In this document: positions 1-64,000 of the stretch, piece by piece
Layout: each line of letters starts with the position of its first letter
Position numbering within the stretch: the stretch's first letter is position 1
Origin: Hydrogenophilales bacterium
Lineage (GTDB): Bacteria; Pseudomonadota; Gammaproteobacteria; Burkholderiales; Thiobacillaceae
Assembly: GCA_016195805.1 (NCBI GenBank)
Contig: JACPYT010000016.1
Coordinates: 1-64,000 of the forward strand
Direction: 5' to 3'
Length of the DNA stretch: 64,000 nt
Notes under the pieces: model-generated
What the model was told of the DNA's origin: nothing
Database searches by the model: none
What the model saw: the letters and a program-made list of their open reading frames with translations, nothing else
Translations under genes and position numbers: made by a program

Positions 1-1
1 C

Positions 2-304
2 ATCAAAGGCACAGCGGACGCCAGCCAGGAGCAGAGCGCCGGCATCGAGCAGGTCAACCAGGCGGTGGGCCAGATGGACGAGATCACCCAGCAGAATGCT
101 GCGCTGGTGGAACAGGCTGCGGCTGCGGCCGAGAGCCTGCAAGACCAGGCAGCCAAGCTGGCAGATCTGGTGGGCTACTTCACTCTGGTTGAGGGGGGCA
201 ATGCTTCGGCTCGCCCTGCAACAGCAACCCCTTTCCCGCCCGGGGCCACGGATAAGGCTGTAGGCACTGCGCTGATGCGTCAGAAGAAACTGGCCGTCGG
301 GTGA
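2..304 (+). CDS. Methyl-accepting chemotaxis protein, C-terminal end (5' truncated by window)
   Basis: The reading frame is open from base 2 to a TGA at 302-304. It encodes the last hundred residues of a chemoreceptor signalling domain. The heptad-rich stretch with INQAVGQMDEITQQNAALVE-like residues is the distal half of the MCP cytoplasmic coiled coil, where receptors of this class end in a run of Ala and Glu. A low-complexity tail follows (Ala, Pro, Thr), ending KKLAVG. No NWETF-type CheR/CheB tether pentapeptide is present. Sensor and membrane parts lie outside the window. The family assignment is secure; the ligand is unknown. It probably belongs to the same che transcription unit as the downstream cheR. 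Confidence 0.85.
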   Translation: MKGTADASQEQSAGIEQVNQAVGQMDEITQQNAALVEQAAAAAESLQDQAAKLADLVGYFTLVEGGNASARPATATPFPPGATDKAVGTALMRQKKLAVG

Positions 305-317
305 TGATTGATTGATA

Positions 318-345
318 TCGGTCGACTCTTTCAGGAGTCAGCCGA
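318..345 (+). terminator. Possible weak hairpin after the chemoreceptor gene
   Basis: GACTC at 324-328 pairs with GAGTC at 335-339 around a six-base loop, and outer TCGG (318-321) pairs with CCGA (342-345). No T-tract follows, so this may only be a weak or attenuating structure ahead of cheR. The rest of 305-444 shows no clear sigma-28 promoter. Confidence 0.3.
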
Positions 346-444
346 TTGAGCGGTTGTGAAGCGTTGTAGTGTGGTTATACGGGGCTCGGTTTGAACGCGC
401 GTTGGCATTGAGAACGCGATATTGAGTAAAGAAGCAATTTCGAC

Positions 445-1320
445 ATGAAGCCCGCACCCAAGCATTCATCAGATAACACCAAGATATTCGAGTTCACGCC
501 GCGCGATTTTGCCCGGGTGCGGGCCTTGATCTACCGGCAGGCCGGCATCGCGCTGACCGAAAGCAAGCAGGAAATGGTTTACAGTCGGCTGGCGCGCCGC
601 CTGCGGGCAAAGGGCCTGAACACGTTCGAGGAATATCTGGACGGGCTGGAAAGCGGTCGGGACAGCGAGGAGTGGGAGGCTTTCACCAACGCGCTTACCA
701 CCAACCTGACCTCGTTCTTCCGTGAAACACATCACTTTCCGATCCTCGCCGAGCATGTGAAAGCGGTGAGGACACCCGTATCCATCTGGTGCTCGGCCAG
801 TTCGACCGGCGAGGAACCCTATTCGATCGCCATGACGGTATGCGAGGCGTTCGGGACATTGACGCCCCCCGTCAGCATCGTCGCCACCGACATTGATACC
901 AATGTGCTGGAAACAGCGGAAAATGGCGTGTATCCGATCGATCGCATCGACAAGATGGCGCAGGATCGCGTCAAACGCTTTTTCCTGCGGGGCAAGGGAG
1001 ATCGCGCTGGGCAGGTGCGCGTGCGCCCTGAGCTGCGCCAGCTGATCACCTTCAAACCCCTCAATCTGCTGGCGCAGAGCTGGCCGATCAGCGGGCCGTT
1101 CGATGTGATATTTTGCCGCAATGTGATGATTTATTTCGATAAACCGACGCAGGGCACGATTCTCTCGCGGTTTGTCCCGTTGATGAAACCGGAAGGCCTG
1201 CTGTTTGCCGGGCACTCGGAAAACTTCATGTATGCGTCCGATGCGTTCAAACTACGCGGCAAGACGGTGTACGAACTGGAGCACCGTTATCGTGTGGCCA
1301 GCGGCAGGAACAATGCATGA
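445..1320 (+). CDS. cheR: Chemotaxis protein methyltransferase CheR
   Basis: CheR transfers a methyl group from S-adenosylmethionine to glutamates on chemoreceptors, setting adaptation together with CheB. The 291-residue length is usual. An N-terminal helical domain (about residues 10-90, with many Arg/Lys that contact receptor helices) precedes a Rossmann methyltransferase domain. The SAM-binding motif [15 protein letters not shown] lies near residue 114, and [13 protein letters not shown] follows further on, as in the family. The stop overlaps the cheD start by four bases (ATGA), so the two are translationally coupled. The enzyme is cytoplasmic, at receptor arrays. Confidence 0.96.
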
Positions 1321-1925
1321 ACCCCGCCATCGAAGAACAGCTTGCGACCAATCTGTATTACGACCGCACCTTCGACTGCGAGGCCGCCAAGATTTTGCCT
1401 GGCGAGTATTACTTTACCAATCAGCCCATGCTCATCGTCACCGTACTCGGTTCCTGCGTGGCGGCGTGCATCCGCGACAAGGTCTCGGGAATTGGCGGAA
1501 TGAATCATTTCATGCTGCCGGACGGCGGCGGGGATCCCGGCAATCCGATGTCGGCATCGATGCGCTATGGCGCATATGCGATGGAGGTGCTGATCAACCA
1601 GCTTCTCAAGGCGGGCGCCCGGCGCGAAAACCTCGAGGCCAAGGTGTTCGGCGGGGGCAATGTCCTGCGCGGCTTTACCAGCATGAACGTGGGGGAACGC
1701 AATGCCCAGTTCGTGCGCGACTTCCTGCGGGCGGAAAACATCCGCGTGGTGGCGGAGGACCTGAACGACGTGCATCCGCGCAAGGTGTATTTCTTTCCGC
1801 AGACAGGCAAGGTCCTCGTGAAGAAGCTCAAGCAACTCAACAACTACACTTTGGTGAAGCGCGAGCAGGACTACGCGAGCCGGCTCAAGACAAACGAGGT
1901 GGTCGGCGAGATCGATCTGTTCTGA
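1317..1925 (+). CDS. cheD: Chemoreceptor glutamine deamidase CheD
   Basis: CheD deamidates specific receptor glutamines to glutamates and in some bacteria modulates CheC or receptor activity. The 202-residue protein shows the family core: [11 protein letters not shown] with the catalytic Cys, then [12 protein letters not shown] with the catalytic His, then KVFGGGNVL. The Cys-His-Thr site is therefore intact. The length slightly exceeds the 160-200 typical of the family because of an N-terminal segment. The start overlaps the cheR stop (ATGA). cheB follows 35 bases downstream, so receptor methylation, demethylation and deamidation enzymes are made together. Confidence 0.95.
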
Positions 1926-1960
1926 TCGCCGGCCGGTACGACGCCAGGAAAGCAAGCATC

Positions 1961-3031
1961 ATGAAAATCAAGGTTCTAATCGTGGATGATTCGGCGCTGA
2001 TTCGCGGCGTAATGAAGGAAATCATCAACAGCCAGCCGGACATGGAGGTGGTGGGCGTGGCCCCCGATCCGTTGGCGGCACGCGATCTGATCAAACTGAC
2101 CAACCCGGACGTCCTCACGCTGGATGTGGAAATGCCGAAGATGGACGGCCTGGAGTTCCTGGAAAAACTGATGCGCTTGCGTCCGATGCCGGTGCTCATG
2201 GTGTCGTCGCTGACCGAACGCGGTTCCGAGATCACCATGCGCGCCCTGGAGCTGGGGGCGGTCGATTTCGTCACCAAGCCCAAGATATCGATCCAGAGCG
2301 GCATGCTGGAATACACCGATGTCATCGCGGAGAAAATCCGCATCGCCGCCCGTGCCAGGATCAAGCCGCGTACGCTGCCGTCCCACGGGCAGGCCGCCGC
2401 CGGCGAGCTGGCACCGTTGCGCAACCCGTTCACCAGCAGCGAAAAGCTGATCATCATCGGCGCATCCACCGGCGGAACCGAAGCCATCAAGGATTTCCTG
2501 ATCCAGCTGCCATCCGATTGCCCCGGCATCCTGATTACCCAGCACATGCCGGAAGGCTTTACGCGCTCGTTCGCCAACCGGCTCGACAAGCTGTGTAAGA
2601 TTTCCGTCAAGGAAGCAGAGGGAGGCGAACGCGTGCTGCCCGGCCATGCCTATCTCGCACCAGGGCATTCCCACCTGCTGCTGGTGCGCAGCGGCGCCAA
2701 CTACATGACCAAGCTCGACCAGGGGCCGCCGGTCAACCGTCATCGCCCCTCCGTCGATGTCCTGTTTCATTCGGCGGCGGTCAGTGCGGGCAAGAATGCG
2801 GTCGGCGTCATCCTCACCGGGATGGGCAAGGACGGCGCGGCGGGGATGCTGGAAATGAAAAAGGCCGGCGCCTACAACCTGGCGCAGGACGAAGCGTCGT
2901 GCGTGGTGTTCGGCATGCCCAAGGAAGCCATCGCCATCGGCGCCACGCATGACGTGGGCCCTCTGCATGAATTGCCGGGACGGGTGATGGAGTTCTTTGC
3001 TGCGCATGGCAACCGTGCGATGCGGGTGTAA
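1961..3031 (+). CDS. cheB: Chemotaxis response regulator protein-glutamate methylesterase CheB
   Basis: CheB removes receptor methyl groups and deamidates receptor glutamines when phosphorylated by CheA. The 356-residue protein has a receiver domain (residues 1-120, acidic DD at 9-10, phospho-acceptor D55) and a C-terminal methylesterase domain. The catalytic triad is visible as S169 (GASTGG), H195 (TQHMPEGF) and D291 (GMGKDGA), the order and spacing known for the family. The ATG at 1961 is chosen because it begins the receiver domain. The frame is open well upstream into cheD, but that part is only an overlap. Feedback from CheA phosphorylation is expected. Confidence 0.96.
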
Positions 3032-3069
3032 AGGTCCGTTCGGACCAGTTGTCCGGGCGGGTTTCCTGC

Positions 3070-3096
3070 TTAAGTTTGGCGCTGCAATGCCGATTA
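3070..3096 (+). promoter_or_regulatory. Sigma-28 (FliA) promoter for cheYZ
   Basis: TTAAGTTT (3070-3077), an 11-base spacer and GCCGATTA (3089-3096) match the FliA consensus TAAAGTTT-N11-GCCGATAA at 14 of 16 positions with exact spacing. Transcription would begin about 30 bases before the cheY start at 3133. This separates cheYZ, as a late flagellar unit, from cheR-D-B. Confidence 0.85.
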
Positions 3097-3132
3097 ACCC
3101 AGTAACAATGAACTGTATCAATGGAGTACTGC

Positions 3133-3531
3133 ATGGCCGATCCGAACACGAAATTCCTGGTTGTTGACGACTTCTCCACGATGCGCCGCATTGTGCGCAA
3201 TCTGCTCAAGGAACTGGGTTACTCCAACGTCGAGGAAGCCGAAGATGGCGCCGACGGCCTGGCCAAGCTGCGGGCCGGGAACTTCGATTTCGTCGTGTCC
3301 GACTGGAACATGCCCAACATGGATGGCCTCACCATGCTGCAGAACATCCGGGCCGATGCGGCGCTGTCCAAGCTGCCGGTCCTGATGGTCACCGCCGAAG
3401 CCAAGAAGGAAAACATCATCGCCGCCGCGCAGGCCGGTGCCAACGGCTATGTGGTGAAGCCCTTCACCGCGGCCACCCTCGACGAGAAGCTCTCGAAGAT
3501 ATTCGAAAAACTAGAAAAAGCAGGAGCCTGA
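3133..3531 (+). CDS. cheY: Chemotaxis response regulator CheY
   Basis: Single-domain receiver that, when phosphorylated by CheA, binds FliM and changes flagellar rotation. The 132 residues carry D12-D13, phospho-acceptor D57, T87 and K109, the same numbering as in Escherichia coli CheY. The ATG at 3133 (MADPNTK) is preferred over the in-frame ATG at 3121 because a GGAG ribosome site sits six bases before it. A FliA-type promoter lies just upstream. cheZ begins two bases after the stop. Confidence 0.96.
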
Positions 3532-3532
3532 C

Positions 3533-4228
3533 TTGGATACGCAATTCGTCGGCTCCGCTGCGTGCGCCACACAGGGCGTGTCCGCCCCCGTGCAACCCGC
3601 CGCCAATGTCGGCGAGGCATGCGAATCGGACGAGATGCTGGCGCGGGTCGGCCAGATTACCCGGACCCTGCATGACAGCCTGCGCGAGCTGGGCCTGGAC
3701 AAGGTGCTGGAAAAGGCGACGACCGAGATTCCCGATGTCCGCGAACGCCTCAATTACGTGGCGCGCATGACCGAACAGGCGGCGCAACGCGTGCTCAACG
3801 CCACCGATACCGCCATTCCCTTGCAGGAGCGGATCGACGCGGGTGCCGACGAAATTCTGAACGGCTGGCAGACCACCTTCAAGGCGCCCTTTTCGGAAGC
3901 CAATTATCGCGACATGGCGACCATGACCATGCAATGCCTGGCGGATATGCGCAATGACACCAGCGCAACCAAGCAGCAGTTGCTGGATATCATGATGGCA
4001 CAGGATTTTCAGGACCTCACCGGCCAGGTGATCCGCAAGGTGACCGACCTGGCGCATAACCTGGAGCAGCAGCTGGTGCAGCTGCTGATCGACTATGCGC
4101 CGGCGGAGGTGAAGCGGGAATCCAGCAGCGGCCTGCTCAACGGCCCGCAGATCAATCCCACGAACAAGAACGACGTGGTGGCCGACCAGAGCCAGGTGGA
4201 CGACCTGCTCGACAGTCTCGGTTTCTGA
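3533..4228 (+). CDS. cheZ: CheY-phosphate phosphatase CheZ
   Basis: CheZ dephosphorylates CheY-P to end the motor signal. The 231-residue protein is largely helical, as expected of the four-helix-bundle dimer. It holds the diagnostic MAQDFQDLTGQVI segment with catalytic D161 and Q165. Its C-terminus, QVDDLLDSLGF, is the CheY-tethering peptide. The start is TTG at 3533, two bases after the cheY stop; no better ATG keeps the N-terminal helices. A short hairpin (TGCAGG/CCTGCA, 4261-4276) lies between this gene and convergent fliR but has no adjacent T-run, so termination there is uncertain. Confidence 0.94.
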   Translation: MDTQFVGSAACATQGVSAPVQPAANVGEACESDEMLARVGQITRTLHDSLRELGLDKVLEKATTEIPDVRERLNYVARMTEQAAQRVLNATDTAIPLQERIDAGADEILNGWQTTFKAPFSEANYRDMATMTMQCLADMRNDTSATKQQLLDIMMAQDFQDLTGQVIRKVTDLAHNLEQQLVQLLIDYAPAEVKRESSSGLLNGPQINPTNKNDVVADQSQVDDLLDSLGF

Positions 4229-4296
4229 CCGCTACACCAATCAAGGTGCAAGGCCCGGGCTGCAGGGGGATTCCTGCATCCTGGCGCTTGCATTTT

Positions 4297-5082
4297 TTAT
4301 GGGCGTAGCGTTCGGATGACCAGATGGGTGGCCTCGAACCCGTTCTGGAAGATGTGTTCAAGCTGGGGGGTGAAATAGGGCAGGGTGATGTCCAGCGCAA
4401 TCAGTCCCACCCCCAGGGTGATCGGAAAGCCGATTGCAAAGATGTTGAGCTGGGGCGCCGAGCGCGTGAGGATGCCGAGTGCCAGGTTGGTCATCAGCAG
4501 GATGGCGATCAGCGGCAGGGCCAGTTGCAGGCCGACGGAGAACACGATGGAGCCGTATCCGGCAACCGTGTAGAACCCTGCGGCAGCCAGCGGTTGCGGG
4601 TTGATGGGCAGGCTCTTGAAGCTTTCGGCCAGCACGCCCAGCAACAGCAGATGCGCGTTGACCGCCAGGAACAGCAGCGTCGCCAGGAGATTGAAGAACT
4701 GGGCGATAACCAGCGTCTGGCCGGCACTCTGCGGGTCGAAGAAGGTCGCGAACCCCAGGCCCATCTGCAGGCCGACGATTTCGCCCGCCGCCTCGACCGC
4801 GGCGAACACGACGCGCATGATGAAGCCGATCGCCATGCCGATGAGGAGTTGCTGGACCAGGATGAGCAGCCCCTGCCAGGAGCCCAGTCCCACATCGGGC
4901 ATGGGCGGCAGGGTGGGCGCGACGATCAGGGCGATGAACACGCCCAGGCCGATCTTGACGCGCCGGGGCACGGAGGTGTGGGCGAACACCGGCGCCAGCA
5001 TGATCAGACCGAGTATGCGGGTGAGGGGCCAGATGAAGCTGATCAGCCAGGCATTGAGCTGGGCATCGGTGAGGCTGATCAT
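4297..5082 (-). CDS. fliR: Flagellar biosynthetic protein FliR
   Basis: FliR is an integral inner-membrane part of the flagellar type III export gate, packed with FliP and FliQ. The 261-residue protein has several hydrophobic helices, beginning with a segment near residues 10-35 (LISFIWPLTRILGLIMLAP). It also has the family hallmark of aromatic and Gly-rich helices around GLQMGLGFATFFDPQSAGQT. It is the last gene of the long minus-strand flagellar operon, 15 bases after fliQ, and is convergent with cheZ. Confidence 0.95.
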   Translation of the reverse strand: MISLTDAQLNAWLISFIWPLTRILGLIMLAPVFAHTSVPRRVKIGLGVFIALIVAPTLPPMPDVGLGSWQGLLILVQQLLIGMAIGFIMRVVFAAVEAAGEIVGLQMGLGFATFFDPQSAGQTLVIAQFFNLLATLLFLAVNAHLLLLGVLAESFKSLPINPQPLAAAGFYTVAGYGSIVFSVGLQLALPLIAILLMTNLALGILTRSAPQLNIFAIGFPITLGVGLIALDITLPYFTPQLEHIFQNGFEATHLVIRTLRP

Positions 5083-5097
5083 GGACGCTTGACGGAA

Positions 5098-5367
5098 CTA
5101 GCCGACCATACCGGGCAGGTCGGTCAACACCCGTCGCATGTAGTCGGTCATGACCGTCAGCATCCACGGCCCGGCGATGGCGAAAGTGGCGAGCACCGCG
5201 ATGATCTTGGGAATGAACGAGAGGCTGGCATCGTTGATCTGCGTGGCGGCCTGAAAGATGCTGACGATCAGGCCGACCACCAGGGTGACCAGCAGGACAG
5301 GGGAGGCCACCAGGATGGTCATTTCCATGGCCGTGCGGCCCAGGGTCATTACGCTTTCGGGCGTCAT
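5098..5367 (-). CDS. fliQ: Flagellar biosynthetic protein FliQ
   Basis: Small export-gate membrane protein forming part of the FliPQR pore. At 89 residues it has the usual length. Two transmembrane helices are visible (about residues 14-40 and 52-75) joined by the conserved loop FQAATQINDASLSFIPKI. The start at 5367 (MTPESVMTLG) matches family N-termini. An in-frame ATG 33 bases further upstream would overlap the fliP coding region and is less likely. It lies 13 bases after fliP and 15 before fliR. Confidence 0.95.
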   Translation of the reverse strand: MTPESVMTLGRTAMEMTILVASPVLLVTLVVGLIVSIFQAATQINDASLSFIPKIIAVLATFAIAGPWMLTVMTDYMRRVLTDLPGMVG

Positions 5368-5380
5368 GGCAAATGCTCCG

Positions 5381-6139
5381 TCAGTAAAAGCTTTGTGCAA
5401 GCGAACCCAGCAGCAGATTCCAGCCGTCCACCAGGACGAACAGGATGAGCTTGAAGGGCAGCGAAACGATGGCGGGCGACACCATCATCATCCCCATCGC
5501 CATGAGGATGCTGGCGACGACCATGTCGATGATGAGGAAGGGGATGAACACGGCAAAGCCGATCTGGAAGGCGGTCTTCAGTTCGCTGGTGATGTAGGCC
5601 GGGATCAGCACGCGCATCGGCACATCGGCGGAGGTCTTCGGCGGCGCCGAGCCCGACATCTTCACGAACAGCGCGAGATCGGTCTCGCGCGTCTGCTTCA
5701 GCATGAATGCGCGCAGCGGGACGGCGCCCTTGTCGAGTGCCTCGCCCATCTGGATGCGGTTCTCGGACAGCGGCTGATAGGCGTCGACGTAGATCTTGTC
5801 CAGCGTGGGCCCCATCACGAACAGGGTCAGGAATAGCGCCAGGCCGATCATCACCTGGTTGGGCGGCGACGACTGGGTGCCCAGCGCATGGCGCAGCAAT
5901 GACAGCACGATGATGATGCGGGTGAAGCTGGTCATCATCAGCAGCGCGGCCGGCAGGAAGGACAGCGAGGTGAGCAGCAGCAGGGTTTGCAGGCTCAGCG
6001 TGTAGGTCTGGCCGCCGCCGCTGGGGGTGCTGGTGAAGGCCGGCAGTCCCGCGCCCTGGGCCAGCGCCAGGGTTGGCAGCAGCAAAGCGGCCAGCACGAA
6101 GAACGCATGCATCATGCGGCGATGCAGCTTATTTTCCAC
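5381..6139 (-). CDS. fliP: Flagellar biosynthetic protein FliP
   Basis: Core subunit of the flagellar export gate. The N-terminus carries a cleavable-type signal sequence ending LALAQG, typical of FliP. Family segments follow ([22 protein letters not shown], read in parts; [20 protein letters not shown]) with four membrane helices. I place the start at a GTG (6139) overlapping the fliO stop, because a GGGGG ribosome site lies nine bases before it. An ATG at 6115 beginning directly at the signal peptide (MMHAFF) would give 244 residues and is a fair alternative. Confidence 0.94.
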
Positions 6140-6566
6140 GGCGCTTGTCCCCCAATGGGGATTTCTCGATCAGGTGTTGCAAGCCTGCCGCAAAGCTGGC
6201 GTTGAGGCTGGGCGCGGCCGGTGACTGGATTTCACAGCGGGGCAGGGTCATCAGTGCGTTGACGCTACCGGGTGCCACGCCCACCACCAGCCACGATTCG
6301 CCCACCTCGACCACGACGACGCGCTCGCGCGCACCGACGGACGCGCTGCTGATCACCTGCAGCACACTGGACGTGCCGCCGCGGGTGACGCCGAAGCGTT
6401 TGGCGACCCAGGCGGTGGCTGCAATCAGCAGCAATACTGCGACGAGGCCGATGAAGACCTGAAGCAGGCTGCCGGCGGCAGACACGGCAGGGGCCGGCGC
6501 AGTGGCATTGGCTGCGTGCGCCAGCAGCGGGAGGCTCGACATGACGGCCGCAACAACCCGTTTCAT
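6129..6566 (-). CDS. fliO: Flagellar biosynthetic protein FliO
   Basis: FliO is a small, poorly conserved membrane protein that helps assemble the FliP ring. The 145-residue protein has an N-terminal signal-like helix. A second hydrophobic segment follows (about residues 30-53, [17 protein letters not shown]), then a cytoplasmic FliO domain with [20 protein letters not shown]. The position between fliN and fliP supports the assignment. The start ATG overlaps the fliN stop by four bases, and the end overlaps the fliP start by eleven. Confidence 0.9.
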
Positions 6567-6958
6567 TTGTTGAGTTTCCGAATCCGTTCGGCAGGGGTGA
6601 TGATGTCGGTGAGGCGCACGCCGAACTTGTCGTTCACCACCACCACTTCGCCCTGGGCGATCAGGCAGCCGTTGACGAGCACGTCCATCGGCTCGCCCGC
6701 CAGGCCGTCGAGTTCGACCACCGATCCCTGCGCCAACTGCAGCAGGTTCTTGATCGCGATCTTGGTGCGCCCGAGTTCCACGGTCAGCAGCACCGGGATA
6801 TCCAGAATGAAGTCGATGTCCTTGGCCAGTCCGCCCGATGCGGCGGAGCCCGACAGATCCTGGAAGACCGCCGGACTCGGTGTGGCGGGAATCGCCTGTT
6901 CGGCCATCGCGGCCGCCCAGTCGTCCTCGGCGATGGTTTGGGTAATGTCTTCAGGCAT
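6563..6958 (-). CDS. fliN: Flagellar motor switch protein FliN
   Basis: FliN forms the bulk of the C-ring at the base of the flagellum and helps dock the export ATPase through FliH. The 131 residues comprise an acidic N-terminal region with coil character and a C-terminal SpoA domain (about residues 55-130). That domain carries the hallmark DIPVLLTVELGRTK and EPMDVLVNG. The ATG at 6958 is chosen because an AGGAG site lies six bases before it. It overlaps the fliM end by eight bases. Confidence 0.95.
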   Translation of the reverse strand: MPEDITQTIAEDDWAAAMAEQAIPATPSPAVFQDLSGSAASGGLAKDIDFILDIPVLLTVELGRTKIAIKNLLQLAQGSVVELDGLAGEPMDVLVNGCLIAQGEVVVVNDKFGVRLTDIITPAERIRKLNK

Positions 6959-7955
6959 GTTGATCTCCTGTTTGCGGCTCGCCCGCACTGGTCGACAGCA
7001 ATTTTTCGACCCGCAGGGTGTATTGACCGTTGAATTTTCCGTAGGCGCATTCCATGACCGGGACGCCGTCCACCTTGGCCTCGATCGTTTCCGGAATGTC
7101 GAGCGGGATGATGTCGCCCACCTTCATGTCGACGATGTCGCGCAGGCTGACAGGCGCCGTGCCGAGATCGGCGACGATCTCGACTTCCGCCATCTGGACC
7201 TGCTGGCGCATGAGACGGATCCAGCGCTTGTCGACTTCCAGGTTCTCGGCCTGCAGGGCACTGGTGAGCAGATCCTTGATCGGCTCGATCATCGAATACG
7301 GCATGCACATGTGCATCTCGCCGCTGATCTGGCCGAGTTCGATGGCGAAGGTGACCGCTACCACCACTTCGTTGGGCGTGGCGATGTTGGCGAACTGGGT
7401 GTTCATTTCCGAGCGGATGAACTCGAATTCGATCGGGTAGACCGGCTCCCAGGATTTCGAGTAGGCCTCGAACACGATGTTCAGGATGCGCTGGATGATG
7501 CGGTGCTCGGTCTGGGTGAAGTCGCGCCCTTCGACCCGGGTATGGAAGCGCCCGTCGCCGCCGAACAGATTGTCGACCATGAGGAAGACCAGGTCGGGGT
7601 TGAAGATCATCAGGGCGGTGCCGCGCAGCGGTTTGAACTGTACCAGGTTGAGGTTGGTGGGCACCACCAGGTTGCGGATGAACTCGCTGTATTTCGACAC
7701 CCGTACCGGGCCGACCGAGATTTCCACCCCGCGCCGCAGGAAATTGTAGAGACCGATGCGGAGCAGACGCGCGAATCGCTCGTTGATGATCTCGAGCGTC
7801 GGCATCCGGCCGCGCACGATGCGTTCCTGCGTGGCGAGGTTGTAGGGCCGTACGCCTGAGAAATCGTCCGATTCGGCCGGCGTATCGTCGACTTCGCCGG
7901 TCACGCCTTTCAACAGCGCGTCGACTTCGTCCTGCGAGAGAAAGTTGTCGGCCAT
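6951..7955 (-). CDS. fliM: Flagellar motor switch protein FliM
   Basis: FliM is the CheY-P receptor in the switch complex. The 334-residue length is usual. The extreme N-terminus has the CheY-binding peptide FLSQDEVDALLKG. A CheC-like middle domain (about 50-235, containing the GGDGRF loop that contacts FliG) follows, then a C-terminal SpoA domain (about 250-325). It sits 13 bases after fliL and overlaps fliN. Confidence 0.96.
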   Translation of the reverse strand: MADNFLSQDEVDALLKGVTGEVDDTPAESDDFSGVRPYNLATQERIVRGRMPTLEIINERFARLLRIGLYNFLRRGVEISVGPVRVSKYSEFIRNLVVPTNLNLVQFKPLRGTALMIFNPDLVFLMVDNLFGGDGRFHTRVEGRDFTQTEHRIIQRILNIVFEAYSKSWEPVYPIEFEFIRSEMNTQFANIATPNEVVVAVTFAIELGQISGEMHMCMPYSMIEPIKDLLTSALQAENLEVDKRWIRLMRQQVQMAEVEIVADLGTAPVSLRDIVDMKVGDIIPLDIPETIEAKVDGVPVMECAYGKFNGQYTLRVEKLLSTSAGEPQTGDQHA

Positions 7956-7968
7956 GGACGGTGTCTTC

Positions 7969-8457
7969 TTACTGGATCACGAACGTGGTGAACAGCACGT
8001 CGTCCACTTGTTGCGGTTTGCCGTTGGGATCGAACGGCTGCTTGACCTGCGCCAGGATTTCCTGCGCCAGCTTTTTCTTGTCTGCGGCCGTGGCCAGCTC
8101 GTCGGCCTGCTTGCTGGAGAGCAGGGTCAGCAGGCGGCTGCGGACACGCGGCATATGCACCTTGATAGCATCGGCCTGGGAGGCGTCGGCCACTTGCAAG
8201 GTGATGTCGGTCTGCAGAAACTGCTCGGCGCCCTGGAGATTGACGGTGAAGGTGTCAAGCGGCAGGTACACCGGCACTTTCGGCGCTTCGGCCGTCTTGG
8301 TGTCATGACCACCCTGCATGAAAAACCACGCGCCTGCGCCGCCGCCCAGCAGTATCACGAGGGCGCCCACGACGACGAAGAGCTTTTTCTTCGATTTCCT
8401 GGCTGGGGCAGCTTGCTCAGCTTCGACGACTTCGACAGGTACAGCAGGTGCGGCCAT
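7969..8457 (-). CDS. fliL: Flagellar basal body-associated protein FliL
   Basis: FliL is a single-pass membrane protein that rings the stators and supports torque or surface sensing. The 162 residues have a short cytoplasmic Ala/Pro-rich tail, a KKKLF basic patch and one transmembrane helix (about residues 26-46). A periplasmic stomatin-like domain follows, with YLPLDTFTVNL near its start. Upstream, 8458-8583 is a 126-base gap after fliK. It may hold a secondary promoter, but I could not identify convincing boxes. Confidence 0.93.
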   Translation of the reverse strand: MAAPAVPVEVVEAEQAAPARKSKKKLFVVVGALVILLGGGAGAWFFMQGGHDTKTAEAPKVPVYLPLDTFTVNLQGAEQFLQTDITLQVADASQADAIKVHMPRVRSRLLTLLSSKQADELATAADKKKLAQEILAQVKQPFDPNGKPQQVDDVLFTTFVIQ

Positions 8458-8583
8458 TGATGCTTTCCTCTATAGGGGAAATGGGGGGCAGATGGTTGTC
8501 ATTATCGAAAGAAACACGCGTCTTCGATTCCGTAAAAAGAGGGGGAAAAGGGACGCATATCGTTCGATGCCGGGTTGTCCGGG

Positions 8584-9864
8584 TCAGGCGAAGGTATCGA
8601 CCAGACCACGCCCGGATTGCCTGATCGGCGCCTGAATGGCCTGCAGGCCGGGCGGCGAGCCGGCGTCCGTCCCGGGGAACGGGGGGGCGATGCGTTGTGC
8701 CTGGCGATCGGGCGTGTCGTTCCGTTGCTGCGGCGTATCGGCACTGACCGTCGCCTGCCCCAGCTGGATGCCGGCGTCATTCATCATTTCACGCAGTCGC
8801 GGGAAGGCCGCTTCCAGTGCCTGGCGGACTTCGGGTTGTGCCGAGAAGAAGCTGGCCGTGGCCTGATCATGAGTGACATTCAGCACGATCTGAAGCGGGC
8901 CCAGATTGGGCGGGTTGAGGGTAAGCGAAGCGGTCTGCTGGGTGCCTGCCGCCATCCACACCAGCTTGTCGCCCAGTGCCTGACCCCACGCAGTCGTTCC
9001 GACCGTCGGCGCCAGCCGGGGCGCCGACACGTCGGCGGCTGAGAACCCGGCATCAACCGGGATGTGCGGTGCGACCCGCATCGCAGCGGTGCCTACAAGG
9101 TCCGACAGGACTTCACCTGTCTTCGCGGCATCGGCGTTCCGGGCTACCGCCAACTGTCCCTGAAAGGTGGCGGAATCTGCCGGGGCGGCAGTTCGTGCGG
9201 CCACGGCTGGCATATCTTCCTTGCCGGACAGGCGCGGATCGATTTTCTGCGTGACATGGTCATCGCCGGCTTGTCGTATGACCGGCTGGCCGTGGTCATC
9301 GCCGGCTTGTCGTATGGCCGGCTGGCCGTGGTCATTGCCGGCCCGTTGTGCGGCCTGCGCACCCTGTTTGTCGCCGGCCGGACCGACGGCCGGCGCGACT
9401 GGAATCATGCGCCCATTGCGGGTATCCAGGACGGGCACGGCAGCGGCTCCCGGGGTGGCAGACATCGGCTCTGTGGGGGTAAGCCGGGTCCCGGCCGGGG
9501 CAGCCGTCGGCTTGAACGCGTCCGGGTTGATTGCCAGCGCAAGCAAGGTCTCCGGTGCGACCGCAGCGGCATCCTCGGCCGGGATCGTCTCATCCTTGTC
9601 GTGCGCGGCTTTCCCGCCGGGCCTGGCTTGCTGCGCGGAATCGGTTTTGCCTTCTGCCGTGCCGGCAGGCCGGGATGCCGGGTCGGGCTTCGCATTGGCA
9701 TCGCTGCTTTCCTTGGCGGCGTCGTTCTTGCGGCTCTGGGCGATTTCGCCTGACAGCACCTGGCTGAACGGCACGTCCGGGGCGTCCGAATCTGCCGATT
9801 TGCCGGCCGGGGAGGCGGCCTGGACGGCATTGGTGGGCGTGATATTCATAGGAGTCGCGTTCAT
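8584..9864 (-). CDS. fliK: Flagellar hook-length control protein FliK
   Basis: FliK measures hook length and triggers the FlhB export switch. The 426-residue protein is Ala/Pro/Gln-rich and poorly structured in its first 270 residues. The C-terminal Flg_hook domain (about 310-400) contains SLTLNPPNLGPLQIVLNV and a Q-rich end. The ATG at 9864 is chosen because it follows the fliJ end by 16 bases; the open frame continues upstream only into fliJ. The linker holds a 36-base tandem repeat (9258-9345). A second FliK-domain gene lies at 17738-18814. Confidence 0.9.
   Translation of the reverse strand: MNATPMNITPTNAVQAASPAGKSADSDAPDVPFSQVLSGEIAQSRKNDAAKESSDANAKPDPASRPAGTAEGKTDSAQQARPGGKAAHDKDETIPAEDAAAVAPETLLALAINPDAFKPTAAPAGTRLTPTEPMSATPGAAAVPVLDTRNGRMIPVAPAVGPAGDKQGAQAAQRAGNDHGQPAIRQAGDDHGQPVIRQAGDDHVTQKIDPRLSGKEDMPAVAARTAAPADSATFQGQLAVARNADAAKTGEVLSDLVGTAAMRVAPHIPVDAGFSAADVSAPRLAPTVGTTAWGQALGDKLVWMAAGTQQTASLTLNPPNLGPLQIVLNVTHDQATASFFSAQPEVRQALEAAFPRLREMMNDAGIQLGQATVSADTPQQRNDTPDRQAQRIAPPFPGTDAGSPPGLQAIQAPIRQSGRGLVDTFA
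9258..9345. repeat. 36-bp direct tandem repeat inside fliK
   Basis: Two near-identical 36-base units (9258-9293, 9294-9329) are followed by a partial third (9330-9345). They encode a 12-residue repeat, AG(D/N)DHGQPxIRQ, in the disordered ruler portion of FliK. The unit keeps frame, so copy-number change would alter protein length without a frameshift. Units abut with no spacers, so this is not CRISPR. Confidence 0.85.
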
Positions 9865-9880
9865 AGGGGGCTGTCCCGTC

Positions 9881-10330
9881 TCAGGAAGGGGTTCTCTTGT
9901 GCAGCGAACGTCGAGCGGCATGCTCGTCGTTCTGCTTCTGGTCGAGCCAGAGCTCACGGCGCGACTGTTCCTTGTTCGCCCGTTCGGCCAGCGTGACGAA
10001 GGACATCTTCTTCTGCTCGCTGGCCTGCCAGGCTGCGCGTGCCTGGGTGATCCGCTGCTGGGTGTCGCTGACGACTTTTTGCTGGCCGGAGATGGCGTGG
10101 TCGAGCTTCTGCATGAAGACGTGGAAATTGTTCAGGTGCGTCGTGCTGATCCCGGTGGTCAGGCTGCTCTGGCAGCGTTCCGCATAGTCGTTGCGGTACT
10201 GCAGCAACAGATCGAGCTTCTGCGCCGCCTCGTCGCCGGCGCGCAGCGCGATGCCCAGTTGCTTGGCGGCCTCGTCGGTTTCCTTGTGAGCCAGATCGAT
10301 CAGGGTGTTGAGTGCGGAGGGGGTGGCCAT
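9881..10330 (-). CDS. fliJ: Flagellar export protein FliJ
   Basis: FliJ is a coiled-coil stalk-like protein that sits in the FliI hexamer and couples it to FlhA. The 149-residue length is usual. The sequence is almost entirely helical with many charged residues and few Gly or Pro, ending in a basic tail (RRSLHKRTPS). It lies 26 bases after fliI and immediately before fliK, the standard gene order. Confidence 0.93.
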   Translation of the reverse strand: MATPSALNTLIDLAHKETDEAAKQLGIALRAGDEAAQKLDLLLQYRNDYAERCQSSLTTGISTTHLNNFHVFMQKLDHAISGQQKVVSDTQQRITQARAAWQASEQKKMSFVTLAERANKEQSRRELWLDQKQNDEHAARRSLHKRTPS

Positions 10331-10356
10331 TCAATGTGCTCTGTGCGTTGGGCGTG

Positions 10357-11757
10357 TTATTGGAACAAGGCTGCAAGCTCGGCCAGGCTGGCCTGGACGT
10401 CGGCGCGCTCGTGAATGTTCTGTTGCAGGAAAGTCTCCATCCCGCCCTGCAGGCGGATGGCCTCGTCCAGCAGCGGATCAGTGCCGGCTGCATAGGCGCC
10501 GACGTTGATCAGATCGCGGCTGCGCTCGTAGCGTGAATAGAGCTTCTTCAGGCGGCGCGCGAGCTGCTGCTGCTCCGGCGTCGTGATGCTGTGCATGGCG
10601 CGGCTGATCGACTGTTCGATGTTGATGGCCGGGTAATGTCCGCTCTCGGCCAGCGAACGATCCAGCACGATGTGGCCGTCGAGAATGGCGCGTGCGGCAT
10701 CGGCGATCGGATCCTGCTGGTCGTCGCCTTCGGTGAGCACGGTATAGAAGGCGGTGATCGAGCCGCCGCCCGGCTTGCCGTTGCCGGCGCGTTCCACCAG
10801 TGCCGGCAGCTTGGCGAAAACCGACGGCGGATAACCCTTGGTTGCAGGCGGCTCGCCGATCGCCAGGGCGATTTCACGCTGGGCCATGGCATAGCGGGTG
10901 AGCGAGTCCATGATCAGCAGTACGTTTCTGCCCTGGTCGCGGAAATGCTCGGCGATCGAAGTGGCGTACGCCGCACCCTGTAATCTCATGAGTGGGGGCG
11001 TATCGGCGGGCGCGGCCACCACGACGGCGCGTGCGAGGCCTTCCTCGCCGAGGATCTGTTCGATGAATTCCTTGACCTCGCGGCCGCGTTCGCCGATCAG
11101 GCCGACCACGATCACGTCGGCGCTGGTGTAGCGTGCCATCATGCCCAACAGCACGCTCTTGCCGACGCCGGAGCCCGCGAACAGGCCCATGCGCTGGCCG
11201 CGACCGACGGTTAGCATGCTGTTGATGGCCCGCACGCCGACGTCGAGGATGTCGGTGATCGGCGCACGCGCCAGCGGGTTGGCGGCGCGGGTGTTGAGCG
11301 GCGCGGTGGCGGAGGTCTGCAGCGAGCCGAGATTGTCGAGCGGTCGCCCGCTGCTGTCGAGCACGCGCCCCAGCAGCGCATCGCCGACCGGCAGGTGGCG
11401 GGTACGGTCGCTGGGGCGCCGGCGCGGGTGGTTGACCTGGCCCGGGCGCGGCAGGGTGGGGATCACCTCCACCGGGAACACCCGCGCGCCGGGCACGAGA
11501 CCCTCGACGTCGCTCTGCGGCATGAGAAAAATATGGTCTCCCGCGAACCCCACTACCTCGGCCTCGAGCTGCGAGCCATTGGGCAGCGGCACGGTGCAGG
11601 CGCTGCCGACCGGCAATTTCAATCCGACTGCCTCCATCACCAGCCCGGCCACGCGGGTGACACGGCCGGAGACCTGCATCGGTTCGGCGATCGCCAGCAG
11701 TTCCCCGCAGTCCTGCAGGTAGGCTTTCCAGCGGGTGCTGTGGGGCTGCGTGTCCAT
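10357..11757 (-). CDS. fliI: Flagellum-specific ATP synthase FliI
   Basis: Hexameric ATPase of the flagellar type III export apparatus, related to the F1 beta subunit. The 466 residues include an N-terminal beta-barrel, the Walker A loop FAGSGVGKS and the Walker B strand [17 protein letters not shown]. The family signature [16 protein letters not shown] is also present. The ATG at 11757 (MDTQPHS) overlaps the fliH stop by one base (TGATG). The same frame is open further upstream but only as an overlap with fliH. Confidence 0.96.
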
Positions 11758-12377
11758 CAGGCGGCCAACCAGTCCGAATTCTTGCCGAGTGCGGCGGCCA
11801 GGCGCTGCCAGCGGGTGTGCAGCGACGCGTCGATCTGGTTGTTGGCCGTTTCCACGCGGCAGCTGCCGGGTTCGAGCTGGGTATCGTCGGCCAGTTGCCA
11901 GCCGATCTTGCCGAGTTCGTCGCCCATCTTGTCGCGGACCAGCATGGCATCGCCGGGGTGTAGATACAGCAGGGCCGGCTGATGCAGGGCCGGCAGATAG
12001 CGCACCGCTTCCTTGACGATCGGGATCACCAGTTCGGGCCGTACCGGCAGGGCGGTTTTGAGGAGGGCGCGCGCGAAGTCGAGCGACAGATCGAGTACCT
12101 GCTGCGAAATCGTCTCGTCGGCCCGTCCGACCTCGGCCGCGAAGGTGTCCGCAATGCCGCGCAGCCTGGCGGCCTCGAGCGCGGCGTCCTGCATGCCCTG
12201 TGCGTAGCCTTCGGCATGGCCGGCGTGGTAGCCCTCCTGCCTGGCCTGCTCCTCGATTGCACTGATCTGTTCGATCGTTGGCAGCACGACGGCGGAATGC
12301 CCGGGTTGGCTGGCCGGAAGGGGGTCGAAGCTGGCCATCTCCCAAGGCCGGCAGGCGGCCTGATCAAGGCTAGACAT
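11757..12377 (-). CDS. fliH: Flagellar assembly protein FliH
   Basis: FliH binds FliI and tethers it to the C-ring protein FliN. The 206-residue protein has the diagnostic GxxxG-type helix ([20 protein letters not shown]) near residues 42-61. A C-terminal domain related to the V-type ATPase stator E subunit follows. The start overlaps the fliG end by eight bases and the end overlaps fliI by one. Confidence 0.94.
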
Positions 12378-13368
12378 ACTTCTCCTCCCCCTTGGCGCCC
12401 AGCGAGATCTGTCCTTCGTCGGCCAGTCGGCGGACGATCATCAGGATTTCCTTCTGCTGGGCCTCGACCTCGGACAGGCGCACCGGTCCCTTGGATTCCA
12501 GGTCTTCCCGCATCATTTCAGCGGCACGCTGCGACATGTTCTTGAAGATTTTCTCGCGCATCTCCTCCGATGCGCCCTTGAGCGCGATGATGAGCGAGTC
12601 GGACTGCACTTCGCGCAGCAGCAGCTGGACGCCGCGGTCCTCGATGTCGATGATGTTCTCGAACACGAACATCTCGTCCATGATCTTCTGCGCCATGTCG
12701 GGGTCGTAGCTCTTCAGGTAGTCCATGGCGGACTGCTCGTTGTCGCCGCTCATGAAATTGAGGATGTCGGCCGCCGCGCGCGTGCCGCCCATCGGCTGTT
12801 TCTTCAATACGTCGCTGCCGGACAGCAGCTTGGTCAGCACATCGTTGAGTTCGCGCAGGGCGGCCGGCTGCACGCCGGAGAGCGTGGCAATGCGCAACAG
12901 AACGTCGTTGCGCAGGCGCTCGGTGAAGCAGCCCAGCACCTCGCAGGCTTGGTCGCGCTCCAGGTGTACGAGGATGGTCGCGATGGTCTGCGGATGTTCG
13001 TTGTGGATGAGGTCGGCCACCGATTCGGCGTCCATCCACTTCAGGCTTTCGATGCCGCTGGCATCACCGCCGCCGCCGAGGATGCGGTTGAGCAGCGAGT
13101 TGGCCTTGTCGTCGCCCAGCGCCTTCTTCAGCACGCTGCGGATGTAGTCGTCCGAGTCCAGGCCCAGCGAGGAATTCTGGTCGGCCACGTTGTTGAAGTC
13201 GTGCAGCACGCTTTCGACCTCTTCCTGCGGAATGGCCTTCATGCTGGTCATCGCTTCGCCCAGCTTCTGCACTTCGCGCGGCCCCAGGTATTTCATGACT
13301 TCCGCCGCGCCTTCCTCGCCCAGCGCAAGCATCAGGATCGCCCCCTTGGTGATGCCGTTCTCACTCAT
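12370..13368 (-). CDS. fliG: Flagellar motor switch protein FliG
   Basis: FliG is the rotor protein that contacts the stator. The 332 residues show the N-terminal FliF-binding domain (ITKGAILMLALGEEGAAEV), the middle domain with the EHPQTIATIL motif around residue 125, and the C-terminal torque domain with alternating charged residues (ISQ-type helix around MREDLESKGPVRLSEVE). It overlaps fliF upstream and fliH downstream by eight bases each. Confidence 0.97.
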   Translation of the reverse strand: MSENGITKGAILMLALGEEGAAEVMKYLGPREVQKLGEAMTSMKAIPQEEVESVLHDFNNVADQNSSLGLDSDDYIRSVLKKALGDDKANSLLNRILGGGGDASGIESLKWMDAESVADLIHNEHPQTIATILVHLERDQACEVLGCFTERLRNDVLLRIATLSGVQPAALRELNDVLTKLLSGSDVLKKQPMGGTRAAADILNFMSGDNEQSAMDYLKSYDPDMAQKIMDEMFVFENIIDIEDRGVQLLLREVQSDSLIIALKGASEEMREKIFKNMSQRAAEMMREDLESKGPVRLSEVEAQQKEILMIVRRLADEGQISLGAKGEEKYV

Positions 13369-14995
13369 GGCTGCCTACCCAGGTTTTGACGATGTTGGCG
13401 ACGACGCGCGGATCCTCGCTGGCCATTTTCTGGGCCCGCGTGAGGTTTTCCTGGTAGTTGCGCTGGCCGGGGAGCGCCATCAGCTCTCCTTGGCCGGCGT
13501 GCTGCAGATGCGCATTGTGGCCTGGGGGCGGGAGGGCAGGCATCTCGGAGAGCTTTTTCAGCAACGGCTTGGCGGCCTTCAGATACAGAACGACGAGCGC
13601 TACGGCCATCAGCAGATACTTGCCCGTTTGCATGCCCAGTTCGATGGTCTCGGGCTGCTTCCACATCGGCACGTCGGGAATGGTTTCCGGTGCCTCGCTC
13701 GCAAAGGGGCTGTTCACCACGTTGAGGGTATCGCCCCGTTCCTGGTTGTAGCCCATGGCTTCCTTGACCAGGTTGGTGATCTGGGCAGTCTCGGCCGGGC
13801 TCAGCGGCTTCATGACGACCTTGCCGGATTTGTCGACGCTCTTCTTGTAGTTGACGACCACGGCAACCGACAGGCGCTTCAGGCCGCCGCCCGCCTTCTG
13901 CACGTACTGGATGGTCTTGTCGACTTCATAGTTGACGGTGGAATCCTTGTGCGTGGTGGTGGTTGGCGCGGCCGGCACGGCTGCGGCAGGGGGCTTCTGC
14001 CCGGGAGCGGTGATCGGCGCGGTGGCGGGCGCTGGCGGCTGGTTGGTGAGTGCGCCCGGTACGCCGGCCGGATTGGCCGAGCCGTTCATCGACTCGCTGG
14101 TCTGCTGGCTGCGGATGGCCATGGCATCGGCTGTCTGGTTCGGCTTATAGGATTCGACCGCCTGTTCGCTGTGCGAGAAATCCATGTCGGCCGTCGCTTC
14201 GGCACGCACGTTTTCCGCGCCGACGATGGGGCTGATGATGGATTCGATGCGCTTGACGACGTTCTGCTGGTAATCCTGAATGTACTTGATCTGGCTCGGG
14301 TCCATGCCGTTGGCGCTGGCTGCCCTGGCCGTATCGGTCAGCAGGTTGCCGTTCTGGTCGACGACGGTCACATTCTTGGGCGACAGCTCGGGAACGCTGC
14401 TGGCGATCAGGTGGACGATGGCGCTGACCTGCTGGGCATCCAGCACACGGCCGGGATGCAGGTTGAGCAGCACCGAGGCGGTGGGCTGTTTCTGCTCGGA
14501 GACGAAGACCGAGTCCTTGGGCATGGCCAGATGCACGCGCGCGGCCTGCACCGCCGAGAGGGATTCGATCGAACGGGCCAGCTCGCCTTCCATGGCGCGC
14601 TGGAAATTGACCTGCTCGAGAAACTGGGAAGCGCCCAGCTTCTGGTTTTCCATCAGTTCGAAGCCGACATTGCCGCCTTTGGGCAGCCCCTGCGCAGCCA
14701 GTTTCAGGCGTGCGTCGTGGACGCGGTCGGCAGGCACCATCAGGGCGACGCCGCCTTCGGCATATTTGTAGGGAATGTTCATTTTATCGAGCTGGGCGAC
14801 AATCTCACCGCCATCCCGATCGCTGAAGTTCGAAAACAGCACGCGATAATCGGGCTGCCGTCCCCACATCCAGACAGCCGCCATGACCGCGATCACCGCG
14901 GCCACGCCCAGCATCAGGATGATTTTTCGCCCGCCCGCCGTCCGCGTGAAATCCATGACGTTGGCCGGAACCACCATTTCACCTGCACCCGCCAT
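13361..14995 (-). CDS. fliF: Flagellar M-ring protein FliF
   Basis: FliF builds the MS-ring, the platform on which the rotor and rod assemble. The 544-residue length is usual. One transmembrane helix lies near residues 25-45 (KIILMLGVAAVIAVMAAVW) and another near the C-terminus (YLLMAVALVVLYL). Two periplasmic ring-building domains precede a Pro/Ala-rich loop, and a cytoplasmic tail for FliG ends VKTWVGSHE. It is the first gene of the thirteen-gene fliF-fliR operon, divergent from fliE. Confidence 0.97.
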   Translation of the reverse strand: MAGAGEMVVPANVMDFTRTAGGRKIILMLGVAAVIAVMAAVWMWGRQPDYRVLFSNFSDRDGGEIVAQLDKMNIPYKYAEGGVALMVPADRVHDARLKLAAQGLPKGGNVGFELMENQKLGASQFLEQVNFQRAMEGELARSIESLSAVQAARVHLAMPKDSVFVSEQKQPTASVLLNLHPGRVLDAQQVSAIVHLIASSVPELSPKNVTVVDQNGNLLTDTARAASANGMDPSQIKYIQDYQQNVVKRIESIISPIVGAENVRAEATADMDFSHSEQAVESYKPNQTADAMAIRSQQTSESMNGSANPAGVPGALTNQPPAPATAPITAPGQKPPAAAVPAAPTTTTHKDSTVNYEVDKTIQYVQKAGGGLKRLSVAVVVNYKKSVDKSGKVVMKPLSPAETAQITNLVKEAMGYNQERGDTLNVVNSPFASEAPETIPDVPMWKQPETIELGMQTGKYLLMAVALVVLYLKAAKPLLKKLSEMPALPPPGHNAHLQHAGQGELMALPGQRNYQENLTRAQKMASEDPRVVANIVKTWVGSHE

Positions 14996-15222
14996 TATCT
15001 TGCCCCCATCGTGCCGGCGTCATGGGGCGCCTGGATTCTGATTGCCCTGTTCACTCGTGTTGTCCCATGAGAGTTTCTCCGTGTGATCGAATTATCGGCA
15101 GTGCCGCGTATTTCAATCGGGGGAATAGAAGCCGGTTTCGGGCGTTTATTGCGCTTATGGCTTGCCGCCGGCCTGATAAGGTGAGCACGTGGAAAACCGC
15201 CTGAGCAGGCAAGGAGGGCACG
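14996..15222. promoter_or_regulatory. Divergent intergenic region between fliF and fliE
   Basis: This 227-base region must hold promoters for both the fliF operon and fliE. On the minus strand GCCGATAA (15092-15099) is an exact sigma-28 -10 box about 100 bases before fliF, but no matching -35 box lies at the right distance. On the plus strand, TGGC near 15158 followed by GC twelve bases on gives a weak sigma-54-like spacing before fliE. Neither is convincing alone. Confidence 0.4.
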
Positions 15223-15582
15223 ATGAGCGTAGGCATGATCGATACCAGCAGGATCGAGGCGATGGTGGCGCAGCTGAAGGCAGCGGCGGCCCGGGCCACC
15301 CCTGCGGGCGCCAACCCGATAAGCGACAGCGGCCTGCAGGCCAAACCGGCTCCCGGCGCGGCCGATTTCTCGACGGCCCTGAAATCCTCGCTCGATCAGG
15401 TCAACCAGAGCCAGCTGCAGTCGCAGAAGCTGGCCGAGCGCTTCGAGATGGGCGACAGCAGCGTCAGCCTCTCCGACGCGATGATTTCCTTGCAGAAATC
15501 CAGTATCGCCTTCCAGCAGACCGTGCAGGTGCGGAACAAGCTGGTGTCCGCCTACCAGGAAATCATGAATATGGGCGTCTGA
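15223..15582 (+). CDS. fliE: Flagellar hook-basal body protein FliE
   Basis: FliE joins the MS-ring to the rod and is the first rod-type export substrate. The 119-residue protein has the family C-terminal region VSLSDAMISLQKSSIAFQ followed by VRNKLVSAYQEIMNMGV. The start has a strong AAGGAGG ribosome site. It is slightly longer than the usual 100-110 because of an Ala-rich N-terminal stretch. It is transcribed away from fliF and converges on cheV, with a hairpin between. Confidence 0.95.
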   Translation: MSVGMIDTSRIEAMVAQLKAAAARATPAGANPISDSGLQAKPAPGAADFSTALKSSLDQVNQSQLQSQKLAERFEMGDSSVSLSDAMISLQKSSIAFQQTVQVRNKLVSAYQEIMNMGV

Positions 15583-15640
15583 AGACACGCACCCCTGCAC
15601 TGCAGGGGCTTCACGATGCAAACGCCAGGACTCGAGCGGA

Positions 15641-15668
15641 ACGCGCGGCCTTTATTCTGGCCGCGCGT
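15641..15668. terminator. Hairpin between convergent fliE and cheV
   Basis: A perfect ten-base-pair stem, ACGCGCGGCC (15641-15650) with GGCCGCGCGT (15659-15668), closes an eight-base loop. It lies between converging genes and can serve as a bidirectional terminator. Only a short T-run (CGTTT) follows on the plus strand. Confidence 0.7.
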
Positions 15669-15682
15669 CGTTTGCATGCATC

Positions 15683-16642
15683 TCAATGTACGTTTTTCAG
15701 CGCCTGACGCAGCGCATTGGCCAGATCTTCCGCCACGAACTTGGCGACATAGGCGTCCGCGCCGACCTTCCTGACGTGCGCCTCGTTGGTCGAACCGGTC
15801 AGCGAGGAATGGATCACCACGGGGATCGAGGCAAATCGCGGATCCTGCTTGATGTTGCGGGTCAGGGTGAAACCATCCATTTCGGGCATTTCCAGGTCGG
15901 TCAGCACCAGGGCGATCCGGTCCTGCACGGTTTTTCCCTCGCCCTGCGCCTTGGTGGAAATGGCCTGCAGCTGGTCCCAGGCTTCCTTGCCGGTCTTGCA
16001 CATGATGTAGGGCAGCCCCATGGCATCGAGTCCCTGCTCGATCATGGTGCGCGCGATCAGCGAATCGTCCGCTGCCAGGATGACCGTACCGGGCTTGATG
16101 TCGACGTGGGGTCCCACGCTGTCGGACGAGGTGTCCTGCTCCTCGGGCGGCATGACTTGGCGCAGGATCGTTTCCACATCCAGCACCTGGGCCAGGCGCT
16201 CGCTGTTGTCGCCGTCCAGGCGGGCGATGCTGGTCACCATGCCGCTGGCGCCGTTGCCCTCGGCAGACAGCACCTGGCGCCAGTCGAGACGCACGATATC
16301 CTCGACCGATTCGACGGCAAAGGCCTGCGTGCTGCGGGCATACTCGGTGATCAGCAGGATGTTCAGTCCGGTGCGGGGGGTGCAGCCCGCCACGGCCGGC
16401 AGGTCGATGACCGGCAGGATCTGGCCGCGCAGGTCGACCACGCCCATCATGTTGGGCGGCGATCCGGCAACGGCCGTGATGACCGGCATGGGGATGATTT
16501 CCCGGATCTTGAATACGTTGATGCCGAACAGTTCGCTGCGTGCGAGACCGGGGTCCTCGCCCAGCCGGAACAGCAGCAGTTCCAGCTTGTTGGAACTGGT
16601 CAGATTGGTCCGTTCGTCAATTTCCTGCTGGATCGTTTGCAT
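15683..16642 (-). CDS. cheV: Chemotaxis coupling protein CheV (CheW-receiver)
   Basis: CheV couples receptors to CheA and carries its own receiver domain that adjusts coupling on phosphorylation. The 319-residue protein has an N-terminal CheW-like domain (about 15-165, with FGINVFKIREII and GVVDLRGQILPVIDL). A receiver domain follows (about 185-315) with AADDS at its start, phospho-acceptor Asp in LTDLEMPEMDG and the conserved Lys in YVAKF. It is the last gene of the late flagellar block. Confidence 0.94.
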   Translation of the reverse strand: MQTIQQEIDERTNLTSSNKLELLLFRLGEDPGLARSELFGINVFKIREIIPMPVITAVAGSPPNMMGVVDLRGQILPVIDLPAVAGCTPRTGLNILLITEYARSTQAFAVESVEDIVRLDWRQVLSAEGNGASGMVTSIARLDGDNSERLAQVLDVETILRQVMPPEEQDTSSDSVGPHVDIKPGTVILAADDSLIARTMIEQGLDAMGLPYIMCKTGKEAWDQLQAISTKAQGEGKTVQDRIALVLTDLEMPEMDGFTLTRNIKQDPRFASIPVVIHSSLTGSTNEAHVRKVGADAYVAKFVAEDLANALRQALKNVH

Positions 16643-16684
16643 GGCGGGGTTTCCTTGATTCCTTAATAGGTGTGGGCGCGCGTC

Positions 16685-17461
16685 TCAGAGGCTGTTTCGC
16701 CGCGCACGCTCGATATCCATGACAAAGCGCTGCAATTTGGCCGCCATGTCGTTGGGCAGATCGATGAACTTGCAGCCCAGGCGTGTCTGGAAGGCCCCGT
16801 TGTGCAGGCGTATCTGCGCCGAATTGCGCACTTCCAGGGTGGTAAAGACCGCGCTGGTCTCGGGCAGCAGCAGCTTGCATCCGGGTAGTATCCGGCCGGT
16901 TTCCGTGCCGAGGCGGCCGCCGGTCTCGGCAATGGCCACGCCGCCACAGCCGATGTCCACGATGTGGGTGGAGATCGGTTCCGGGTCATCCGCCATCCAC
17001 GACGGCACGATGCACTTGACCGGATTGGCGATGGGCAGCGGCACCCGGAAATGCTCGCGCCGCTGCAGGCGAATCATCGACTTGGGCAGGGCGATGCGCA
17101 GCGCGGGGAGTTTCTCGTATTCGCACAAGGTCACCGGGCCGGTCGCAAAGGTGATGGACACCCCGTCCAGCTGGGTGACGAACTCCGCGCCCTTGCCCGA
17201 CAGCAGCTCATGATTGAGCGCGTCGCCGCGGGCGCTGTCGAGGATCAGGATGTTCTGGGTCTCGTTTACGCCAAGCACCGACGTGACGATGATCTGCCGG
17301 CTTCCCGGCAGATCGAGATTGACCAGCAGCTTGCGTTTCTGGATCGCACGCAGCAGGAAGAGAATCTCCGTGCGCGAATGCAGGGTGTAACGCGCCAGCT
17401 GGCCGTCATGTTCGGAGGGGATGGAATCGTGTTGCACGGGGGGAGAAGCCATTCTGGTCAA
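16685..17461 (-). CDS. ycgR: YcgR-like flagellar brake protein (PilZ domain)
   Basis: YcgR proteins bind cyclic di-GMP and slow the flagellar motor by contacting FliG/FliM or MotA. The 258-residue protein has an N-terminal YcgR domain (about 15-125) and a C-terminal PilZ domain (about 130-250). The c-di-GMP motif is RREHFR, and DIGCGG is the second binding box (D-x-S-x-x-G with Cys in place of Ser). The start shown is TTG at 17461, overlapping the previous stop; ATG at 17452 is an alternative. Its partner diguanylate cyclase sits in the same block at 22426-24000. Confidence 0.88.
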   Translation of the reverse strand: MTRMASPPVQHDSIPSEHDGQLARYTLHSRTEILFLLRAIQKRKLLVNLDLPGSRQIIVTSVLGVNETQNILILDSARGDALNHELLSGKGAEFVTQLDGVSITFATGPVTLCEYEKLPALRIALPKSMIRLQRREHFRVPLPIANPVKCIVPSWMADDPEPISTHIVDIGCGGVAIAETGGRLGTETGRILPGCKLLLPETSAVFTTLEVRNSAQIRLHNGAFQTRLGCKFIDLPNDMAAKLQRFVMDIERARRNSL

Positions 17462-17751
17462 GTGTTATTGTGCGGCAGGGCCGGTTTGTCGGATTCTTCC
17501 AGGTGGTAGAGCCAGGCCAGCAATTCGGCCACCGCGATATACAGCTGCGGCGGGATATGGCTGTCGAGGTCGATCTGCATCAGCAGCGCCAGCAGCTCGC
17601 GCGATTCGTGAACGTACACGCCTGATGCGCGGGCTTTCTCGATGATGCTGTCGGCCAGGATCCCGCGCCCCTTGGCCACCACGCGCGGCGCCGCATCGCC
17701 AGTGCGGTAGGCGAGCGCGGCGGCGGCACGCTGCTTGTCAGGCGTCGGCAT
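17458..17751 (-). CDS. FlhB C-terminal-domain-like export switch protein (FhlB type)
   Basis: The 97-residue protein resembles the cytoplasmic domain of FlhB/YscU export-switch proteins, without the membrane part. It has the family pattern AYRTGDAAPRVVAKGRG, then ADSIIEKARASGVYV, then IPPQLYIAVAELLAWLY. The self-cleaving NPTH motif of true FlhB is absent, replaced by a region without Asn-Pro. Such stand-alone domains can partly replace the FlhB C domain. The ATG at 17751 overlaps the end of the upstream FliK-like gene by 14 bases. Its exact role here is inference. Confidence 0.85.
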   Translation of the reverse strand: MPTPDKQRAAAALAYRTGDAAPRVVAKGRGILADSIIEKARASGVYVHESRELLALLMQIDLDSHIPPQLYIAVAELLAWLYHLEESDKPALPHNNT

Positions 17752-18814
17752 CGTTTTGCACCGAGAGGCTCTGCAGCGTGCAGCCCGCCGCAACCAGCCG
17801 TTTGGCCAGCTGGCCCTGGTTTCGCTGCAGCAGCGCTTCGGCGCCAGACTGTTCCGGGACCATCCGGATACTGAATGCCTGACGCGCATCGAGCCTGATA
17901 TGCACGGTCAGGGTGCCGAGCTGCGGCAGCGTCAGCTTGAGCCGGGATTCCCAGCCCGTCGCGGTGGCGTGCGTGGCGCCGGCATTCGCATGATCCGGCT
18001 CCGCATCGGTTTCCTGGCGTAGCTGCCATTCCAGCGCTTGCCCCGGCCATACGTCCCCGCGCCAGACGAACTGCGGTGATTCCAGCACCTGCAACTGCTG
18101 CGACAGCAGGGCATGCATGGGATTGAGTGGCGGTTTCTCCCCGGCTGGCTCGGCCGCGCCGGGCAGGGCCAGCGCGCTGGCAGGGACGGCTGCAGCACGT
18201 GCGGAATCGGTTGCGGCGTGTCGGTTTTGCGGCTCCTGCATGAGGCCGTCCAGGCTGTCCTGGCCGACCACCCAGTCGGCCAAGTGCGATTCGTAGAACA
18301 GGCCGCTGCGGACCACTGCGGTGCGCAGCGCGAGTGCCAGTTCCGCGGGCTGCGTGGCGGGGTGGTCGAGCAGTGGGGCGGGCGGCGTCAGGGTGGGCAG
18401 AATGCGTTCGGGCACGCGCTGCATGAGGTCGCTCAGCATGCGTGCGGTCTGGCTCAGCTGCGGCCCCCCGCTGGCGGTGGTTTCGGGCGTTTCGAGCAGA
18501 AACACCGGTTGCGGCATGTGGCCGGCAAAGCGCAGGCGCAGGGTGTCGCCGGGTGCCGTCTGCGGGGGCAGGCGCATCGCAACGGTCTGCCCCTCGATTT
18601 CAACCAGCGAGATGCCCTTGGTCAGGCTCTTCACCAGGCCGGTCAGCGTCTGCCCAATGCTCAGGTGTTCGAATACAGCTGCCGGTGACGCCTGGTCGCG
18701 TTCGGTGGCGTTCAGTACCGGCTGCACGGGCGCCAGCCCGGACACAGGCCGGCCCGTGGTGCCCGGCGTGAGCGGGACATCCAGCATGCGGGCCAGATAC
18801 TGAACCGGGAGCAT
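17738..18814 (-). CDS. Second FliK-like flagellar hook-length control domain protein
   Basis: The 358-residue protein has a long low-complexity N-terminal two thirds, rich in Ala, Pro and Leu. It ends in a Flg_hook-type domain (about 265-355) with LKLTLPQLGTLTVHIRLD and QGQLAKRLVAAGCTLQSL, the fold seen in FliK. It is clearly different in sequence from fliK at 8584-9864. It overlaps the FlhB-domain gene, so the two are probably co-translated. A role in substrate switching or in binding that small partner is inferred. Confidence 0.82.
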   Translation of the reverse strand: MLPVQYLARMLDVPLTPGTTGRPVSGLAPVQPVLNATERDQASPAAVFEHLSIGQTLTGLVKSLTKGISLVEIEGQTVAMRLPPQTAPGDTLRLRFAGHMPQPVFLLETPETTASGGPQLSQTARMLSDLMQRVPERILPTLTPPAPLLDHPATQPAELALALRTAVVRSGLFYESHLADWVVGQDSLDGLMQEPQNRHAATDSARAAAVPASALALPGAAEPAGEKPPLNPMHALLSQQLQVLESPQFVWRGDVWPGQALEWQLRQETDAEPDHANAGATHATATGWESRLKLTLPQLGTLTVHIRLDARQAFSIRMVPEQSGAEALLQRNQGQLAKRLVAAGCTLQSLSVQNDADA

Positions 18815-18826
18815 GGGAAGCGGGCG

Positions 18827-19156
18827 TCAGGCCCGATGGGCTCCGTACGCCTCGATGCTGCGCTGGCTGGTGCGCAACATGTGCAGCCGCTGCTGCAGTT
18901 CATTCAGGCGGGGCTCGGTCAGTGCGCGGATCTGGGCGTCGTTCTGCAGAATGGCGCGGATGATCGCGACCTTGGTGCGCTGCTCGTGCTCGTTCATCTT
19001 CACCGGTGCAGCCTGCATCAGATTGCCGACGTAGCCCTGGCAGCGCTGCTCCAGCGTGGCCAGATGATCCCATTCGCCCTGGCGGGCGGCGTTCAGCATG
19101 GTGCCGGTCAGTTCGGAGAGCGATTCGTAGGTGGCGAGCATTTCGTTGCTGGTCAT
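18827..19156 (-). CDS. fliT: Flagellar protein FliT (export chaperone)
   Basis: FliT is the cytoplasmic chaperone for the filament cap FliD. The 109-residue protein is all-helical with many charged residues and no membrane segment, and sits directly after fliS. Sequence similarity across FliT proteins is low, so the call rests on size, composition and position. The ATG at 19156 (MTSNEML) is chosen because it follows the fliS stop and begins the first helix. Confidence 0.82.
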   Translation of the reverse strand: MTSNEMLATYESLSELTGTMLNAARQGEWDHLATLEQRCQGYVGNLMQAAPVKMNEHEQRTKVAIIRAILQNDAQIRALTEPRLNELQQRLHMLRTSQRSIEAYGAHRA

Positions 19157-19169
19157 GAGGGGCTCCGAT

Positions 19170-19622
19170 TCAGGCTGCAATGGGGTGATAGGACGTTTGG
19201 GGGGCGGCGCGGCCGGTGGCGGCGATCTGCAGCCAGGCACCATGAAGCTCGCGCAGCAGGCCCAGCACTTCTTCCAGCGGCGCGGTCTGATTGTTGAGGT
19301 GGGCGAGCATCAGGCGCTTGCTCATGTAGTCGTAGAGGGCATCCAGCTGCTGGGCGATTTCGCCACCCTGCTTGTGGTCGAGCGCGGCGCGCAGGCCCTC
19401 CAGAATGATGGCGCTGGCCTGGGTGATGGCGGCGGATTTCTTGACCAGGTTACCCTCCTGGATGTGCTTGATCGCCATCCGCACGGCGAGTTCTGCGCCT
19501 TCATACAGCATGGTGATCAGTTGGTGGGGGCTGGCGGCCACCACGCCGGTTTCCAGACCGACATTGGCATAGGTATTGGCGGCAACGCTGGATCGTGTGT
19601 ACACGTTTTCCTCCTCGTTCAA
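19170..19622 (-). CDS. fliS: Flagellin export chaperone FliS
   Basis: FliS binds the flagellin C-terminus, preventing premature polymerisation and delivering it to FlhA. The 150-residue protein carries the family core: SPHQLITMLYEGAE near residue 31, then ALDHKQGGEIAQQLDALYDYM. The length is a little over the usual 125-135, due to a short tail. Upstream, 19624-19646 forms a nine-base-pair hairpin between fliD and fliS. Confidence 0.96.
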   Translation of the reverse strand: MNEEENVYTRSSVAANTYANVGLETGVVAASPHQLITMLYEGAELAVRMAIKHIQEGNLVKKSAAITQASAIILEGLRAALDHKQGGEIAQQLDALYDYMSKRLMLAHLNNQTAPLEEVLGLLRELHGAWLQIAATGRAAPQTSYHPIAA

Positions 19623-19623
19623 T

Positions 19624-19646
19624 AATGCTGGCTATTAGCCAGCATT
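19624..19646 (-). terminator. Hairpin between fliD and fliS
   Basis: AATGCTGGC (19624-19632) pairs perfectly with GCCAGCATT (19638-19646) around TATTA. In the direction of transcription it follows fliD and is trailed by ATTG, with no long T-run. It may reduce read-through from fliD into fliS or stabilise an mRNA end. Confidence 0.5.
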
Positions 19647-19671
19647 TTGGTCAGAAATGTGGCGGGGGCGT

Positions 19672-21090
19672 TCATTTGGTCGGGGTGCCCAGCTGCTGGG
19701 TCAGGTAGGTGCTGGTGGAGTTCATGCTGCTCAGCAGCATGTTCAGGTTGGTATATTCGGTCGTGTATTGCTTCTGCAGCGCCGACATCCGGTTGTTCAG
19801 CTTGTCGATCTCGTCATTGCGGGTCTTGATGGAATCGTTAAGGCTCTGCGTGCGCGTGTCGATCAGGCCACCCGGCGTAAGCGTGGACTGCCCCCAGGCT
19901 GCCAGTCGGGTGGCGAAGCCTGTCGATGACGAGAACAAATTGGTTACATCGCTGAAATTGGCTGCCATTGCGCTGTCGAGCTGGGTGCTGTCCAGCAGCA
20001 GCGAACCATCTTTCTGGAACGAGATCCCCACCTGAACCAGCGAGGTCAGGGTGCCGCCACTCGCGGGCGTATTGAAGATACTGCGCAACTGGTCCTGCAT
20101 CGTGCGCAAGGTGCCGTCGCCTGCCAAGGTCCCTCCCGGCGAGGTGCTGGTGCCATAGGCGGAACGGGACTTGATCTGGCTGGCCAGGGCGTTGTAAGCA
20201 TCGACAAAACTGGACGCTGCGCTGTTGATGGCTGTCGTGTCGCGCGCAACCGTCAGGCTGGCCGGCGTGAGGGTGGTGTTCTTGAGCGTCAGCGTGACGC
20301 CCTGGATGGCACCGCTGACGGTATTGGAGGCGCTGGTGACTGCGATGCCGTTGACCGTGAGATTGGCATTCTGCGCAACCTGGGTCTGGGTCAGGTTTTG
20401 CACGCCAGCCGGGTCGTAGGCCAGCAGGTTATTGACGGCGGCGTCGCCGCCGCTGGTGGTGATCTTGAGGCTGTTGGCGACGCCGGAACTGGTCGAGGCC
20501 AGCACGAGCCGGTAAGGCGTGCCGCTGCCGTCGTTGACGATGGTCGCGGAGACGCCCATGCCGGCGGCATTGATCGCGTCGCGTATGCCGGCCAGGGTAT
20601 TGTTGGTGCTGTCGATGGTGATGCTTTTGGTGCCGCTGCCGCTGGACGTGAAGGTTGCCCCACTGTAGACGCCGTTGGTCAGCGTGCCGCCGCTGATGGT
20701 GCCGAAATCGAATGTGATCGTCGTGGCGGTGCCGGTGCCGATGGCGGCGGTGCTGCTGGTTTGCCCGGCGGCGATCAGATTCTGCGACTGCGCCAGCTGG
20801 CTCACGTTCATGGTATAGGTACCGGCCACTGCAGTGCTGCCTGCCGTGGCTGAAAGAACGTTGGGATCGGACGGTGTGGCGGCGAATTTCTGTAGACTGG
20901 TGCTCAGGTTTTGCGCAGCGGTTTGGAAGCCCGACACCAGACTGCTGAGCGTGCCGAAGGATGAAATCTTGGCCTGGTAGTCAGTGACCTGGGTGTTGAG
21001 CGTGTCGATGGGCTTGCGCTCGACCGCCATCAGCTGGGAGACGAGGGTAGGGACATCGAGTGCAGTCGCGGTTGACGATGTAATGGCCAT
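19672..21090 (-). CDS. fliD: Flagellar filament capping protein FliD
   Basis: FliD forms the cap at the filament tip that folds incoming flagellin. The 472-residue length is usual. The N-terminal D0/D1 segment (LDVPTLVSQLMAVERKPIDTL) and the C-terminal coiled coil (NDEIDKLNNRMSALQKQYTTE, read in parts) are both recognisable. The middle is Ser/Thr/Gly-rich with repeated DGSG-type motifs. An AGGAGG site precedes the ATG, 15 bases after flaG. Confidence 0.96.
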   Translation of the reverse strand: MAITSSTATALDVPTLVSQLMAVERKPIDTLNTQVTDYQAKISSFGTLSSLVSGFQTAAQNLSTSLQKFAATPSDPNVLSATAGSTAVAGTYTMNVSQLAQSQNLIAAGQTSSTAAIGTGTATTITFDFGTISGGTLTNGVYSGATFTSSGSGTKSITIDSTNNTLAGIRDAINAAGMGVSATIVNDGSGTPYRLVLASTSSGVANSLKITTSGGDAAVNNLLAYDPAGVQNLTQTQVAQNANLTVNGIAVTSASNTVSGAIQGVTLTLKNTTLTPASLTVARDTTAINSAASSFVDAYNALASQIKSRSAYGTSTSPGGTLAGDGTLRTMQDQLRSIFNTPASGGTLTSLVQVGISFQKDGSLLLDSTQLDSAMAANFSDVTNLFSSSTGFATRLAAWGQSTLTPGGLIDTRTQSLNDSIKTRNDEIDKLNNRMSALQKQYTTEYTNLNMLLSSMNSTSTYLTQQLGTPTK

Positions 21091-21105
21091 GATGAACCTC
21101 CTGAC

Positions 21106-21468
21106 TCAAGCCTTTTGTTTCAGCAGCAGACCCTGCTGGAATTGTTCAATGCCACGTGAAATTGCAAGGGTTTCTTCGGTTGGATATTGGCGAATCAATT
21201 TGCCCGTGCTGGTGTCCACCATCTTGACCACGACTTTGTGGGTGTCGGTGTCCACGCTGAATTCCAGGTTCTGGTTCGCTTGCTGCATGGCTTTATTGAG
21301 CGTCGCCACTGCATGGTTCAGCTCTTCCGCGGAAGGTTGCTGAGGGACGGCCGGCGTGTCTGCGACAGCCTTGGGCTCGGTATTGCCTGCACCATTGGTG
21401 CGCGCAGCCGGGAGTAAAGCCTGATTCATGAGAGGGTTATTCTGGATAATCATCGCGATATCCTTCAT
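21106..21468 (-). CDS. flaG: Flagellar protein FlaG
   Basis: FlaG is a small late flagellar protein that influences filament length. The 120-residue protein has a variable N-terminus and the typical C-terminal FlaG domain: NQNLEFSVDTDTHKVVVKMVD (read in parts), then GKLIRQYPTEETLAISRGI. The ATG at 21468 is chosen for a GGGGA site upstream; an ATG at 21453 with AAGGA is also possible. It lies between fliC and fliD, the usual position. Confidence 0.9.
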   Translation of the reverse strand: MKDIAMIIQNNPLMNQALLPAARTNGAGNTEPKAVADTPAVPQQPSAEELNHAVATLNKAMQQANQNLEFSVDTDTHKVVVKMVDTSTGKLIRQYPTEETLAISRGIEQFQQGLLLKQKA

Positions 21469-21527
21469 GTCAAATCCCCAACCGGCCATTCGGGTTCCGG
21501 TTGGGGGGGCTCATGTTAATTAACCAC

Positions 21528-22256
21528 TTAACGCAGCAGGGTCAGCACGGTTTGCGGCGTCTGGTTGGCCTGCGCCAGGACCGCGGTGCCTGCCTGTTGC
21601 AGGATGTTGTTCTTGGCCTGGGCCGAGGTTTCGGCAGCGTAGTCGGTATCCATGACACGGCTGTAGGACGCCGAAAGGTTGACCGAAGCGGTCTGCAGCG
21701 TGGCTACTGCTGACGAAAGCGCTGACATGTCGGCACCGTATTTGGCGCGCTGGGTGTTGATTGCGGTCAGCTCGGTGTCGAATGCGCTCAGGCTGGCGAA
21801 GGCCGTCGCGGCCGTGTACGCCGTGGTCGCCGCACCGCCGGCGGTGGCAAGATTCGCGTCGACCGTCACTTTGGTGTCAGCTGTTGTCAAAGCGGAAATA
21901 CGGGCGTTTTCGGCGAGGAGCTGGGTTGCTTCTGCGTTCGAGGTAAAAGCAGCGCTACCGCCCTGGATGTAGATTTCGCGCAGGCGCTGCGTATTCTCGG
22001 TGATTTGGGCCATGTAGCCGTCGTTGGTTTGCGCCTGGGAGATCCCGTTATTGGCATTGCGGATGTTCATGTTCGCGCCGCGAATCTGGGCGTCGTAGTT
22101 GGTAGCGATGCCGAGGCCGGTCGCGTCGTCCTTTGCGCTGTTGATGCGCAGGCCGGACGACAGTCGTTCTTGGGCAGTTTGCAAAGCGGCTGCAGACCTG
22201 TTCAGGGCAGCGCCGGCAAACAGAGCGGCTACGTTGGTGTTGATTACTTGTGCCAT
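21528..22256 (-). CDS. fliC: Flagellin (short form)
   Basis: Filament subunit. The 242-residue protein is short: it has the conserved N-terminal D0/D1 region (MAQVINTNVAALFAG, then ERLSSGLRINSAKDDATGLG) and the C-terminal D1/D0 region ending NQTPQTVLTLLR. Only a small Ala/Thr-rich bridge lies between them, and the exposed D2/D3 domains are missing. Several core positions differ from common flagellins (GLGIATNYDAQIRG; ALSSAVATLQTASVNL). A FliA promoter lies 114 bases upstream and AAGGAG precedes the ATG. Ser/Thr in the short central segment are possible glycosylation sites for the operon at 24210-31887 (inference). Confidence 0.94.
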   Translation of the reverse strand: MAQVINTNVAALFAGAALNRSAAALQTAQERLSSGLRINSAKDDATGLGIATNYDAQIRGANMNIRNANNGISQAQTNDGYMAQITENTQRLREIYIQGGSAAFTSNAEATQLLAENARISALTTADTKVTVDANLATAGGAATTAYTAATAFASLSAFDTELTAINTQRAKYGADMSALSSAVATLQTASVNLSASYSRVMDTDYAAETSAQAKNNILQQAGTAVLAQANQTPQTVLTLLR

Positions 22257-22369
22257 GAGTGTTTCTCCTTAAGTGGGTCGAAGGTTCCCGGCTCTTGTGC
22301 CCCGCAGGGGTGCTGGTGCCGTCAACGTTGGTCTGGCCGCTGGGGCTGTATGAACCGCCGTTGTGAGAG

Positions 22370-22396
22370 GAATCGTCGGGGGTTGGAGAAAGTTAA
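22370..22396 (-). promoter_or_regulatory. Sigma-28 (FliA) promoter for fliC
   Basis: On the minus strand TTAACTTT (22396-22389), exactly 11 bases, then GACGATTC (22377-22370) fit the FliA consensus at 11 of 16 positions with ideal spacing. The resulting leader is about 105 bases and includes a small CCCC/GGGG hairpin near 22300. Confidence 0.7.
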
Positions 22397-22425
22397 GGCT
22401 CCTGTTTCAAAAATCTGCATGATCT

Positions 22426-24000
22426 TCAGTCCGCGGCCTGCACAGGGGCCTCAGGAGCCAGGCAGACCCGGTTCTTGCCGCGCTGCTTGGCTTCGTACAT
22501 GGCGCTGTCGGCGCGAGCGATCGAGGCTTCCTGCGATTCGCCGGGAGTACGTTCGGCGACGCCGGCGCTGAAGGTGATCAGCACGCGCTCGTTGTTGTCG
22601 AGGAAGTATTTCTTGGTGAGGCTGCGCTGCAGGCGGGTGATGATTCGTGCGGCCTCGTCGAGCGGCGTGTTGGGGAGGATGACGATAAATTCCTCGCCGC
22701 CCAGGCGCGCGATGTGGTCGGTGAGACGCAGCTCTTCCTTCGCAACCTTGACCAGATGGATGAGGGCTTCGTCGCCGGTCTGGTGGCCGCGTGTGTCGTT
22801 CAGTGTCTTGAAGTTGTCGACGTCGAGTACGGCGATGCTGAAGGGGGTGTTGTAGCGGTCGGCGCGCGAGGCTTCACGTGCAAACTCGTCATCCAGGCCG
22901 CGCCGGTTGAGGCTGCGCGTCATCGGGTCTTCGCGTACGAGCGCGCTCATCTGGGCGAGTTCGGCTTCCAACTGCTTGATGCGGTCTTCGGCCTGCAGGG
23001 CGGTGTCGCGTTCCAGAATCAGCTGTTCGTGGGCGCGACGGGTATCCGACTGCGCGGCGCGGGTTTCATCCAGCAGGGTCTCGAGGATGCGGTTCAGCTC
23101 CAGCACGTCTTCGGTGTTGCTGATGCGCTCGATGTGGGAGGTTATCTTGCCCTGGTATTCGTCATTGGCCGCCACGGCGTCGCTCATGCGGCTGACGAAG
23201 GTGGTCATGGTGGCTTTGAGTGTGGCGGTGGCTTCGCGCAGGCCGTGCTTGACCATGCTTTGCTTGAAGATGACGTCCTTGAGCCGTTTTTCCGCCTCCT
23301 GCAGCGACTGGATCCGGAGCGGGCCGGTAATGACTTTTTGCACCAGGTCGAGCTGGCCGCGCAGCCAGGTGTCGTCGTCGAGCAGTTCGCCGATGTTTTC
23401 CACCAGCAGCAGCAGGATGCGCTTGAGCATTTCCTGCTGTTGCTGGACGTCCGGCGCCTGCATCTCGATGCCGACCCACAGGGATTTCAGGCCGGATGCG
23501 GCATTGCGCAGGGAGGCGGCGCCGTCGGCATCGCGTACAGCGTCGGCCAGCTCCTGGGCCTTTTCCGCCAGGCGCGGGCTGTGGGACAGCTGGGTGACGA
23601 CGCCGAATTCCAAAGTTTTGGCCAGCAGGTCGCGCAGCAGGGCCAAGTTCTCGCCGCCGCCGCTTTCGCCTTGCTGTTTGAGCAGCAGGGTGATCTGGCC
23701 CAGTTGCCTGCGGCACAGCGCCCAGTCGCCCTTGCGGATGGCCTGGTTCAGGGCTTCCACGGGGGCGGCCAGTTCGGGATATTGTCGATTGAGGTCCATC
23801 ACCAGCCCGGACAACGCCGTGACGGCAGAAGGCAGGTTGAGGTCGGCCGTGGGAGCGCTGGGCACGCCGACGATTTCCTCGTACAGGGTCTGGTAGTTGT
23901 CCGGGGTCGGCGCAATCCGGCGCATGGCGAGGCGGCGCAGGGTCTCGCGCGCCACTTCGGTCGGGTTGTCCAGATTGATATTGACGGTTGGTTCAGCCAT
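22426..24000 (-). CDS. GGDEF diguanylate cyclase
   Basis: Makes cyclic di-GMP from two GTP. The 524-residue protein has a long helical N-terminal part (about 1-340) of unknown fold with a predicted coiled coil just before the catalytic domain. The GGDEF domain (about 355-515) has active site RLGGEEF near residue 433. The product-inhibition I-site RLTD lies exactly five residues before GGEEF, so the enzyme is likely active and feedback-inhibited. No membrane segment is seen, so it is cytoplasmic. It lies directly upstream of fliC and in one block with a PilZ motor brake. A 55-base element upstream (24036-24090) is shared with the glycan operon. Confidence 0.92.
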   Translation of the reverse strand: MAEPTVNINLDNPTEVARETLRRLAMRRIAPTPDNYQTLYEEIVGVPSAPTADLNLPSAVTALSGLVMDLNRQYPELAAPVEALNQAIRKGDWALCRRQLGQITLLLKQQGESGGGENLALLRDLLAKTLEFGVVTQLSHSPRLAEKAQELADAVRDADGAASLRNAASGLKSLWVGIEMQAPDVQQQQEMLKRILLLLVENIGELLDDDTWLRGQLDLVQKVITGPLRIQSLQEAEKRLKDVIFKQSMVKHGLREATATLKATMTTFVSRMSDAVAANDEYQGKITSHIERISNTEDVLELNRILETLLDETRAAQSDTRRAHEQLILERDTALQAEDRIKQLEAELAQMSALVREDPMTRSLNRRGLDDEFAREASRADRYNTPFSIAVLDVDNFKTLNDTRGHQTGDEALIHLVKVAKEELRLTDHIARLGGEEFIVILPNTPLDEAARIITRLQRSLTKKYFLDNNERVLITFSAGVAERTPGESQEASIARADSAMYEAKQRGKNRVCLAPEAPVQAAD

Positions 24001-24035
24001 GGCGGCGCTCAGCCCCGGAGAGAGTATTTGCTATG

Positions 24036-24090
24036 CCTCGCATGTTAGGGGTGGCCAGTCCGCGGCGAAGGCTGGATTAGGGTAGTAAAA
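24036..24090 (-). promoter_or_regulatory. Conserved upstream element, copy A (before diguanylate cyclase)
   Basis: This 55-base segment aligns without gaps to 31931-31985 with 41 identities. Both end 35-43 bases before the start codon of a minus-strand gene. Read on the minus strand it contains CCCTAAT, then CCTTCGCC and, 16 bases further, TAACAT, resembling an activator site with weak -35 and -10 boxes. The regulator is unknown. Confidence 0.6.
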
Positions 24091-24209
24091 GGGGGGTATT
24101 TCTGGGGAAGGGTGCGAGAGGAGTGCCACCGCCCGCTCCACATTCGTGGGAACGAACGGTGTGTCGGGAACCCTCGCTCATGCGCCTGCAGGCACATCGC
24201 CGCGCCACG

Positions 24210-25337
24210 CTACAGGCTAAGCCATTCCATGCGGCGCGCGGATTCGGCGATCTTCTCCAGAAAATGCAGGCCTTCCCTCGATTGGGTAGCTCCGAACACG
24301 AATTCTGAAGGCTCGTACTGCCCTTCCTTGAGGGATCGCAATTCGCCAGCGATATCTGCGTAGAGGTTCGCAAATGCCTCGATGAACCCCGAAGGGTGCC
24401 CAGCCTTGAAACGGTTGTAACGCAATTGCTGTGCGGTCTTCGCCTCACACGATCCGCGATCCAACCTGCAGTGACGGCCGTCGTTATCCGCCCAATTCAG
24501 GTTTTCGGGTTCCATCTGGAACCACTCTGCACTGGCAGAATCCCCGAAGACCCGAATGCGCAGCCCATTTCGAAGGCCGAGAGCGGTTTTCCCCCACCAC
24601 GCATTGACGCGTATGTCGTCCTCGTAATGGGTCAGGCAATAGACATTGTCGATCAGCCCGTCGAACTGCCCATAACTCGATTGGTCGCCAACCAGGCTCT
24701 GCGGTTTGCAATGCCCCGTCAGGAAATCGACCAGATGGTGTACGTGAACCCCCAGGTCGAGCGATACGGTTGGTACCGCATAGTCGACCCTGCGCCAGTC
24801 CTGAGGGTTTGCGCCCAGACGCAGGAAACCCTCCTGAGGCATTTCGATCTGAATCTGCTGGATCTTTCCGAGGCGGCCTTCGCGCATCATTCGCTGAAGT
24901 TCCCTGACCATGGGGTATCCGGAGTAGTTGTACGTCACGGCAAGATACCCGCGCTTTCGCTCGATCGCTTCTTCAATCGCCCGGCAATCGGCACTGGACA
25001 CCGCAAGCGCTTTTTCGCAAATCACCGGAAAGCCCGCGTCGATTGCTTCGATGGCGATTTCCGTGTGGTTTGGCGTTGGCGTGAGAATCACCACCGCATC
25101 GATACTGCCCGCCTCAACACCAAGCAATTCTTGCCAACTCCGGTACAGCCGCTCGGGAGCTACGCCGTAGACACGCGCGGAGTGCTCGTTCTGGGAGGGA
25201 TCACGACTGAAGCAGCCGGCTTCGACGCGAAAGTGGCCATCAAGCCGACTCGCGTTGAAGTGCGTGAATCCCACTGCAGAGTTCAATGCGCCACCGATGA
25301 ATGCAATGCGCAGCGGTTCATGAGGAGTAAAGGTCAT
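24210..25337 (-). CDS. Gfo/Idh/MocA family oxidoreductase
   Basis: NAD(P)-dependent sugar dehydrogenase or reductase of the Gfo/Idh/MocA family. The 375-residue protein has an N-terminal Rossmann fold (IAFIGGALNSAVG near residue 10) and the family dinucleotide strand AVVILTPTPNHTEIA. CEKALAV supplies the conserved Lys (EKP-type). The C-terminal domain contains the DLGVHVHHLVDFL segment. It is the last gene of the glycan operon, 74 bases after the FkbM gene. Base composition of 24210-27700 looks lower in GC than flanking flagellar genes. The substrate is unknown, probably a nucleotide-linked sugar. Confidence 0.85.
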   Translation of the reverse strand: MTFTPHEPLRIAFIGGALNSAVGFTHFNASRLDGHFRVEAGCFSRDPSQNEHSARVYGVAPERLYRSWQELLGVEAGSIDAVVILTPTPNHTEIAIEAIDAGFPVICEKALAVSSADCRAIEEAIERKRGYLAVTYNYSGYPMVRELQRMMREGRLGKIQQIQIEMPQEGFLRLGANPQDWRRVDYAVPTVSLDLGVHVHHLVDFLTGHCKPQSLVGDQSSYGQFDGLIDNVYCLTHYEDDIRVNAWWGKTALGLRNGLRIRVFGDSASAEWFQMEPENLNWADNDGRHCRLDRGSCEAKTAQQLRYNRFKAGHPSGFIEAFANLYADIAGELRSLKEGQYEPSEFVFGATQSREGLHFLEKIAESARRMEWLSL

Positions 25338-25411
25338 AGTAATGGGTTCGCATTCGTTGGAATAATCGTCCTGAGCGTTTCAAGCCTGTCTCGAGCCCTG
25401 TTGCGATCGAG

Positions 25412-26506
25412 TCACACGAAAAACATAACAGTCTCCGACCACCCTTGCGTGTAGTGGCGAAGAAAGACCCGATAATCCGGATTCAAGGACAAGATGAAAT
25501 TTGGGATCTCACGAAAATCACTGGCCGAGTGGTAGACGGAGATCGCCAGTTTTGGTTTGTTCTCAAGAATGTGTCCCCGACAGCCGGACAACGCTTTGAG
25601 CTCCCACCCCTCGAGATCCATCTTGATGAAACTGACGGGCTGTTTGACGGCTTGATCGAGCGTCGTCACTTTGATGCGCTTATCGGAGGTCGAGGACACC
25701 GATGATGCCGAACCCGAATCAGGGTCGAATGACAACTCGCCGTCACAGTCCGACAGCCCTTCCTGGATGAACTCGATATCGCGGAATTCCTTGAGCCGAA
25801 CTCGCGCAGCCGCCATGTTTGATCCAGAGGGCTCGAACAAGAACACCTTCTCGTAGTCCGGGTGCCGTCGACAGAACTCCTCGGTCGTATCGCCGTCGAA
25901 CCCGCCTGCATCGACGAACACCTCGCGCCTCAGTTCCAGAAATTCCTCGAAGTATTGATCCCGCAGTCGAACCTTGTAGCCGTTCATGTAATCGGCATCG
26001 GCGGTCAGGCGATACCTCAAGATGTCCGACAAAGTCTGTTTCGATTCCTCATCCTCAAGGCGTTCGAACAGATTTCCCCATTCGCCTTGATGGTCCTGAT
26101 AATCGCGTCGTTGATCAATTACGAATTTCGGCCATTTGATTCGTCCGCCGGCTGCGTGAATCAGCTCACTGATGTTCAGCAGCCCCTTGATGGGCTGCAC
26201 ACCCATTTTCGTACTGACATCGACCGGGCTGATCGACGTCGAACAGTTGAGGATCACGGCATCTTTCGGAAGCTGGGCGGAAGCAACCACCTTCAAATCG
26301 TTCCATATCCCTCCACTTTTGGCGAAGTCGTCGACGAGCCCGTCCAGATGGACCAGCGCTGCGACCCCGGCAGACTGCTCGTTCCGGCCAATCACGAATC
26401 GCGTGAAGCCTGGCGCCGGCATCAGGAATCGTGAGGCAAGATCCTGTCTGCCAGGGATCCGACGCAACGCACCAAGGACTTGTTGCTCAAATTCATCGCG
26501 CGTCAT
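25412..26506 (-). CDS. FkbM family SAM-dependent methyltransferase
   Basis: Probable O-methyltransferase acting on a sugar. The 364-residue protein has an N-terminal segment (about 1-180) without a recognised motif. An FkbM domain follows, with SAM motif VFVDAGGFDGDT near residue 208 and the family signature FIKMDLEGWELKAL further on. The ATG at 26506 is chosen for a GGAG site and because it overlaps the ATP-grasp gene end by 14 bases. In the operon it probably decorates a sugar added by the GT41 protein (inference). Confidence 0.85.
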   Translation of the reverse strand: MTRDEFEQQVLGALRRIPGRQDLASRFLMPAPGFTRFVIGRNEQSAGVAALVHLDGLVDDFAKSGGIWNDLKVVASAQLPKDAVILNCSTSISPVDVSTKMGVQPIKGLLNISELIHAAGGRIKWPKFVIDQRRDYQDHQGEWGNLFERLEDEESKQTLSDILRYRLTADADYMNGYKVRLRDQYFEEFLELRREVFVDAGGFDGDTTEEFCRRHPDYEKVFLFEPSGSNMAAARVRLKEFRDIEFIQEGLSDCDGELSFDPDSGSASSVSSTSDKRIKVTTLDQAVKQPVSFIKMDLEGWELKALSGCRGHILENKPKLAISVYHSASDFREIPNFILSLNPDYRVFLRHYTQGWSETVMFFV

Positions 26507-27689
26507 CTTGCTCTCCAAGAGAAAGCTTCCCCAGTGGCGGAGATACCCGGTAGATTTCTCGTCTAAGCATCCGTTCGAACAGCCGATCCTGATCCCCCCG
26601 GTTCCTGGATTCGACAAAAAGCAAACCAATTCGACTGAATGGGCTGGGTCGGATCAAGTCGCCCGCGATTGCCAAGGGCACCCATTTGACAATCTGCATT
26701 GGGCTCCTGAACTCGACGGATTCCATATGCTGTTCGTATGGCAGGGAAACCGTGTGACGGGTGATCCAGTTGTGCTGGAGCGCCTTCGGCGGCTCGATCA
26801 TGGTTTGGCCGATGAAAGGCCGCGCATACGCCTCACAGTACGGGAATCCGGTCGACAGTTCGATCAACTGGCTGTACAGGTCGCCCGGACAGCGCCGTGT
26901 GACTTCCACGAACCAGAACCGATCGCCCTCGACGAGAAACTGCGTATGGAGCAGTCCATCCTGCAAGGCCAGTCGCCCGGCCAGTTTGATGATTTCACCG
27001 CGTATGGCCTCGAGCATATCCGTGGAAAACGCGTAATCGACCCGACTGATATCGACGACAAAAGGATTTGCCGTCCCGTGCTCTTCCACGATGAAATCGG
27101 CAACGATAACGTTGTTCGCGACGAATGCGGAGTGACTGTAAAGGCGCCCGGATATGTACTCCTCGATAATGCAGGTGTTCGATCTTGAAAATGACTCGGC
27201 AGCCGCAATCGCAGCGTCAAGCGCCTTGCGGTCACTTCCACGGACAACTGTTGTCCCTCGACCGCTGAATGCGTCAACCGGCTTGACGATGACTTGCCCG
27301 TCCGTTCCCCCCCGGTCTGCTGGAAACACCTTTGGCACTGGAATTCCGGCATCGGCGGCGAACCGCCTGAACCTTTCTTTGTTGTTGATGACTTCGGTGG
27401 CCTCTACTGTGTCAATCCCATAATAGGGGCGACGCTGATTGATCTCGGCACAGGCCAGATAGGACCGATCATTGCATCCTGGAACCAGGTAATGGATCCC
27501 GAGACGGTCAACCAGCTCCGTCAAGGCATCGACATTCGAATAGTCAAGATTGACGTAGTTCTTTGCGGTGCGCGCGAGATAGTCATTCGGGTTTCCACCG
27601 ACGACAAACACTTCGTTCCCTGTGCCGATCAGATATCGATAGATCGGCGATGCCGAAACATTCGTGTCGACAAGAAGTATTTTTTTCAT
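26493..27689 (-). CDS. ATP-grasp domain carboxylate-amine ligase family protein
   Basis: ATP-grasp enzymes join a carboxylate to an amine through an acyl phosphate. The 398-residue protein starts with a pre-ATP-grasp Rossmann-like domain (KKILLVDTNVSASPIYRYL). An ATP-grasp fold follows (about 105-300) with QVIVKPVDAFSGRGTTVV, CIIEEYISG and the metal-binding WFVEVTRRCPGD. It overlaps the aminotransferase by four bases. In this setting it may attach an amino acid or amide to an amino sugar, a modification known from other bacterial surface glycans; the actual substrate is not shown by the sequence. Confidence 0.82.
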   Translation of the reverse strand: MKKILLVDTNVSASPIYRYLIGTGNEVFVVGGNPNDYLARTAKNYVNLDYSNVDALTELVDRLGIHYLVPGCNDRSYLACAEINQRRPYYGIDTVEATEVINNKERFRRFAADAGIPVPKVFPADRGGTDGQVIVKPVDAFSGRGTTVVRGSDRKALDAAIAAAESFSRSNTCIIEEYISGRLYSHSAFVANNVIVADFIVEEHGTANPFVVDISRVDYAFSTDMLEAIRGEIIKLAGRLALQDGLLHTQFLVEGDRFWFVEVTRRCPGDLYSQLIELSTGFPYCEAYARPFIGQTMIEPPKALQHNWITRHTVSLPYEQHMESVEFRSPMQIVKWVPLAIAGDLIRPSPFSRIGLLFVESRNRGDQDRLFERMLRREIYRVSPPLGKLSLGEQDDAR

Positions 27690-28873
27690 CGTGACGGCGC
27701 GATCGCGGTTGACTCTGATGGGTGGACGCAGGGCATGCCGTCAACGTGCGGCCTGCGACAGCCCGCGATCAACCCAATAACAAAATCGATCTGTTCATTG
27801 GCCAGCCCCGGGTAAATGGGCAGGCAGATCACCTGTGCTGATGCTTTTTTCGCGACTGGCAAATTGGAATGAGCAGCCGACGGCATCCCGCGATACATCG
27901 GAAAATCACTGATCAACGGATAGAAGTAGCGCCGTGCATAAACGCTGTTGTCACGCAGTATCTGATAGAGCGCATCCCGGCTGAGCGGAAAGTCTGGGCG
28001 CACCATGATCGGGAAATAGGAGTAGTTCGTCACCTCCTCACTCACCATACCCAGGCAATGGATGCCGTCGACGCCAGCCAAGCCGGCACGGTAGCGGGCA
28101 TCTATTGCCCGCCGCTGCAGCAGCGCCGCGTCGATTCCCTTGAGTTGCAGCATGCCGAAGGCTGCATTGATTTCGCTCATCTTGCCATTGATGCCGGACG
28201 CTACGACAGTGACTTCGTCGACAAAACCGAAATTTTTCAGGTGATCGATGTGGCGCTTGGTCTTGGCGTCCTGGCAGACGATGGCGCCGCCCTCGAAGGT
28301 GTTGAACACCTTGGTCGCGTGGAAACTCAGCACCGACAGATCGCCATGGTTGAGCACGCTTTCGCCCTGAAATTGAACACCAAAGGCATGGGCAGAATCG
28401 TAGATCACCTTCAATCGATAGTTGTCGGCGATTTCCTGGATGCGCACCACATCACAGGGATGGCCATAGCAATGGACGGGCATGATAGCGGTGGTCTGCG
28501 GCGTGATGGCTGCCTCGATTTTGTCGGGGTCGAGGTTGAGCGTATTCGGGTCGACATCAACGAATACCGGCTTGATGCCATTCCACAGAAGAGAATGAGC
28601 CGTGGCCACGAAAGAGTAGGGGGTAGTGATGACTTCGCCCGTGACACGCAATGCCTGGAGAGCGGTCACAAGCGCGAGTGTGCCGTTGGCGAACAGCGAA
28701 ATGTGCTTGACACCCAGATAATCGCAAAGCGCACGCTCAAATTGCTCGTGAAACGGACCATTATTGGTCAACCATTTGCTCTCCCAGATCTGCTCCAGAT
28801 AGGGAATGAACTCTTCCAATGGCGGCAACAATGGCCGTGTCACGTGAACGGGCGATGTCTTCCTGGAAGTCAT
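27686..28873 (-). CDS. DegT/DnrJ/EryC1/StrS family sugar aminotransferase
   Basis: PLP-dependent transaminase that converts a keto-sugar nucleotide to an amino sugar. The 395-residue protein shows the family order: LFANGTLALVTALQAL, the PLP contact PVHCYGHPCDV, then YDSAHAFG. The Schiff-base Lys sits in SFHATKVFNTFEGG near residue 188, and NGKMSEINAAFG follows. No keto-sugar-forming 4,6-dehydratase is in the window, so the substrate must come from elsewhere. It overlaps the GT41 gene by four bases (ATGA). Confidence 0.9.
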   Translation of the reverse strand: MTSRKTSPVHVTRPLLPPLEEFIPYLEQIWESKWLTNNGPFHEQFERALCDYLGVKHISLFANGTLALVTALQALRVTGEVITTPYSFVATAHSLLWNGIKPVFVDVDPNTLNLDPDKIEAAITPQTTAIMPVHCYGHPCDVVRIQEIADNYRLKVIYDSAHAFGVQFQGESVLNHGDLSVLSFHATKVFNTFEGGAIVCQDAKTKRHIDHLKNFGFVDEVTVVASGINGKMSEINAAFGMLQLKGIDAALLQRRAIDARYRAGLAGVDGIHCLGMVSEEVTNYSYFPIMVRPDFPLSRDALYQILRDNSVYARRYFYPLISDFPMYRGMPSAAHSNLPVAKKASAQVICLPIYPGLANEQIDFVIGLIAGCRRPHVDGMPCVHPSESTAIAPSR

Positions 28874-31800
28874 TTGTCTGCATCCTCTGTCGCGCTGGTT
28901 ACATCGTGCAAATGCACTTCGAACGACTCGGCCGGCATGCCCTCACACCAACGACGCCACATGGTTCGCAGTGCGCGCTCCAACCCGGCGGCAATGATTT
29001 CCGGCTTGCGTAATGGGGACTGGCTCAAATGGTCGCGAAGGCTGCTGCGCAATTTGTCGAGTGCGACAAGGTTCTCCGACCAATACACTCCCCGTGCCAC
29101 AAAGTATTCGGCATCCTCAACACCAAAATCCGGCAAGCCGGCCTGGGATAGTATCGCCACGCCCACTCTGCCCGGCGTGCCCGCACCAGCCAATGTCAAT
29201 GTCGGTACCCCCATCCACAGCGCGTGGTGGGTCGTGGTGCCACCGTTGTAGGGAAAGGTGTCGAGACAGATATCAACCTGGTGATGCAGGCGCAGGTAGT
29301 TTTCCATGTTGCTGCGCGGGTGGAAATCCAGGCGCTCCCGTGCCACCCCCTCATTTTCAAACCATTCAACCAGTGCATCTGGTTTGCCATCCGTTGGCAT
29401 GGCTCCCAGCAGCATGCGTGAATCGGGCAGCGCGCGCAGCAGTTTCGACCAAAGTGCAATGACTTCACGGCTCAATTTGTTAGGCCGGTTGAAGCTGCCG
29501 AAGGTCATATAGCCGTTGCTCAGCGCAGGCAAAGCGTTGACTACTGGCGCGAGCTCGTAAGGCAAGAATGGCACATTGGCTGGCAGACGGGCTATTTTCT
29601 CAGTGAACTGGTCGTCAAATTGACCAGGTGGCAACAGGAAACGGTCAGCCAGGTAGTAATCCACTGCATGAAGTCCGGTCGTGCCGGGGTAGCCAATCCA
29701 GCTTGCCTGGATTGGCGCAGGTTTACGGGCAAAGGTCAACAGGCGATTTTTGGCAGTGTGGCCTGAGAGATCGATCAGGATGTCGATCCCGTCAGCGCTG
29801 ATTTTTTCCGCCAACGCGGCATCCGACAGGCCAACAATCGGGTGCCAGTGTGCGAAGTGACCCCGCAAGCGTTGTGTGACATTGTCAATAACTAAGTTGT
29901 TGTAGTAGGCGTGCAGTGACAATTGCGGATAGCCAGCCAGTTGAGTCAGTACCGGCTCGATGAAGTTCGCAACAGCATGGTTGTAGAAGTCACCCGAGAC
30001 AAAACCAATTCGTAAACAGCGTTCAGGATCTTTTGAATGGGTATGTCGTGGCCAATGAGCACGCAGGGGGGCTTCAAATTGTTCGCCGAATCGGCAGTGT
30101 TCGAGAAATAATAATTTTGCATCCGTTTTTTCGTTTAGGGCAAGGTAGTAAAGCAGGTTGCTATAGCTATTGGCCATGTCAGGGGCAAGGTCCAATGCTC
30201 GTCTAAAGCTGACTCCGGCTTCATCGGGGCGGCACAGACTCAAGAGGGTGTTAGCCAGGTTGCAATGTGCCGTAATGCTGTCCGGCATGATCTGTAGCAC
30301 CCGCTGATAGCTGATTTCGGCGTCCTCAAAATGGCCTACATGACTGAAGATCCGGCCCAGTTGGAAGTGCGCGGTAGCATCTTCCGGGTTGATCTTTAAC
30401 AAGCGTTGATAGCACGCTTCGGCCTCATTCAGGAGATCCTGCTCATGAAGGAGCTTGCCTAGGTTCTCGAGAGCTTTGATGTTGTATGGCTCGATCTCCA
30501 GGGCCCTGCGATAGCAGGCCTCGGCCAGTCCCAACTGATCCTGCTCCTGGAAAATTGACCCCAGGTTGTTATGTGCGTTCGCGTACTCCGGCCTGATTTC
30601 CAGCGCTCGCAGATAGCTGATCCTGGCTTGTTCGATTTGGCCCAGTTTCTGCAGGACGACCCCCAGGCTGCTGTGCGCCTCTACATAATCCGGCTTGATC
30701 TCCAGCGCACGTCTATAACTGGCCTCTGCGTCCTCCATTCGGCCAAGTTCCTGGAAGACGTTGCCCAGGTTGCCGAGTACCTCGGTAAAACTGGGATTGA
30801 TCTCCAGTGCTCGCCGGTAGCTGGCTTCTGCTTCATCCAGTCGACCAAGCGTCTGCAAGGTATTGCCAAGATTGCTGTGCGCCGCAGCGTTATGCGGTTG
30901 AAGTTGTAATGCTTGCCGGCAACTGGCTTCGGCTGCATCGAGTCTGCCCAGATCCTTGAGCGTTGCGCCCAGATTGTTGTGCGCCTCGGCGTAATCCGGC
31001 TTGATCCGTACCGCTTTCCGCAAGTTTTTCTCGGCTTCTTCCGGATGGCCCAGGTTACGTAAGGTAACGCCCAGATTGCAGAGTGCATCGGCATAATGCG
31101 GGTTGATCCGCAGCGCTCGCCGGTAGCTGGATTCCGCCTCTTGCGGCCGGCCCAGTCCCTGCAGGGTAACACCCAGGTTGTAATGGGCCTCGACGTCGTT
31201 CGGAGAAAGCGCTGCCGCTTTTTTCATGGGTTCCAGCGCATCCGCGCAGCTGCCCAATTGCATGTAAACCACACCCAGGGTCTTCCAGCCGAACTCGTTC
31301 TGAGGAAATTGCTCCGTCATCGTTCGAGCGAGGGCGACGGCTTCTGCATGGCGCCCTTCGCGGAACGCGGCCAGCAGCGTGTCCAATTCCCTGGGGCTGG
31401 GTTGCTTTTTCTTGTGTGAAGCCGATTTTCTGGCGGATGCAACGGGCATTGCCTCCCTGGGGGGGCGCCGGTGCCCGGTAGTTGATGGTTCCGGGGGCTG
31501 AGCACTGTCGAGCCGTGCCGCCAATGCGTCTACTTCATCACCTTGCAATCCCTGCCGCCGGGCAAGGGCTAGCACCTGTCGCGCATCCTCCTGCTGGCCG
31601 GCCTGGGACAATGCGTCGATGTAGCCGAGCCAGAATTGGCCGCGCGTTGGGTCGGCATCCAGCGCCGCATTGAAATAGGGAAGCGCGGCGGCGAAATGAT
31701 TCGTCTGTACGGCCAATATGCCCAGGTGGTAGTTCGCCTCGGGATGATTCGGCTGGGCTTGCAGGAGGGCCAGGTAACGCCTGGCGGCGTCTTCCAGCTG

Positions 31801-31887
31801 CCCGGCCTGATGTAGAGCGACCGCCTGCCCGAGGGCCTGCTCGATCGTTTGCGCTTCGGGTTGCTGGAGGAAGGCGCTTGTAGCCAT
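28870..31887 (-). CDS. TPR-repeat GT41 glycosyltransferase (SPINDLY/OGT-like)
   Basis: Very large (1005-residue) protein with many 34-residue TPR units over roughly residues 20-580. The central block has consecutive consensus repeats ending YRRALEI(N/K)P. A GT41 catalytic region begins near residue 623. The GT41 hallmarks are all present: GFVSGDFYNHAV, IDLSGHTAKNRL, GSFNRPNKLS (nucleotide-sugar Lys) and DTFPYNGGTTTHHALWMG. GT41 enzymes transfer a sugar to Ser or Thr of proteins bound along the TPR superhelix. As first gene of an operon beside flagellin, it is the likely flagellin or surface-protein O-glycosyltransferase (inference). The ATG at 31887 (MATSAFLQQ) is chosen; an open frame upstream overlaps the promoter element. 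Confidence 0.93.
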   Translation of the reverse strand: MATSAFLQQPEAQTIEQALGQAVALHQAGQLEDAARRYLALLQAQPNHPEANYHLGILAVQTNHFAAALPYFNAALDADPTRGQFWLGYIDALSQAGQQEDARQVLALARRQGLQGDEVDALAARLDSAQPPEPSTTGHRRPPREAMPVASARKSASHKKKQPSPRELDTLLAAFREGRHAEAVALARTMTEQFPQNEFGWKTLGVVYMQLGSCADALEPMKKAAALSPNDVEAHYNLGVTLQGLGRPQEAESSYRRALRINPHYADALCNLGVTLRNLGHPEEAEKNLRKAVRIKPDYAEAHNNLGATLKDLGRLDAAEASCRQALQLQPHNAAAHSNLGNTLQTLGRLDEAEASYRRALEINPSFTEVLGNLGNVFQELGRMEDAEASYRRALEIKPDYVEAHSSLGVVLQKLGQIEQARISYLRALEIRPEYANAHNNLGSIFQEQDQLGLAEACYRRALEIEPYNIKALENLGKLLHEQDLLNEAEACYQRLLKINPEDATAHFQLGRIFSHVGHFEDAEISYQRVLQIMPDSITAHCNLANTLLSLCRPDEAGVSFRRALDLAPDMANSYSNLLYYLALNEKTDAKLLFLEHCRFGEQFEAPLRAHWPRHTHSKDPERCLRIGFVSGDFYNHAVANFIEPVLTQLAGYPQLSLHAYYNNLVIDNVTQRLRGHFAHWHPIVGLSDAALAEKISADGIDILIDLSGHTAKNRLLTFARKPAPIQASWIGYPGTTGLHAVDYYLADRFLLPPGQFDDQFTEKIARLPANVPFLPYELAPVVNALPALSNGYMTFGSFNRPNKLSREVIALWSKLLRALPDSRMLLGAMPTDGKPDALVEWFENEGVARERLDFHPRSNMENYLRLHHQVDICLDTFPYNGGTTTHHALWMGVPTLTLAGAGTPGRVGVAILSQAGLPDFGVEDAEYFVARGVYWSENLVALDKLRSSLRDHLSQSPLRKPEIIAAGLERALRTMWRRWCEGMPAESFEVHLHDVTSATEDADK

Positions 31888-31930
31888 GAGTGATGATTTG
31901 CCCTGATCGGGACGATGACCCTTTACCATT

Positions 31931-31985
31931 CCTCGCATGGTAGGCGCCGCCGGTGCAGGCCGAAGGATGAATTAGGGCGGGAAAA
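31931..31985 (-). promoter_or_regulatory. Conserved upstream element, copy B (before the GT41 operon)
   Basis: 41 of 55 bases match 24036-24090 without gaps. On the minus strand it reads CCCTAAT, then CCTTCGGC, 16 bases, TACCAT, ending 43 bases before the GT41 start. Spacing between TTCGGC and TACCAT equals that of copy A, consistent with a common promoter type controlled by one regulator. Confidence 0.6.
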
Positions 31986-32002
31986 CCCCGGCAATTCCGG
32001 GG
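31982..32002 (-). terminator. Rho-independent terminator of the NarL-type regulator gene
   Basis: On the minus strand CCCCGG (32002-31997), a five-base loop and CCGGGG (31991-31986) are followed directly by TTTT (31985-31982). It lies 57 bases after the regulator stop and just upstream of the GT41 operon promoter element, insulating the two units. Confidence 0.75.
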
Positions 32003-32058
32003 ATGGGGGCGGCTGCCGGATTCCTGCGGGGAAAATGCCGGCGCTCTCGAGCGGCCGA

Positions 32059-32706
32059 TCAGTCCAGCAGGCCGTGCTTGATGGCGTAATGCGTCAGCTC
32101 GGCGTTGTTTTTCAACTGCATTTTCTGCAGCAGGCGGGCTCGGTACATGCTGATGGTCTTGACCGACAGGGCGAGCTTGTCGGCGATGGCGGTGACGGTG
32201 AGTCCCGAGGCGATCATGCACAGGGTCTGGTATTCGCGGTTGGACAGGATCTCGTGCGGCAGGCCGGCGCGTTCGCCGCTGATCTGGCTGGCGAGTTCCT
32301 GGGCGACTTCGGCGCTGATGTATTTCTTGCCCGAGGCGACCAGGCGGATGGCGTCGACCAGCTGGTCCGGCGCACTCTGCTTGTTGAGATAGCCCGCCGC
32401 ACCGGATTTCAGCGCCCGCACCGCGTACTGGGTTTCCCGGTACATGGAGAGCATCAGCACCTTGATGCCGGGGTGTTCCTTTTTCATGAGCTCCAGCGTT
32501 TCCAGGCCGCTGCGGTCGGGCATGGAAATGTCCATCAGCACCAGGTCCCACGGTTCCAGCCGGGCCATCTGCAGGGCGCGGCTGGAACAGTCGGCCTCGC
32601 CGGCCACCACGATGTCCTCGACGTCGGCCAGGATCAGCTTGAGTCCCTCGCGGACGATGGCATGGTCGTCGACGATGAGGATGCGATAGGGTTTTGCTGC
32701 CGCCAC
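32059..32706 (-). CDS. NarL/FixJ-type LuxR-family response regulator
   Basis: DNA-binding two-component regulator of 215 residues. The receiver domain (about 5-125) has DD at 13-14, phospho-acceptor D59 and Lys in YLNKQS. The LuxR helix-turn-helix (about 148-210) has LSNREYQTLCMIASG and TVTAIADKLALSVKTISMYR. It lies 36 bases after its sensor kinase and is transcribed with it. The target is unknown. The adjacent GT41 operon is a natural candidate because its upstream element starts just past this gene's terminator. Confidence 0.92.
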   Translation of the reverse strand: MAAAKPYRILIVDDHAIVREGLKLILADVEDIVVAGEADCSSRALQMARLEPWDLVLMDISMPDRSGLETLELMKKEHPGIKVLMLSMYRETQYAVRALKSGAAGYLNKQSAPDQLVDAIRLVASGKKYISAEVAQELASQISGERAGLPHEILSNREYQTLCMIASGLTVTAIADKLALSVKTISMYRARLLQKMQLKNNAELTHYAIKHGLLD

Positions 32707-32742
32707 GAAAGTTCTCTGCTTATATTTTCGCTGATTATGCCG

Positions 32743-34209
32743 TCATTTCGCCGTATCGGGCACGGCGGCGGACAGCGGGATGCGCAGGCTGACCTGGGTC
32801 CCCTGCCGTTTGGCGGGTTGCACGGTGAGTTCGCCGCCCAGCGCGGCCGCGCGTTCGGTCATGCCGAGAATGCCGAAGCTGGGCCTGGCGCCGCGCACGG
32901 GCTGGAAGCCGCGACCGTTGTCGGTGAGCGTGATCCGCAGGCTGTCCGGTTCCCGCACCAGTTTGAGTCTCACCCGCGTGGCACGGGCGTGCTTGGCGAC
33001 ATTGGTCAGCGCCTCCTGCACGATGCGGAACGCGGCGATCGCGGCATCGGGCTCGAGCGGGATGGGCTCGTCGGGCGCACTGATCTTGTAGGCGATATCG
33101 GTGTTGCGGCCGAAGCGCTGCAGTTGCCAGGTGAGGGCGGGAACGATGCCGAAATCCAGTGCCGCCGGCCGCAGGTTGGAGGCGATGCGGTGCGCCGCCT
33201 CGAAGGTCTGGTCGACCACATTGTCCAGATAAGCGGTACGCTCGAGCAGCAGCGACTGTTCGGGCGGCAGATGCCGCATCAGCCACGACAGCCCGATCTT
33301 GATGGTGGTGAGGTTGCCGCCGAGGTCGTCATGCACTTCGCGGGCAAGGTACAGGCGCTCCTGTTCCTTGACCGCCTCGACGTGCGTGGCCAGCGCGCTC
33401 AGCTGGGCCCGGGAATGCAGGAGTTCGGCCTCGGCCTGCTTGCTGTGCGTCATGTTCAGCATGATGCCGTCCCAGATCGTGCCGTCCGCGGTTTTGCGCT
33501 GGCTGACGCGAATCGCGACCCATTTCACGTCCTTCCAGGCCTTCATCCAGATGCGGCCTACCCAGTTGAAGCTCATATGGCCACCGACGGCGTCAGCCAA
33601 GCGGGCCAGGTAATCGGGGCGGTCATCATCCACGATCAGCTTGAAGAAACGCTCGGGATTTCCACGCAGGGCGGACGCCTTGATGCCGAGCAGCTGGGCG
33701 GACTGTTCGCTCACGTAGCGAAGCGTGGGGAGCGTATCGTGCTTGCGCTGGATCTGGAAGGCCATGCCCGGAATATGCGCCACGATCGCGTGCATGTCCG
33801 AAACCGAATGCGCCAGGGCCTGCCGCGTGGTCTCGCGCTGGCTGACGTCGTTGGCAATCCAGATGAAAACCGGTTTTTCGTGGTCGGCCGAGTAGAGCAT
33901 CCGGGCCTCGACCGGATAACGGGTGCCGTCGCGGCGGCAACAGTGCACGCTGAGGGCGGTGCGGCGTTTCTTGCCGTTTCTCAGTAGGGTGAGCAGGGTA
34001 TTGAAAGCCTGCCTGTCCTCGGGGGCCAGAAAATCCAGCGGCGTCAGTTTCTGCAAGGCCCCGGGCCGGTAGTGCAGATTCTTCGCCGCCGCCGGATTGA
34101 CCTGCACGATCTGCAGGGTGTCAGTGTCGAAAACCACCACCTCGGTTGCCGATTCCTGCAGGACGGCCTTGAGCAGGGCCCCTTCGTAGGCCGCTCTGGA
34201 TGAAGCCAT
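32743..34209 (-). CDS. PAS-domain sensor histidine kinase (NarX/DegS type)
   Basis: Soluble 488-residue sensor kinase without membrane segments. Two PAS domains occupy about 15-125 (VFDTDTLQIVQVNPAAAKNL) and 145-260, each followed by PAC-like sequence. A HisKA_3 dimerisation domain carries phospho-acceptor H293 in REVHDDLGGNL. The HATPase domain has an N-box near NVAKHARATRVRL and LTDNGRGFQPV. The ATG at 34209 is chosen for a GGGGAGA site five bases upstream. The partner is the regulator immediately downstream. PAS domains suggest a cytoplasmic redox or small-molecule cue; no haem motif is obvious. Confidence 0.92.
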   Translation of the reverse strand: MASSRAAYEGALLKAVLQESATEVVVFDTDTLQIVQVNPAAAKNLHYRPGALQKLTPLDFLAPEDRQAFNTLLTLLRNGKKRRTALSVHCCRRDGTRYPVEARMLYSADHEKPVFIWIANDVSQRETTRQALAHSVSDMHAIVAHIPGMAFQIQRKHDTLPTLRYVSEQSAQLLGIKASALRGNPERFFKLIVDDDRPDYLARLADAVGGHMSFNWVGRIWMKAWKDVKWVAIRVSQRKTADGTIWDGIMLNMTHSKQAEAELLHSRAQLSALATHVEAVKEQERLYLAREVHDDLGGNLTTIKIGLSWLMRHLPPEQSLLLERTAYLDNVVDQTFEAAHRIASNLRPAALDFGIVPALTWQLQRFGRNTDIAYKISAPDEPIPLEPDAAIAAFRIVQEALTNVAKHARATRVRLKLVREPDSLRITLTDNGRGFQPVRGARPSFGILGMTERAAALGGELTVQPAKRQGTQVSLRIPLSAAVPDTAK

Positions 34210-34296
34210 AGGTCTCCCCAATGTTGGAACGATGGCGATCTCGGTCGCCTTGAGGACCCTATTATCGGCGCAAACGCGCATCCGGCCAGCCGTCAC

Positions 34297-34326
34297 TTGA
34301 AATCGGACAAATTTCCCCGATTTACT
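34297..34326 (+). promoter_or_regulatory. Possible promoter and inverted repeat before the Amr operon
   Basis: TTGAAA (34297-34302) and TTTACT (34321-34326) are 18 bases apart and resemble sigma-70 boxes. They overlap an inverted repeat, AAATCGG (34300-34306) and CCGATTT (34317-34323), that could be a repressor site. Confidence 0.4.
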
Positions 34327-34351
34327 AGACTGATCGATGAGGGAATACCGT

Positions 34352-35734
34352 ATGTCCACCACACGCCCCGCTGCCGTTGCAGGGTTGTTCTACCCGGACA
34401 ACCCGACCGAGCTCAAGCGTACCGTTATCGACCTGCTGGCCGCCGTCAGGGGAGAGGCTTCGCTGCATGCGCCGAAGGCGCTGATCGTTCCGCATGCCGG
34501 CTATATCTATTCCGGTGCCGTTGCCGCCAGTGCCTATGCGCGACTGGGCGGGCTGCGCGGCCGCATCCGCCGGGTGGTACTGCTCGGCCCCACGCATCGC
34601 GTCCCGGTGCGGGGGCTGGCGCTGCCCGAGGCGGAGCGTTTTGCCACCCCGCTCGGCGACGTCCAGCTGGATCGTGCGGGTATGCAGGCCATTGCCCGTC
34701 TGCCGCAGGTGGTTCGCAGCGCGGCGGCGCATCAGATGGAGCATTCGCTGGAAGTGCAGCTGCCCTTCCTGCAGCAGGTGCTGGGCGATTTCCAGCTGCT
34801 GCCGCTGGCGGTGGGCGACGCCACCGCTGCCGAGGTGGCCGAGGTGCTGGAGACCGTGTGGGGCGGCGGCGAGACGCTGATCGTGATCAGTTCCGACCTG
34901 TCGCACTTCCTGCCGGACGCGCTCGCCCGCCAGGTCGACGGCGCCACCGTGGACGCCATCCTGGCGCTGGATTCGCACCTCAATCACGAACAGGCCTGCG
35001 GCGCCACGCCGGTCAACGGCCTGCTGCTGGCGGCGCGCAGGCATGGCCTGCACCCGGTCGCGCTGGACGTGCGCAACTCCAGCGACACCACCGGCGATCC
35101 CGAGCGGGTGGTCGGCTATGCCGCCTTTGCCTTTCAGGCCGAGGCAGGTCCTGAGCGGAACCGGAAAGTCGAGGCCGAAGAGGCCGATACAGAGAAAGGC
35201 ACATCCCTGCTGAAGCTGGCGCGCGCCGAGATCGCCAGACAGTTCTGGGAGGACATGGCGGAGCCGCCGGTCAGGTCCTGGATGGCCGAGCCCGGGGCCA
35301 GTTTCGTCACGCTCATCCGGCAGGGCGATTTGCGCGGCTGTATCGGCAGCCTGGAGGCGCATCGCCCGCTGGGGCTGGATGTGCGCAAGAACGCCGTGGC
35401 GGCGGCATTTCGCGACCCCCGCTTCATGCCGCTCGCCCGCAAGGAGTTCGAAGACGTACGGGTCGAGGTATCGGTGCTGTCGCCCCATGAACCGCTGGTG
35501 GTCGGCAGCGAAAAGGACGCGCTGGACGCCTTGCGGCCCGGCATCGACGGCGTGGTGTTCGAATACGGGCATTTCAGGAGCACCTTCCTGCCGCAGGTGT
35601 GGGAGCAGCTGCCCGATCCGGCCGAGTTTCTCGCCCATCTCAAGCGCAAGGCCGGGCTGCCGATGGATTTCTGGGCGGACGCGGTGCGCCTGTCACGCTA
35701 CACGGTCGATAAATGGAGGGAGGCGGTCGCATGA
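34352..35734 (+). CDS. AmmeMemoRadiSam system fusion protein AmrB-AmrA (MEMO1-AMMECR1)
   Basis: Single 460-residue polypeptide joining two proteins that are separate in many genomes. Residues 1-262 are a MEMO1/AmrB domain keeping the metal ligands expected from MEMO1: H48 (PHAGYIYSG), H82 (GPTHR) and C216 (EQACGATP), plus H131 (MEHSLEVQLPF). After a charged linker (about 265-285), residues 285-460 are an AMMECR1/AmrA domain with the hallmark LRGCIGSLE near 327. The ATG at 34352 has a GAGGGA site; an ATG at 34337 is less favoured. The stop overlaps the radical SAM gene start. The biochemical role of this system is not established; the metal site suggests oxidative or redox chemistry. Confidence 0.93.
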   Translation: MSTTRPAAVAGLFYPDNPTELKRTVIDLLAAVRGEASLHAPKALIVPHAGYIYSGAVAASAYARLGGLRGRIRRVVLLGPTHRVPVRGLALPEAERFATPLGDVQLDRAGMQAIARLPQVVRSAAAHQMEHSLEVQLPFLQQVLGDFQLLPLAVGDATAAEVAEVLETVWGGGETLIVISSDLSHFLPDALARQVDGATVDAILALDSHLNHEQACGATPVNGLLLAARRHGLHPVALDVRNSSDTTGDPERVVGYAAFAFQAEAGPERNRKVEAEEADTEKGTSLLKLARAEIARQFWEDMAEPPVRSWMAEPGASFVTLIRQGDLRGCIGSLEAHRPLGLDVRKNAVAAAFRDPRFMPLARKEFEDVRVEVSVLSPHEPLVVGSEKDALDALRPGIDGVVFEYGHFRSTFLPQVWEQLPDPAEFLAHLKRKAGLPMDFWADAVRLSRYTVDKWREAVA

Positions 35735-36825
35735 GCATTCCCGAATCGCATTATCCTGCGCGCTGGTGGCATGTGCTGCCCGACGGTCGCATCGAGTGCG
35801 ACCTGTGCCCGCGCTACTGCAAGCTGCACGAGGGGCAGCGCGGCTTGTGCTTCGTGCGCAAGAACGAAGGCGGCAAGCTGGTCCTCACCACCTACGGCCG
35901 CTCGTCCGGTTTCTGCGTCGACCCGATCGAGAAGAAGCCGCTCAACCATTTCTATCCCGGTTCGTCGGTGTTTTCCTTCGGCACCGCCGGCTGCAACCTG
36001 GCGTGCAAGTTCTGCCAGAACTGGGACATCTCCAAGTCGCGCGAGACCGACACCATGGTCGACCAGGCGATGCCGGACGAGATCGCCCGGGCGGCCGAAG
36101 AAAGCGGCTGCAAGAGCGTGGCCTTCACCTATAACGATCCGGTGATCTTCGCCGAATACGCGATGGACGTGGCCGACGCCTGCCATGCGCGCGGCATCAA
36201 GACCGTGGCAGTCACCGCAGGCTACATCACCGAGGAACCGCGCCGCGAATTCTATTCAAAGATGGATGCGGCCAACGTCGACCTCAAGGGCTTCACCGAC
36301 GACTTCTACGTCAAGCTGACCGGCGGTCACCTGCAGCCGGTGCTCGACACGCTGATGTATCTGAAGCGCGAAACGAACGTCTGGTTCGAGATCACCACGC
36401 TGCTGATTCCCGGCCACAACGATTCCGACGCCGAGCTCGGGGCGATGAGCCAGTGGATCCTGCGCGAACTCGGCCCCGACGTGCCGCTGCATTTTTCTGC
36501 CTTCCACCCCGACTGGAAGATGCGGGACGTGCCGCCCACGCCGGCCTCCACGCTGACGCGGGCGCGCGACATCGCGCTGAAGGCCGGGCTGCACTATGTC
36601 TACACCGGCAACGTGCACGACCCGGCCGGCGGCACCACGTCCTGCCCGGGCTGCCACGCGCCGCTGATCGTGCGCGACTGGTACCGCATCGACCACTACA
36701 GCGTGACGCCCGACGGCCATTGCCCGAAGTGCGGCAGCGCCATCGCCGGCCGCTTCGGCGCGTTCAGCCATCCCTTCGGTAACCGCCGCATTCCGGTTGC
36801 CATGCACCGGGAGGACCGGCCATGA
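35731..36825 (+). CDS. amrS: AmmeMemoRadiSam system radical SAM enzyme (AmrS)
   Basis: Radical SAM protein of 364 residues. The 4Fe-4S/SAM motif is C88-x3-C92-x2-C95 (GCNLACKFCQNW). An additional N-terminal Cys set (C23, C26, C30, C40) and a C-terminal CPGC...CPKC pair could bind further clusters or zinc, as in pyruvate-formate-lyase-activase relatives. The ATG at 35731 has a strong GGAGG site and overlaps the AmrB-A stop by four bases. The stop overlaps the hydrolase gene by four bases. The substrate is unknown. Confidence 0.93.
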   Translation: MSIPESHYPARWWHVLPDGRIECDLCPRYCKLHEGQRGLCFVRKNEGGKLVLTTYGRSSGFCVDPIEKKPLNHFYPGSSVFSFGTAGCNLACKFCQNWDISKSRETDTMVDQAMPDEIARAAEESGCKSVAFTYNDPVIFAEYAMDVADACHARGIKTVAVTAGYITEEPRREFYSKMDAANVDLKGFTDDFYVKLTGGHLQPVLDTLMYLKRETNVWFEITTLLIPGHNDSDAELGAMSQWILRELGPDVPLHFSAFHPDWKMRDVPPTPASTLTRARDIALKAGLHYVYTGNVHDPAGGTTSCPGCHAPLIVRDWYRIDHYSVTPDGHCPKCGSAIAGRFGAFSHPFGNRRIPVAMHREDRP

Positions 36826-37472
36826 GCACCTCGACCCTGGTCCACATCCCGGCCGGCGGCGTCACCGTCGAGGGCATGCTGGAGATTCCCGACGGCGCCG
36901 TCGGACTCGTTCTGTTCGCCCACGGCAGCGGCTCGTCGCGCCATTCGCCGCGCAACAACACCGTCGCCGGCGAGCTGCGCGCAGCCGGCGTCGGCACGCT
37001 GCTGATGGACCTGCTGACGCCCGAGGAAGATTGCGATTATTCTCGCCGCTTCGACATCGGCTTGCTGACCCAGCGTCTGCTGGAAACGGCGCGTTGGGTC
37101 GGTTCACAGGAAGCCACGAAGCATTTGCCGCTTGGATTCTTTGGCGCCAGCACGGGCGCCGCCGCTGCGCTCGAAGCAGCGGCAGCGTTGGGCGATGGGG
37201 CCCGTGCCGTGGTGTCGCGCGGCGGCCGTCCCGACCTCGCCAGCGAGCTGGCACTCTTGAAGGTGAGCGCGCCGACGATGCTGCTGGTCGGCGGCTACGA
37301 CGACGGCGTGATCGACCTCAACCAACTCGCCTACGACCAGCTGCGTTGCGAGAAGGAAATGGTGATCGTGCCCGGCGCCACCCATCTGTTCGAGGAACCC
37401 GGCACGCTGGAGGCGGTGGCGACGCGGGCGGCGGGGTGGTTCGCGGAGCATCTGCCGTCGCGCCCACAGTGA
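36822..37472 (+). CDS. Alpha/beta hydrolase (dienelactone hydrolase-like)
   Basis: Cytoplasmic 216-residue alpha/beta hydrolase. The oxyanion region is LFAHGSGSSRHSPRN, and the nucleophile elbow GASTG carries the catalytic Ser. The acid is probably Asp in GGYDDGV and the base His in GATHLFEE. Relatives are often encoded with, or fused to, phosphoribosyltransferases like the one at 44368-45009 (general knowledge). It is translationally coupled to amrS (ATGA). The substrate is unknown. Confidence 0.85.
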   Translation: MSTSTLVHIPAGGVTVEGMLEIPDGAVGLVLFAHGSGSSRHSPRNNTVAGELRAAGVGTLLMDLLTPEEDCDYSRRFDIGLLTQRLLETARWVGSQEATKHLPLGFFGASTGAAAALEAAAALGDGARAVVSRGGRPDLASELALLKVSAPTMLLVGGYDDGVIDLNQLAYDQLRCEKEMVIVPGATHLFEEPGTLEAVATRAAGWFAEHLPSRPQ

Positions 37473-37502
37473 GCGGACTGGCCGGCTGAGAGCGGGCATG
37501 GC

Positions 37503-38234
37503 ATGATGGCCCGCATGCCGGAAGCCTCCCCCAACGCCGTTTTCGTCGCACGCGGTCTCACCAAGGTCTACCGCATGGGCGAAGTCGAAGTACAGGCGCT
37601 GCGCGGCATCGACCTCACGCTCTACCGCGGCGAGCTGGTGGTGCTGCTCGGCCCCTCGGGTAGCGGCAAGTCGACGCTGCTGAACATCCTTGGCGGGCTC
37701 GACGCGCCGAGCGGCGGCGAGGTCTATTACCTCGACCACAAGCTGACCGGCGCGAGCGAGATCGAGCTCACTCGCTTCCGCCGCGAGCACGTCGGCTTTG
37801 TGTTCCAGTTCTACAATCTGATTCCCAGCCTTACCGCGCGCGAGAACGTCGCGGCGGTGACCGAAATCGCCGAATCGCCGATGCGCCCGGAGGAGGCGCT
37901 GGGTCTGGTGGGGCTCGGCAACCGGCTCGACCATTTTCCCGCCCAGCTCTCCGGCGGCGAGCAGCAGCGCGTCGCGATCGCCCGCGCCGTCGCCAAGAAC
38001 CCGGCGGTGCTGCTGTGCGACGAGCCGACCGGCGCGCTCGATTCGGCCACCGGCGTGGTGGTGCTCGAGGTGCTGGAAAAGGTGAACCGCGAACTTGGCA
38101 CGCTGACCGTGCTGATCACCCACAACGCCGGCATCGCCGACATGGCCGACCGGGTGATCCGGCTGTCCGATGGCCGGATCGCCGACATCCACGAGAACGC
38201 CGTCAAGAAGCCGGCGTGCGAACTGGCTTGGTGA
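37503..38234 (+). CDS. ABC transporter ATP-binding protein (MacB/LolD type)
   Basis: The 243-residue ATPase subunit has Walker [10 protein letters not shown]-loop [13 protein letters not shown], signature LSGGEQQR, Walker [13 protein letters not shown] and switch His in LITHN. Sequence style places it with the MacB/LolD/FtsE group that pairs with FtsX-type permeases. The matching permease is at 40787, beyond an inserted P-type ATPase. In-frame ATGs at 37503, 37506 and 37515 leave the start uncertain. Confidence 0.92.
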
Positions 38235-38237
38235 AAC

Positions 38238-40790
38238 ATGTCCCCGCCCGACCCGCTTCCTGCAAGTTTCTGGCAGCCGCCGCTGGCGGCGCTGCAGGCG
38301 CAGCTCGGCAGTTCGCCTGAAGGCCTGAGCGAGGCGGAAGCCGAAGCGCGGCGCCGCACCTTCGGCCCCAATCAGCTGCGCCCGCATGCCGAACGGGCAT
38401 GGGTGCTGCAGTTTCTGGCCCACTTCAGGAACCCATTGGTGCTGGTGCTGCTGGCGGCCAGTGCGATTGCCGGGATGCTCGGCGACATGAAGAGCTTCGT
38501 CGTCATCAGCGTCATCGTGCTGATGAGCGTGACCCTGGATTTCTTCCAGGAGTTTCGCGCCAGCCGTGCCGTCGAGAAGCTGCGGCACACGGTGGCCTTG
38601 CGCGCGGCGGTGATACGCGGCGGCCAGGCGCGCGAGATTCCCGTCGCCGAACTGGTTCCCGGCGACGTGGTAATGCTTGCGGCAGGCGATCTGGCGCCGG
38701 CGGACGGGCGCGTGCTGGACGCGCGCGACCTGTTCGTCAACCAGGCCCTGCTGACCGGCGAATCCTATCCGGTGGAAAAGCACGCGCAGGATGCGCTTCC
38801 CGACGCCGACATGACCAGCGCGACGAATGCACTGTTCCTCGGCACCTCGGTCATCAGCGGGGCAGGACGCCTGCTCATCATCCGCACCGGTTCCGCGACG
38901 GCCTTGGGGCAGATCGCCGACACCCTGGTGCAACGCCCGCAGGCCACGGCCTTCGAGCGCGGCACGCAGGCCTTCGGCGCGCTCATCCTGCGCCTTACCG
39001 TGATCCTGGTGCTGGCGGTGCTGCTGATCAACGCGGCGTTCCATCGTCCGCTGTTCGAGTCCTTCCTGTTCGCGGTGGCGCTGGCCGTGGGCCTGACGCC
39101 GGAACTGCTGCCGATGGTGCTGTCGGTCACGCTGTCGCAGGGCGCGATGCGGCTGGCGCGGCGCCGCGTCATCGTCAAGCGGCTCTCGGCGGTGCAGGAA
39201 CTCGGCGGCATCGACGTGCTGTGCACCGACAAGACCGGCACGCTGACCGAAGGCCACATCCGGCTGGAGCGCCACGTCGACGCCCTCGGCCGCGACAGCG
39301 CGCGCGTGCTGGAACTCGCCTGCCTCAACAGCCAGTTCGAAACCGGCATCAGGAGCCCGCTCGACGACGCGATCCTGGCGCACACCCACATCGACGTCAG
39401 CGCGTGGCGCAAGGTCGACGAGGTGCCGTTCGACTTCGAGCGGCGGCGGGTCTCGGTGCTGCTGGAGCGCGCCGGGGCGCGCAGCCTGTTCGTCAAAGGC
39501 TCGCCCGAGGACGTGCTGCGGCTGTGCACGCGGTATGAAGACGCGGAGGCGATGCCCCCTTTGGACGACGTAGCGCGCGAACGCATCCTGGGCCTGTTCG
39601 AGGAACTGAGCCGCGACGGCTTCCGGGTGCTCGGCATCGCCTGGCGCCAAGTGCCGCCGCAACAGGACCACGCCGTGGTCACCGACGAGAGCGAACTGGT
39701 GTTCTGCGGCTTCGCGGCCTTTCTCGATCCGCCGAAAGCCAGTGCGGCGCCGGCACTCGCCGCGCTGGCGGCCGGCGGCGTGGCGGTGAAGATCGTCAGC
39801 GGTGACAACGAACTGGTTGCGCGCTACATCTGCGACAAGCTGGGCGTGCCCATCACCGGCGTGCTCAACGGCAGCGACATCCAAGGCATGAACGACCCCG
39901 CCCTGCACGCGCAGGTGGAGCGGGTGAACCTGTTCTGCCGCGTCACGCCCGCGCAGAAGACGCGCATCCTCAACGCCCTGCGGGCACGCGGCCACGTGGT
40001 GGGTTTTCTCGGCGACGGCATCAACGACGCGCCGGCGCTGCATGCGGCGAACGTCGGCATTTCGGTCGACAGCGCGGTCGACGTCGCCAAGGAGGCGGCG
40101 GACCTGGTGCTGCTGGAGCACGATCTGAACGTGCTGCAGGAGGGCGTGCGTGAAGGCCGCCGCACCTTCGGCAACGTCACCAAGTACATCATGATGGGCA
40201 CCAGCTCCAACTTCGGCAACATGTTCAGCATGGCCGGCGGCACGCTGTTCCTGCCTTTCCTGCCGATGCTGCCGATCCAGATCCTGCTCAACAACTTCCT
40301 CTACGACCTGTCGGAGATCGCCATCCCGCTCGACCGCGTGGACGAGGACACGCTGGCCCGCCCGCGGGTGTGGGACATGCAGTTCATCCGCAATTTCATG
40401 CTGGCACTCGGCCCGGTGAGTTCGGTGTTCGACTTCCTGACCTTCTTCGTGATGCTGACCGTGTTCCATGCGGACGAGGCGCTGTTCCACACCGGCTGGT
40501 TCATCGAGTCCATCGCCACCCAGGTGCTGGTCATCTTCATCATCCGTACCCGCGGCAGCCCGCTCGCCAGCCGGCCGAATGTCTGGCTGGTGGGGCTGTC
40601 GCTCGCGGTGGTGGCGCTGGCGGCGCTGCTGCCCTGGCTGCCGTTCGCCGGCCAGCTGGGCTTCGTGGCGCCGCCACCCGCGTTCTATGCGGTGCTGGCC
40701 GGCATCGTCGCCGCCTACCTCGCGGTCATGTTCTGGGCCAAGCAGGCGTTCTACCGGCGCTGGGAACGGCGCAACGGGAGGGCGCGATGA
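38238..40790 (+). CDS. Cation-transporting P-type ATPase (MgtA-like, P3B)
   Basis: The 850-residue pump has an N-terminal cation-ATPase domain and the dephosphorylation loop [11 protein letters not shown]. The phosphorylation site D331 is in [11 protein letters not shown], and the hinge is [16 protein letters not shown]. About ten membrane helices are visible, the last block after residue 650. Domain order and the C-terminal region resemble magnesium-importing MgtA/MgtB rather than CopA or SERCA types; no N-terminal CXXC metal domain is present. It starts three bases after the ABC ATPase and overlaps the permease by four bases, so it is embedded inside an ABC exporter operon. Ion specificity is not proven by sequence. 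Confidence 0.88.
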
Positions 40791-43156
40791 AGGCGCTCGA
40801 CCGCAAACTGTTCCGCGATCTCTGGCACCTGCGCGGCCAAGTGCTGGCGATCGCCGCGGTGATCATGGGCGGTGTCGCCACCATGGTGATGTCGCTCTCC
40901 ACCTACGATTCGCTGGTCAGCACGCGCGACCGTTTCTACAGCGAATACCGCCTGGCCGACGTCTTCGCCAGCCTCAAGCGCGCCCCCGAGCCGGTGGCGG
41001 AACGGCTCGCCGAGATTCCCGGCGTCGAGCGCCTCGAAACGCGCGTGAAGGCAGGCGTCAAGCTGGAAGTGGCGGGCTTCTCCGACCCCATCACCGGCCA
41101 GATCCTGTCGCTGCCGGACGTCGGCGAGGCGCAGCTCAACCGGCTGTACTTCAAGCGCGGCCGTACGGTACAGCCCTGGAGCACGGACGAGGTGGTGCTG
41201 TCCGACACCTTCGCCGATGCGCATCATCTGCAGCCGGGCGACACGCTCGCCGCCATCATCCACGGCAAGCGCAAGACGCTCACCGTGGTCGGCGTCGCGG
41301 TGTCGCCGGAATACGTCTACCAGATCGCGCCGGGCGCCATGTTTCCCGACTTCAAGCGCTACGGCGTGCTGTGGATGGGGCGCAACGCGCTCGCCACCGC
41401 CTACGACATGAAGGGCGCCTTCAACCAGGTCAGCCTGACGCTGGCGCGCGACGCCAACGAGCAGGACGTGATCGACCGCGTCGACGCGATCCTGGCCGAC
41501 TCCGGCGGCACCGGCGCCTACGGACGTAAGGACCAGTTCTCCAACCGCTTTCTGAGCGAGGAATTGAAGCAGCTGCGGACCATGGCCACCGTGTTCCCGG
41601 CCATCTTCCTCGGCGTCGCCGCCTTCCTGCTCAACGTGGTGCTGAGCCGGCTGATCGCGCTGCAGCGCGAGCAGATCGCCATCCTCAAGGCGTTCGGCTA
41701 TAGCTATGCGGCGATCGGTGCGCACTACGTCAAGATGGTGCTGCTGATGGTGCTGCTCGGGGTGGCGGCCGGGGTGGCGCTCGGTACCTGGTTCGGCCAG
41801 GGGCTGTCGCATGTCTACAGCGAGACGACCTTCCGCTTTCCCTATCTGGACTATCGTCTGCAGCCGGGCACGGTGCTGATCGCGCTGGCGGTGTCGGCGC
41901 TGGCGGCGGTCAGCGGCACGCTGGTTTCGGTCATGCGCGCCGTGCGGCTGCCGCCGGCCGAGGGCATGCGCCCGGAGATGCCGACACGTTACCGCACCAG
42001 CCTGGTCGAGCGCCTCGGCCTGCAGCGCTGGCTCGCCGCGCCGTCGAGGATGATCCTGCGCCACATCGGGCGGCGTCCGCTGAAGTCGCTGCTGACCGTG
42101 CTCGGCATCGCCTGCGCCTGCGGGCTGATGATGGTGGGCAACTACCAGAAGGGGGCGATCGATTTCATGGTCGACGTGCAGTTCCGCCAGGCATCGCGCG
42201 AGGACCTGGCGCTCGCCTTCATCGATCCCACCTCCGGCCGTGCCCTGCACGAACTCGCCGCGCTGCCCGGCGTCGACTTCGTCGAAGGCTATCGCGACGT
42301 GCCGGCGATCCTGCGCTTCGGCCAGTACCGGCATCGTGCCGCGCTGTTCGGCATCCAGCCGGAGGGGCGTCTGCACCGCTCGCTCGACAGCCGGCTGAAG
42401 CCGGTGGCGGTGCCGCCGGGCGGCGTGGTGCTGACCGATTATCTGGCGAACGACATCCTGCACGTGAAGCCGGGCGATATGCTGACGGTGGAGGTGCTGG
42501 AAGGTAGCCGCCCGGTGCGGCAGGTGCCGGTGCTCGGCATCACCCGGCAGTATCTGGGCGTGTCGGCCTACATGCAGAAGGAGTCGGTGAATGCCCTGAT
42601 GCGCGAGGGCAATACGGTGACCGGCGCCTATCTGGCGGTGGAGCCGGGCAGCGAGGCAGAACTGTACGCCCGGCTGCATGATCGCCCGCGCGTGCTCGGC
42701 ATGGTCGCCAACAAGACGGCGGTCCAGAGCTTCTACGCCACCATTGGCGAGTTCATCCTGTTCTACAACCTGGTGGCCACCGTGCTGGCCGGCGCCATCG
42801 GCTTCGGCGTGGTCTACAACAGCGCGCGCATCGCCTTGTCGGAACGCGGGCGCGAACTCGCCAGCCTGCGCGTGCTGGGCTTCACCCGCGGCGAGATCGC
42901 CTATATCCTGCTGGGAGAACTGGCGCTGCTGACGCTGGCGGCGATTCCGGTCGGTTTCCTGGTCGGCGTCGGCCTGGTCGGCATCCTGGTGGTGGCCTTC
43001 CAGAGCGAGCTCTACCGGCTGCCGCTGATCCTGACGCCGGAAAACTACGCCATGGGTGCGAGTGTCGTCATCGTCTCCGCACTGTTGTCAGGCCTGCTGC
43101 TATGGCAGCGCCTCGGCCGGCTGGACCTGGTGGCGGTTCTGAAAACACGCGAATAG
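40787..43156 (+). CDS. FtsX-like ABC transporter permease
   Basis: The 789-residue inner-membrane permease has an N-terminal helix (about 14-36, GQVLAIAAVIMGGVATMVM), a MacB-like periplasmic domain and a first FtsX unit (about 270-390). A second periplasmic domain follows, then a second FtsX unit near the C-terminus (about 655-785, ending GRLDLVAVLKTRE). This two-unit form matches large LolE/MacB-type exporters. It should pair with the ATPase at 37503 and the HlyD protein at 43171. It starts at an ATG overlapping the P-type ATPase stop. Confidence 0.9.
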   Translation: MKALDRKLFRDLWHLRGQVLAIAAVIMGGVATMVMSLSTYDSLVSTRDRFYSEYRLADVFASLKRAPEPVAERLAEIPGVERLETRVKAGVKLEVAGFSDPITGQILSLPDVGEAQLNRLYFKRGRTVQPWSTDEVVLSDTFADAHHLQPGDTLAAIIHGKRKTLTVVGVAVSPEYVYQIAPGAMFPDFKRYGVLWMGRNALATAYDMKGAFNQVSLTLARDANEQDVIDRVDAILADSGGTGAYGRKDQFSNRFLSEELKQLRTMATVFPAIFLGVAAFLLNVVLSRLIALQREQIAILKAFGYSYAAIGAHYVKMVLLMVLLGVAAGVALGTWFGQGLSHVYSETTFRFPYLDYRLQPGTVLIALAVSALAAVSGTLVSVMRAVRLPPAEGMRPEMPTRYRTSLVERLGLQRWLAAPSRMILRHIGRRPLKSLLTVLGIACACGLMMVGNYQKGAIDFMVDVQFRQASREDLALAFIDPTSGRALHELAALPGVDFVEGYRDVPAILRFGQYRHRAALFGIQPEGRLHRSLDSRLKPVAVPPGGVVLTDYLANDILHVKPGDMLTVEVLEGSRPVRQVPVLGITRQYLGVSAYMQKESVNALMREGNTVTGAYLAVEPGSEAELYARLHDRPRVLGMVANKTAVQSFYATIGEFILFYNLVATVLAGAIGFGVVYNSARIALSERGRELASLRVLGFTRGEIAYILLGELALLTLAAIPVGFLVGVGLVGILVVAFQSELYRLPLILTPENYAMGASVVIVSALLSGLLLWQRLGRLDLVAVLKTRE

Positions 43157-43170
43157 GACAACTACGGACC

Positions 43171-44367
43171 ATGCGGCTGCGCGCAAAGATCGGAATGCTC
43201 ACTACCGCGGCACTGGTGGCGGCGGGCCTCGTGGTCGGTTTCATGCCGCGTGCGGTGCCGGTCGATATCGCCGAGGTAAGACGCGCGCCGCTCACGGTGA
43301 CGGTGGAGGAGGAGGGCAAGACCCGGGTGCGCGAGCGCTATCTGGTGTCGGCGCCGGTGGCCGGCTATGCGCGGCGCATTGATCTCAAGGCCGGCGATGC
43401 CGTGGCGGCAGGACAGGTGGTCGCGGTGATCGAACCGGCGCGTTCGGTGGCGCTCGATCCGCGTACCCGCGTGCAGGCCCAGGCGCAGCTGAGTGCCGCG
43501 CAGGCCGCGCTGGCGGTGGCGCAGGAAAATGCGCGCGCCGCCGCGGCCGCGGCGAAACTGGCACAGCAGGAGCGCGTCCGGGCCGAATCCCTGCGGCAAT
43601 CGAACTTCGTCTCCGCCCAGGCGCTCGACACGGCCCGTACCGCGGAAACCCGCGCGCGTGCCGCGGAACAGGCTGCGCAATACGCGGTCAGGGTGGCCCG
43701 GTTCGATCTGGAAACGGCGCGCGCGGCGGCCGCCAGCACGGCTCAGTTGCAGCGCGGCGGTGCGGCCGACGTGCTGCAGGTGCGTGCGCCGGTGGCGGCG
43801 CGCGTGCTCAGGCTGCAGCACGAAAGCGAAGGCCCGGTGGCGGCCGGCCAGCCCCTGCTCGAGCTCGGCAATCCTGAAAGCCTGGAAGCCGAGGTGGAGG
43901 TACTGTCCACCGATGCGGTGAGGATCGCAAGCGGCTCGAAGGTGGTCCTGGATCGCTGGGGGGGCGACCGGCTCATCGAGGGCAGGGTGCGCGTGGTCGA
44001 ACCGGGCGGCTTCACGAAAATCTCCGCGCTGGGCGTCGAGGAGCAGCGGGTGCGCGTCATCGTCGATTTCACCTCGCCGCGCGAAGCGTGGGTGCGGCTC
44101 GGCGATGGCTATCGCGTGGAAGCGCGCTTCGTGCTGTGGGAAGGGGCGGACGTTCTGCAGCTGCCGACCAGCGCGCTGTTCCGCCATGGCAAGGGCTGGG
44201 CGGCATTTCGGCTGGAGGGCAGTCGCGCCCGCCTGACACCGGTCGGAATCGGCCAGCGCGCTGGGCTGGCCACCCAGGTGCTGTCCGGACTCAAGGCCGG
44301 CGACCGGGTGGTGGCGCACCCGGACGAAACGGTCCGCGACGGCGTGCGCGTCAAATCGCGCGGATAG
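43171..44367 (+). CDS. HlyD/MFP family periplasmic adaptor subunit
   Basis: The 398-residue adaptor has one N-terminal membrane helix (about 6-24) and a biotinyl-lipoyl half (VSAPVAGYARRIDLKAGD). A long Ala/Gln/Arg-rich coiled-coil hairpin (about 90-195) follows, then the second lipoyl half with VRAPVAARVLRL and a beta-barrel domain. It completes a tripartite-type exporter with the ABC genes upstream, 14 bases after the permease. No outer-membrane TolC partner is present here. The stop codon abuts that of the convergent phosphoribosyltransferase gene. Confidence 0.9.
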   Translation: MRLRAKIGMLTTAALVAAGLVVGFMPRAVPVDIAEVRRAPLTVTVEEEGKTRVRERYLVSAPVAGYARRIDLKAGDAVAAGQVVAVIEPARSVALDPRTRVQAQAQLSAAQAALAVAQENARAAAAAAKLAQQERVRAESLRQSNFVSAQALDTARTAETRARAAEQAAQYAVRVARFDLETARAAAASTAQLQRGGAADVLQVRAPVAARVLRLQHESEGPVAAGQPLLELGNPESLEAEVEVLSTDAVRIASGSKVVLDRWGGDRLIEGRVRVVEPGGFTKISALGVEEQRVRVIVDFTSPREAWVRLGDGYRVEARFVLWEGADVLQLPTSALFRHGKGWAAFRLEGSRARLTPVGIGQRAGLATQVLSGLKAGDRVVAHPDETVRDGVRVKSRG

Positions 44368-45009
44368 TCAGGACGACGGCCGTCCCGCTTCCCTCAGGAT
44401 GTCGATCACCTCGGCGTCGTCGACCTGCGGAAAGTCCGCGTAGAACTGCCCCACCGCCTGGAAGAACATCGGCGTGTCCAGGCACACCACCTCGTCCGCA
44501 TAGGCGCGGATCTTCTCCAGCGTGTCGGCCGGCGCCACCGGCACCGCGCAGATCAGACGCGCCGGCTTTTGCGCGCGCAGCGCGTGCAGCGCGGAAATCA
44601 TCGTCGCGCCGGTGGCGAGGCCGTCGTCGACCACGATGACGATGCGCCCGGCCGGGTCGATCGGCGGCCTCAGCGGCGTGTACTGGGCGCGGCGTTTCCT
44701 GATGGTGTCGAGCTGCGCCTGCTTCTCCTGCGCGAGATAGGTCGGCGTGCCGCCGGCCGATTCGGCGTAGTCGGCGATGTAGCTCCAGCCCGATTCGTCG
44801 ATCGAGCCGATGGCGAATTCCGGATTGAACGGCGCGCGCAGCTTGCGCACCAGCACCACGTCGAGTTCGCCGCCCAGCGCCCGTGCCAGACGCTGCCCCA
44901 TCGGCACCGCCCCGCGCGGAATGGCGAGGATCAGCGGATGCTGGCCCTTGTAGGCATCGAGCGCGACGGCCAGCCGGTCGGCGGCCTGATTGCGGTTGGC
45001 GAACATCAT
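44368..45009 (-). CDS. Phosphoribosyltransferase domain protein
   Basis: The 213-residue protein has the type I PRTase fold with the PRPP-binding loop IVVDDGLATGATM near residue 128 and an N-terminal flexible region ILAIPRGAVPMGQRLA. It belongs to a family of predicted phosphoribosyltransferases of unknown substrate, often found next to or fused with dienelactone-hydrolase-like proteins. A related hydrolase is at 36822. The ATG at 45009 is chosen for an AGGAG site. Its end touches the hlyD stop with no gap. Confidence 0.88.
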   Translation of the reverse strand: MMFANRNQAADRLAVALDAYKGQHPLILAIPRGAVPMGQRLARALGGELDVVLVRKLRAPFNPEFAIGSIDESGWSYIADYAESAGGTPTYLAQEKQAQLDTIRKRRAQYTPLRPPIDPAGRIVIVVDDGLATGATMISALHALRAQKPARLICAVPVAPADTLEKIRAYADEVVCLDTPMFFQAVGQFYADFPQVDDAEVIDILREAGRPSS

Positions 45010-45065
45010 GGCGGTTTTCTCCTGTCTCGGCTTTCTCATCTTAGGCTGGCGCGCGGCCCTGAACC

Positions 45066-45320
45066 TTAATGTTCGCGGTGCCAGATCAGTTCGCCGTCCT
45101 TGTAGACGGCCTTCACCCGGTGGAAGGGAACTTCATGCGTGTAGCCGTCGGCATCGGTGACCTGGAAGGAAAAATGGTCGCCCCGCGTGAGTTGCACCCG
45201 GTTGATCGGAACCTCGATCACCTTGTCGTCTACGCGGTCGTAATAGCCGAGCACGAAGCGCCCCTGCGCGAACGCCGCGTCCCAGCGTATCCGATTGAGC
45301 AGTTCGTGGATGGGGATCAT
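45066..45320 (-). CDS. DUF504 / MJ1316-type RNA cyclic group end recognition domain protein
   Basis: The 84-residue protein consists of one DUF504 domain: IHELLNRIRWD at the N-terminus, YYDRVDDKVIEVPINRV in the centre and VPFHRVKAVYKDGELIWHRE at the end. The latter fits the IPxHRIRxxxxxGxxVWxR pattern of the family. The domain is predicted to recognise 2',3'-cyclic phosphate RNA ends. No RNA ligase or RtcA/RtcB gene lies in the window, so a repair role is only inferred from the family. Confidence 0.82.
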   Translation of the reverse strand: MIPIHELLNRIRWDAAFAQGRFVLGYYDRVDDKVIEVPINRVQLTRGDHFSFQVTDADGYTHEVPFHRVKAVYKDGELIWHREH

Positions 45321-45415
45321 GTCGCGGGCCGGGGTCGAGGCAATACGTATCGTTTCCCTTCACTATAAGCATTCGCCATGGCCTGTGCGCGCAGCCCGCA
45401 ACCGTGGCCTCAATG

Positions 45416-45441
45416 AAAAAGGCCCGCAGTGCTGCGGGCCT
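45416..45441 (-). terminator. Rho-independent terminator of the iron operon
   Basis: AGGCCCGCAG (45420-45429) pairs with CTGCGGGCCT (45432-45441). On the minus strand the stem is followed by a run of T (45420-45416), after the outer-membrane protein gene. The stem core recurs at 53509 and 55196. Confidence 0.9.
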
Positions 45442-45468
45442 GGGGGGCGTGTGGGTCAGACAGAGCGG

Positions 45469-46194
45469 TCAGAACTCATATTCGACCTGCATCCGGAACG
45501 TGTTGTCCGGTGCGGCGTTCGATGCGCCGAACAGCCAGGCGGCGTTGTAACGGATGGCTTGGCGGTCGCCCACGTGGATTTTGCCGAAGATGGCCGGCCC
45601 TATCTTGTGGGCCTGCTCGCTCGCGGGCTCCCATTTGTCCCACGGGCCCATTTCGCCGAAGCCCTGCAGCCCGTATTCGAGGGCGGGCAGCCAGCGATAC
45701 TTCGCCTGCCACTGGTAGCCTACCTCGGCGGACCTCGATACTGCGGCATCGATGTGTTTCTCGAACAGGATGTTGGCGTTCAGCTGCAGCTTGCCGAATT
45801 CGGTCTGGAACAGCGGCCCGACTTTCAGCTCGGTGCCTTCGTCGCGGTTGCTGGGAACCTCGATCTCGGTGATGAGGCCGACATCCACCGGATATTTCCC
45901 GGTTTCGGTGAGCTGGAACTTGTTCTCCCATTCGAAGGCGTCGTAGCGGGTGCTGTTGCCTTCCTTGGCGTACTTCACGTAGATCTCGGTGAACCACCAG
46001 TCGTTGGCGCCGTAGCCCAATCCCAGCGAGCCCATGGATTGGCGCGGTGCGGTGTCGGAGGTGCCGTACTTGAGGTCGATTTCCTTCTCGCCTTTCTCGA
46101 CAGCGGGCGTGTAAATGTAGTCGGTGGGTTCTGCGCGGGCGGATTGCAGGCAAAGCAGGCCCAGCACAGCCATCAAGGCTGCGGTCGATTTCAT
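45469..46194 (-). CDS. Putative outer-membrane beta-barrel protein of the FTR1 iron operon
   Basis: The 241-residue protein has a signal peptide cleaved after QSARA. It is rich in alternating aromatic/polar strands (GLGYGANDWWFTEIYVKYAK) and ends MQVEYEF with a C-terminal Phe, typical of Omp85-inserted barrels. It lies 11 bases after the FTR1 permease and is followed by a strong terminator. A role in iron or cation passage or sensing is inferred from position; no named family was recognised. Confidence 0.75.
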   Translation of the reverse strand: MKSTAALMAVLGLLCLQSARAEPTDYIYTPAVEKGEKEIDLKYGTSDTAPRQSMGSLGLGYGANDWWFTEIYVKYAKEGNSTRYDAFEWENKFQLTETGKYPVDVGLITEIEVPSNRDEGTELKVGPLFQTEFGKLQLNANILFEKHIDAAVSRSAEVGYQWQAKYRWLPALEYGLQGFGEMGPWDKWEPASEQAHKIGPAIFGKIHVGDRQAIRYNAAWLFGASNAAPDNTFRMQVEYEF

Positions 46195-46205
46195 GGTGGT
46201 TCCTT

Positions 46206-47030
46206 TCAGACGGTCAGTTTGTTTGAGGTGGCGGTGCGACTCCAGCGCATCCCGGCCAGGATGACGAGGAATGTCAGCGTGTAGAACAGCACCTGCATGC
46301 CGCTGGGGCGCGCCTCATAGCCGGCGAAGAGGTGCAGCAGGTTGCCCAGGAACGAGTCCATGGGCAGCAGGGACGAGGAATCCCAGAGCGGGCTGACAAG
46401 CGAGCGGATGATGTCACCCTGGATCAGCAGGCGCGCCATCTGACCGGCCATGCCGGCCGCCAGGAAGAGAATCAGGACACTGGTGACGGTGAAGAAATGA
46501 CGCAGGGGGATGCGGGCAAGCCCCGAATACAGTGCCCAGCCCGCAGCGATGCCGGCCACCAGACCCAGCAGTCCGCCGCCCAGCATGGAGACACGGCTGG
46601 AACCGGCACTGGCGGCCAGACCGTAAAGGAACAGGGCGGTTTCCGAGCCTTCGCGGAGGACGGCCAGCGCGATCAGGATGGCCAGCGCCGACATTTCCCG
46701 TTGCCCCGATTTGACCGCGTTCCCCACCGACTTGGCCTGCGCGGCCATTTCGCGTCCATGGGTGGCCATCCAGATGTTGTGCCAGCCCAGCATCAGAACG
46801 GCGATGCCCAGAATGGCGGCGTTGAACAGTTCCTGGCCGGCGCCTTCGGCCAGATTGGCGATGGTCTCGGTCAGCCCCGCCACCACCAGAGAGCCGGCCA
46901 GGCCGACGCCCACGCCCACGGCGAGCCAGAGGTTGCGGCCGGACAGGCCGCGCGTGGCCGCCGCGATGATGCCGATGAGCAGGGCCGCCTCGAGGGTTTC
47001 CCTGAAAACGATGATGGCCGATCCGAACAT
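46206..47030 (-). CDS. FTR1 family high-affinity iron permease
   Basis: The 274-residue inner-membrane protein has seven hydrophobic segments and two REXXE iron motifs, FRETLEAAL (near residue 10) and LREGSETALF (near 128). These mark FTR1/EfeU proteins that move ferric iron after oxidation. Here it follows a periplasmic cupredoxin protein by four bases. The usual EfeO and haem peroxidase EfeB are missing, so the electron or ligand partner differs from the EfeUOB system. Confidence 0.92.
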   Translation of the reverse strand: MFGSAIIVFRETLEAALLIGIIAAATRGLSGRNLWLAVGVGVGLAGSLVVAGLTETIANLAEGAGQELFNAAILGIAVLMLGWHNIWMATHGREMAAQAKSVGNAVKSGQREMSALAILIALAVLREGSETALFLYGLAASAGSSRVSMLGGGLLGLVAGIAAGWALYSGLARIPLRHFFTVTSVLILFLAAGMAGQMARLLIQGDIIRSLVSPLWDSSSLLPMDSFLGNLLHLFAGYEARPSGMQVLFYTLTFLVILAGMRWSRTATSNKLTV

Positions 47031-47034
47031 ATGC

Positions 47035-47352
47035 TTACTCCGCCTCGATCACGCCGCGCGCGGTCTTCTCGTTGAATTCACCGTAGAAGGGGTATTTGCC
47101 GGGCGCGAGCGGGCCGATGTAGATCGTCGCCTTGCCATTGCCGGCGATCAGTTTTTCGCGGTTGAGTTCATGGCTTTCGAACTCTTCCGGCGTGCTGTCC
47201 TGATTGCTGACCACCAGCTTGACCTTCTTGCCGGCCGGCACCTTCAGCTCGGTCGGAGTGAAGCGATGGTCCTTGATCGTCAGGCCGAGTTCCAGATCGG
47301 CGGCCAGGCTAGCCAAGGGATACAGCAAACAGGCGAGGACAAGCGCTCTCAT
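47035..47352 (-). CDS. Periplasmic cupredoxin-domain protein
   Basis: The 105-residue protein has a signal peptide ending SLAA and a cupredoxin fold (about 20-105) with IKDHRFTPTELKVPAGKKV, EEFESHELNREK and GPLAPGKYPFYGEF. This is the Cupredoxin_1 type also found at the N-terminus of EfeO. The blue-copper Cys is absent; the acidic EEFESHE patch could bind iron or copper. First gene of the iron operon, with a Fur-like site upstream. Confidence 0.85.
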   Translation of the reverse strand: MRALVLACLLYPLASLAADLELGLTIKDHRFTPTELKVPAGKKVKLVVSNQDSTPEEFESHELNREKLIAGNGKATIYIGPLAPGKYPFYGEFNEKTARGVIEAE

Positions 47353-47376
47353 GGGTACTCCAGAAATTTGTCGTAT

Positions 47377-47397
47377 GGGTAACGATAATCGTTCTTA
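47377..47397 (-). promoter_or_regulatory. Putative Fur box before the iron operon
   Basis: AACGA-TAA-TCGTT (47381-47393) is a palindrome within an AT-rich stretch 28 bases before the cupredoxin start. It resembles part of the Fur consensus GATAATGATAATCATTATC and sits where a promoter is expected. Confidence 0.5.
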
Positions 47398-47515
47398 TTA
47401 ATATGCGCAAGAACTTTCTGAAGTGGTTGGTATCGGGCCCGCCCGTCATCAGTTAGCGTGCACCGGCCTTGTTCTAGGGGAAGGGCGGCTCGAGGGTTGG
47501 CCGTCTGCTTTTGCG

Positions 47516-48193
47516 TCAGGCGCTGCCCAGCGCATGCTTCCAGGTGCGCAGCGGAATGCAGGTCTGCAGGCGGTACACGGCGCGGTCGACCAGCGCGGCA
47601 TGGATTTCGTGGCCGACATTGGATGCCACGTCCAGCGTGGCGTCCCCCTGGTGTTGCGAAAGTCGCTCGTAGGCGGCGTAGGCATGAGCGACCGGAATGA
47701 TCCGGTCCTCCTTGCCGTGCAGCAGGTGCAAGGTGGTGAACTCGGGCGCCTGCTCGGGCAGCGTGGCGAAGCGGCCCGAAAATGCCAGCACCCGGCCGAC
47801 GCTGCCGTCATGCGCGATGCCGTATTCCAGGGCCATGATCGCGCCCTGCGAGAACCCGGCCAGCGCCGTGTCCGGCTGCATGACCTTGAAGCGTTCCTGC
47901 GCCTGCCGCACCAGGGCATGCAGGGCGGGCATGACCTCGGCCACGCGCGCGGCCCGGTTGTCCTCGGTTACCCCATCGATGGAGAACCATTGCCGGCCGC
48001 CGCTTCCCGTATCAAATGCGGTGAAGCCTTCCGGGAGCAGGCACGCCGCCTGGGGAAAGGCGGACCCGAGCGCTTCGGCCAGGGGCAGCAGGTCCGATGC
48101 CGTGCCGCCCACGCCATGCAGCAGGATGAACAGCTGTTTGACCGGCCCGGCCGCGGGCAGCAACTCGATCCCCTGAAAGGCAGCTTCAGTCAT
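47516..48193 (-). CDS. YpfH-like esterase (alpha/beta hydrolase)
   Basis: The 225-residue carboxylesterase is related to YpfH and phospholipase/carboxylesterases. The oxyanion motif is LLHGVGGTASD, nucleophile Ser lies in AGFSQGAIMAL near residue 114, catalytic Asp probably in GKEDRIIPVAHA and His in SNVGHEIH. No signal peptide is seen, so it is cytoplasmic. It lies 33 bases after the old yellow enzyme gene. Confidence 0.88.
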   Translation of the reverse strand: MTEAAFQGIELLPAAGPVKQLFILLHGVGGTASDLLPLAEALGSAFPQAACLLPEGFTAFDTGSGGRQWFSIDGVTEDNRAARVAEVMPALHALVRQAQERFKVMQPDTALAGFSQGAIMALEYGIAHDGSVGRVLAFSGRFATLPEQAPEFTTLHLLHGKEDRIIPVAHAYAAYERLSQHQGDATLDVASNVGHEIHAALVDRAVYRLQTCIPLRTWKHALGSA

Positions 48194-48226
48194 GGGCTGT
48201 CTCCGATATCGGCCTGGCTGCCGGCT

Positions 48227-49324
48227 TCATCCCGGCTTGAACAGATTCTTGAATGCCCGCGGTTGCGAACGCCAGTACTGTTTGGGCGCATCGATCTGCG
48301 CGCCCAGTTCCGCCGCCGCATGCCAGGGCCAACGTGGGTCGTAAAGCATACCGCGGGCGAGCGCCACCATGTCGGCCTGTCCCGCGGACACGATGGTTTC
48401 AGCTTGTTCCGGCTCGGTGATCAGGCCCACCGCGATCGTCGGCAGGCCGGTTTCCAGCTTGATCCGCTCGGCGAACGGAACCTGATAGCCCGGCTCGACC
48501 GGGATCTGTTGCAGCGGCGACAAGCCGCCGCTCGACACGTCGATGAATGCGCAGCCGCGGCGCTGCAGTTCCCTGGCGAACGCGACGCTCTGCTCGATCT
48601 CCCAGCCGCCGTCCACCCAGTCGGTGGCGGAAATGCGGATGCCCACCGGCAGGTCGGCCGGCAGCGCGGCGCGGACCGCGTCGAACACTTCGAGCGGAAA
48701 GCGCATGCGGTTCTCCAGCGTGCCGCCATAGCGGTCGTCGCGCGTATTCGACAGCGGCGACAGGAATTGATGTAGCAGATAGCCGTGCGCCGCGTGCAGT
48801 TCGATCACGTCCACGCCCAGCCGCTGCGCGCGTCGCGCCGCGGCCACGAAATCGTTGCGGATGCGCTGCAGTTCGGCCGCGTCCAGCGTGAGCGGCGGCG
48901 TATCGTCTGCCGCAAAGGGCAGGGCCGAGGGCGCAAGGGTTTGCCATCCGCCATCGCTTGGTGCGAGATGCTGGCCGCCCGCCCACGGCACCGCGGTGGA
49001 AGCCTTGCGGCCGGCGTGCGCCAGCTGCATGGCGACGGGAATCGGGGAATATTGCCGGACCGACTGCAGCACACGCGCCAGCGCCGCCTCCGTCTCGTCC
49101 GACCACAGGCCGAGGTCGTCGGGCGAGATGCGGCCTTCCGGCGCGACCGCGGTGGCTTCGATGAACATCAGGCCGGCGCCGGACAAGGCGAGATGGCCCA
49201 GGTGGATCAGGTGCCAGTCGGTGGCGCGGCCTTGGTCGGCGGAATACTGGCACATCGGCGCGATGACGATGCGGTTGTCCAGTTTCCGCGTGCCGAGGGT
49301 GATCGGAGAAAACAGGGTGCTCAC
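48227..49324 (-). CDS. NADH:flavin oxidoreductase / old yellow enzyme (YqjM-like)
   Basis: FMN-dependent ene-reductase of 365 residues. Family landmarks are RIVIAPMCQYSADQG (YqjM-type, with the Cys that tunes the flavin) and MQLAHAGRKAS. IELHAAHGYLLHQFLSPLSN carries the substrate His pair, and ALARGMLYDPRW lies at the FMN phosphate site. The start is a GTG at 49324 with GGGAG upstream; the open frame extends further only as an overlap. It probably reduces activated alkenes or quinones. Confidence 0.92.
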   Translation of the reverse strand: MSTLFSPITLGTRKLDNRIVIAPMCQYSADQGRATDWHLIHLGHLALSGAGLMFIEATAVAPEGRISPDDLGLWSDETEAALARVLQSVRQYSPIPVAMQLAHAGRKASTAVPWAGGQHLAPSDGGWQTLAPSALPFAADDTPPLTLDAAELQRIRNDFVAAARRAQRLGVDVIELHAAHGYLLHQFLSPLSNTRDDRYGGTLENRMRFPLEVFDAVRAALPADLPVGIRISATDWVDGGWEIEQSVAFARELQRRGCAFIDVSSGGLSPLQQIPVEPGYQVPFAERIKLETGLPTIAVGLITEPEQAETIVSAGQADMVALARGMLYDPRWPWHAAAELGAQIDAPKQYWRSQPRAFKNLFKPG

Positions 49325-49346
49325 AGTGAAAGACTCCCTTGCGTGT

Positions 49347-50141
49347 TCAATGTCCGGTGCCGTCCTGCCATACATAGGCATCCATCGCCAGCCCGCCATA
49401 AGCGAAGGGCGGCTGATGGCGGGTGGGCAGATCGCCGTTCGCCGCACCCAGCGCGACGAAAAACGGCAGCAAGTGCTCTTCGGTCGGATGGGCCGCCGCG
49501 CCATGGGGTGCGGCGCGATAGTCCAGCAGGGCCGCGGCGTCGCCTGACGACGCGTGCTCGGCCACCCAGTCGGCAAAGCGCTGCGCCTGCGGCAACGGCG
49601 CATGATCGTCTGTCGCATGCCAATCCAGCCAGCCGAAGTTGTGCGTGATCGAACCGGTGGCGAGGATGAGCACGCCCTCGTCGCGTAGCGGGGCAAGGGC
49701 CTGCCCCAACGCAAAATGGGCGGCCGGGCTGGCGTTGCGCACCAGCGAGAGCTGCGTCACCGGCACATCGGCCTGCGGAAACATTGCCGACAGCGGCACC
49801 CAGGCACCGTGATCGAGCCCGCGGCCGGGATGGAGCTCGGCCGCCGTGCCGGCTGCGGTCAACAGGGCGATGGCACGCTCGGCCAGCACCGGTGCGCCCG
49901 GCGCGGGATACGTCATGGCATGGAGCACCGGCGAGAAACCCGAGAAGTCGTGAATCGTTTCCGGCGCCCCCGACAGGCTGGCGGTGGGTAGGCGAGCTTC
50001 CCAGTGCGCCGAGATCGCGAGGATCGCCGCTGGCCGCGGGATGGCCCGGCCGATCCCGCGCCAGCAGGCCACGGCCTCCGGCGCCTTCAGCAAGGCATCG
50101 GGGGCGCCGTGGGACACGAACACGACGGGCAGGCGAGACAT
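49347..50141 (-). CDS. DODA-type extradiol dioxygenase (YgiD/LigB family)
   Basis: The 264-residue class III extradiol dioxygenase family protein has metal-ligand His in FVSHGAPDALL and SAHWEA, plus HDFSGFS and catalytic-region His in GLDHGAWVPLSAMFP. Relatives include E. coli YgiD and plant 4,5-DOPA dioxygenase. The fold is shared with MEMO1, represented by AmrB at 34352. The ATG at 50141 is chosen for GGAG; an ATG at 50153 is possible. The native substrate is not evident. Confidence 0.9.
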   Translation of the reverse strand: MSRLPVVFVSHGAPDALLKAPEAVACWRGIGRAIPRPAAILAISAHWEARLPTASLSGAPETIHDFSGFSPVLHAMTYPAPGAPVLAERAIALLTAAGTAAELHPGRGLDHGAWVPLSAMFPQADVPVTQLSLVRNASPAAHFALGQALAPLRDEGVLILATGSITHNFGWLDWHATDDHAPLPQAQRFADWVAEHASSGDAAALLDYRAAPHGAAAHPTEEHLLPFFVALGAANGDLPTRHQPPFAYGGLAMDAYVWQDGTGH

Positions 50142-50173
50142 ATCGGACTCCATTCTCCGCCAGAGGCGGCGGT

Positions 50174-50749
50174 TTACTGCTTGTTGACCGCGACCGCTTC
50201 CATCGGGATCTCGAGGGTCACGTCATCGGACACATAGGGCGCGTACTTGCCCATGTTGAATTCGGTGCGCTTGATCTTGGTCACCGCATTGGCGCCGATC
50301 GCGTCCTTCTTCATGATCGGATGCGGCATCGCCTGGAACGAGGTGACGGTCAGCGTCACCGGCTTGGTGATGCCCTTGATCGTCAGGTTGCCGTCGACCG
50401 AGACCGGCTTGTCGCCGTCGAATTTCACGGACGTCGACTTGAACGTGATGGTCGGGTACTTCGCGGTATCGAAGAAATCCTCGTCCTGGATATGCTGATT
50501 CAGCAGGGCGTAGCCGGTGTTCACCGACTTGGCGTCGATGGTGACGTCCACCGAGCCCGTTTTGGCGGCCTTGTCGAACACGATCGTGCCGCTGGTCTTG
50601 TCGAAGCTGTGCACCTGGTTGGAATAGCCGAAATGGTTGTACTCGAAGCGCGGCTGGGTGTGCGTGGTATCGATGATGTAGGTTTCCGGCGCGGCGAAGG
50701 CGCTGGCGGCGAAGGAAGCGAAGGCAAGGGCGATTGCGAGTTTCTTCAT
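50174..50749 (-). CDS. YceI family periplasmic protein (first copy)
   Basis: The 191-residue protein has a clear signal peptide (MKKLAIALAFASFAASAFAA) and a YceI lipocalin-like domain with YIIDTTHTQPRFEYNHFG, TFKSTSVKFDGDKPVSVDGN and GKYAPYVSDDVTLEIPMEA. YceI proteins bind isoprenoid-type lipids such as polyprenyl quinones. It lies next to a second YceI gene and upstream of redox genes transcribed the same way. Confidence 0.93.
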   Translation of the reverse strand: MKKLAIALAFASFAASAFAAPETYIIDTTHTQPRFEYNHFGYSNQVHSFDKTSGTIVFDKAAKTGSVDVTIDAKSVNTGYALLNQHIQDEDFFDTAKYPTITFKSTSVKFDGDKPVSVDGNLTIKGITKPVTLTVTSFQAMPHPIMKKDAIGANAVTKIKRTEFNMGKYAPYVSDDVTLEIPMEAVAVNKQ

Positions 50750-50784
50750 GGTGTTTCTCCTGGGTGAAAAATGAGTGAGTGGAA

Positions 50785-51417
50785 CTACTTCTTGCCGGCA
50801 GCCGCAGCGGCCACCAGCCGGAACTTGATTTGCACTTCGTTGGCGACGGTGCCGTAGTCGGCCCACATGCCTTCGCCGATGCCATAGTCGCCGCGCTTCA
50901 GCACGAAGCTGCCTTCGAACACGCCGAGATTGCCTTCCTGCCTGAACGTGGCCGGCGTTTTCGCGTCAAGGGTGCGGCCCTTGATGCTCATCTTGCCCGC
51001 CACCTCGAAGCGGTTGTTGCCCAGCGGCTTGATCGAGGAAGACACGAAGCGCGCGACGGGAAACTGCCTGGTGTTGAACCAGAGCTTGCCCGCCACCTCG
51101 TCGTTGCCCTCGGGGAACCCGGTATCGACGCTGGCGAGCTCGATGGCGATTTCGGCCTGGGCGAGCGCCGGCTTCGCCGGGTCGAAATCGATGCGCCCGC
51201 CGAAGCGGTTGAAGCGCCCGTTGATCGGCACGTTCATCTGCTTGTAGGCGAACGTCACCGTGCTCTTGTCGGGCTGGAGCTGGTTGAATTCGGTTGCGTG
51301 GGCGCCGGCGGCCAGCAGCAGGGCGGCCAGGCCTGCTGCTGCCGCGATGCGCGTTGCGCGAGGCTTCAAGAAAATGCTCATCGGGTTTCCGGATGAAGGG
51401 CGGGCGGCGTGTTTCAT
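50785..51417 (-). CDS. YceI family periplasmic protein (second copy)
   Basis: The 210-residue protein has a long signal peptide ending AAGAHA and a YceI domain with STVTFAYKQMNVPINGRF, RIDFDPAKPALAQAEI and VLKRGDYGIGEGMWADYG. It is clearly divergent from its neighbour at 50174. The ATG at 51417 has AGGAG seven bases upstream; the ATG at 51381 is weaker. Divergent from the LysR gene, which probably controls it. Confidence 0.92.
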   Translation of the reverse strand: MKHAARPSSGNPMSIFLKPRATRIAAAAGLAALLLAAGAHATEFNQLQPDKSTVTFAYKQMNVPINGRFNRFGGRIDFDPAKPALAQAEIAIELASVDTGFPEGNDEVAGKLWFNTRQFPVARFVSSSIKPLGNNRFEVAGKMSIKGRTLDAKTPATFRQEGNLGVFEGSFVLKRGDYGIGEGMWADYGTVANEVQIKFRLVAAAAAGKK

Positions 51418-51501
51418 GTATGAGCTCCTGAGTGTGGGCGGATACGATAGGTTCACTGTACGCAAGCCGGAGGTCCGGAAATAGGCTACATTTCGCAAAT
51501 T

Positions 51502-51524
51502 ATTGTTGCTCTCAAAGCAACAAT
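51502..51524. promoter_or_regulatory. Palindromic LysR operator candidate
   Basis: ATTGTTGCT (51502-51510), CTCAA, AGCAACAAT (51516-51524) is a perfect nine-base inverted repeat containing a T-N11-A motif. It ends 15 bases before the LysR start and lies in the divergent promoter with the yceI gene. Confidence 0.7.
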
Positions 51525-51539
51525 TGAGCGGAGGCATTC

Positions 51540-52454
51540 ATGGATCGACTCGACAGCATGCGGCTGTTCGTGCGGGTGGCCGAACTCGGAAGCTTTTCCG
51601 CCGTGGCGCAGCAGATGAACGTGGCGCGCTCGGTGGTGACGCGGCAGGTGGCGGCACTGGAGGCGCACCTCGGCACCAAGCTACTGGCCCGCAGCACGCG
51701 GCGCCTGAGCCTCACCTCGGCCGGCGCGACCTATCTGGAAAAATGCCGCGAAATCCTCGGCCTGGTGGATGCTGCCGAAGCCGGCCTGACCGAAGACAGC
51801 CAGGCGCCGCGTGGTCACCTCCGGATCACCCTGCCGTTCTCCTTCGGCATCCGCCAGCTGATGCCGATGTTCGGCAACTTCATGACCGCCAACCCGGAGA
51901 TCTCGGTCGAACTGGAATTCAGCGATCGCCGCACCAATCTGATCGAAGGCGGATTCGATCTCGCCATCCGCATCACCGATCGGCTCGAGCCGGGCGACGT
52001 GGCGCGCAAGATCGGCAGCAGCCGCGGCGCCGTCGTGGCCGCGCCCGACTATGTGAAACGCCAGGGCCGTCCCCGCCATCCCCGCGACCTGATCAAGCAC
52101 GAATGCTTCGGCTATGTGCTCGCTTCGCGCTCCGGCTGGGCCTTTCTCATCGACGGCAAGACGGAATGGTTCCCGGTGGCCGGACGCCTCGAAGCCAACA
52201 GCGGCGATGCCCTGCTTGCCGCTGCGGTCGGCGGGCTCGGCATCACCCACCTCCCCACCTTCATCGTCGAAGCGGCCGTGCGCGAACACCAGCTGGACAT
52301 TCTGCTGCCGGCGTTCCGCACCCCGGAGCTGGGGATCTATGCCGTCTTCCCGAGCAATCGCTACGTGCCGCATCGCGTCAGGGCGTTGGTCGAATACCTC
52401 GCCCAGCGGATCGGCTACAAGCCGCCGTGGGACGAAATCCTGCCAAACGGATAG
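51540..52454 (+). CDS. LysR family transcriptional regulator
   Basis: The 304-residue regulator has an N-terminal winged HTH (about 1-60, FSAVAQQMNVARSVVTRQVAALE) and a periplasmic-binding-like effector domain (about 90-295). LysR regulators commonly control the divergent gene and themselves. A palindrome at 51502-51524 fits this. The divergent genes are the yceI pair and the old-yellow-enzyme/dioxygenase/esterase cluster, suggesting response to a quinone or electrophile (inference). Confidence 0.93.
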   Translation: MDRLDSMRLFVRVAELGSFSAVAQQMNVARSVVTRQVAALEAHLGTKLLARSTRRLSLTSAGATYLEKCREILGLVDAAEAGLTEDSQAPRGHLRITLPFSFGIRQLMPMFGNFMTANPEISVELEFSDRRTNLIEGGFDLAIRITDRLEPGDVARKIGSSRGAVVAAPDYVKRQGRPRHPRDLIKHECFGYVLASRSGWAFLIDGKTEWFPVAGRLEANSGDALLAAAVGGLGITHLPTFIVEAAVREHQLDILLPAFRTPELGIYAVFPSNRYVPHRVRALVEYLAQRIGYKPPWDEILPNG

Positions 52455-52584
52455 CGTCGTTGCCGTCGCCGTCTGATTGTCGGGCGACGCAGCCGGTCTG
52501 GCTTGAAGGGGCCGCCGCATCGGTTACACTCGGGCAGAAGCCAGATAAAAAGCACACCATCCGATCCACGCGCATATCCAAGGC

Positions 52585-52974
52585 ATGACCGCACCCGCAA
52601 AACCCTGTCCCTTCTGCCAACTCGATCCCCACCGCATCGTTGCCGAAGATGAATTCGCCGTGGCCTACCGCGATGGTTTCCCCGTCTCACTCGGCCACAC
52701 CGTCATCATCCCGCGTCGCCACGTCGCCACCCTGTTCGAGGCCACCGAAGCCGAGCAGGCCGCGCTGCTCAGGATGCTTGCGCAAGCCAAGGCCATCCTC
52801 GACAAACACCACCAGCCCGATGGCTACAATATCGGCATCAACCACGGCCCGGCCGGCGGTCAGACCGTCCCGCACCTGCACATCCACCTCATCCCGCGCT
52901 ACCGCGGCGACAAGGAAGACCCGCGCGGCGGGGTGCGCTGGGTGCTGCCGGACAAGGCGAAATACTGGGCGTGA
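52585..52974 (+). CDS. HIT family protein (nucleotide hydrolase/transferase)
   Basis: The 129-residue protein has the histidine triad HLHIHLIPRY and upstream CPFCQLDPHRIVAEDEFAV and HTVIIPRRHVATLFEA typical of HIT hydrolases acting on nucleotide phosphoramidates or dinucleotides. The N-terminal CPFC may bind zinc. Stand-alone gene, 65 bases before the rhodanese gene. Confidence 0.92.
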   Translation: MTAPAKPCPFCQLDPHRIVAEDEFAVAYRDGFPVSLGHTVIIPRRHVATLFEATEAEQAALLRMLAQAKAILDKHHQPDGYNIGINHGPAGGQTVPHLHIHLIPRYRGDKEDPRGGVRWVLPDKAKYWA

Positions 52975-53039
52975 TGCGCGCGGACACGCATTCTGATATT
53001 TTTGCGGCTTTTTCGACCACAGTTCCTGGAGTATCCACG

Positions 53040-53462
53040 ATGTACAACACCTTCAAACCCGAACAGCCCATGGGCCTGATGGACTTCGTCCGCGCCGCCA
53101 AATCCTGCATCAAGGAAATTCCGCCGCGGACGCTGCTGGACAAACTCAATGCCAAGGAAGACCTGCTGCTGCTCGACGTGCGTGAGCACGGCGAATTCGA
53201 GCAAGGCCACATCAAGGGGGCTCATTTGGTGCCGCGCGGCATCCTCGAGGCCGCAGCCGACCCCGCCTATCCCAAGCATCTGCCCGAACTGGCTGCGGCC
53301 CGCGACCGTCAGGTCGTCGTCTACTGTGCCACCAGCGGCCGTTCCGCCATGGCGGCCGCCGTGTTGCAGATGATGGGGTTCAAGAACGTGCTGAACATGG
53401 AAGGCGGCTATACCCGCTGGGTCGACGACGGCATGCCGCAGGAGCACGAAGCCACCTATTGA
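53040..53462 (+). CDS. Rhodanese-like domain protein
   Basis: The 140-residue single-domain sulfurtransferase has LLLDVREHGEFEQGHIKGA and the active-site loop VVYCATSGRSAMAA with catalytic Cys. An N-terminal extension of about 40 residues precedes the domain. The start at 53040 has GGAG upstream; an ATG at 52971 overlaps the HIT gene and is less likely. A terminator follows at 53509. Confidence 0.92.
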   Translation: MYNTFKPEQPMGLMDFVRAAKSCIKEIPPRTLLDKLNAKEDLLLLDVREHGEFEQGHIKGAHLVPRGILEAAADPAYPKHLPELAAARDRQVVVYCATSGRSAMAAAVLQMMGFKNVLNMEGGYTRWVDDGMPQEHEATY

Positions 53463-53508
53463 TTGATCCTGAGCAGACGAAGGCGCCGGCATATGGCTGG
53501 CAAAAATG

Positions 53509-53534
53509 AAAGGCCCGCAGCGATGCGGGCCTTT
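53509..53534 (+). terminator. Rho-independent terminator after the rhodanese gene
   Basis: AAAGGCCCGCA (53509-53519) pairs with TGCGGGCCTTT (53524-53534). The stem is followed by CTGTATT on the plus strand and preceded by A-rich sequence, so it could work both ways. The remainder to 53734 holds no obvious element besides an AAGGAG ribosome site. Confidence 0.85.
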
Positions 53535-53734
53535 CTGTATTGAGCATCCCGCATCGGGTTGCCCATCTGCTATACATCGATTATTGGTGCAATCTGCGCA
53601 ATTGCTGCCAAAGCGCCGTCAACGACCGTGGCGGTTCACCTCTCAACGTACGGAAACCCGTTCTCCCCAAGCTCCCTGTGAACGGATCCGCATCATTAAG
53701 CGGGGCATCCGACGAACAGCCAAGGAGTGACATC

Positions 53735-54337
53735 ATGGATACACAATGGAACGTGGCGGGCACATACTTTGAATCCTGCAACTGCGAGGCGGCTTGTCCG
53801 TGCGTGTTCACGAGTCCACCGACCGAGGGCGACTGCAAGGCGCTGATCGGCTGGCATATCGATCAAGGCAGGTTCGCCGATATCGCGCTCGATGGATTCA
53901 ATGCCGCGCTGTTTGCATTTGCGCCCGGACACATGCTGCAAACCAAATGGAAAGTCGCCTTGTACGTCGATGAAAGGGCCGATGCCAGGCAGCAGGATGC
54001 CCTCACGAAGATATTCTCGGGTGCGGCCGGCGGCCACCTCTCTGCGCTGGCGCCCTTGATCGGCGAGGTCCTCGGCGTCAGGAGCGCCGCCATCGATTAC
54101 CGCCTCGCAGGCAAGCAGCGCAGCCTGACCATTCCGCAGGTGGCACACATGGAAATCGAGGCGATGGCCGGCCAGGGGGGCGAGGAGGTCACGCTTTCCA
54201 ATGTCCCGTTCACGCCGGTGCCCGGCTATCCCGCAGTGGTGTGCCAATCGAAGCGCCTGAGCTTCCACGATCACGGTTTCGATGTGGAAATTTCCAGAAA
54301 GAATGGGTTCTATTCCCCCTTCAGCTACCAGGCCTGA
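53735..54337 (+). CDS. DUF1326 domain-containing protein
   Basis: The 200-residue protein has the DUF1326 Cys-rich start, AGTYFESCNCEAACPCVF (five Cys in the first 30 residues), and a conserved middle GWHIDQGRFADIALDGFN. No membrane segment is visible. An AAGGAG site precedes the ATG at 53735. It overlaps the DUF2182 gene; the two are a recurrent pair in proteobacteria. The Cys cluster suggests metal binding; the function is unestablished. Confidence 0.88.
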   Translation: MDTQWNVAGTYFESCNCEAACPCVFTSPPTEGDCKALIGWHIDQGRFADIALDGFNAALFAFAPGHMLQTKWKVALYVDERADARQQDALTKIFSGAAGGHLSALAPLIGEVLGVRSAAIDYRLAGKQRSLTIPQVAHMEIEAMAGQGGEEVTLSNVPFTPVPGYPAVVCQSKRLSFHDHGFDVEISRKNGFYSPFSYQA

Positions 54338-55106
54338 CGGGCGATACGGTACCCGTGCCGCAAGCGTTGGGGTTGCCGCCAGTGTGGCGGGGATTGCGGC
54401 GCTGGCGTGGGGCTATCTCGCCTACCAGGCCTGGGCCATGGACCACATGGACCTGGTGGACATGGCAATGCCCGGCGCTCAGCAATGGGGGCCGTGGGAT
54501 TTGATCGTGGTATTCACGATGTGGGCCGTCATGATGGTCGGCATGATGGTTCCGTCTGCAAGTCCGGTGATCCTGCTGTTTACGCGTATCCACAGCGGGC
54601 GTCATTCCCAGGACGCCCCGGGGGTGGCGAGCGGGCTGTTCCTGGTTGGCTATGTGCTCGCGTGGACGGGTTTCAGCATGGCTGCCACGGTGATTCAATG
54701 GGGAATGCACAGCGCCATGCTGCTCTCGCCTGCGATGGTCGGCACCAGTCCGCTGCTGGGTAGTGCGGTGCTCATCGCCGCTGGACTCTACCAGTGGACC
54801 CCCGCGAAGCACGCCTGCCTGACCCATTGCCGTTCCCCCCTCGGGTTCTTGCTTAACGAGTGGCGAGACGGCGCGCGGGGTGCACTGGTCATGGGCTTGC
54901 GACACGGCCTCTATTGCACCGGCTGCTGTTGGCTGCTGATGGGAGTCTTGTTTGTCGTCGGGGTGATGAACCTGCTGTGGATCGCACTGCTCGCCGTCTT
55001 CGTGCTGCTGGAAAAGAACCTGCCGCAGGGACGGTGGCTTAGCCACACCACGGGCCTGGCCCTGATCGCGTGGGGAGCCTGGATGGCGCGTGGGGTGATG
55101 GCCTGA
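54303..55106 (+). CDS. DUF2182 family integral membrane protein
   Basis: Predicted metal-binding membrane protein of about 267 residues. It has around six transmembrane helices, Met-rich stretches MDHMDLVDMAMPGAQ and MWAVMMVGMMVPSASP, and HACLTHCRSPLGFLL followed by GLRHGLYCTGCCWLLM with paired Cys. Overlaps the DUF1326 gene by 35 bases; a start at 54282 is possible, since no ribosome site is convincing. His, Met and Cys in membrane segments would suit copper or another soft metal (inference). Confidence 0.85.
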   Translation: MGSIPPSATRPDGRYGTRAASVGVAASVAGIAALAWGYLAYQAWAMDHMDLVDMAMPGAQQWGPWDLIVVFTMWAVMMVGMMVPSASPVILLFTRIHSGRHSQDAPGVASGLFLVGYVLAWTGFSMAATVIQWGMHSAMLLSPAMVGTSPLLGSAVLIAAGLYQWTPAKHACLTHCRSPLGFLLNEWRDGARGALVMGLRHGLYCTGCCWLLMGVLFVVGVMNLLWIALLAVFVLLEKNLPQGRWLSHTTGLALIAWGAWMARGVMA

Positions 55107-55195
55107 CTTCGAACTTCTACCTGAATAATGCCGGACCCCATGGCCTCTTTATCATCGTTAAAAGGTACTGAAGTAAGAAAGCTGGCCGGAAAGGC

Positions 55196-55222
55196 AAAAG
55201 GCCCGCATGATGCGGGCCTTTT
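55196..55222 (-). terminator. Terminator downstream of tRNA-Asn
   Basis: AAAAGGCCCGCAT and ATGCGGGCCTTTT form a long stem (55196-55222), with T-tracts on both strands. It lies just after the 3' end of tRNA-Asn on the minus strand and also after DUF2182 on the plus strand. Confidence 0.9.
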
Positions 55223-55228
55223 CGTATC

Positions 55229-55304
55229 TGGCTCCCCGACCTGGACTTGAACCAGGGACCTGCGGATTAACAGTCCGTCGCTCTACCGACTGAGCTATCG
55301 GGGA
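55229..55304 (-). tRNA. tRNA-Asn (anticodon GTT)
   Basis: On the minus strand the 76-base sequence begins TCCCCGA and ends TCGGGGA-GCCA, with CCA encoded. The D-arm is GCTCAGTCGGTAGAGC, the anticodon loop CTGTTAA gives GTT, and the T-arm CCTGG-TTCAAGT-CCAGG is intact. Acceptor, D, anticodon (ACGGA/TCCGC with one wobble) and T stems pair well. Confidence 0.97.
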
Positions 55305-55349
55305 ATGGGAAGCGCGCATTCTAGAGATGGCCGGCGATTCGGTCAACCC

Positions 55350-56585
55350 TCAGCCGTCATTTTCCACCTGCAATTCGGGGACGTGGTTGAAGGCGATGCG
55401 CATCGGCGCGGCGCCACGGCCGCTGTGCGCGCCGCCGAAGTACAGGGTGTTGGGGCCGTAGCGCTGGTTGATCCGGTCGAGCACGCTGTTGAGGGGTTCG
55501 TGCTGGTCGTCGGGGTCGAACAGGTCGCGCGTGACCTGGCTGTGCTCGACGAGGTCGGACAGGGTGACGCCGACCTTGAGGATGGGGCCGGGATCGGGCG
55601 GGCGGCGCTGCCACAGTTCGGCCAGCACGGGGTTGAACTTGAGGGTGTCGGCATGCGGCGAGAAGCGCGCCTGGTCGACCCAGCGGGCGTGGCCGGCGAC
55701 GGTCTTCAGGTAATGCAGATGCAGGCTCAGGGTGCCTGCGCAGTAGTCGTAGTGGCGTAGCCGCATCGCGGCCTTGTGCAGCAGGCGCTTGAGCACGGCG
55801 AGGGCGGAGACCGGGTCGCGCAGCTTGGGGGCGAGCACGTGCGAATGGCCGATGCTGGAACGCTGCGTGGGGGCGGACGCCACGACCTCGCCGTGCAGCT
55901 TGGCGTAGAAGCGTTCGCCTTCGATGCCGCCCCAGGCATGGCGCAGGGTGTCCTTACTGGCGGTGCAGAGCTGCTCGACCGTGTGGATGCCGAGCTGGTT
56001 GAGGCGCTGTTCCATGGCGCGACCGATGCCGGTCAGGGCGCCAAGTTTGAGGCCGTATAACCGCCCGGGCAGTTCGTTCTGGCGGATCACGACGAGGCCA
56101 TCCGGCTTCTGCATGTTGGACGCGGTCTTGGCGAGGAAGCGGTTGGGCGCGATGCCGACCGAGCTGTGCAGGACCTCGCCGACTTGGTCGTAGATCGCCT
56201 GTTTGATCTGCTTGCCCAGCGCGATGGCCTTGGCTTCCTCGCGGTCGCTGCCCATCAGCTCGCAGGCCATTTCGTCGATGGAGAGCACGTCGCCGACGGG
56301 GGTGCAGGACTCCACTGCGGCGACGATGCGATGGTGGATTTCCACGTAGGTCGAAGGCCGTGCCTGCACGAACACGATGTCCTTGCAGAGTTTCCGGGCC
56401 TGCCACACTGCGGTGCCGGTACGGATGCCGAAGCGCTTGGCGTCGATGCTGGCGGCGATGCAGCAGGTGGTGTCGGCCATCACCGGCAGTACGCCGACCG
56501 GCCGGCCGCGCAGTTCGGGACGCAACTGTTGCTCGACCGAGGCGAAGTAGGAATTGAGATCGACGTAAAGCGAATGCAAGGACAT
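55350..56585 (-). CDS. Y-family DNA polymerase (DinB/ImuB-like)
   Basis: Translesion polymerase of 411 residues. Motif I is YVDLNSYFASVEQQ with the first metal Asp. Motif III is VLSIDEMACELMG with Asp-Glu, so the active site is intact, and SVGIAPNRFLAKTASNMQKPDG is the family helix-hairpin-helix approach. The start at 56585 (MSLHSLYVD) is chosen; the frame upstream runs through a LexA-like palindrome (56650-56673). No imuA or dnaE2 partner is adjacent, so it acts alone or with distant partners. Confidence 0.9.
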   Translation of the reverse strand: MSLHSLYVDLNSYFASVEQQLRPELRGRPVGVLPVMADTTCCIAASIDAKRFGIRTGTAVWQARKLCKDIVFVQARPSTYVEIHHRIVAAVESCTPVGDVLSIDEMACELMGSDREEAKAIALGKQIKQAIYDQVGEVLHSSVGIAPNRFLAKTASNMQKPDGLVVIRQNELPGRLYGLKLGALTGIGRAMEQRLNQLGIHTVEQLCTASKDTLRHAWGGIEGERFYAKLHGEVVASAPTQRSSIGHSHVLAPKLRDPVSALAVLKRLLHKAAMRLRHYDYCAGTLSLHLHYLKTVAGHARWVDQARFSPHADTLKFNPVLAELWQRRPPDPGPILKVGVTLSDLVEHSQVTRDLFDPDDQHEPLNSVLDRINQRYGPNTLYFGGAHSGRGAAPMRIAFNHVPELQVENDG

Positions 56586-56649
56586 GGCGGACTGCGATAT
56601 CCCGGCTTCCCCGGATGAGGGGGCAAGGCTGGGCTGGGGTTGAGGTCTG

Positions 56650-56673
56650 AATAGTGTATATCCATACACTATT
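56650..56673 (-). promoter_or_regulatory. LexA-like palindrome upstream of the Y-family polymerase
   Basis: AATAGTGTAT (56650-56659), ATCC, ATACACTATT (56664-56673) is a perfect ten-base inverted repeat 65 bases before the polymerase start. Its core GTGTATATCCATACAC resembles CTGT-N8-ACAG with G/C changes at the outer CTG positions. SOS control of the polymerase is likely. Confidence 0.65.
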
Positions 56674-56683
56674 CCGGATCAAT

Positions 56684-57979
56684 TCAGCCCGGGTTCGCCA
56701 GGTTCATCCGCTCCAGCCGCTGGCACAGGGTGTCGATGATGCGGCGCGACAGCGGGGCGGAGTGGCGCATCAGCTCTTCCAGTGTCTGCGGCGGCAGCGC
56801 TAGCACGGTGATCTCGCCGTCGGCGACAACCGAGGCGGTGCGCTTCTCGTTCAGCAGGTAGGCCATTTCGCCGAACAGCTGGCCCTCGTTGAGCTCACCG
56901 AGGCGGCGGCGCCCGCCATCGGTGTTCTTGTATACCAGCGCCCGGCCGGCGTAGAGGAAATAGGCAGTGCGCGAGTCGTCGCCTTCCTCGATCAGGCTAT
57001 GGCCTGCCGGATGGATCTCGCCGTATTTTTCCAGCAGGCGGTGGGCGTCGGCGAAGACGTAGCCTTCGAGCTTGCTGGCGCCTTCGCCGCTGCCGCCGAG
57101 GAATAGCTTTTCCAGCGCGGTGATGTCGGCCTTGCCCCAGGCGTACAGCGCCTGCGCCCACAGGTACAGCAGCAGGAAGGCGAAATAGCCGCCGATCAGC
57201 ACGAACACCACGCCGCCGAGCGCGCCGTACAGGCTGTGGTAGTTCTCCAGCTTGAAGAAGGCGCCGAACAGCGCGAGCAGCAGGCCCAAGCTGACCGTCG
57301 CGGCCAGCGCGAACGCGGCGGCGTCGCGCGCGCGCGGATGCCGGCGCGGTAGCCGCCAGTAAGCGACGAACAGCAGCGCCCACACCATGGCAAAGCCGAA
57401 CAGCGAGTTGAGCACCTGCAGCACCTGGGCATTGCCGGTGCCGATGAAGTCGTTCTGCGCCAGGAAACTCAGCGTCACCTGCGCCAGCGCTGCCAGCCCC
57501 ATCAGCAGGAACAGCACCGGCAGGATGACCAGCGGCAACACCCACGACACGATCGCATTGCGCTTGGTCTGGTCGGGAAAAATGATGCCGAACGTGCCCT
57601 GCATCGTGTTCACCAGTCCCCGCGACGACAGCAGCAGCGTGACGAGGCCGACGCCGCCGGCGGCGAGCTGGGTCTGGCGCGGAATGAAGCCGAGGGCGGT
57701 GAGCTGCTCCAGCTGCAGCTGGTTGTAGAGCGCGGCCATCAGGATGGTGGCGGGCACCGAGTTCTCGGCGATGTGCCCCAGCAGTTGCAGGGCGTAGCTC
57801 AGCAGCAGCAGCAGCGGGGTGGCCGACAGCAGGAAATAGAACGCCGTCGCCGCGGCGTGGTTCTGCAGGCCGTTCTGCTTGAACAGGCGCCAGGTGGTGT
57901 AGCCGAGCTGCAGCAGCCAGCCGAGCCTACCCTTCGGGGCATAACTCCCAAGGGCGGAGGGCGGGGCGGGGGTGCGCAT
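56684..57979 (-). CDS. YihY/BrkB membrane protein fused to a cyclic-nucleotide-binding domain
   Basis: The 431-residue fusion has an N-terminal YihY/BrkB membrane part (about 30-280) with six hydrophobic segments and family landmarks AAATAFYFLLSATPLLLLL, LLLSSRGLVNTMQGTF and the late GGYFAFLLLYLWAQALYAWGKA. A cNMP-binding domain follows (about 305-415) with EEGDDSRTAYFLYAGR, GQLFGEMAYLLNEKRTASVV and a hydrophobic end. Typical YihY proteins lack the second domain, so this one is likely gated or regulated by a nucleotide. No partner gene is evident. Confidence 0.88.
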   Translation of the reverse strand: MRTPAPPSALGSYAPKGRLGWLLQLGYTTWRLFKQNGLQNHAAATAFYFLLSATPLLLLLSYALQLLGHIAENSVPATILMAALYNQLQLEQLTALGFIPRQTQLAAGGVGLVTLLLSSRGLVNTMQGTFGIIFPDQTKRNAIVSWVLPLVILPVLFLLMGLAALAQVTLSFLAQNDFIGTGNAQVLQVLNSLFGFAMVWALLFVAYWRLPRRHPRARDAAAFALAATVSLGLLLALFGAFFKLENYHSLYGALGGVVFVLIGGYFAFLLLYLWAQALYAWGKADITALEKLFLGGSGEGASKLEGYVFADAHRLLEKYGEIHPAGHSLIEEGDDSRTAYFLYAGRALVYKNTDGGRRRLGELNEGQLFGEMAYLLNEKRTASVVADGEITVLALPPQTLEELMRHSAPLSRRIIDTLCQRLERMNLANPG

Positions 57980-58006
57980 GGCGCTAGCCTACCCGCGCCG
58001 GGCACG

Positions 58007-59200
58007 CTAGGCCAGCGCGGCGGCGATGCGCTTGAGCGCCTTTTCCAGGTTGGCGTGCGAGGTGGCGAACGACAGGCGGATGTAGCCCTCGGCGCCGAAG
58101 GCCGAGCCGGGGACGACGGCGACGTCGGCCGACTCCAGCAAGTATTCGGAGAAGGCGATGTCGGTCGCTTCCTCGATGACGTCGCGCGCCAGCAGGTTCA
58201 GGATCGCGGGGCGCACGTAGGGGAAGGCATAGAACGCACCGCCGCTGTCGACGCAGCTGAAGCCGGGGATCGCGTTCAGGCCGTCGACGACGAGGCGGTG
58301 GCGTTCCTTGAAGGCGTCGAGCATCGGCGTGATGCAGCCCTGGTCGCCGTTCAGTGCGGCTTCGGCGGCCACCTGCGAGATCGAGGTGGGGTTGGAGGTG
58401 GACTGCGACTGCACGTTGGTCATCGCGCGCAGGATGGCTTCCGGACCCGCCGCGTAGCCGATGCGCCAGCCGGTCATCGAATAGGCCTTCGACACGCCGT
58501 TCAGCACCAGGGTGCGGTCGTAGAGGTCGGGGCAGACGTTGAGGATGTTGACGAAGGGTTCGTCGTTGAGCCGGATGTGCTCGTACATGTCGTCGCTGGC
58601 GATCAGCACCTGCGGGTGCTTGCGCAGCACGGCGCCGAGCGCGGCGAGTTCGTCACCGCTGTAGACGGCGCCGGTGGGGTTGGAGGGACTGTTGATGACG
58701 ACCAGTTTGGTCTTGGTTGTGATCGCCGCTTCCAGCTGCGCCGGGGTGATCTTGAAGCCCTGCTCGATGCCGGCCTCGACGATCACCGGTTTGCCGTCGG
58801 CGAGGATGACGATGTCGGGATACGACACCCAGTACGGCGCCGGGATGATGACCTCATCGCCGGGGTTGATCACCGCCTGCACCAGGTTGAAGAAGCTCTG
58901 CTTGCCGCCGCACGACACCAGGATCTGCTTGGGCGAATAGTCGAGGCCGTTGTCGCGGCGGAGCTTGTCGATGATCGCTGCCTTCAGGCTGGGCGTGCCA
59001 TCGACCGCCGTGTATTTGGTGAAGCCAGCGTTGATCGCCTTGATCGCCGCGTCCTTGATGTGCTGCGGCGTATCGAAGTCGGGCTCGCCGGCGCCGAGGC
59101 CGATGATGTCGCGGCCGCTCGCCTTGAGCGCGGCGGCGCGGGCGGTGACGGCCAGGGTGGGCGAGGGTTTGATGGCCTGTACGCGGCGGGAGAGTTCCAC
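58007..59200 (-). CDS. Aspartate aminotransferase-like PLP enzyme (class I)
   Basis: The 397-residue fold-type I aminotransferase has LGAGEPDFDTPQHIKDAA, the PLP-contact INSPSNPTGAVYS and the Schiff-base Lys in NGVSKAYSMTGWRIGYAAG near residue 238. The conserved C-terminal Arg is in IRLSFATS. Class and sequence style match bacterial aspartate (or prephenate/aspartate) aminotransferases of the AspB/AspC-Ib group. Divergent from uvrB, with a 21-base inverted repeat in the region between. Confidence 0.92.
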   Translation of the reverse strand: MELSRRVQAIKPSPTLAVTARAAALKASGRDIIGLGAGEPDFDTPQHIKDAAIKAINAGFTKYTAVDGTPSLKAAIIDKLRRDNGLDYSPKQILVSCGGKQSFFNLVQAVINPGDEVIIPAPYWVSYPDIVILADGKPVIVEAGIEQGFKITPAQLEAAITTKTKLVVINSPSNPTGAVYSGDELAALGAVLRKHPQVLIASDDMYEHIRLNDEPFVNILNVCPDLYDRTLVLNGVSKAYSMTGWRIGYAAGPEAILRAMTNVQSQSTSNPTSISQVAAEAALNGDQGCITPMLDAFKERHRLVVDGLNAIPGFSCVDSGGAFYAFPYVRPAILNLLARDVIEEATDIAFSEYLLESADVAVVPGSAFGAEGYIRLSFATSHANLEKALKRIAAALA

Positions 59201-59268
59201 TATGGTTCCTTCAGAGCATCCGCTGGAGCGGAAGTGCTACTATCGACAAGTTTTAGCCGCGCGATTTT

Positions 59269-59289
59269 AACCCGAATGTTTCATAAATT
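59269..59289. repeat. Left arm of a 21-bp inverted repeat (aspartate aminotransferase side)
   Basis: This 21-base segment matches the reverse complement of 59413-59433 at 20 of 21 positions. It lies 69 bases upstream of the aminotransferase start. The arms are 123 bases apart. Confidence 0.85.
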
Positions 59290-59412
59290 CGCGTGATGAT
59301 CGCGCAGGATTTTGTTTTGTAGGGGAATTTTGTGAAGGAGTGGCGTAGTGATTCATACGCCCGACTGAGCAAAGTTTCCATACGAAGCAAAAGACCAGCG
59401 AGGGCGCGCGGC

Positions 59413-59433
59413 AATTTATGAAATATTCGGGTT
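59413..59433. repeat. Right arm of a 21-bp inverted repeat (uvrB side)
   Basis: Mate of 59269-59289 (20/21 matching), ending three bases before the uvrB ATG and covering its ribosome-site region. Both arms read the same way toward their own gene, as expected of a divergent operator or the ends of a small mobile unit; no target-site duplication is seen. Confidence 0.85.
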
Positions 59434-59436
59434 CTG

Positions 59437-61456
<2,020 letters not shown>

Positions 61457-61464
<8 letters not shown>

Positions 61465-61951
61465 AGTGTTGATGGTGTGCATGGGAAACATTTGCAGATC
61501 CCCGATGGCGGAGGGCATGCTGCGCAAGGCGCTGCAGGAGGCCGGTCTCGACCGGCACGTGGAAGTCGATTCGGCCGGTACGCATGCCTACCACGTCGGC
61601 TCGGCGCCCGATCCGCGGGCGCAGCACGCGGTACGCCAGCGCGGGGTGGAGATCGGCCAGTTGCGCGGACGCAAGGTGGCGGACGAGGATTTCGAGCGCT
61701 TCGATTACATCCTGGTGATGGATGGCGACAATTACGACAGGCTGGTCCAGCGTGCGCCGGCCAGGCACCATGGCAAGATCCGCCGTCTGCTGTCGTTCAG
61801 CCGCAAATATCCCAATCTCGACGTGGTCGACCCGTATTACGGCGGCCCGCAGGGGTTCGAGGAAAACCTCGACATGATCGAGGATGCGGTGCAGGGCCTG
61901 ATCCGCGATATCACCGGCGCGTCGCAGATGAAGATGCGTTCCGGCAATTGA
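61457..61951 (+). CDS. Low-molecular-weight protein tyrosine phosphatase
   Basis: The 164-residue enzyme has the P-loop [10 protein letters not shown] (C8-x5-R14) at the N-terminus and the general-acid Asp in [14 protein letters not shown]. Length and motifs fit the LMW-PTP family, which includes bacterial tyrosine phosphatases for surface polysaccharide kinases as well as housekeeping enzymes. The ATG at 61457 is preferred over an upstream TTG; GGAAG lies just before it. Overlaps uvrB. Confidence 0.93.
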
Positions 61952-61973
61952 CTGCGATGCCGCAGCCATGAAG

Positions 61974-61997
61974 AAGGGCCGCTGAACGCGGCCCTTT
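61974..61997. terminator. Rho-independent terminator between phosphatase and rne
   Basis: AAGGGCCGC (61974-61982) pairs with GCGGCCCTT (61988-61996) around TGAAC, followed by TCTATTT on the plus strand and preceded by A-rich sequence. It lies between converging genes and could serve both. Confidence 0.85.
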
Positions 61998-62015
61998 CTA
62001 TTTGCGGTGCAGGGT

Positions 62016-64000
62016 TTATTTCGCCTGCGTTTCCACCTGCACCAGGGGTTCCTGGGGCACATTCGCCTGCGGGCGGGCGCGCCGGCGGGTGGGGTGCGGG
62101 GCAGCCGGAGCGGGCGTTTCGGCGACACTTGTTGTCACGGTTGTCACGGGCGCCGTGGTTTCCACCTGCATCAGGCTGATGGGCTCGGCTTCGGCCCTGA
62201 CCGCGGGACGGCGGCGGCGGCGCGGCCGGGAGGGCTCGCTGCTTTCAGCCGTGCCGGCCGCTGCGCCCCGGGTTTCCACCTGTTGCAGGTCGGCCTTGCT
62301 GGCTGCCAGGTCCGCCAGGATGGTGGCGGGCGATGCGGTGACCGCGCCCGACTGTGGCGCGGCAAGCGCCGGCATGGCTTCCAGTTCAAGCGCTTGCTGG
62401 GCCGGTGCGGTGGCCGCAGCCGGGGCGGCTTTGGCCGGACGTGCGATTTCGATGATCGCACGGTAGCCGGCGGTTTCGATGATGGCCTGCGGCGCGGCTG
62501 CACCACCGGCCACTGCCGTTTCCGGACGGGCTTCGCGCGGGCGACGGTTGCCGCGGCCGCGGCGGCTGCGCGGTTCGCGCTTTTCCTCACCAGCGGCTTC
62601 GCGCGGCGCTTCGGCGGCTTCCGCCACGCGCGGCGCAGCTTCGGCCTCGGGACGCGGTTGCTTCGGCTGACGTGGCGGACGCGGTTGCTTGGGTTGCTCG
62701 CTGCCGCGGGCTTCACGCTCCTCGCGGCCTTCTTTCTGACGCGGCTCCTGCTGACGCGCTTCGCCGTTGCGGGGCTCGCCTCGTCCTTCACCACGACCTT
62801 CGCCGCGACTACGGCGCTGGCCGGGCTTGCGCTCACGCTCGCCGCGGCGTTCGCTTGGGCGTTCGCTGCGCGCGATGGCGGCGACCGGTTCGGCTGCGGG
62901 CACGGCTTCGGCCGTGGACGTCTCGTCGCCGCGCTTCTTGAACCAGCCGAAAATGCGCTCGAACAATCCACCCTGAGCCTGCGGCTCGGCCTGTACCACC
63001 ACCGGACGTGCGGTCGGGCGCTCGGCCGGGGCGGGCTGCGGCGGTGCGATCGACTTGACCGCCGCTTCCTGGCGTGCCGGCGCGGCAGCCGTCGCAGTCT
63101 GGTAGACGGATTCGGTTTCCGGCACGACCGCCATCTTGTAGCTGGGCTCGGCGGCCCCGCTCAGGTTGAGTTCGTCGTGGCGCAGGCGGGTGATGGTGTA
63201 GTGCGGGGTCTCCATGTGGATGTTGGGGATCAGCACCACATTGACCTTGAGACGCGATTCGATGGTGTGGATGTCGACGCGCTTCTCGTTGAGCAGGAAG
63301 GTGGCGACGTCGACCGGCAGCTGCACGTGCACGGCGCCGGTGTTTTCCTTCATCGCCTCTTCCTGCAGGATGCGCAGGATGTGCAGCGCCGACGATTCGG
63401 TACCGCGGATGTGGCCGGTGCCGTGGCAGCGCGGGCAGGGCGTGTAGCTGGTTTCACCGAGCGAAGGCTGGAGCCGCTGGCGCGACATTTCCAGCAGGCC
63501 GAAACGCGAGATCTTGCCGGTCTGCACGCGGGCGCGGTCGTGATGCAGGGCATCGCGCAGGCGGTTTTCGACCTCGCGCTGATGCTTGGGATTTTCCATG
63601 TCGATGAAGTCGATCACGATCAGTCCGCCCAGATCGCGCAGACGCATCTGGCGGGCGACTTCGTCGGCCGCTTCGAGGTTGGTGTTGTAGGCGGTCTGCT
63701 CGACGTCGCTGCCCTTGGTGGCGCGCGCCGAGTTGACGTCGATCGACACCAGTGCCTCGGTATGGTCGATGACGATGGCGCCGCCCGACGGCAGGTTGAC
63801 CTGGCGCGAGAACGCCGACTCGATCTGGTGCTCGATCTGGAAACGCGAGAACAGCGGCACGTCGTCGCGGTAGAGCTTGACCTTGTTGACGTTGGCCGGC
63901 ATCACGTGCGCCATGAACTGCTGCGCCTGTTCGTAGATGTCTTCGGTGTCGATCAGGAGTTCGCCGATGTCCGCCGAGAAGTAGTCACGGATGGCGCGGA
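62016..64000 (-). CDS. rne: Ribonuclease E (5' part beyond window)
   Basis: The frame is open to the window edge (64000), so the N-terminal S1 region lies outside. Visible parts include the catalytic DNase-I-like domain with the metal Asp motifs AIVIDHTEALVSIDVNS and GLIVIDFIDMENP. The zinc-link CPRCHGTGHIRG joins the tetramer. A large disordered C-terminal tail (about 62016-63120) rich in Arg, Pro, Glu and Ala follows; it should hold RNA-binding and degradosome microdomains. The tail marks RNase E rather than the shorter RNase G. It acts at the inner membrane in mRNA decay and rRNA/tRNA maturation. Confidence 0.95.
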   Translation of the reverse strand, partial: RAIRDYFSADIGELLIDTEDIYEQAQQFMAHVMPANVNKVKLYRDDVPLFSRFQIEHQIESAFSRQVNLPSGGAIVIDHTEALVSIDVNSARATKGSDVEQTAYNTNLEAADEVARQMRLRDLGGLIVIDFIDMENPKHQREVENRLRDALHHDRARVQTGKISRFGLLEMSRQRLQPSLGETSYTPCPRCHGTGHIRGTESSALHILRILQEEAMKENTGAVHVQLPVDVATFLLNEKRVDIHTIESRLKVNVVLIPNIHMETPHYTITRLRHDELNLSGAAEPSYKMAVVPETESVYQTATAAAPARQEAAVKSIAPPQPAPAERPTARPVVVQAEPQAQGGLFERIFGWFKKRGDETSTAEAVPAAEPVAAIARSERPSERRGERERKPGQRRSRGEGRGEGRGEPRNGEARQQEPRQKEGREEREARGSEQPKQPRPPRQPKQPRPEAEAAPRVAEAAEAPREAAGEEKREPRSRRGRGNRRPREARPETAVAGGAAAPQAIIETAGYRAIIEIARPAKAAPAAATAPAQQALELEAMPALAAPQSGAVTASPATILADLAASKADLQQVETRGAAAGTAESSEPSRPRRRRRPAVRAEAEPISLMQVETTAPVTTVTTSVAETPAPAAPHPTRRRARPQANVPQEPLVQVETQAK

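Follow-up and report, generated by a model that had tools for sequence, protein, structure and literature searches.

GT41 enzymes have been described from flagellin glycosylation islands (FGIs) of Enterobacteriaceae, where SPINDLY-domain GT41, DegT, and FkbM proteins are encoded in variable, horizontally exchanged islands (PMC4875605). In Pseudomonas syringae, the sugar placed on flagellin by the viosamine island is supplied as dTDP-viosamine via VioA, N-acylated, and O-methylated by VioM (PMC3927599), while the Caulobacter flagellin O-glycosyltransferase FlmG unites an N-terminal TPR part, which binds flagellin, with a GT-B-like C-terminal part (PMC7591256). Here, we analyze a locus of a Hydrogenophilales bacterium that we read, with somewhat better than even confidence, as a horizontally acquired GT41 flagellin glycosylation island whose ATP-grasp enzyme would N-acylate a dTDP-amino-dideoxy sugar. 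Two parts of this reading are held more firmly: flagellin is the likely acceptor and, nearly as probably, the ATP-grasp enzyme would be an amino-sugar acyl ligase.

The locus lies in a 64,000-nucleotide stretch of contig JACPYT010000016.1 (hereafter the window) from a genome of 2.96 Mb and comprises five genes on the minus strand. These code for a TPR and GT41 (SPINDLY/OGT-like) O-glycosyltransferase that is a candidate for flagellin (28870-31887; 1005 aa; Glyco_transf_41, 142 bits), a DesI-like DegT/DnrJ/EryC1/StrS sugar aminotransferase (27686-28873; 395 aa; Pfam DegT, 354 bits), an ATP-grasp carboxylate-amine ligase, putatively an amino-sugar N-acyl ligase (26493-27689; 398 aa; ATP-grasp_3, a weak sequence match of 25 bits against a Pfam cut-off of 23.2), an FkbM-type methyltransferase (25412-26506; 364 aa; Methyltransf_21, 39 bits, and TIGR01444, 59.5 bits), and a Gfo/Idh/MocA oxidoreductase (24210-25337; 375 aa; GFO_IDH_MocA, 53.5 bits). 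The first-pass annotation had assigned five open reading frames to these families, and all were confirmed at these coordinates, each with Pfam support. Its overlaps of 4 to 14 bases among four genes were borne out as 4, 4, and 14 bases at the GT41/DegT/ATP-grasp/FkbM junctions, with the fifth gene following after a gap of 74 bases. Its placement of the set directly beside fliC needs correction, as a GGDEF gene (22426-24000, minus strand) intervenes; past Gfo, the order is GGDEF, fliC (21528-22256, minus strand; 242 aa; the proposed acceptor), flaG, and fliD. The five-gene arrangement exceeds chance, since the identical order is also found in the congeneric genomes G811 and G034.

The locus was compared across congeneric genomes. 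The set comprised 56 genomes, 45 of them with a fliC match, and 20 fliC regions, mostly best matches, were picked by hand. The island of 8.06 kb lies upstream of fliC, between a LuxR-type response regulator gene on the left (32059-32706, minus strand) and the GGDEF gene on the right. Both flanks are present in 16 of the 20 regions, and in 14 of these 16 the site is empty, with the flanks 114-210 bp apart; the site is filled with 8332 bp in G811 and 9413 bp in G012, compared with 8058 bp in the window. Of the 20 regions, 19 have a match to the GGDEF gene itself (64-86%), and the remaining one stops at a contig edge. GC3 is 0.63-0.69 in the island genes vs. 0.745-0.87 in five flanking genes. These comparisons show that the island was inserted at a site in the flagellar locus. 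As in flagellin islands, a glycosyltransferase and sugar genes stand in the flagellar locus near fliC and vary between close relatives, the two filled congeneric sites differing in content. In G811, four island genes are 72-92% identical to those of the window, and the FkbM gene is a different one (only 39%). The FkbM tree is likewise incongruent and points to different origins of the window and G811 genes; it retains the very long G713 and G771 rows and leaves outside the second G771 FkbM and the genes of G1202, G1347, and G1331. The Gfo tree is no test of this exchange because it has no starred branch. In G012, relatives of DegT, Gfo, FkbM, and GT41 are accompanied by an AMP-ligase and a hexapeptide acyltransferase instead of the ATP-grasp gene. 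In G026, GGDEF is preceded by part of a GT41 gene together with genes for a dehydratase/epimerase and a C-methyltransferase; the contig ends there, and the left flank is unseen. Other genes precede GGDEF in G803 (a peptidase) and G010 (an efflux system), and the G004 region stops at a contig edge. In G034, the five-gene set lies on another contig than fliC, adjoined by DHO_dh- and TPP-enzyme-like genes, and the fliC site is empty. All five island genes being assigned to families, no mobile-element gene was found by Pfam within the island, and a repeat search returned short matches only. Further along the window (34337-36825), a fusion gene, matched in 10 of the 20 congeneric regions, and then a radical-SAM gene adjoin a histidine kinase gene; we take the two to be of the Memo/AMMECR1 and AmrS types, respectively.

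Direct comparison of the flanks revealed an element of about 90 bp, which belongs to the empty site, at either end of the window island (minus strand; left copy before GT41, 31922-32011; right copy before the GGDEF gene, 24027-24116). Its ungapped score of 50, from which an identity of 64/90 was derived, compares with a maximum of 31 in 1000 shuffles. The element is clearly present on both sides in G012 (93 vs. 30 in 200 shuffles), and in G811 no similarity of this kind between the flanks was detectable (16 vs. 26 in shuffles). The first gene of the island thus sits behind a diverged copy of the leader of the flagellar GGDEF gene. The ATG at 31938, with which a longer GT41 reading frame would begin, falls within this repeated element, whose second copy precedes the GGDEF gene, and the start that gives 1005 aa is therefore the more likely one. 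An ATGC-N3-GCAT motif inside the element is retained in seven of eight aligned GGDEF leaders, as counted by eye. A scan for sigma-28 sites with an E. coli-type consensus returned no site and is uninformative, as the fliC upstream region also lacks a match; 17 aligned fliC upstream regions have a conserved element of their own, and, by eye only, a GCC(C/T)TAA core is common to it and to the GGDEF/GT41 leader element. A generic scan of the island found neither sigma-70-like sites (0; 4.1 expected) nor terminator-like structures (6; 7.5 expected) above chance.

The GT41 protein belongs to its family by many TPR matches and a catalytic domain above the Pfam cut-off (142 bits). Among PDB entries, the catalytic part comes closest to SPINDLY (266 bits), followed by 5djs (239 bits). 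Residues H637 and K804 align with H218 and K388 of XcOGT, and K804 also with K665 of SPY; presumably, the His is catalytic and the Lys nucleotide-binding. In three congeneric genomes, the gene stands first in the block. The window genome has a second TPR-GT41 gene (G000:C14:47295-49901, or L015:7296-9902; 868 aa, with about 36% identity to that of the island) that follows PLD-like and porin genes and whose product could be a competing transferase.

Beyond the congeneric genomes, all five families recur in the distant gammaproteobacterium G713 between a sigma-factor gene (FliA-like) and fliC, in the order GT41 (fused to a methyltransferase), DegT, ATP-grasp, Gfo, and FkbM, the last two being swapped relative to the window; the TPR matches of its GT41 are weak, and a 464-aa reading frame with no Pfam match separates the five-gene run from fliC. 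Searched for next to fliC in relatives, as the first-pass annotation had suggested, the five-gene neighbourhood was thus found in G811 and, with Gfo and FkbM swapped, in G713, and not in G034. In G771, ATP-grasp and DegT genes neighbour three flagellin genes and one for a Maf-type transferase. Flagellin_N is matched in each of the four genomes that carry all five genes, and in three of them, G034 being the exception, the set is near fliC. Among ATP-grasp genomes in general, Flagellin_N matches occur in nine of 10 and five of seven in two test sets, with a model that can match FlgL too; indeed, the other match of the window genome is a 298-aa gene judged FlgL-like from its length and neighbours. 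The annotation had held that a wide occurrence of the operon in genomes lacking flagella would speak against its proposal: no genome with all five genes is of this kind by Flagellin_N, while partial sets without GT41 do occur where no Flagellin_N match was found, in G1202 (DegT-ATP-grasp-Gfo-FkbM) and G066 (ATP-grasp-Gfo-FkbM). An enrichment in Ser/Thr of the flagellins of island genomes was considered and rejected: among 24 flagellins, excluding the partial one of G004, the central region has 11-16 such residues in the four with an island and 5-16 where there is none; the count is 16 both in the window and in G013, which is island-free, and 15 in G034.

The remaining products are less sharply defined by their matches. 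DesI is the best NCBIfam match of DegT, at 311 bits, below the equivalog cut-off of 650, so that the 4-amino position is not fixed by it; the best PDB match is 2po3 (239.5 bits), which we take to be DesI, and NtdA is also among the PDB matches. The ATP-grasp fold is seen in a predicted structure (pLDDT 81.5, from a 6-sequence alignment), a first model from 3 sequences having been discarded (pLDDT 53.7). With this structure, Foldseek ranked 4dim, annotated as a phosphoribosylglycinamide synthetase, first and 3vot third, with many biotin carboxylases near, and the sequence profile gave 64.8 bits to 4dim and 30 bits to 3vot; as 4dim and the biotin carboxylases rank beside 3vot, amide ligation is not singled out by the fold. 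Gfo has a weak NCBIfam match to UDP-GlcNAc 3-dehydrogenase (46.9 bits vs. a cut-off of 450). Residues 1-195 of FkbM form an extra N-terminal stretch that has no Pfam match and aligns with the stretches of three relatives.

The ATP-grasp gene is rare, occurring in 3/56 congeneric genomes, 3/60 relatives, 4/399 genomes of the order, 7/398 of the phylum, 7/369 of the class, and 3/394 of the order of G713, in overlapping sets that each include the own or centre genome and differ in queries and cut-offs. Its gene company was followed in 20 of 21 distinct bacterial loci (a second Rhizobium plasmid was excluded), in fetched stretches of at most about 20 kb (4.9 kb for L011). A DegT-family gene occurs in the same stretch in 18 of these 20. 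By best match, 14 of the 20 carry the core ATP-grasp type; of these, 12 have a Gfo relative (at least 41%; G771 has none and G761 a distant one only, at 27%), 13 a DegT-family gene (all save G038), 11 FkbM, four GT41 (window, G811, G034, and G713), and four fliC (window, G811, G713, and G771). The six more distant loci have no Gfo match (0/6) and a DegT-family match in five. In viral contigs from IMG/VR, Gfo directly precedes ATP-grasp in five of five (about 6900-9160 in L104, L105, L106, and L108; L107:3794-6054), three of the contigs being nearly identical, and in the three compared (L104, L105, and L108) Gfo follows a GT2-radical-SAM fusion. Such a fusion is also seen in the G771 flagellin locus (L027:11736-14048). 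L105 further bears a GT8 gene, a short DegT-like reading frame, and a large collagen-repeat/S74 protein, and L104 a methyltransferase. Outside flagellar loci, a fatty-acid-desaturase-type gene stands beside ATP-grasp/Gfo in L013, L030, and L103, with a 33% match in L029, and is joined in L013 and L103 by a SAM methyltransferase, which suggests that the acyl group is tailored further.

From these families, a pathway can be proposed whose substrates, reactions, and acceptor are inferred from sequence. RmlB, whose gene was found elsewhere in the window genome, would yield dTDP-4-keto-6-deoxyglucose, which DegT would aminate to a dTDP-4-amino-4,6-dideoxyhexose of the viosamine/Qui4N type. The ATP-grasp enzyme would join a carboxylic acid directly to the sugar amine as an amide, Gfo/Idh/MocA may carry out a redox step by which the acid or acyl moiety is formed or adjusted, and FkbM would O-methylate the acylated product. 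The TPRs of GT41, the sole glycosyltransferase of the island, would bind FliC in the cytoplasm, and one decorated sugar would be transferred to Ser/Thr before export. For the amide-decorated amino sugar of the first-pass annotation, the pairing of DegT with ATP-grasp in bacterial loci and the replacement of ATP-grasp by an AMP-ligase and acyltransferase in G012 are in favour, as indirect support. More tentatively, at a little below even odds in our judgement, ATP-grasp and Gfo/Idh/MocA may form a portable amino-sugar N-acylation module, independent of acyl-CoA and acyl carrier protein, that serves 4-amino and 3-amino dideoxy sugars in viral glycosylation clusters and surface-polysaccharide loci as well as in flagellin islands, and is exchangeable with an AMP-ligase plus acyltransferase at the same flagellar site.

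Other assignments of the five genes have to be weighed against flagellin. GT41 enzymes modify many kinds of proteins, and the G034 set lies away from fliC among DHO_dh- and TPP-enzyme-like genes, as it might if the set served general O-glycosylation of one or more other proteins and its proximity to fliC were incidental. We consider this unlikely, given that GT41 fillings precede GGDEF-fliC in four congeneric genomes, the window included (with the left flank of G026 unseen), and that the set adjoins fliC in the distant G713. Slightly less probable still is that the four sugar genes serve LPS or capsule as surface polysaccharides, GT41 being a passenger: G1202, G066, and G346 do have related cassettes alongside GT2/GT61 genes and either rmlABCD or FdtA, but the five island genes include no polysaccharide glycosyltransferase, flippase, or polymerase, and GT41 shares 4 bases with DegT and comes first in the block in three congeneric genomes. 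The flagellin-glycosylation operon of the first-pass annotation is supported in part, by the insertion site, the alternative GT41 fillings, and G713, and is weakened by sugar genes that are not flagellum-specific and by the location of the set in G034.

The sugar itself might also be another one. Pairs of Gfo and DegT enzymes of the WlbA/WlbE and NtdC/NtdA types are known, and if Gfo were a sugar C3-dehydrogenase and DegT a 3-aminotransferase, a 3-amino sugar would arise independently of RmlB, a route compatible with the flagellin role. The weak UDP-GlcNAc 3-dehydrogenase match of Gfo and the presence of NtdA among the DegT PDB matches lean this way, but DesI gives the best DegT score, ATP-grasp has Gfo with it even in G066 and G346, where the FdtA and DegT-family pair needs no extra dehydrogenase, and the viral contigs have Gfo, the short reading frame of L105 being the only DegT-like gene seen there; we rate this route as improbable, to about the degree of general O-glycosylation. 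A role of the cassette in producing an amino sugar or aminocyclitol as a free metabolite, and no protein glycan, is very improbable: a 3-dehydroquinate-synthase-like gene, assigned by eye, lies between DegT and ATP-grasp in an uncultured Bacteroidales contig (L011:1380-2510), but this is one short contig of 4.9 kb, and the window set has a GT41 protein glycosyltransferase and a flagellar site.

If the favoured reading of a GT41 flagellin glycosylation island is true, a direct-ligation route for amino-sugar acylation joins the flagellin-glycan toolkit, and close relatives offer a natural swap experiment in which the same site is empty, holds this island, or holds another acylation route. The island would also provide a bacterial SPINDLY/OGT-like enzyme for which a protein acceptor is likely and whose donor is unusual, which bears on the sugar range of GT41. 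In the main texts of the open-licence literature, with the search terms applied, neither a report joining ATP-grasp with flagellin glycans nor a published description of the five-gene set was found. The flagellin glycan of Treponema denticola reportedly has an unusual hexanoyl group; no hexanoyl term for that glycan was found among the matches listed from the open-licence literature, and it was therefore not used as evidence.

Compared with the described systems, the window island resembles the Enterobacteriaceae FGIs in combining GT41, DegT, and FkbM, and some of those FGIs include acyl-activating CaiC-type ligases (PMC4875605). Most of their GT41s bear a methyltransferase domain, as does that of G713, whereas the window enzyme has none among its best 25 of 33 Pfam matches; the words ATP-grasp, Gfo, and oxidoreductase are absent from the main text of that report (PMC4875605), whereas the window island has both ATP-grasp and Gfo. 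P. syringae acylates by means of an acyl carrier protein (ACP), a ketoacyl synthase, a reductase, and VioB, none of which is among the five island genes, where ATP-grasp and Gfo are proposed instead, and its viosamine caps a rhamnose chain, whereas the window island has a single GT41 (PMC3927599). FlmG, with 596 aa and pseudaminic acid as its sugar, is likened to the 1005-aa window GT41 by its domain layout (PMC7591256). The polar-flagellin islands of Aeromonas group III likewise encode a methyltransferase, PLP-dependent transferases, and Gfo/Idh/MocA, but in a pseudaminic-acid context and with no ATP-grasp in the gene list of the figure legend (PMC7874193). As far as these searches reach, GT41 flagellin islands were thus already known, and the ATP-grasp/Gfo part is what is new.
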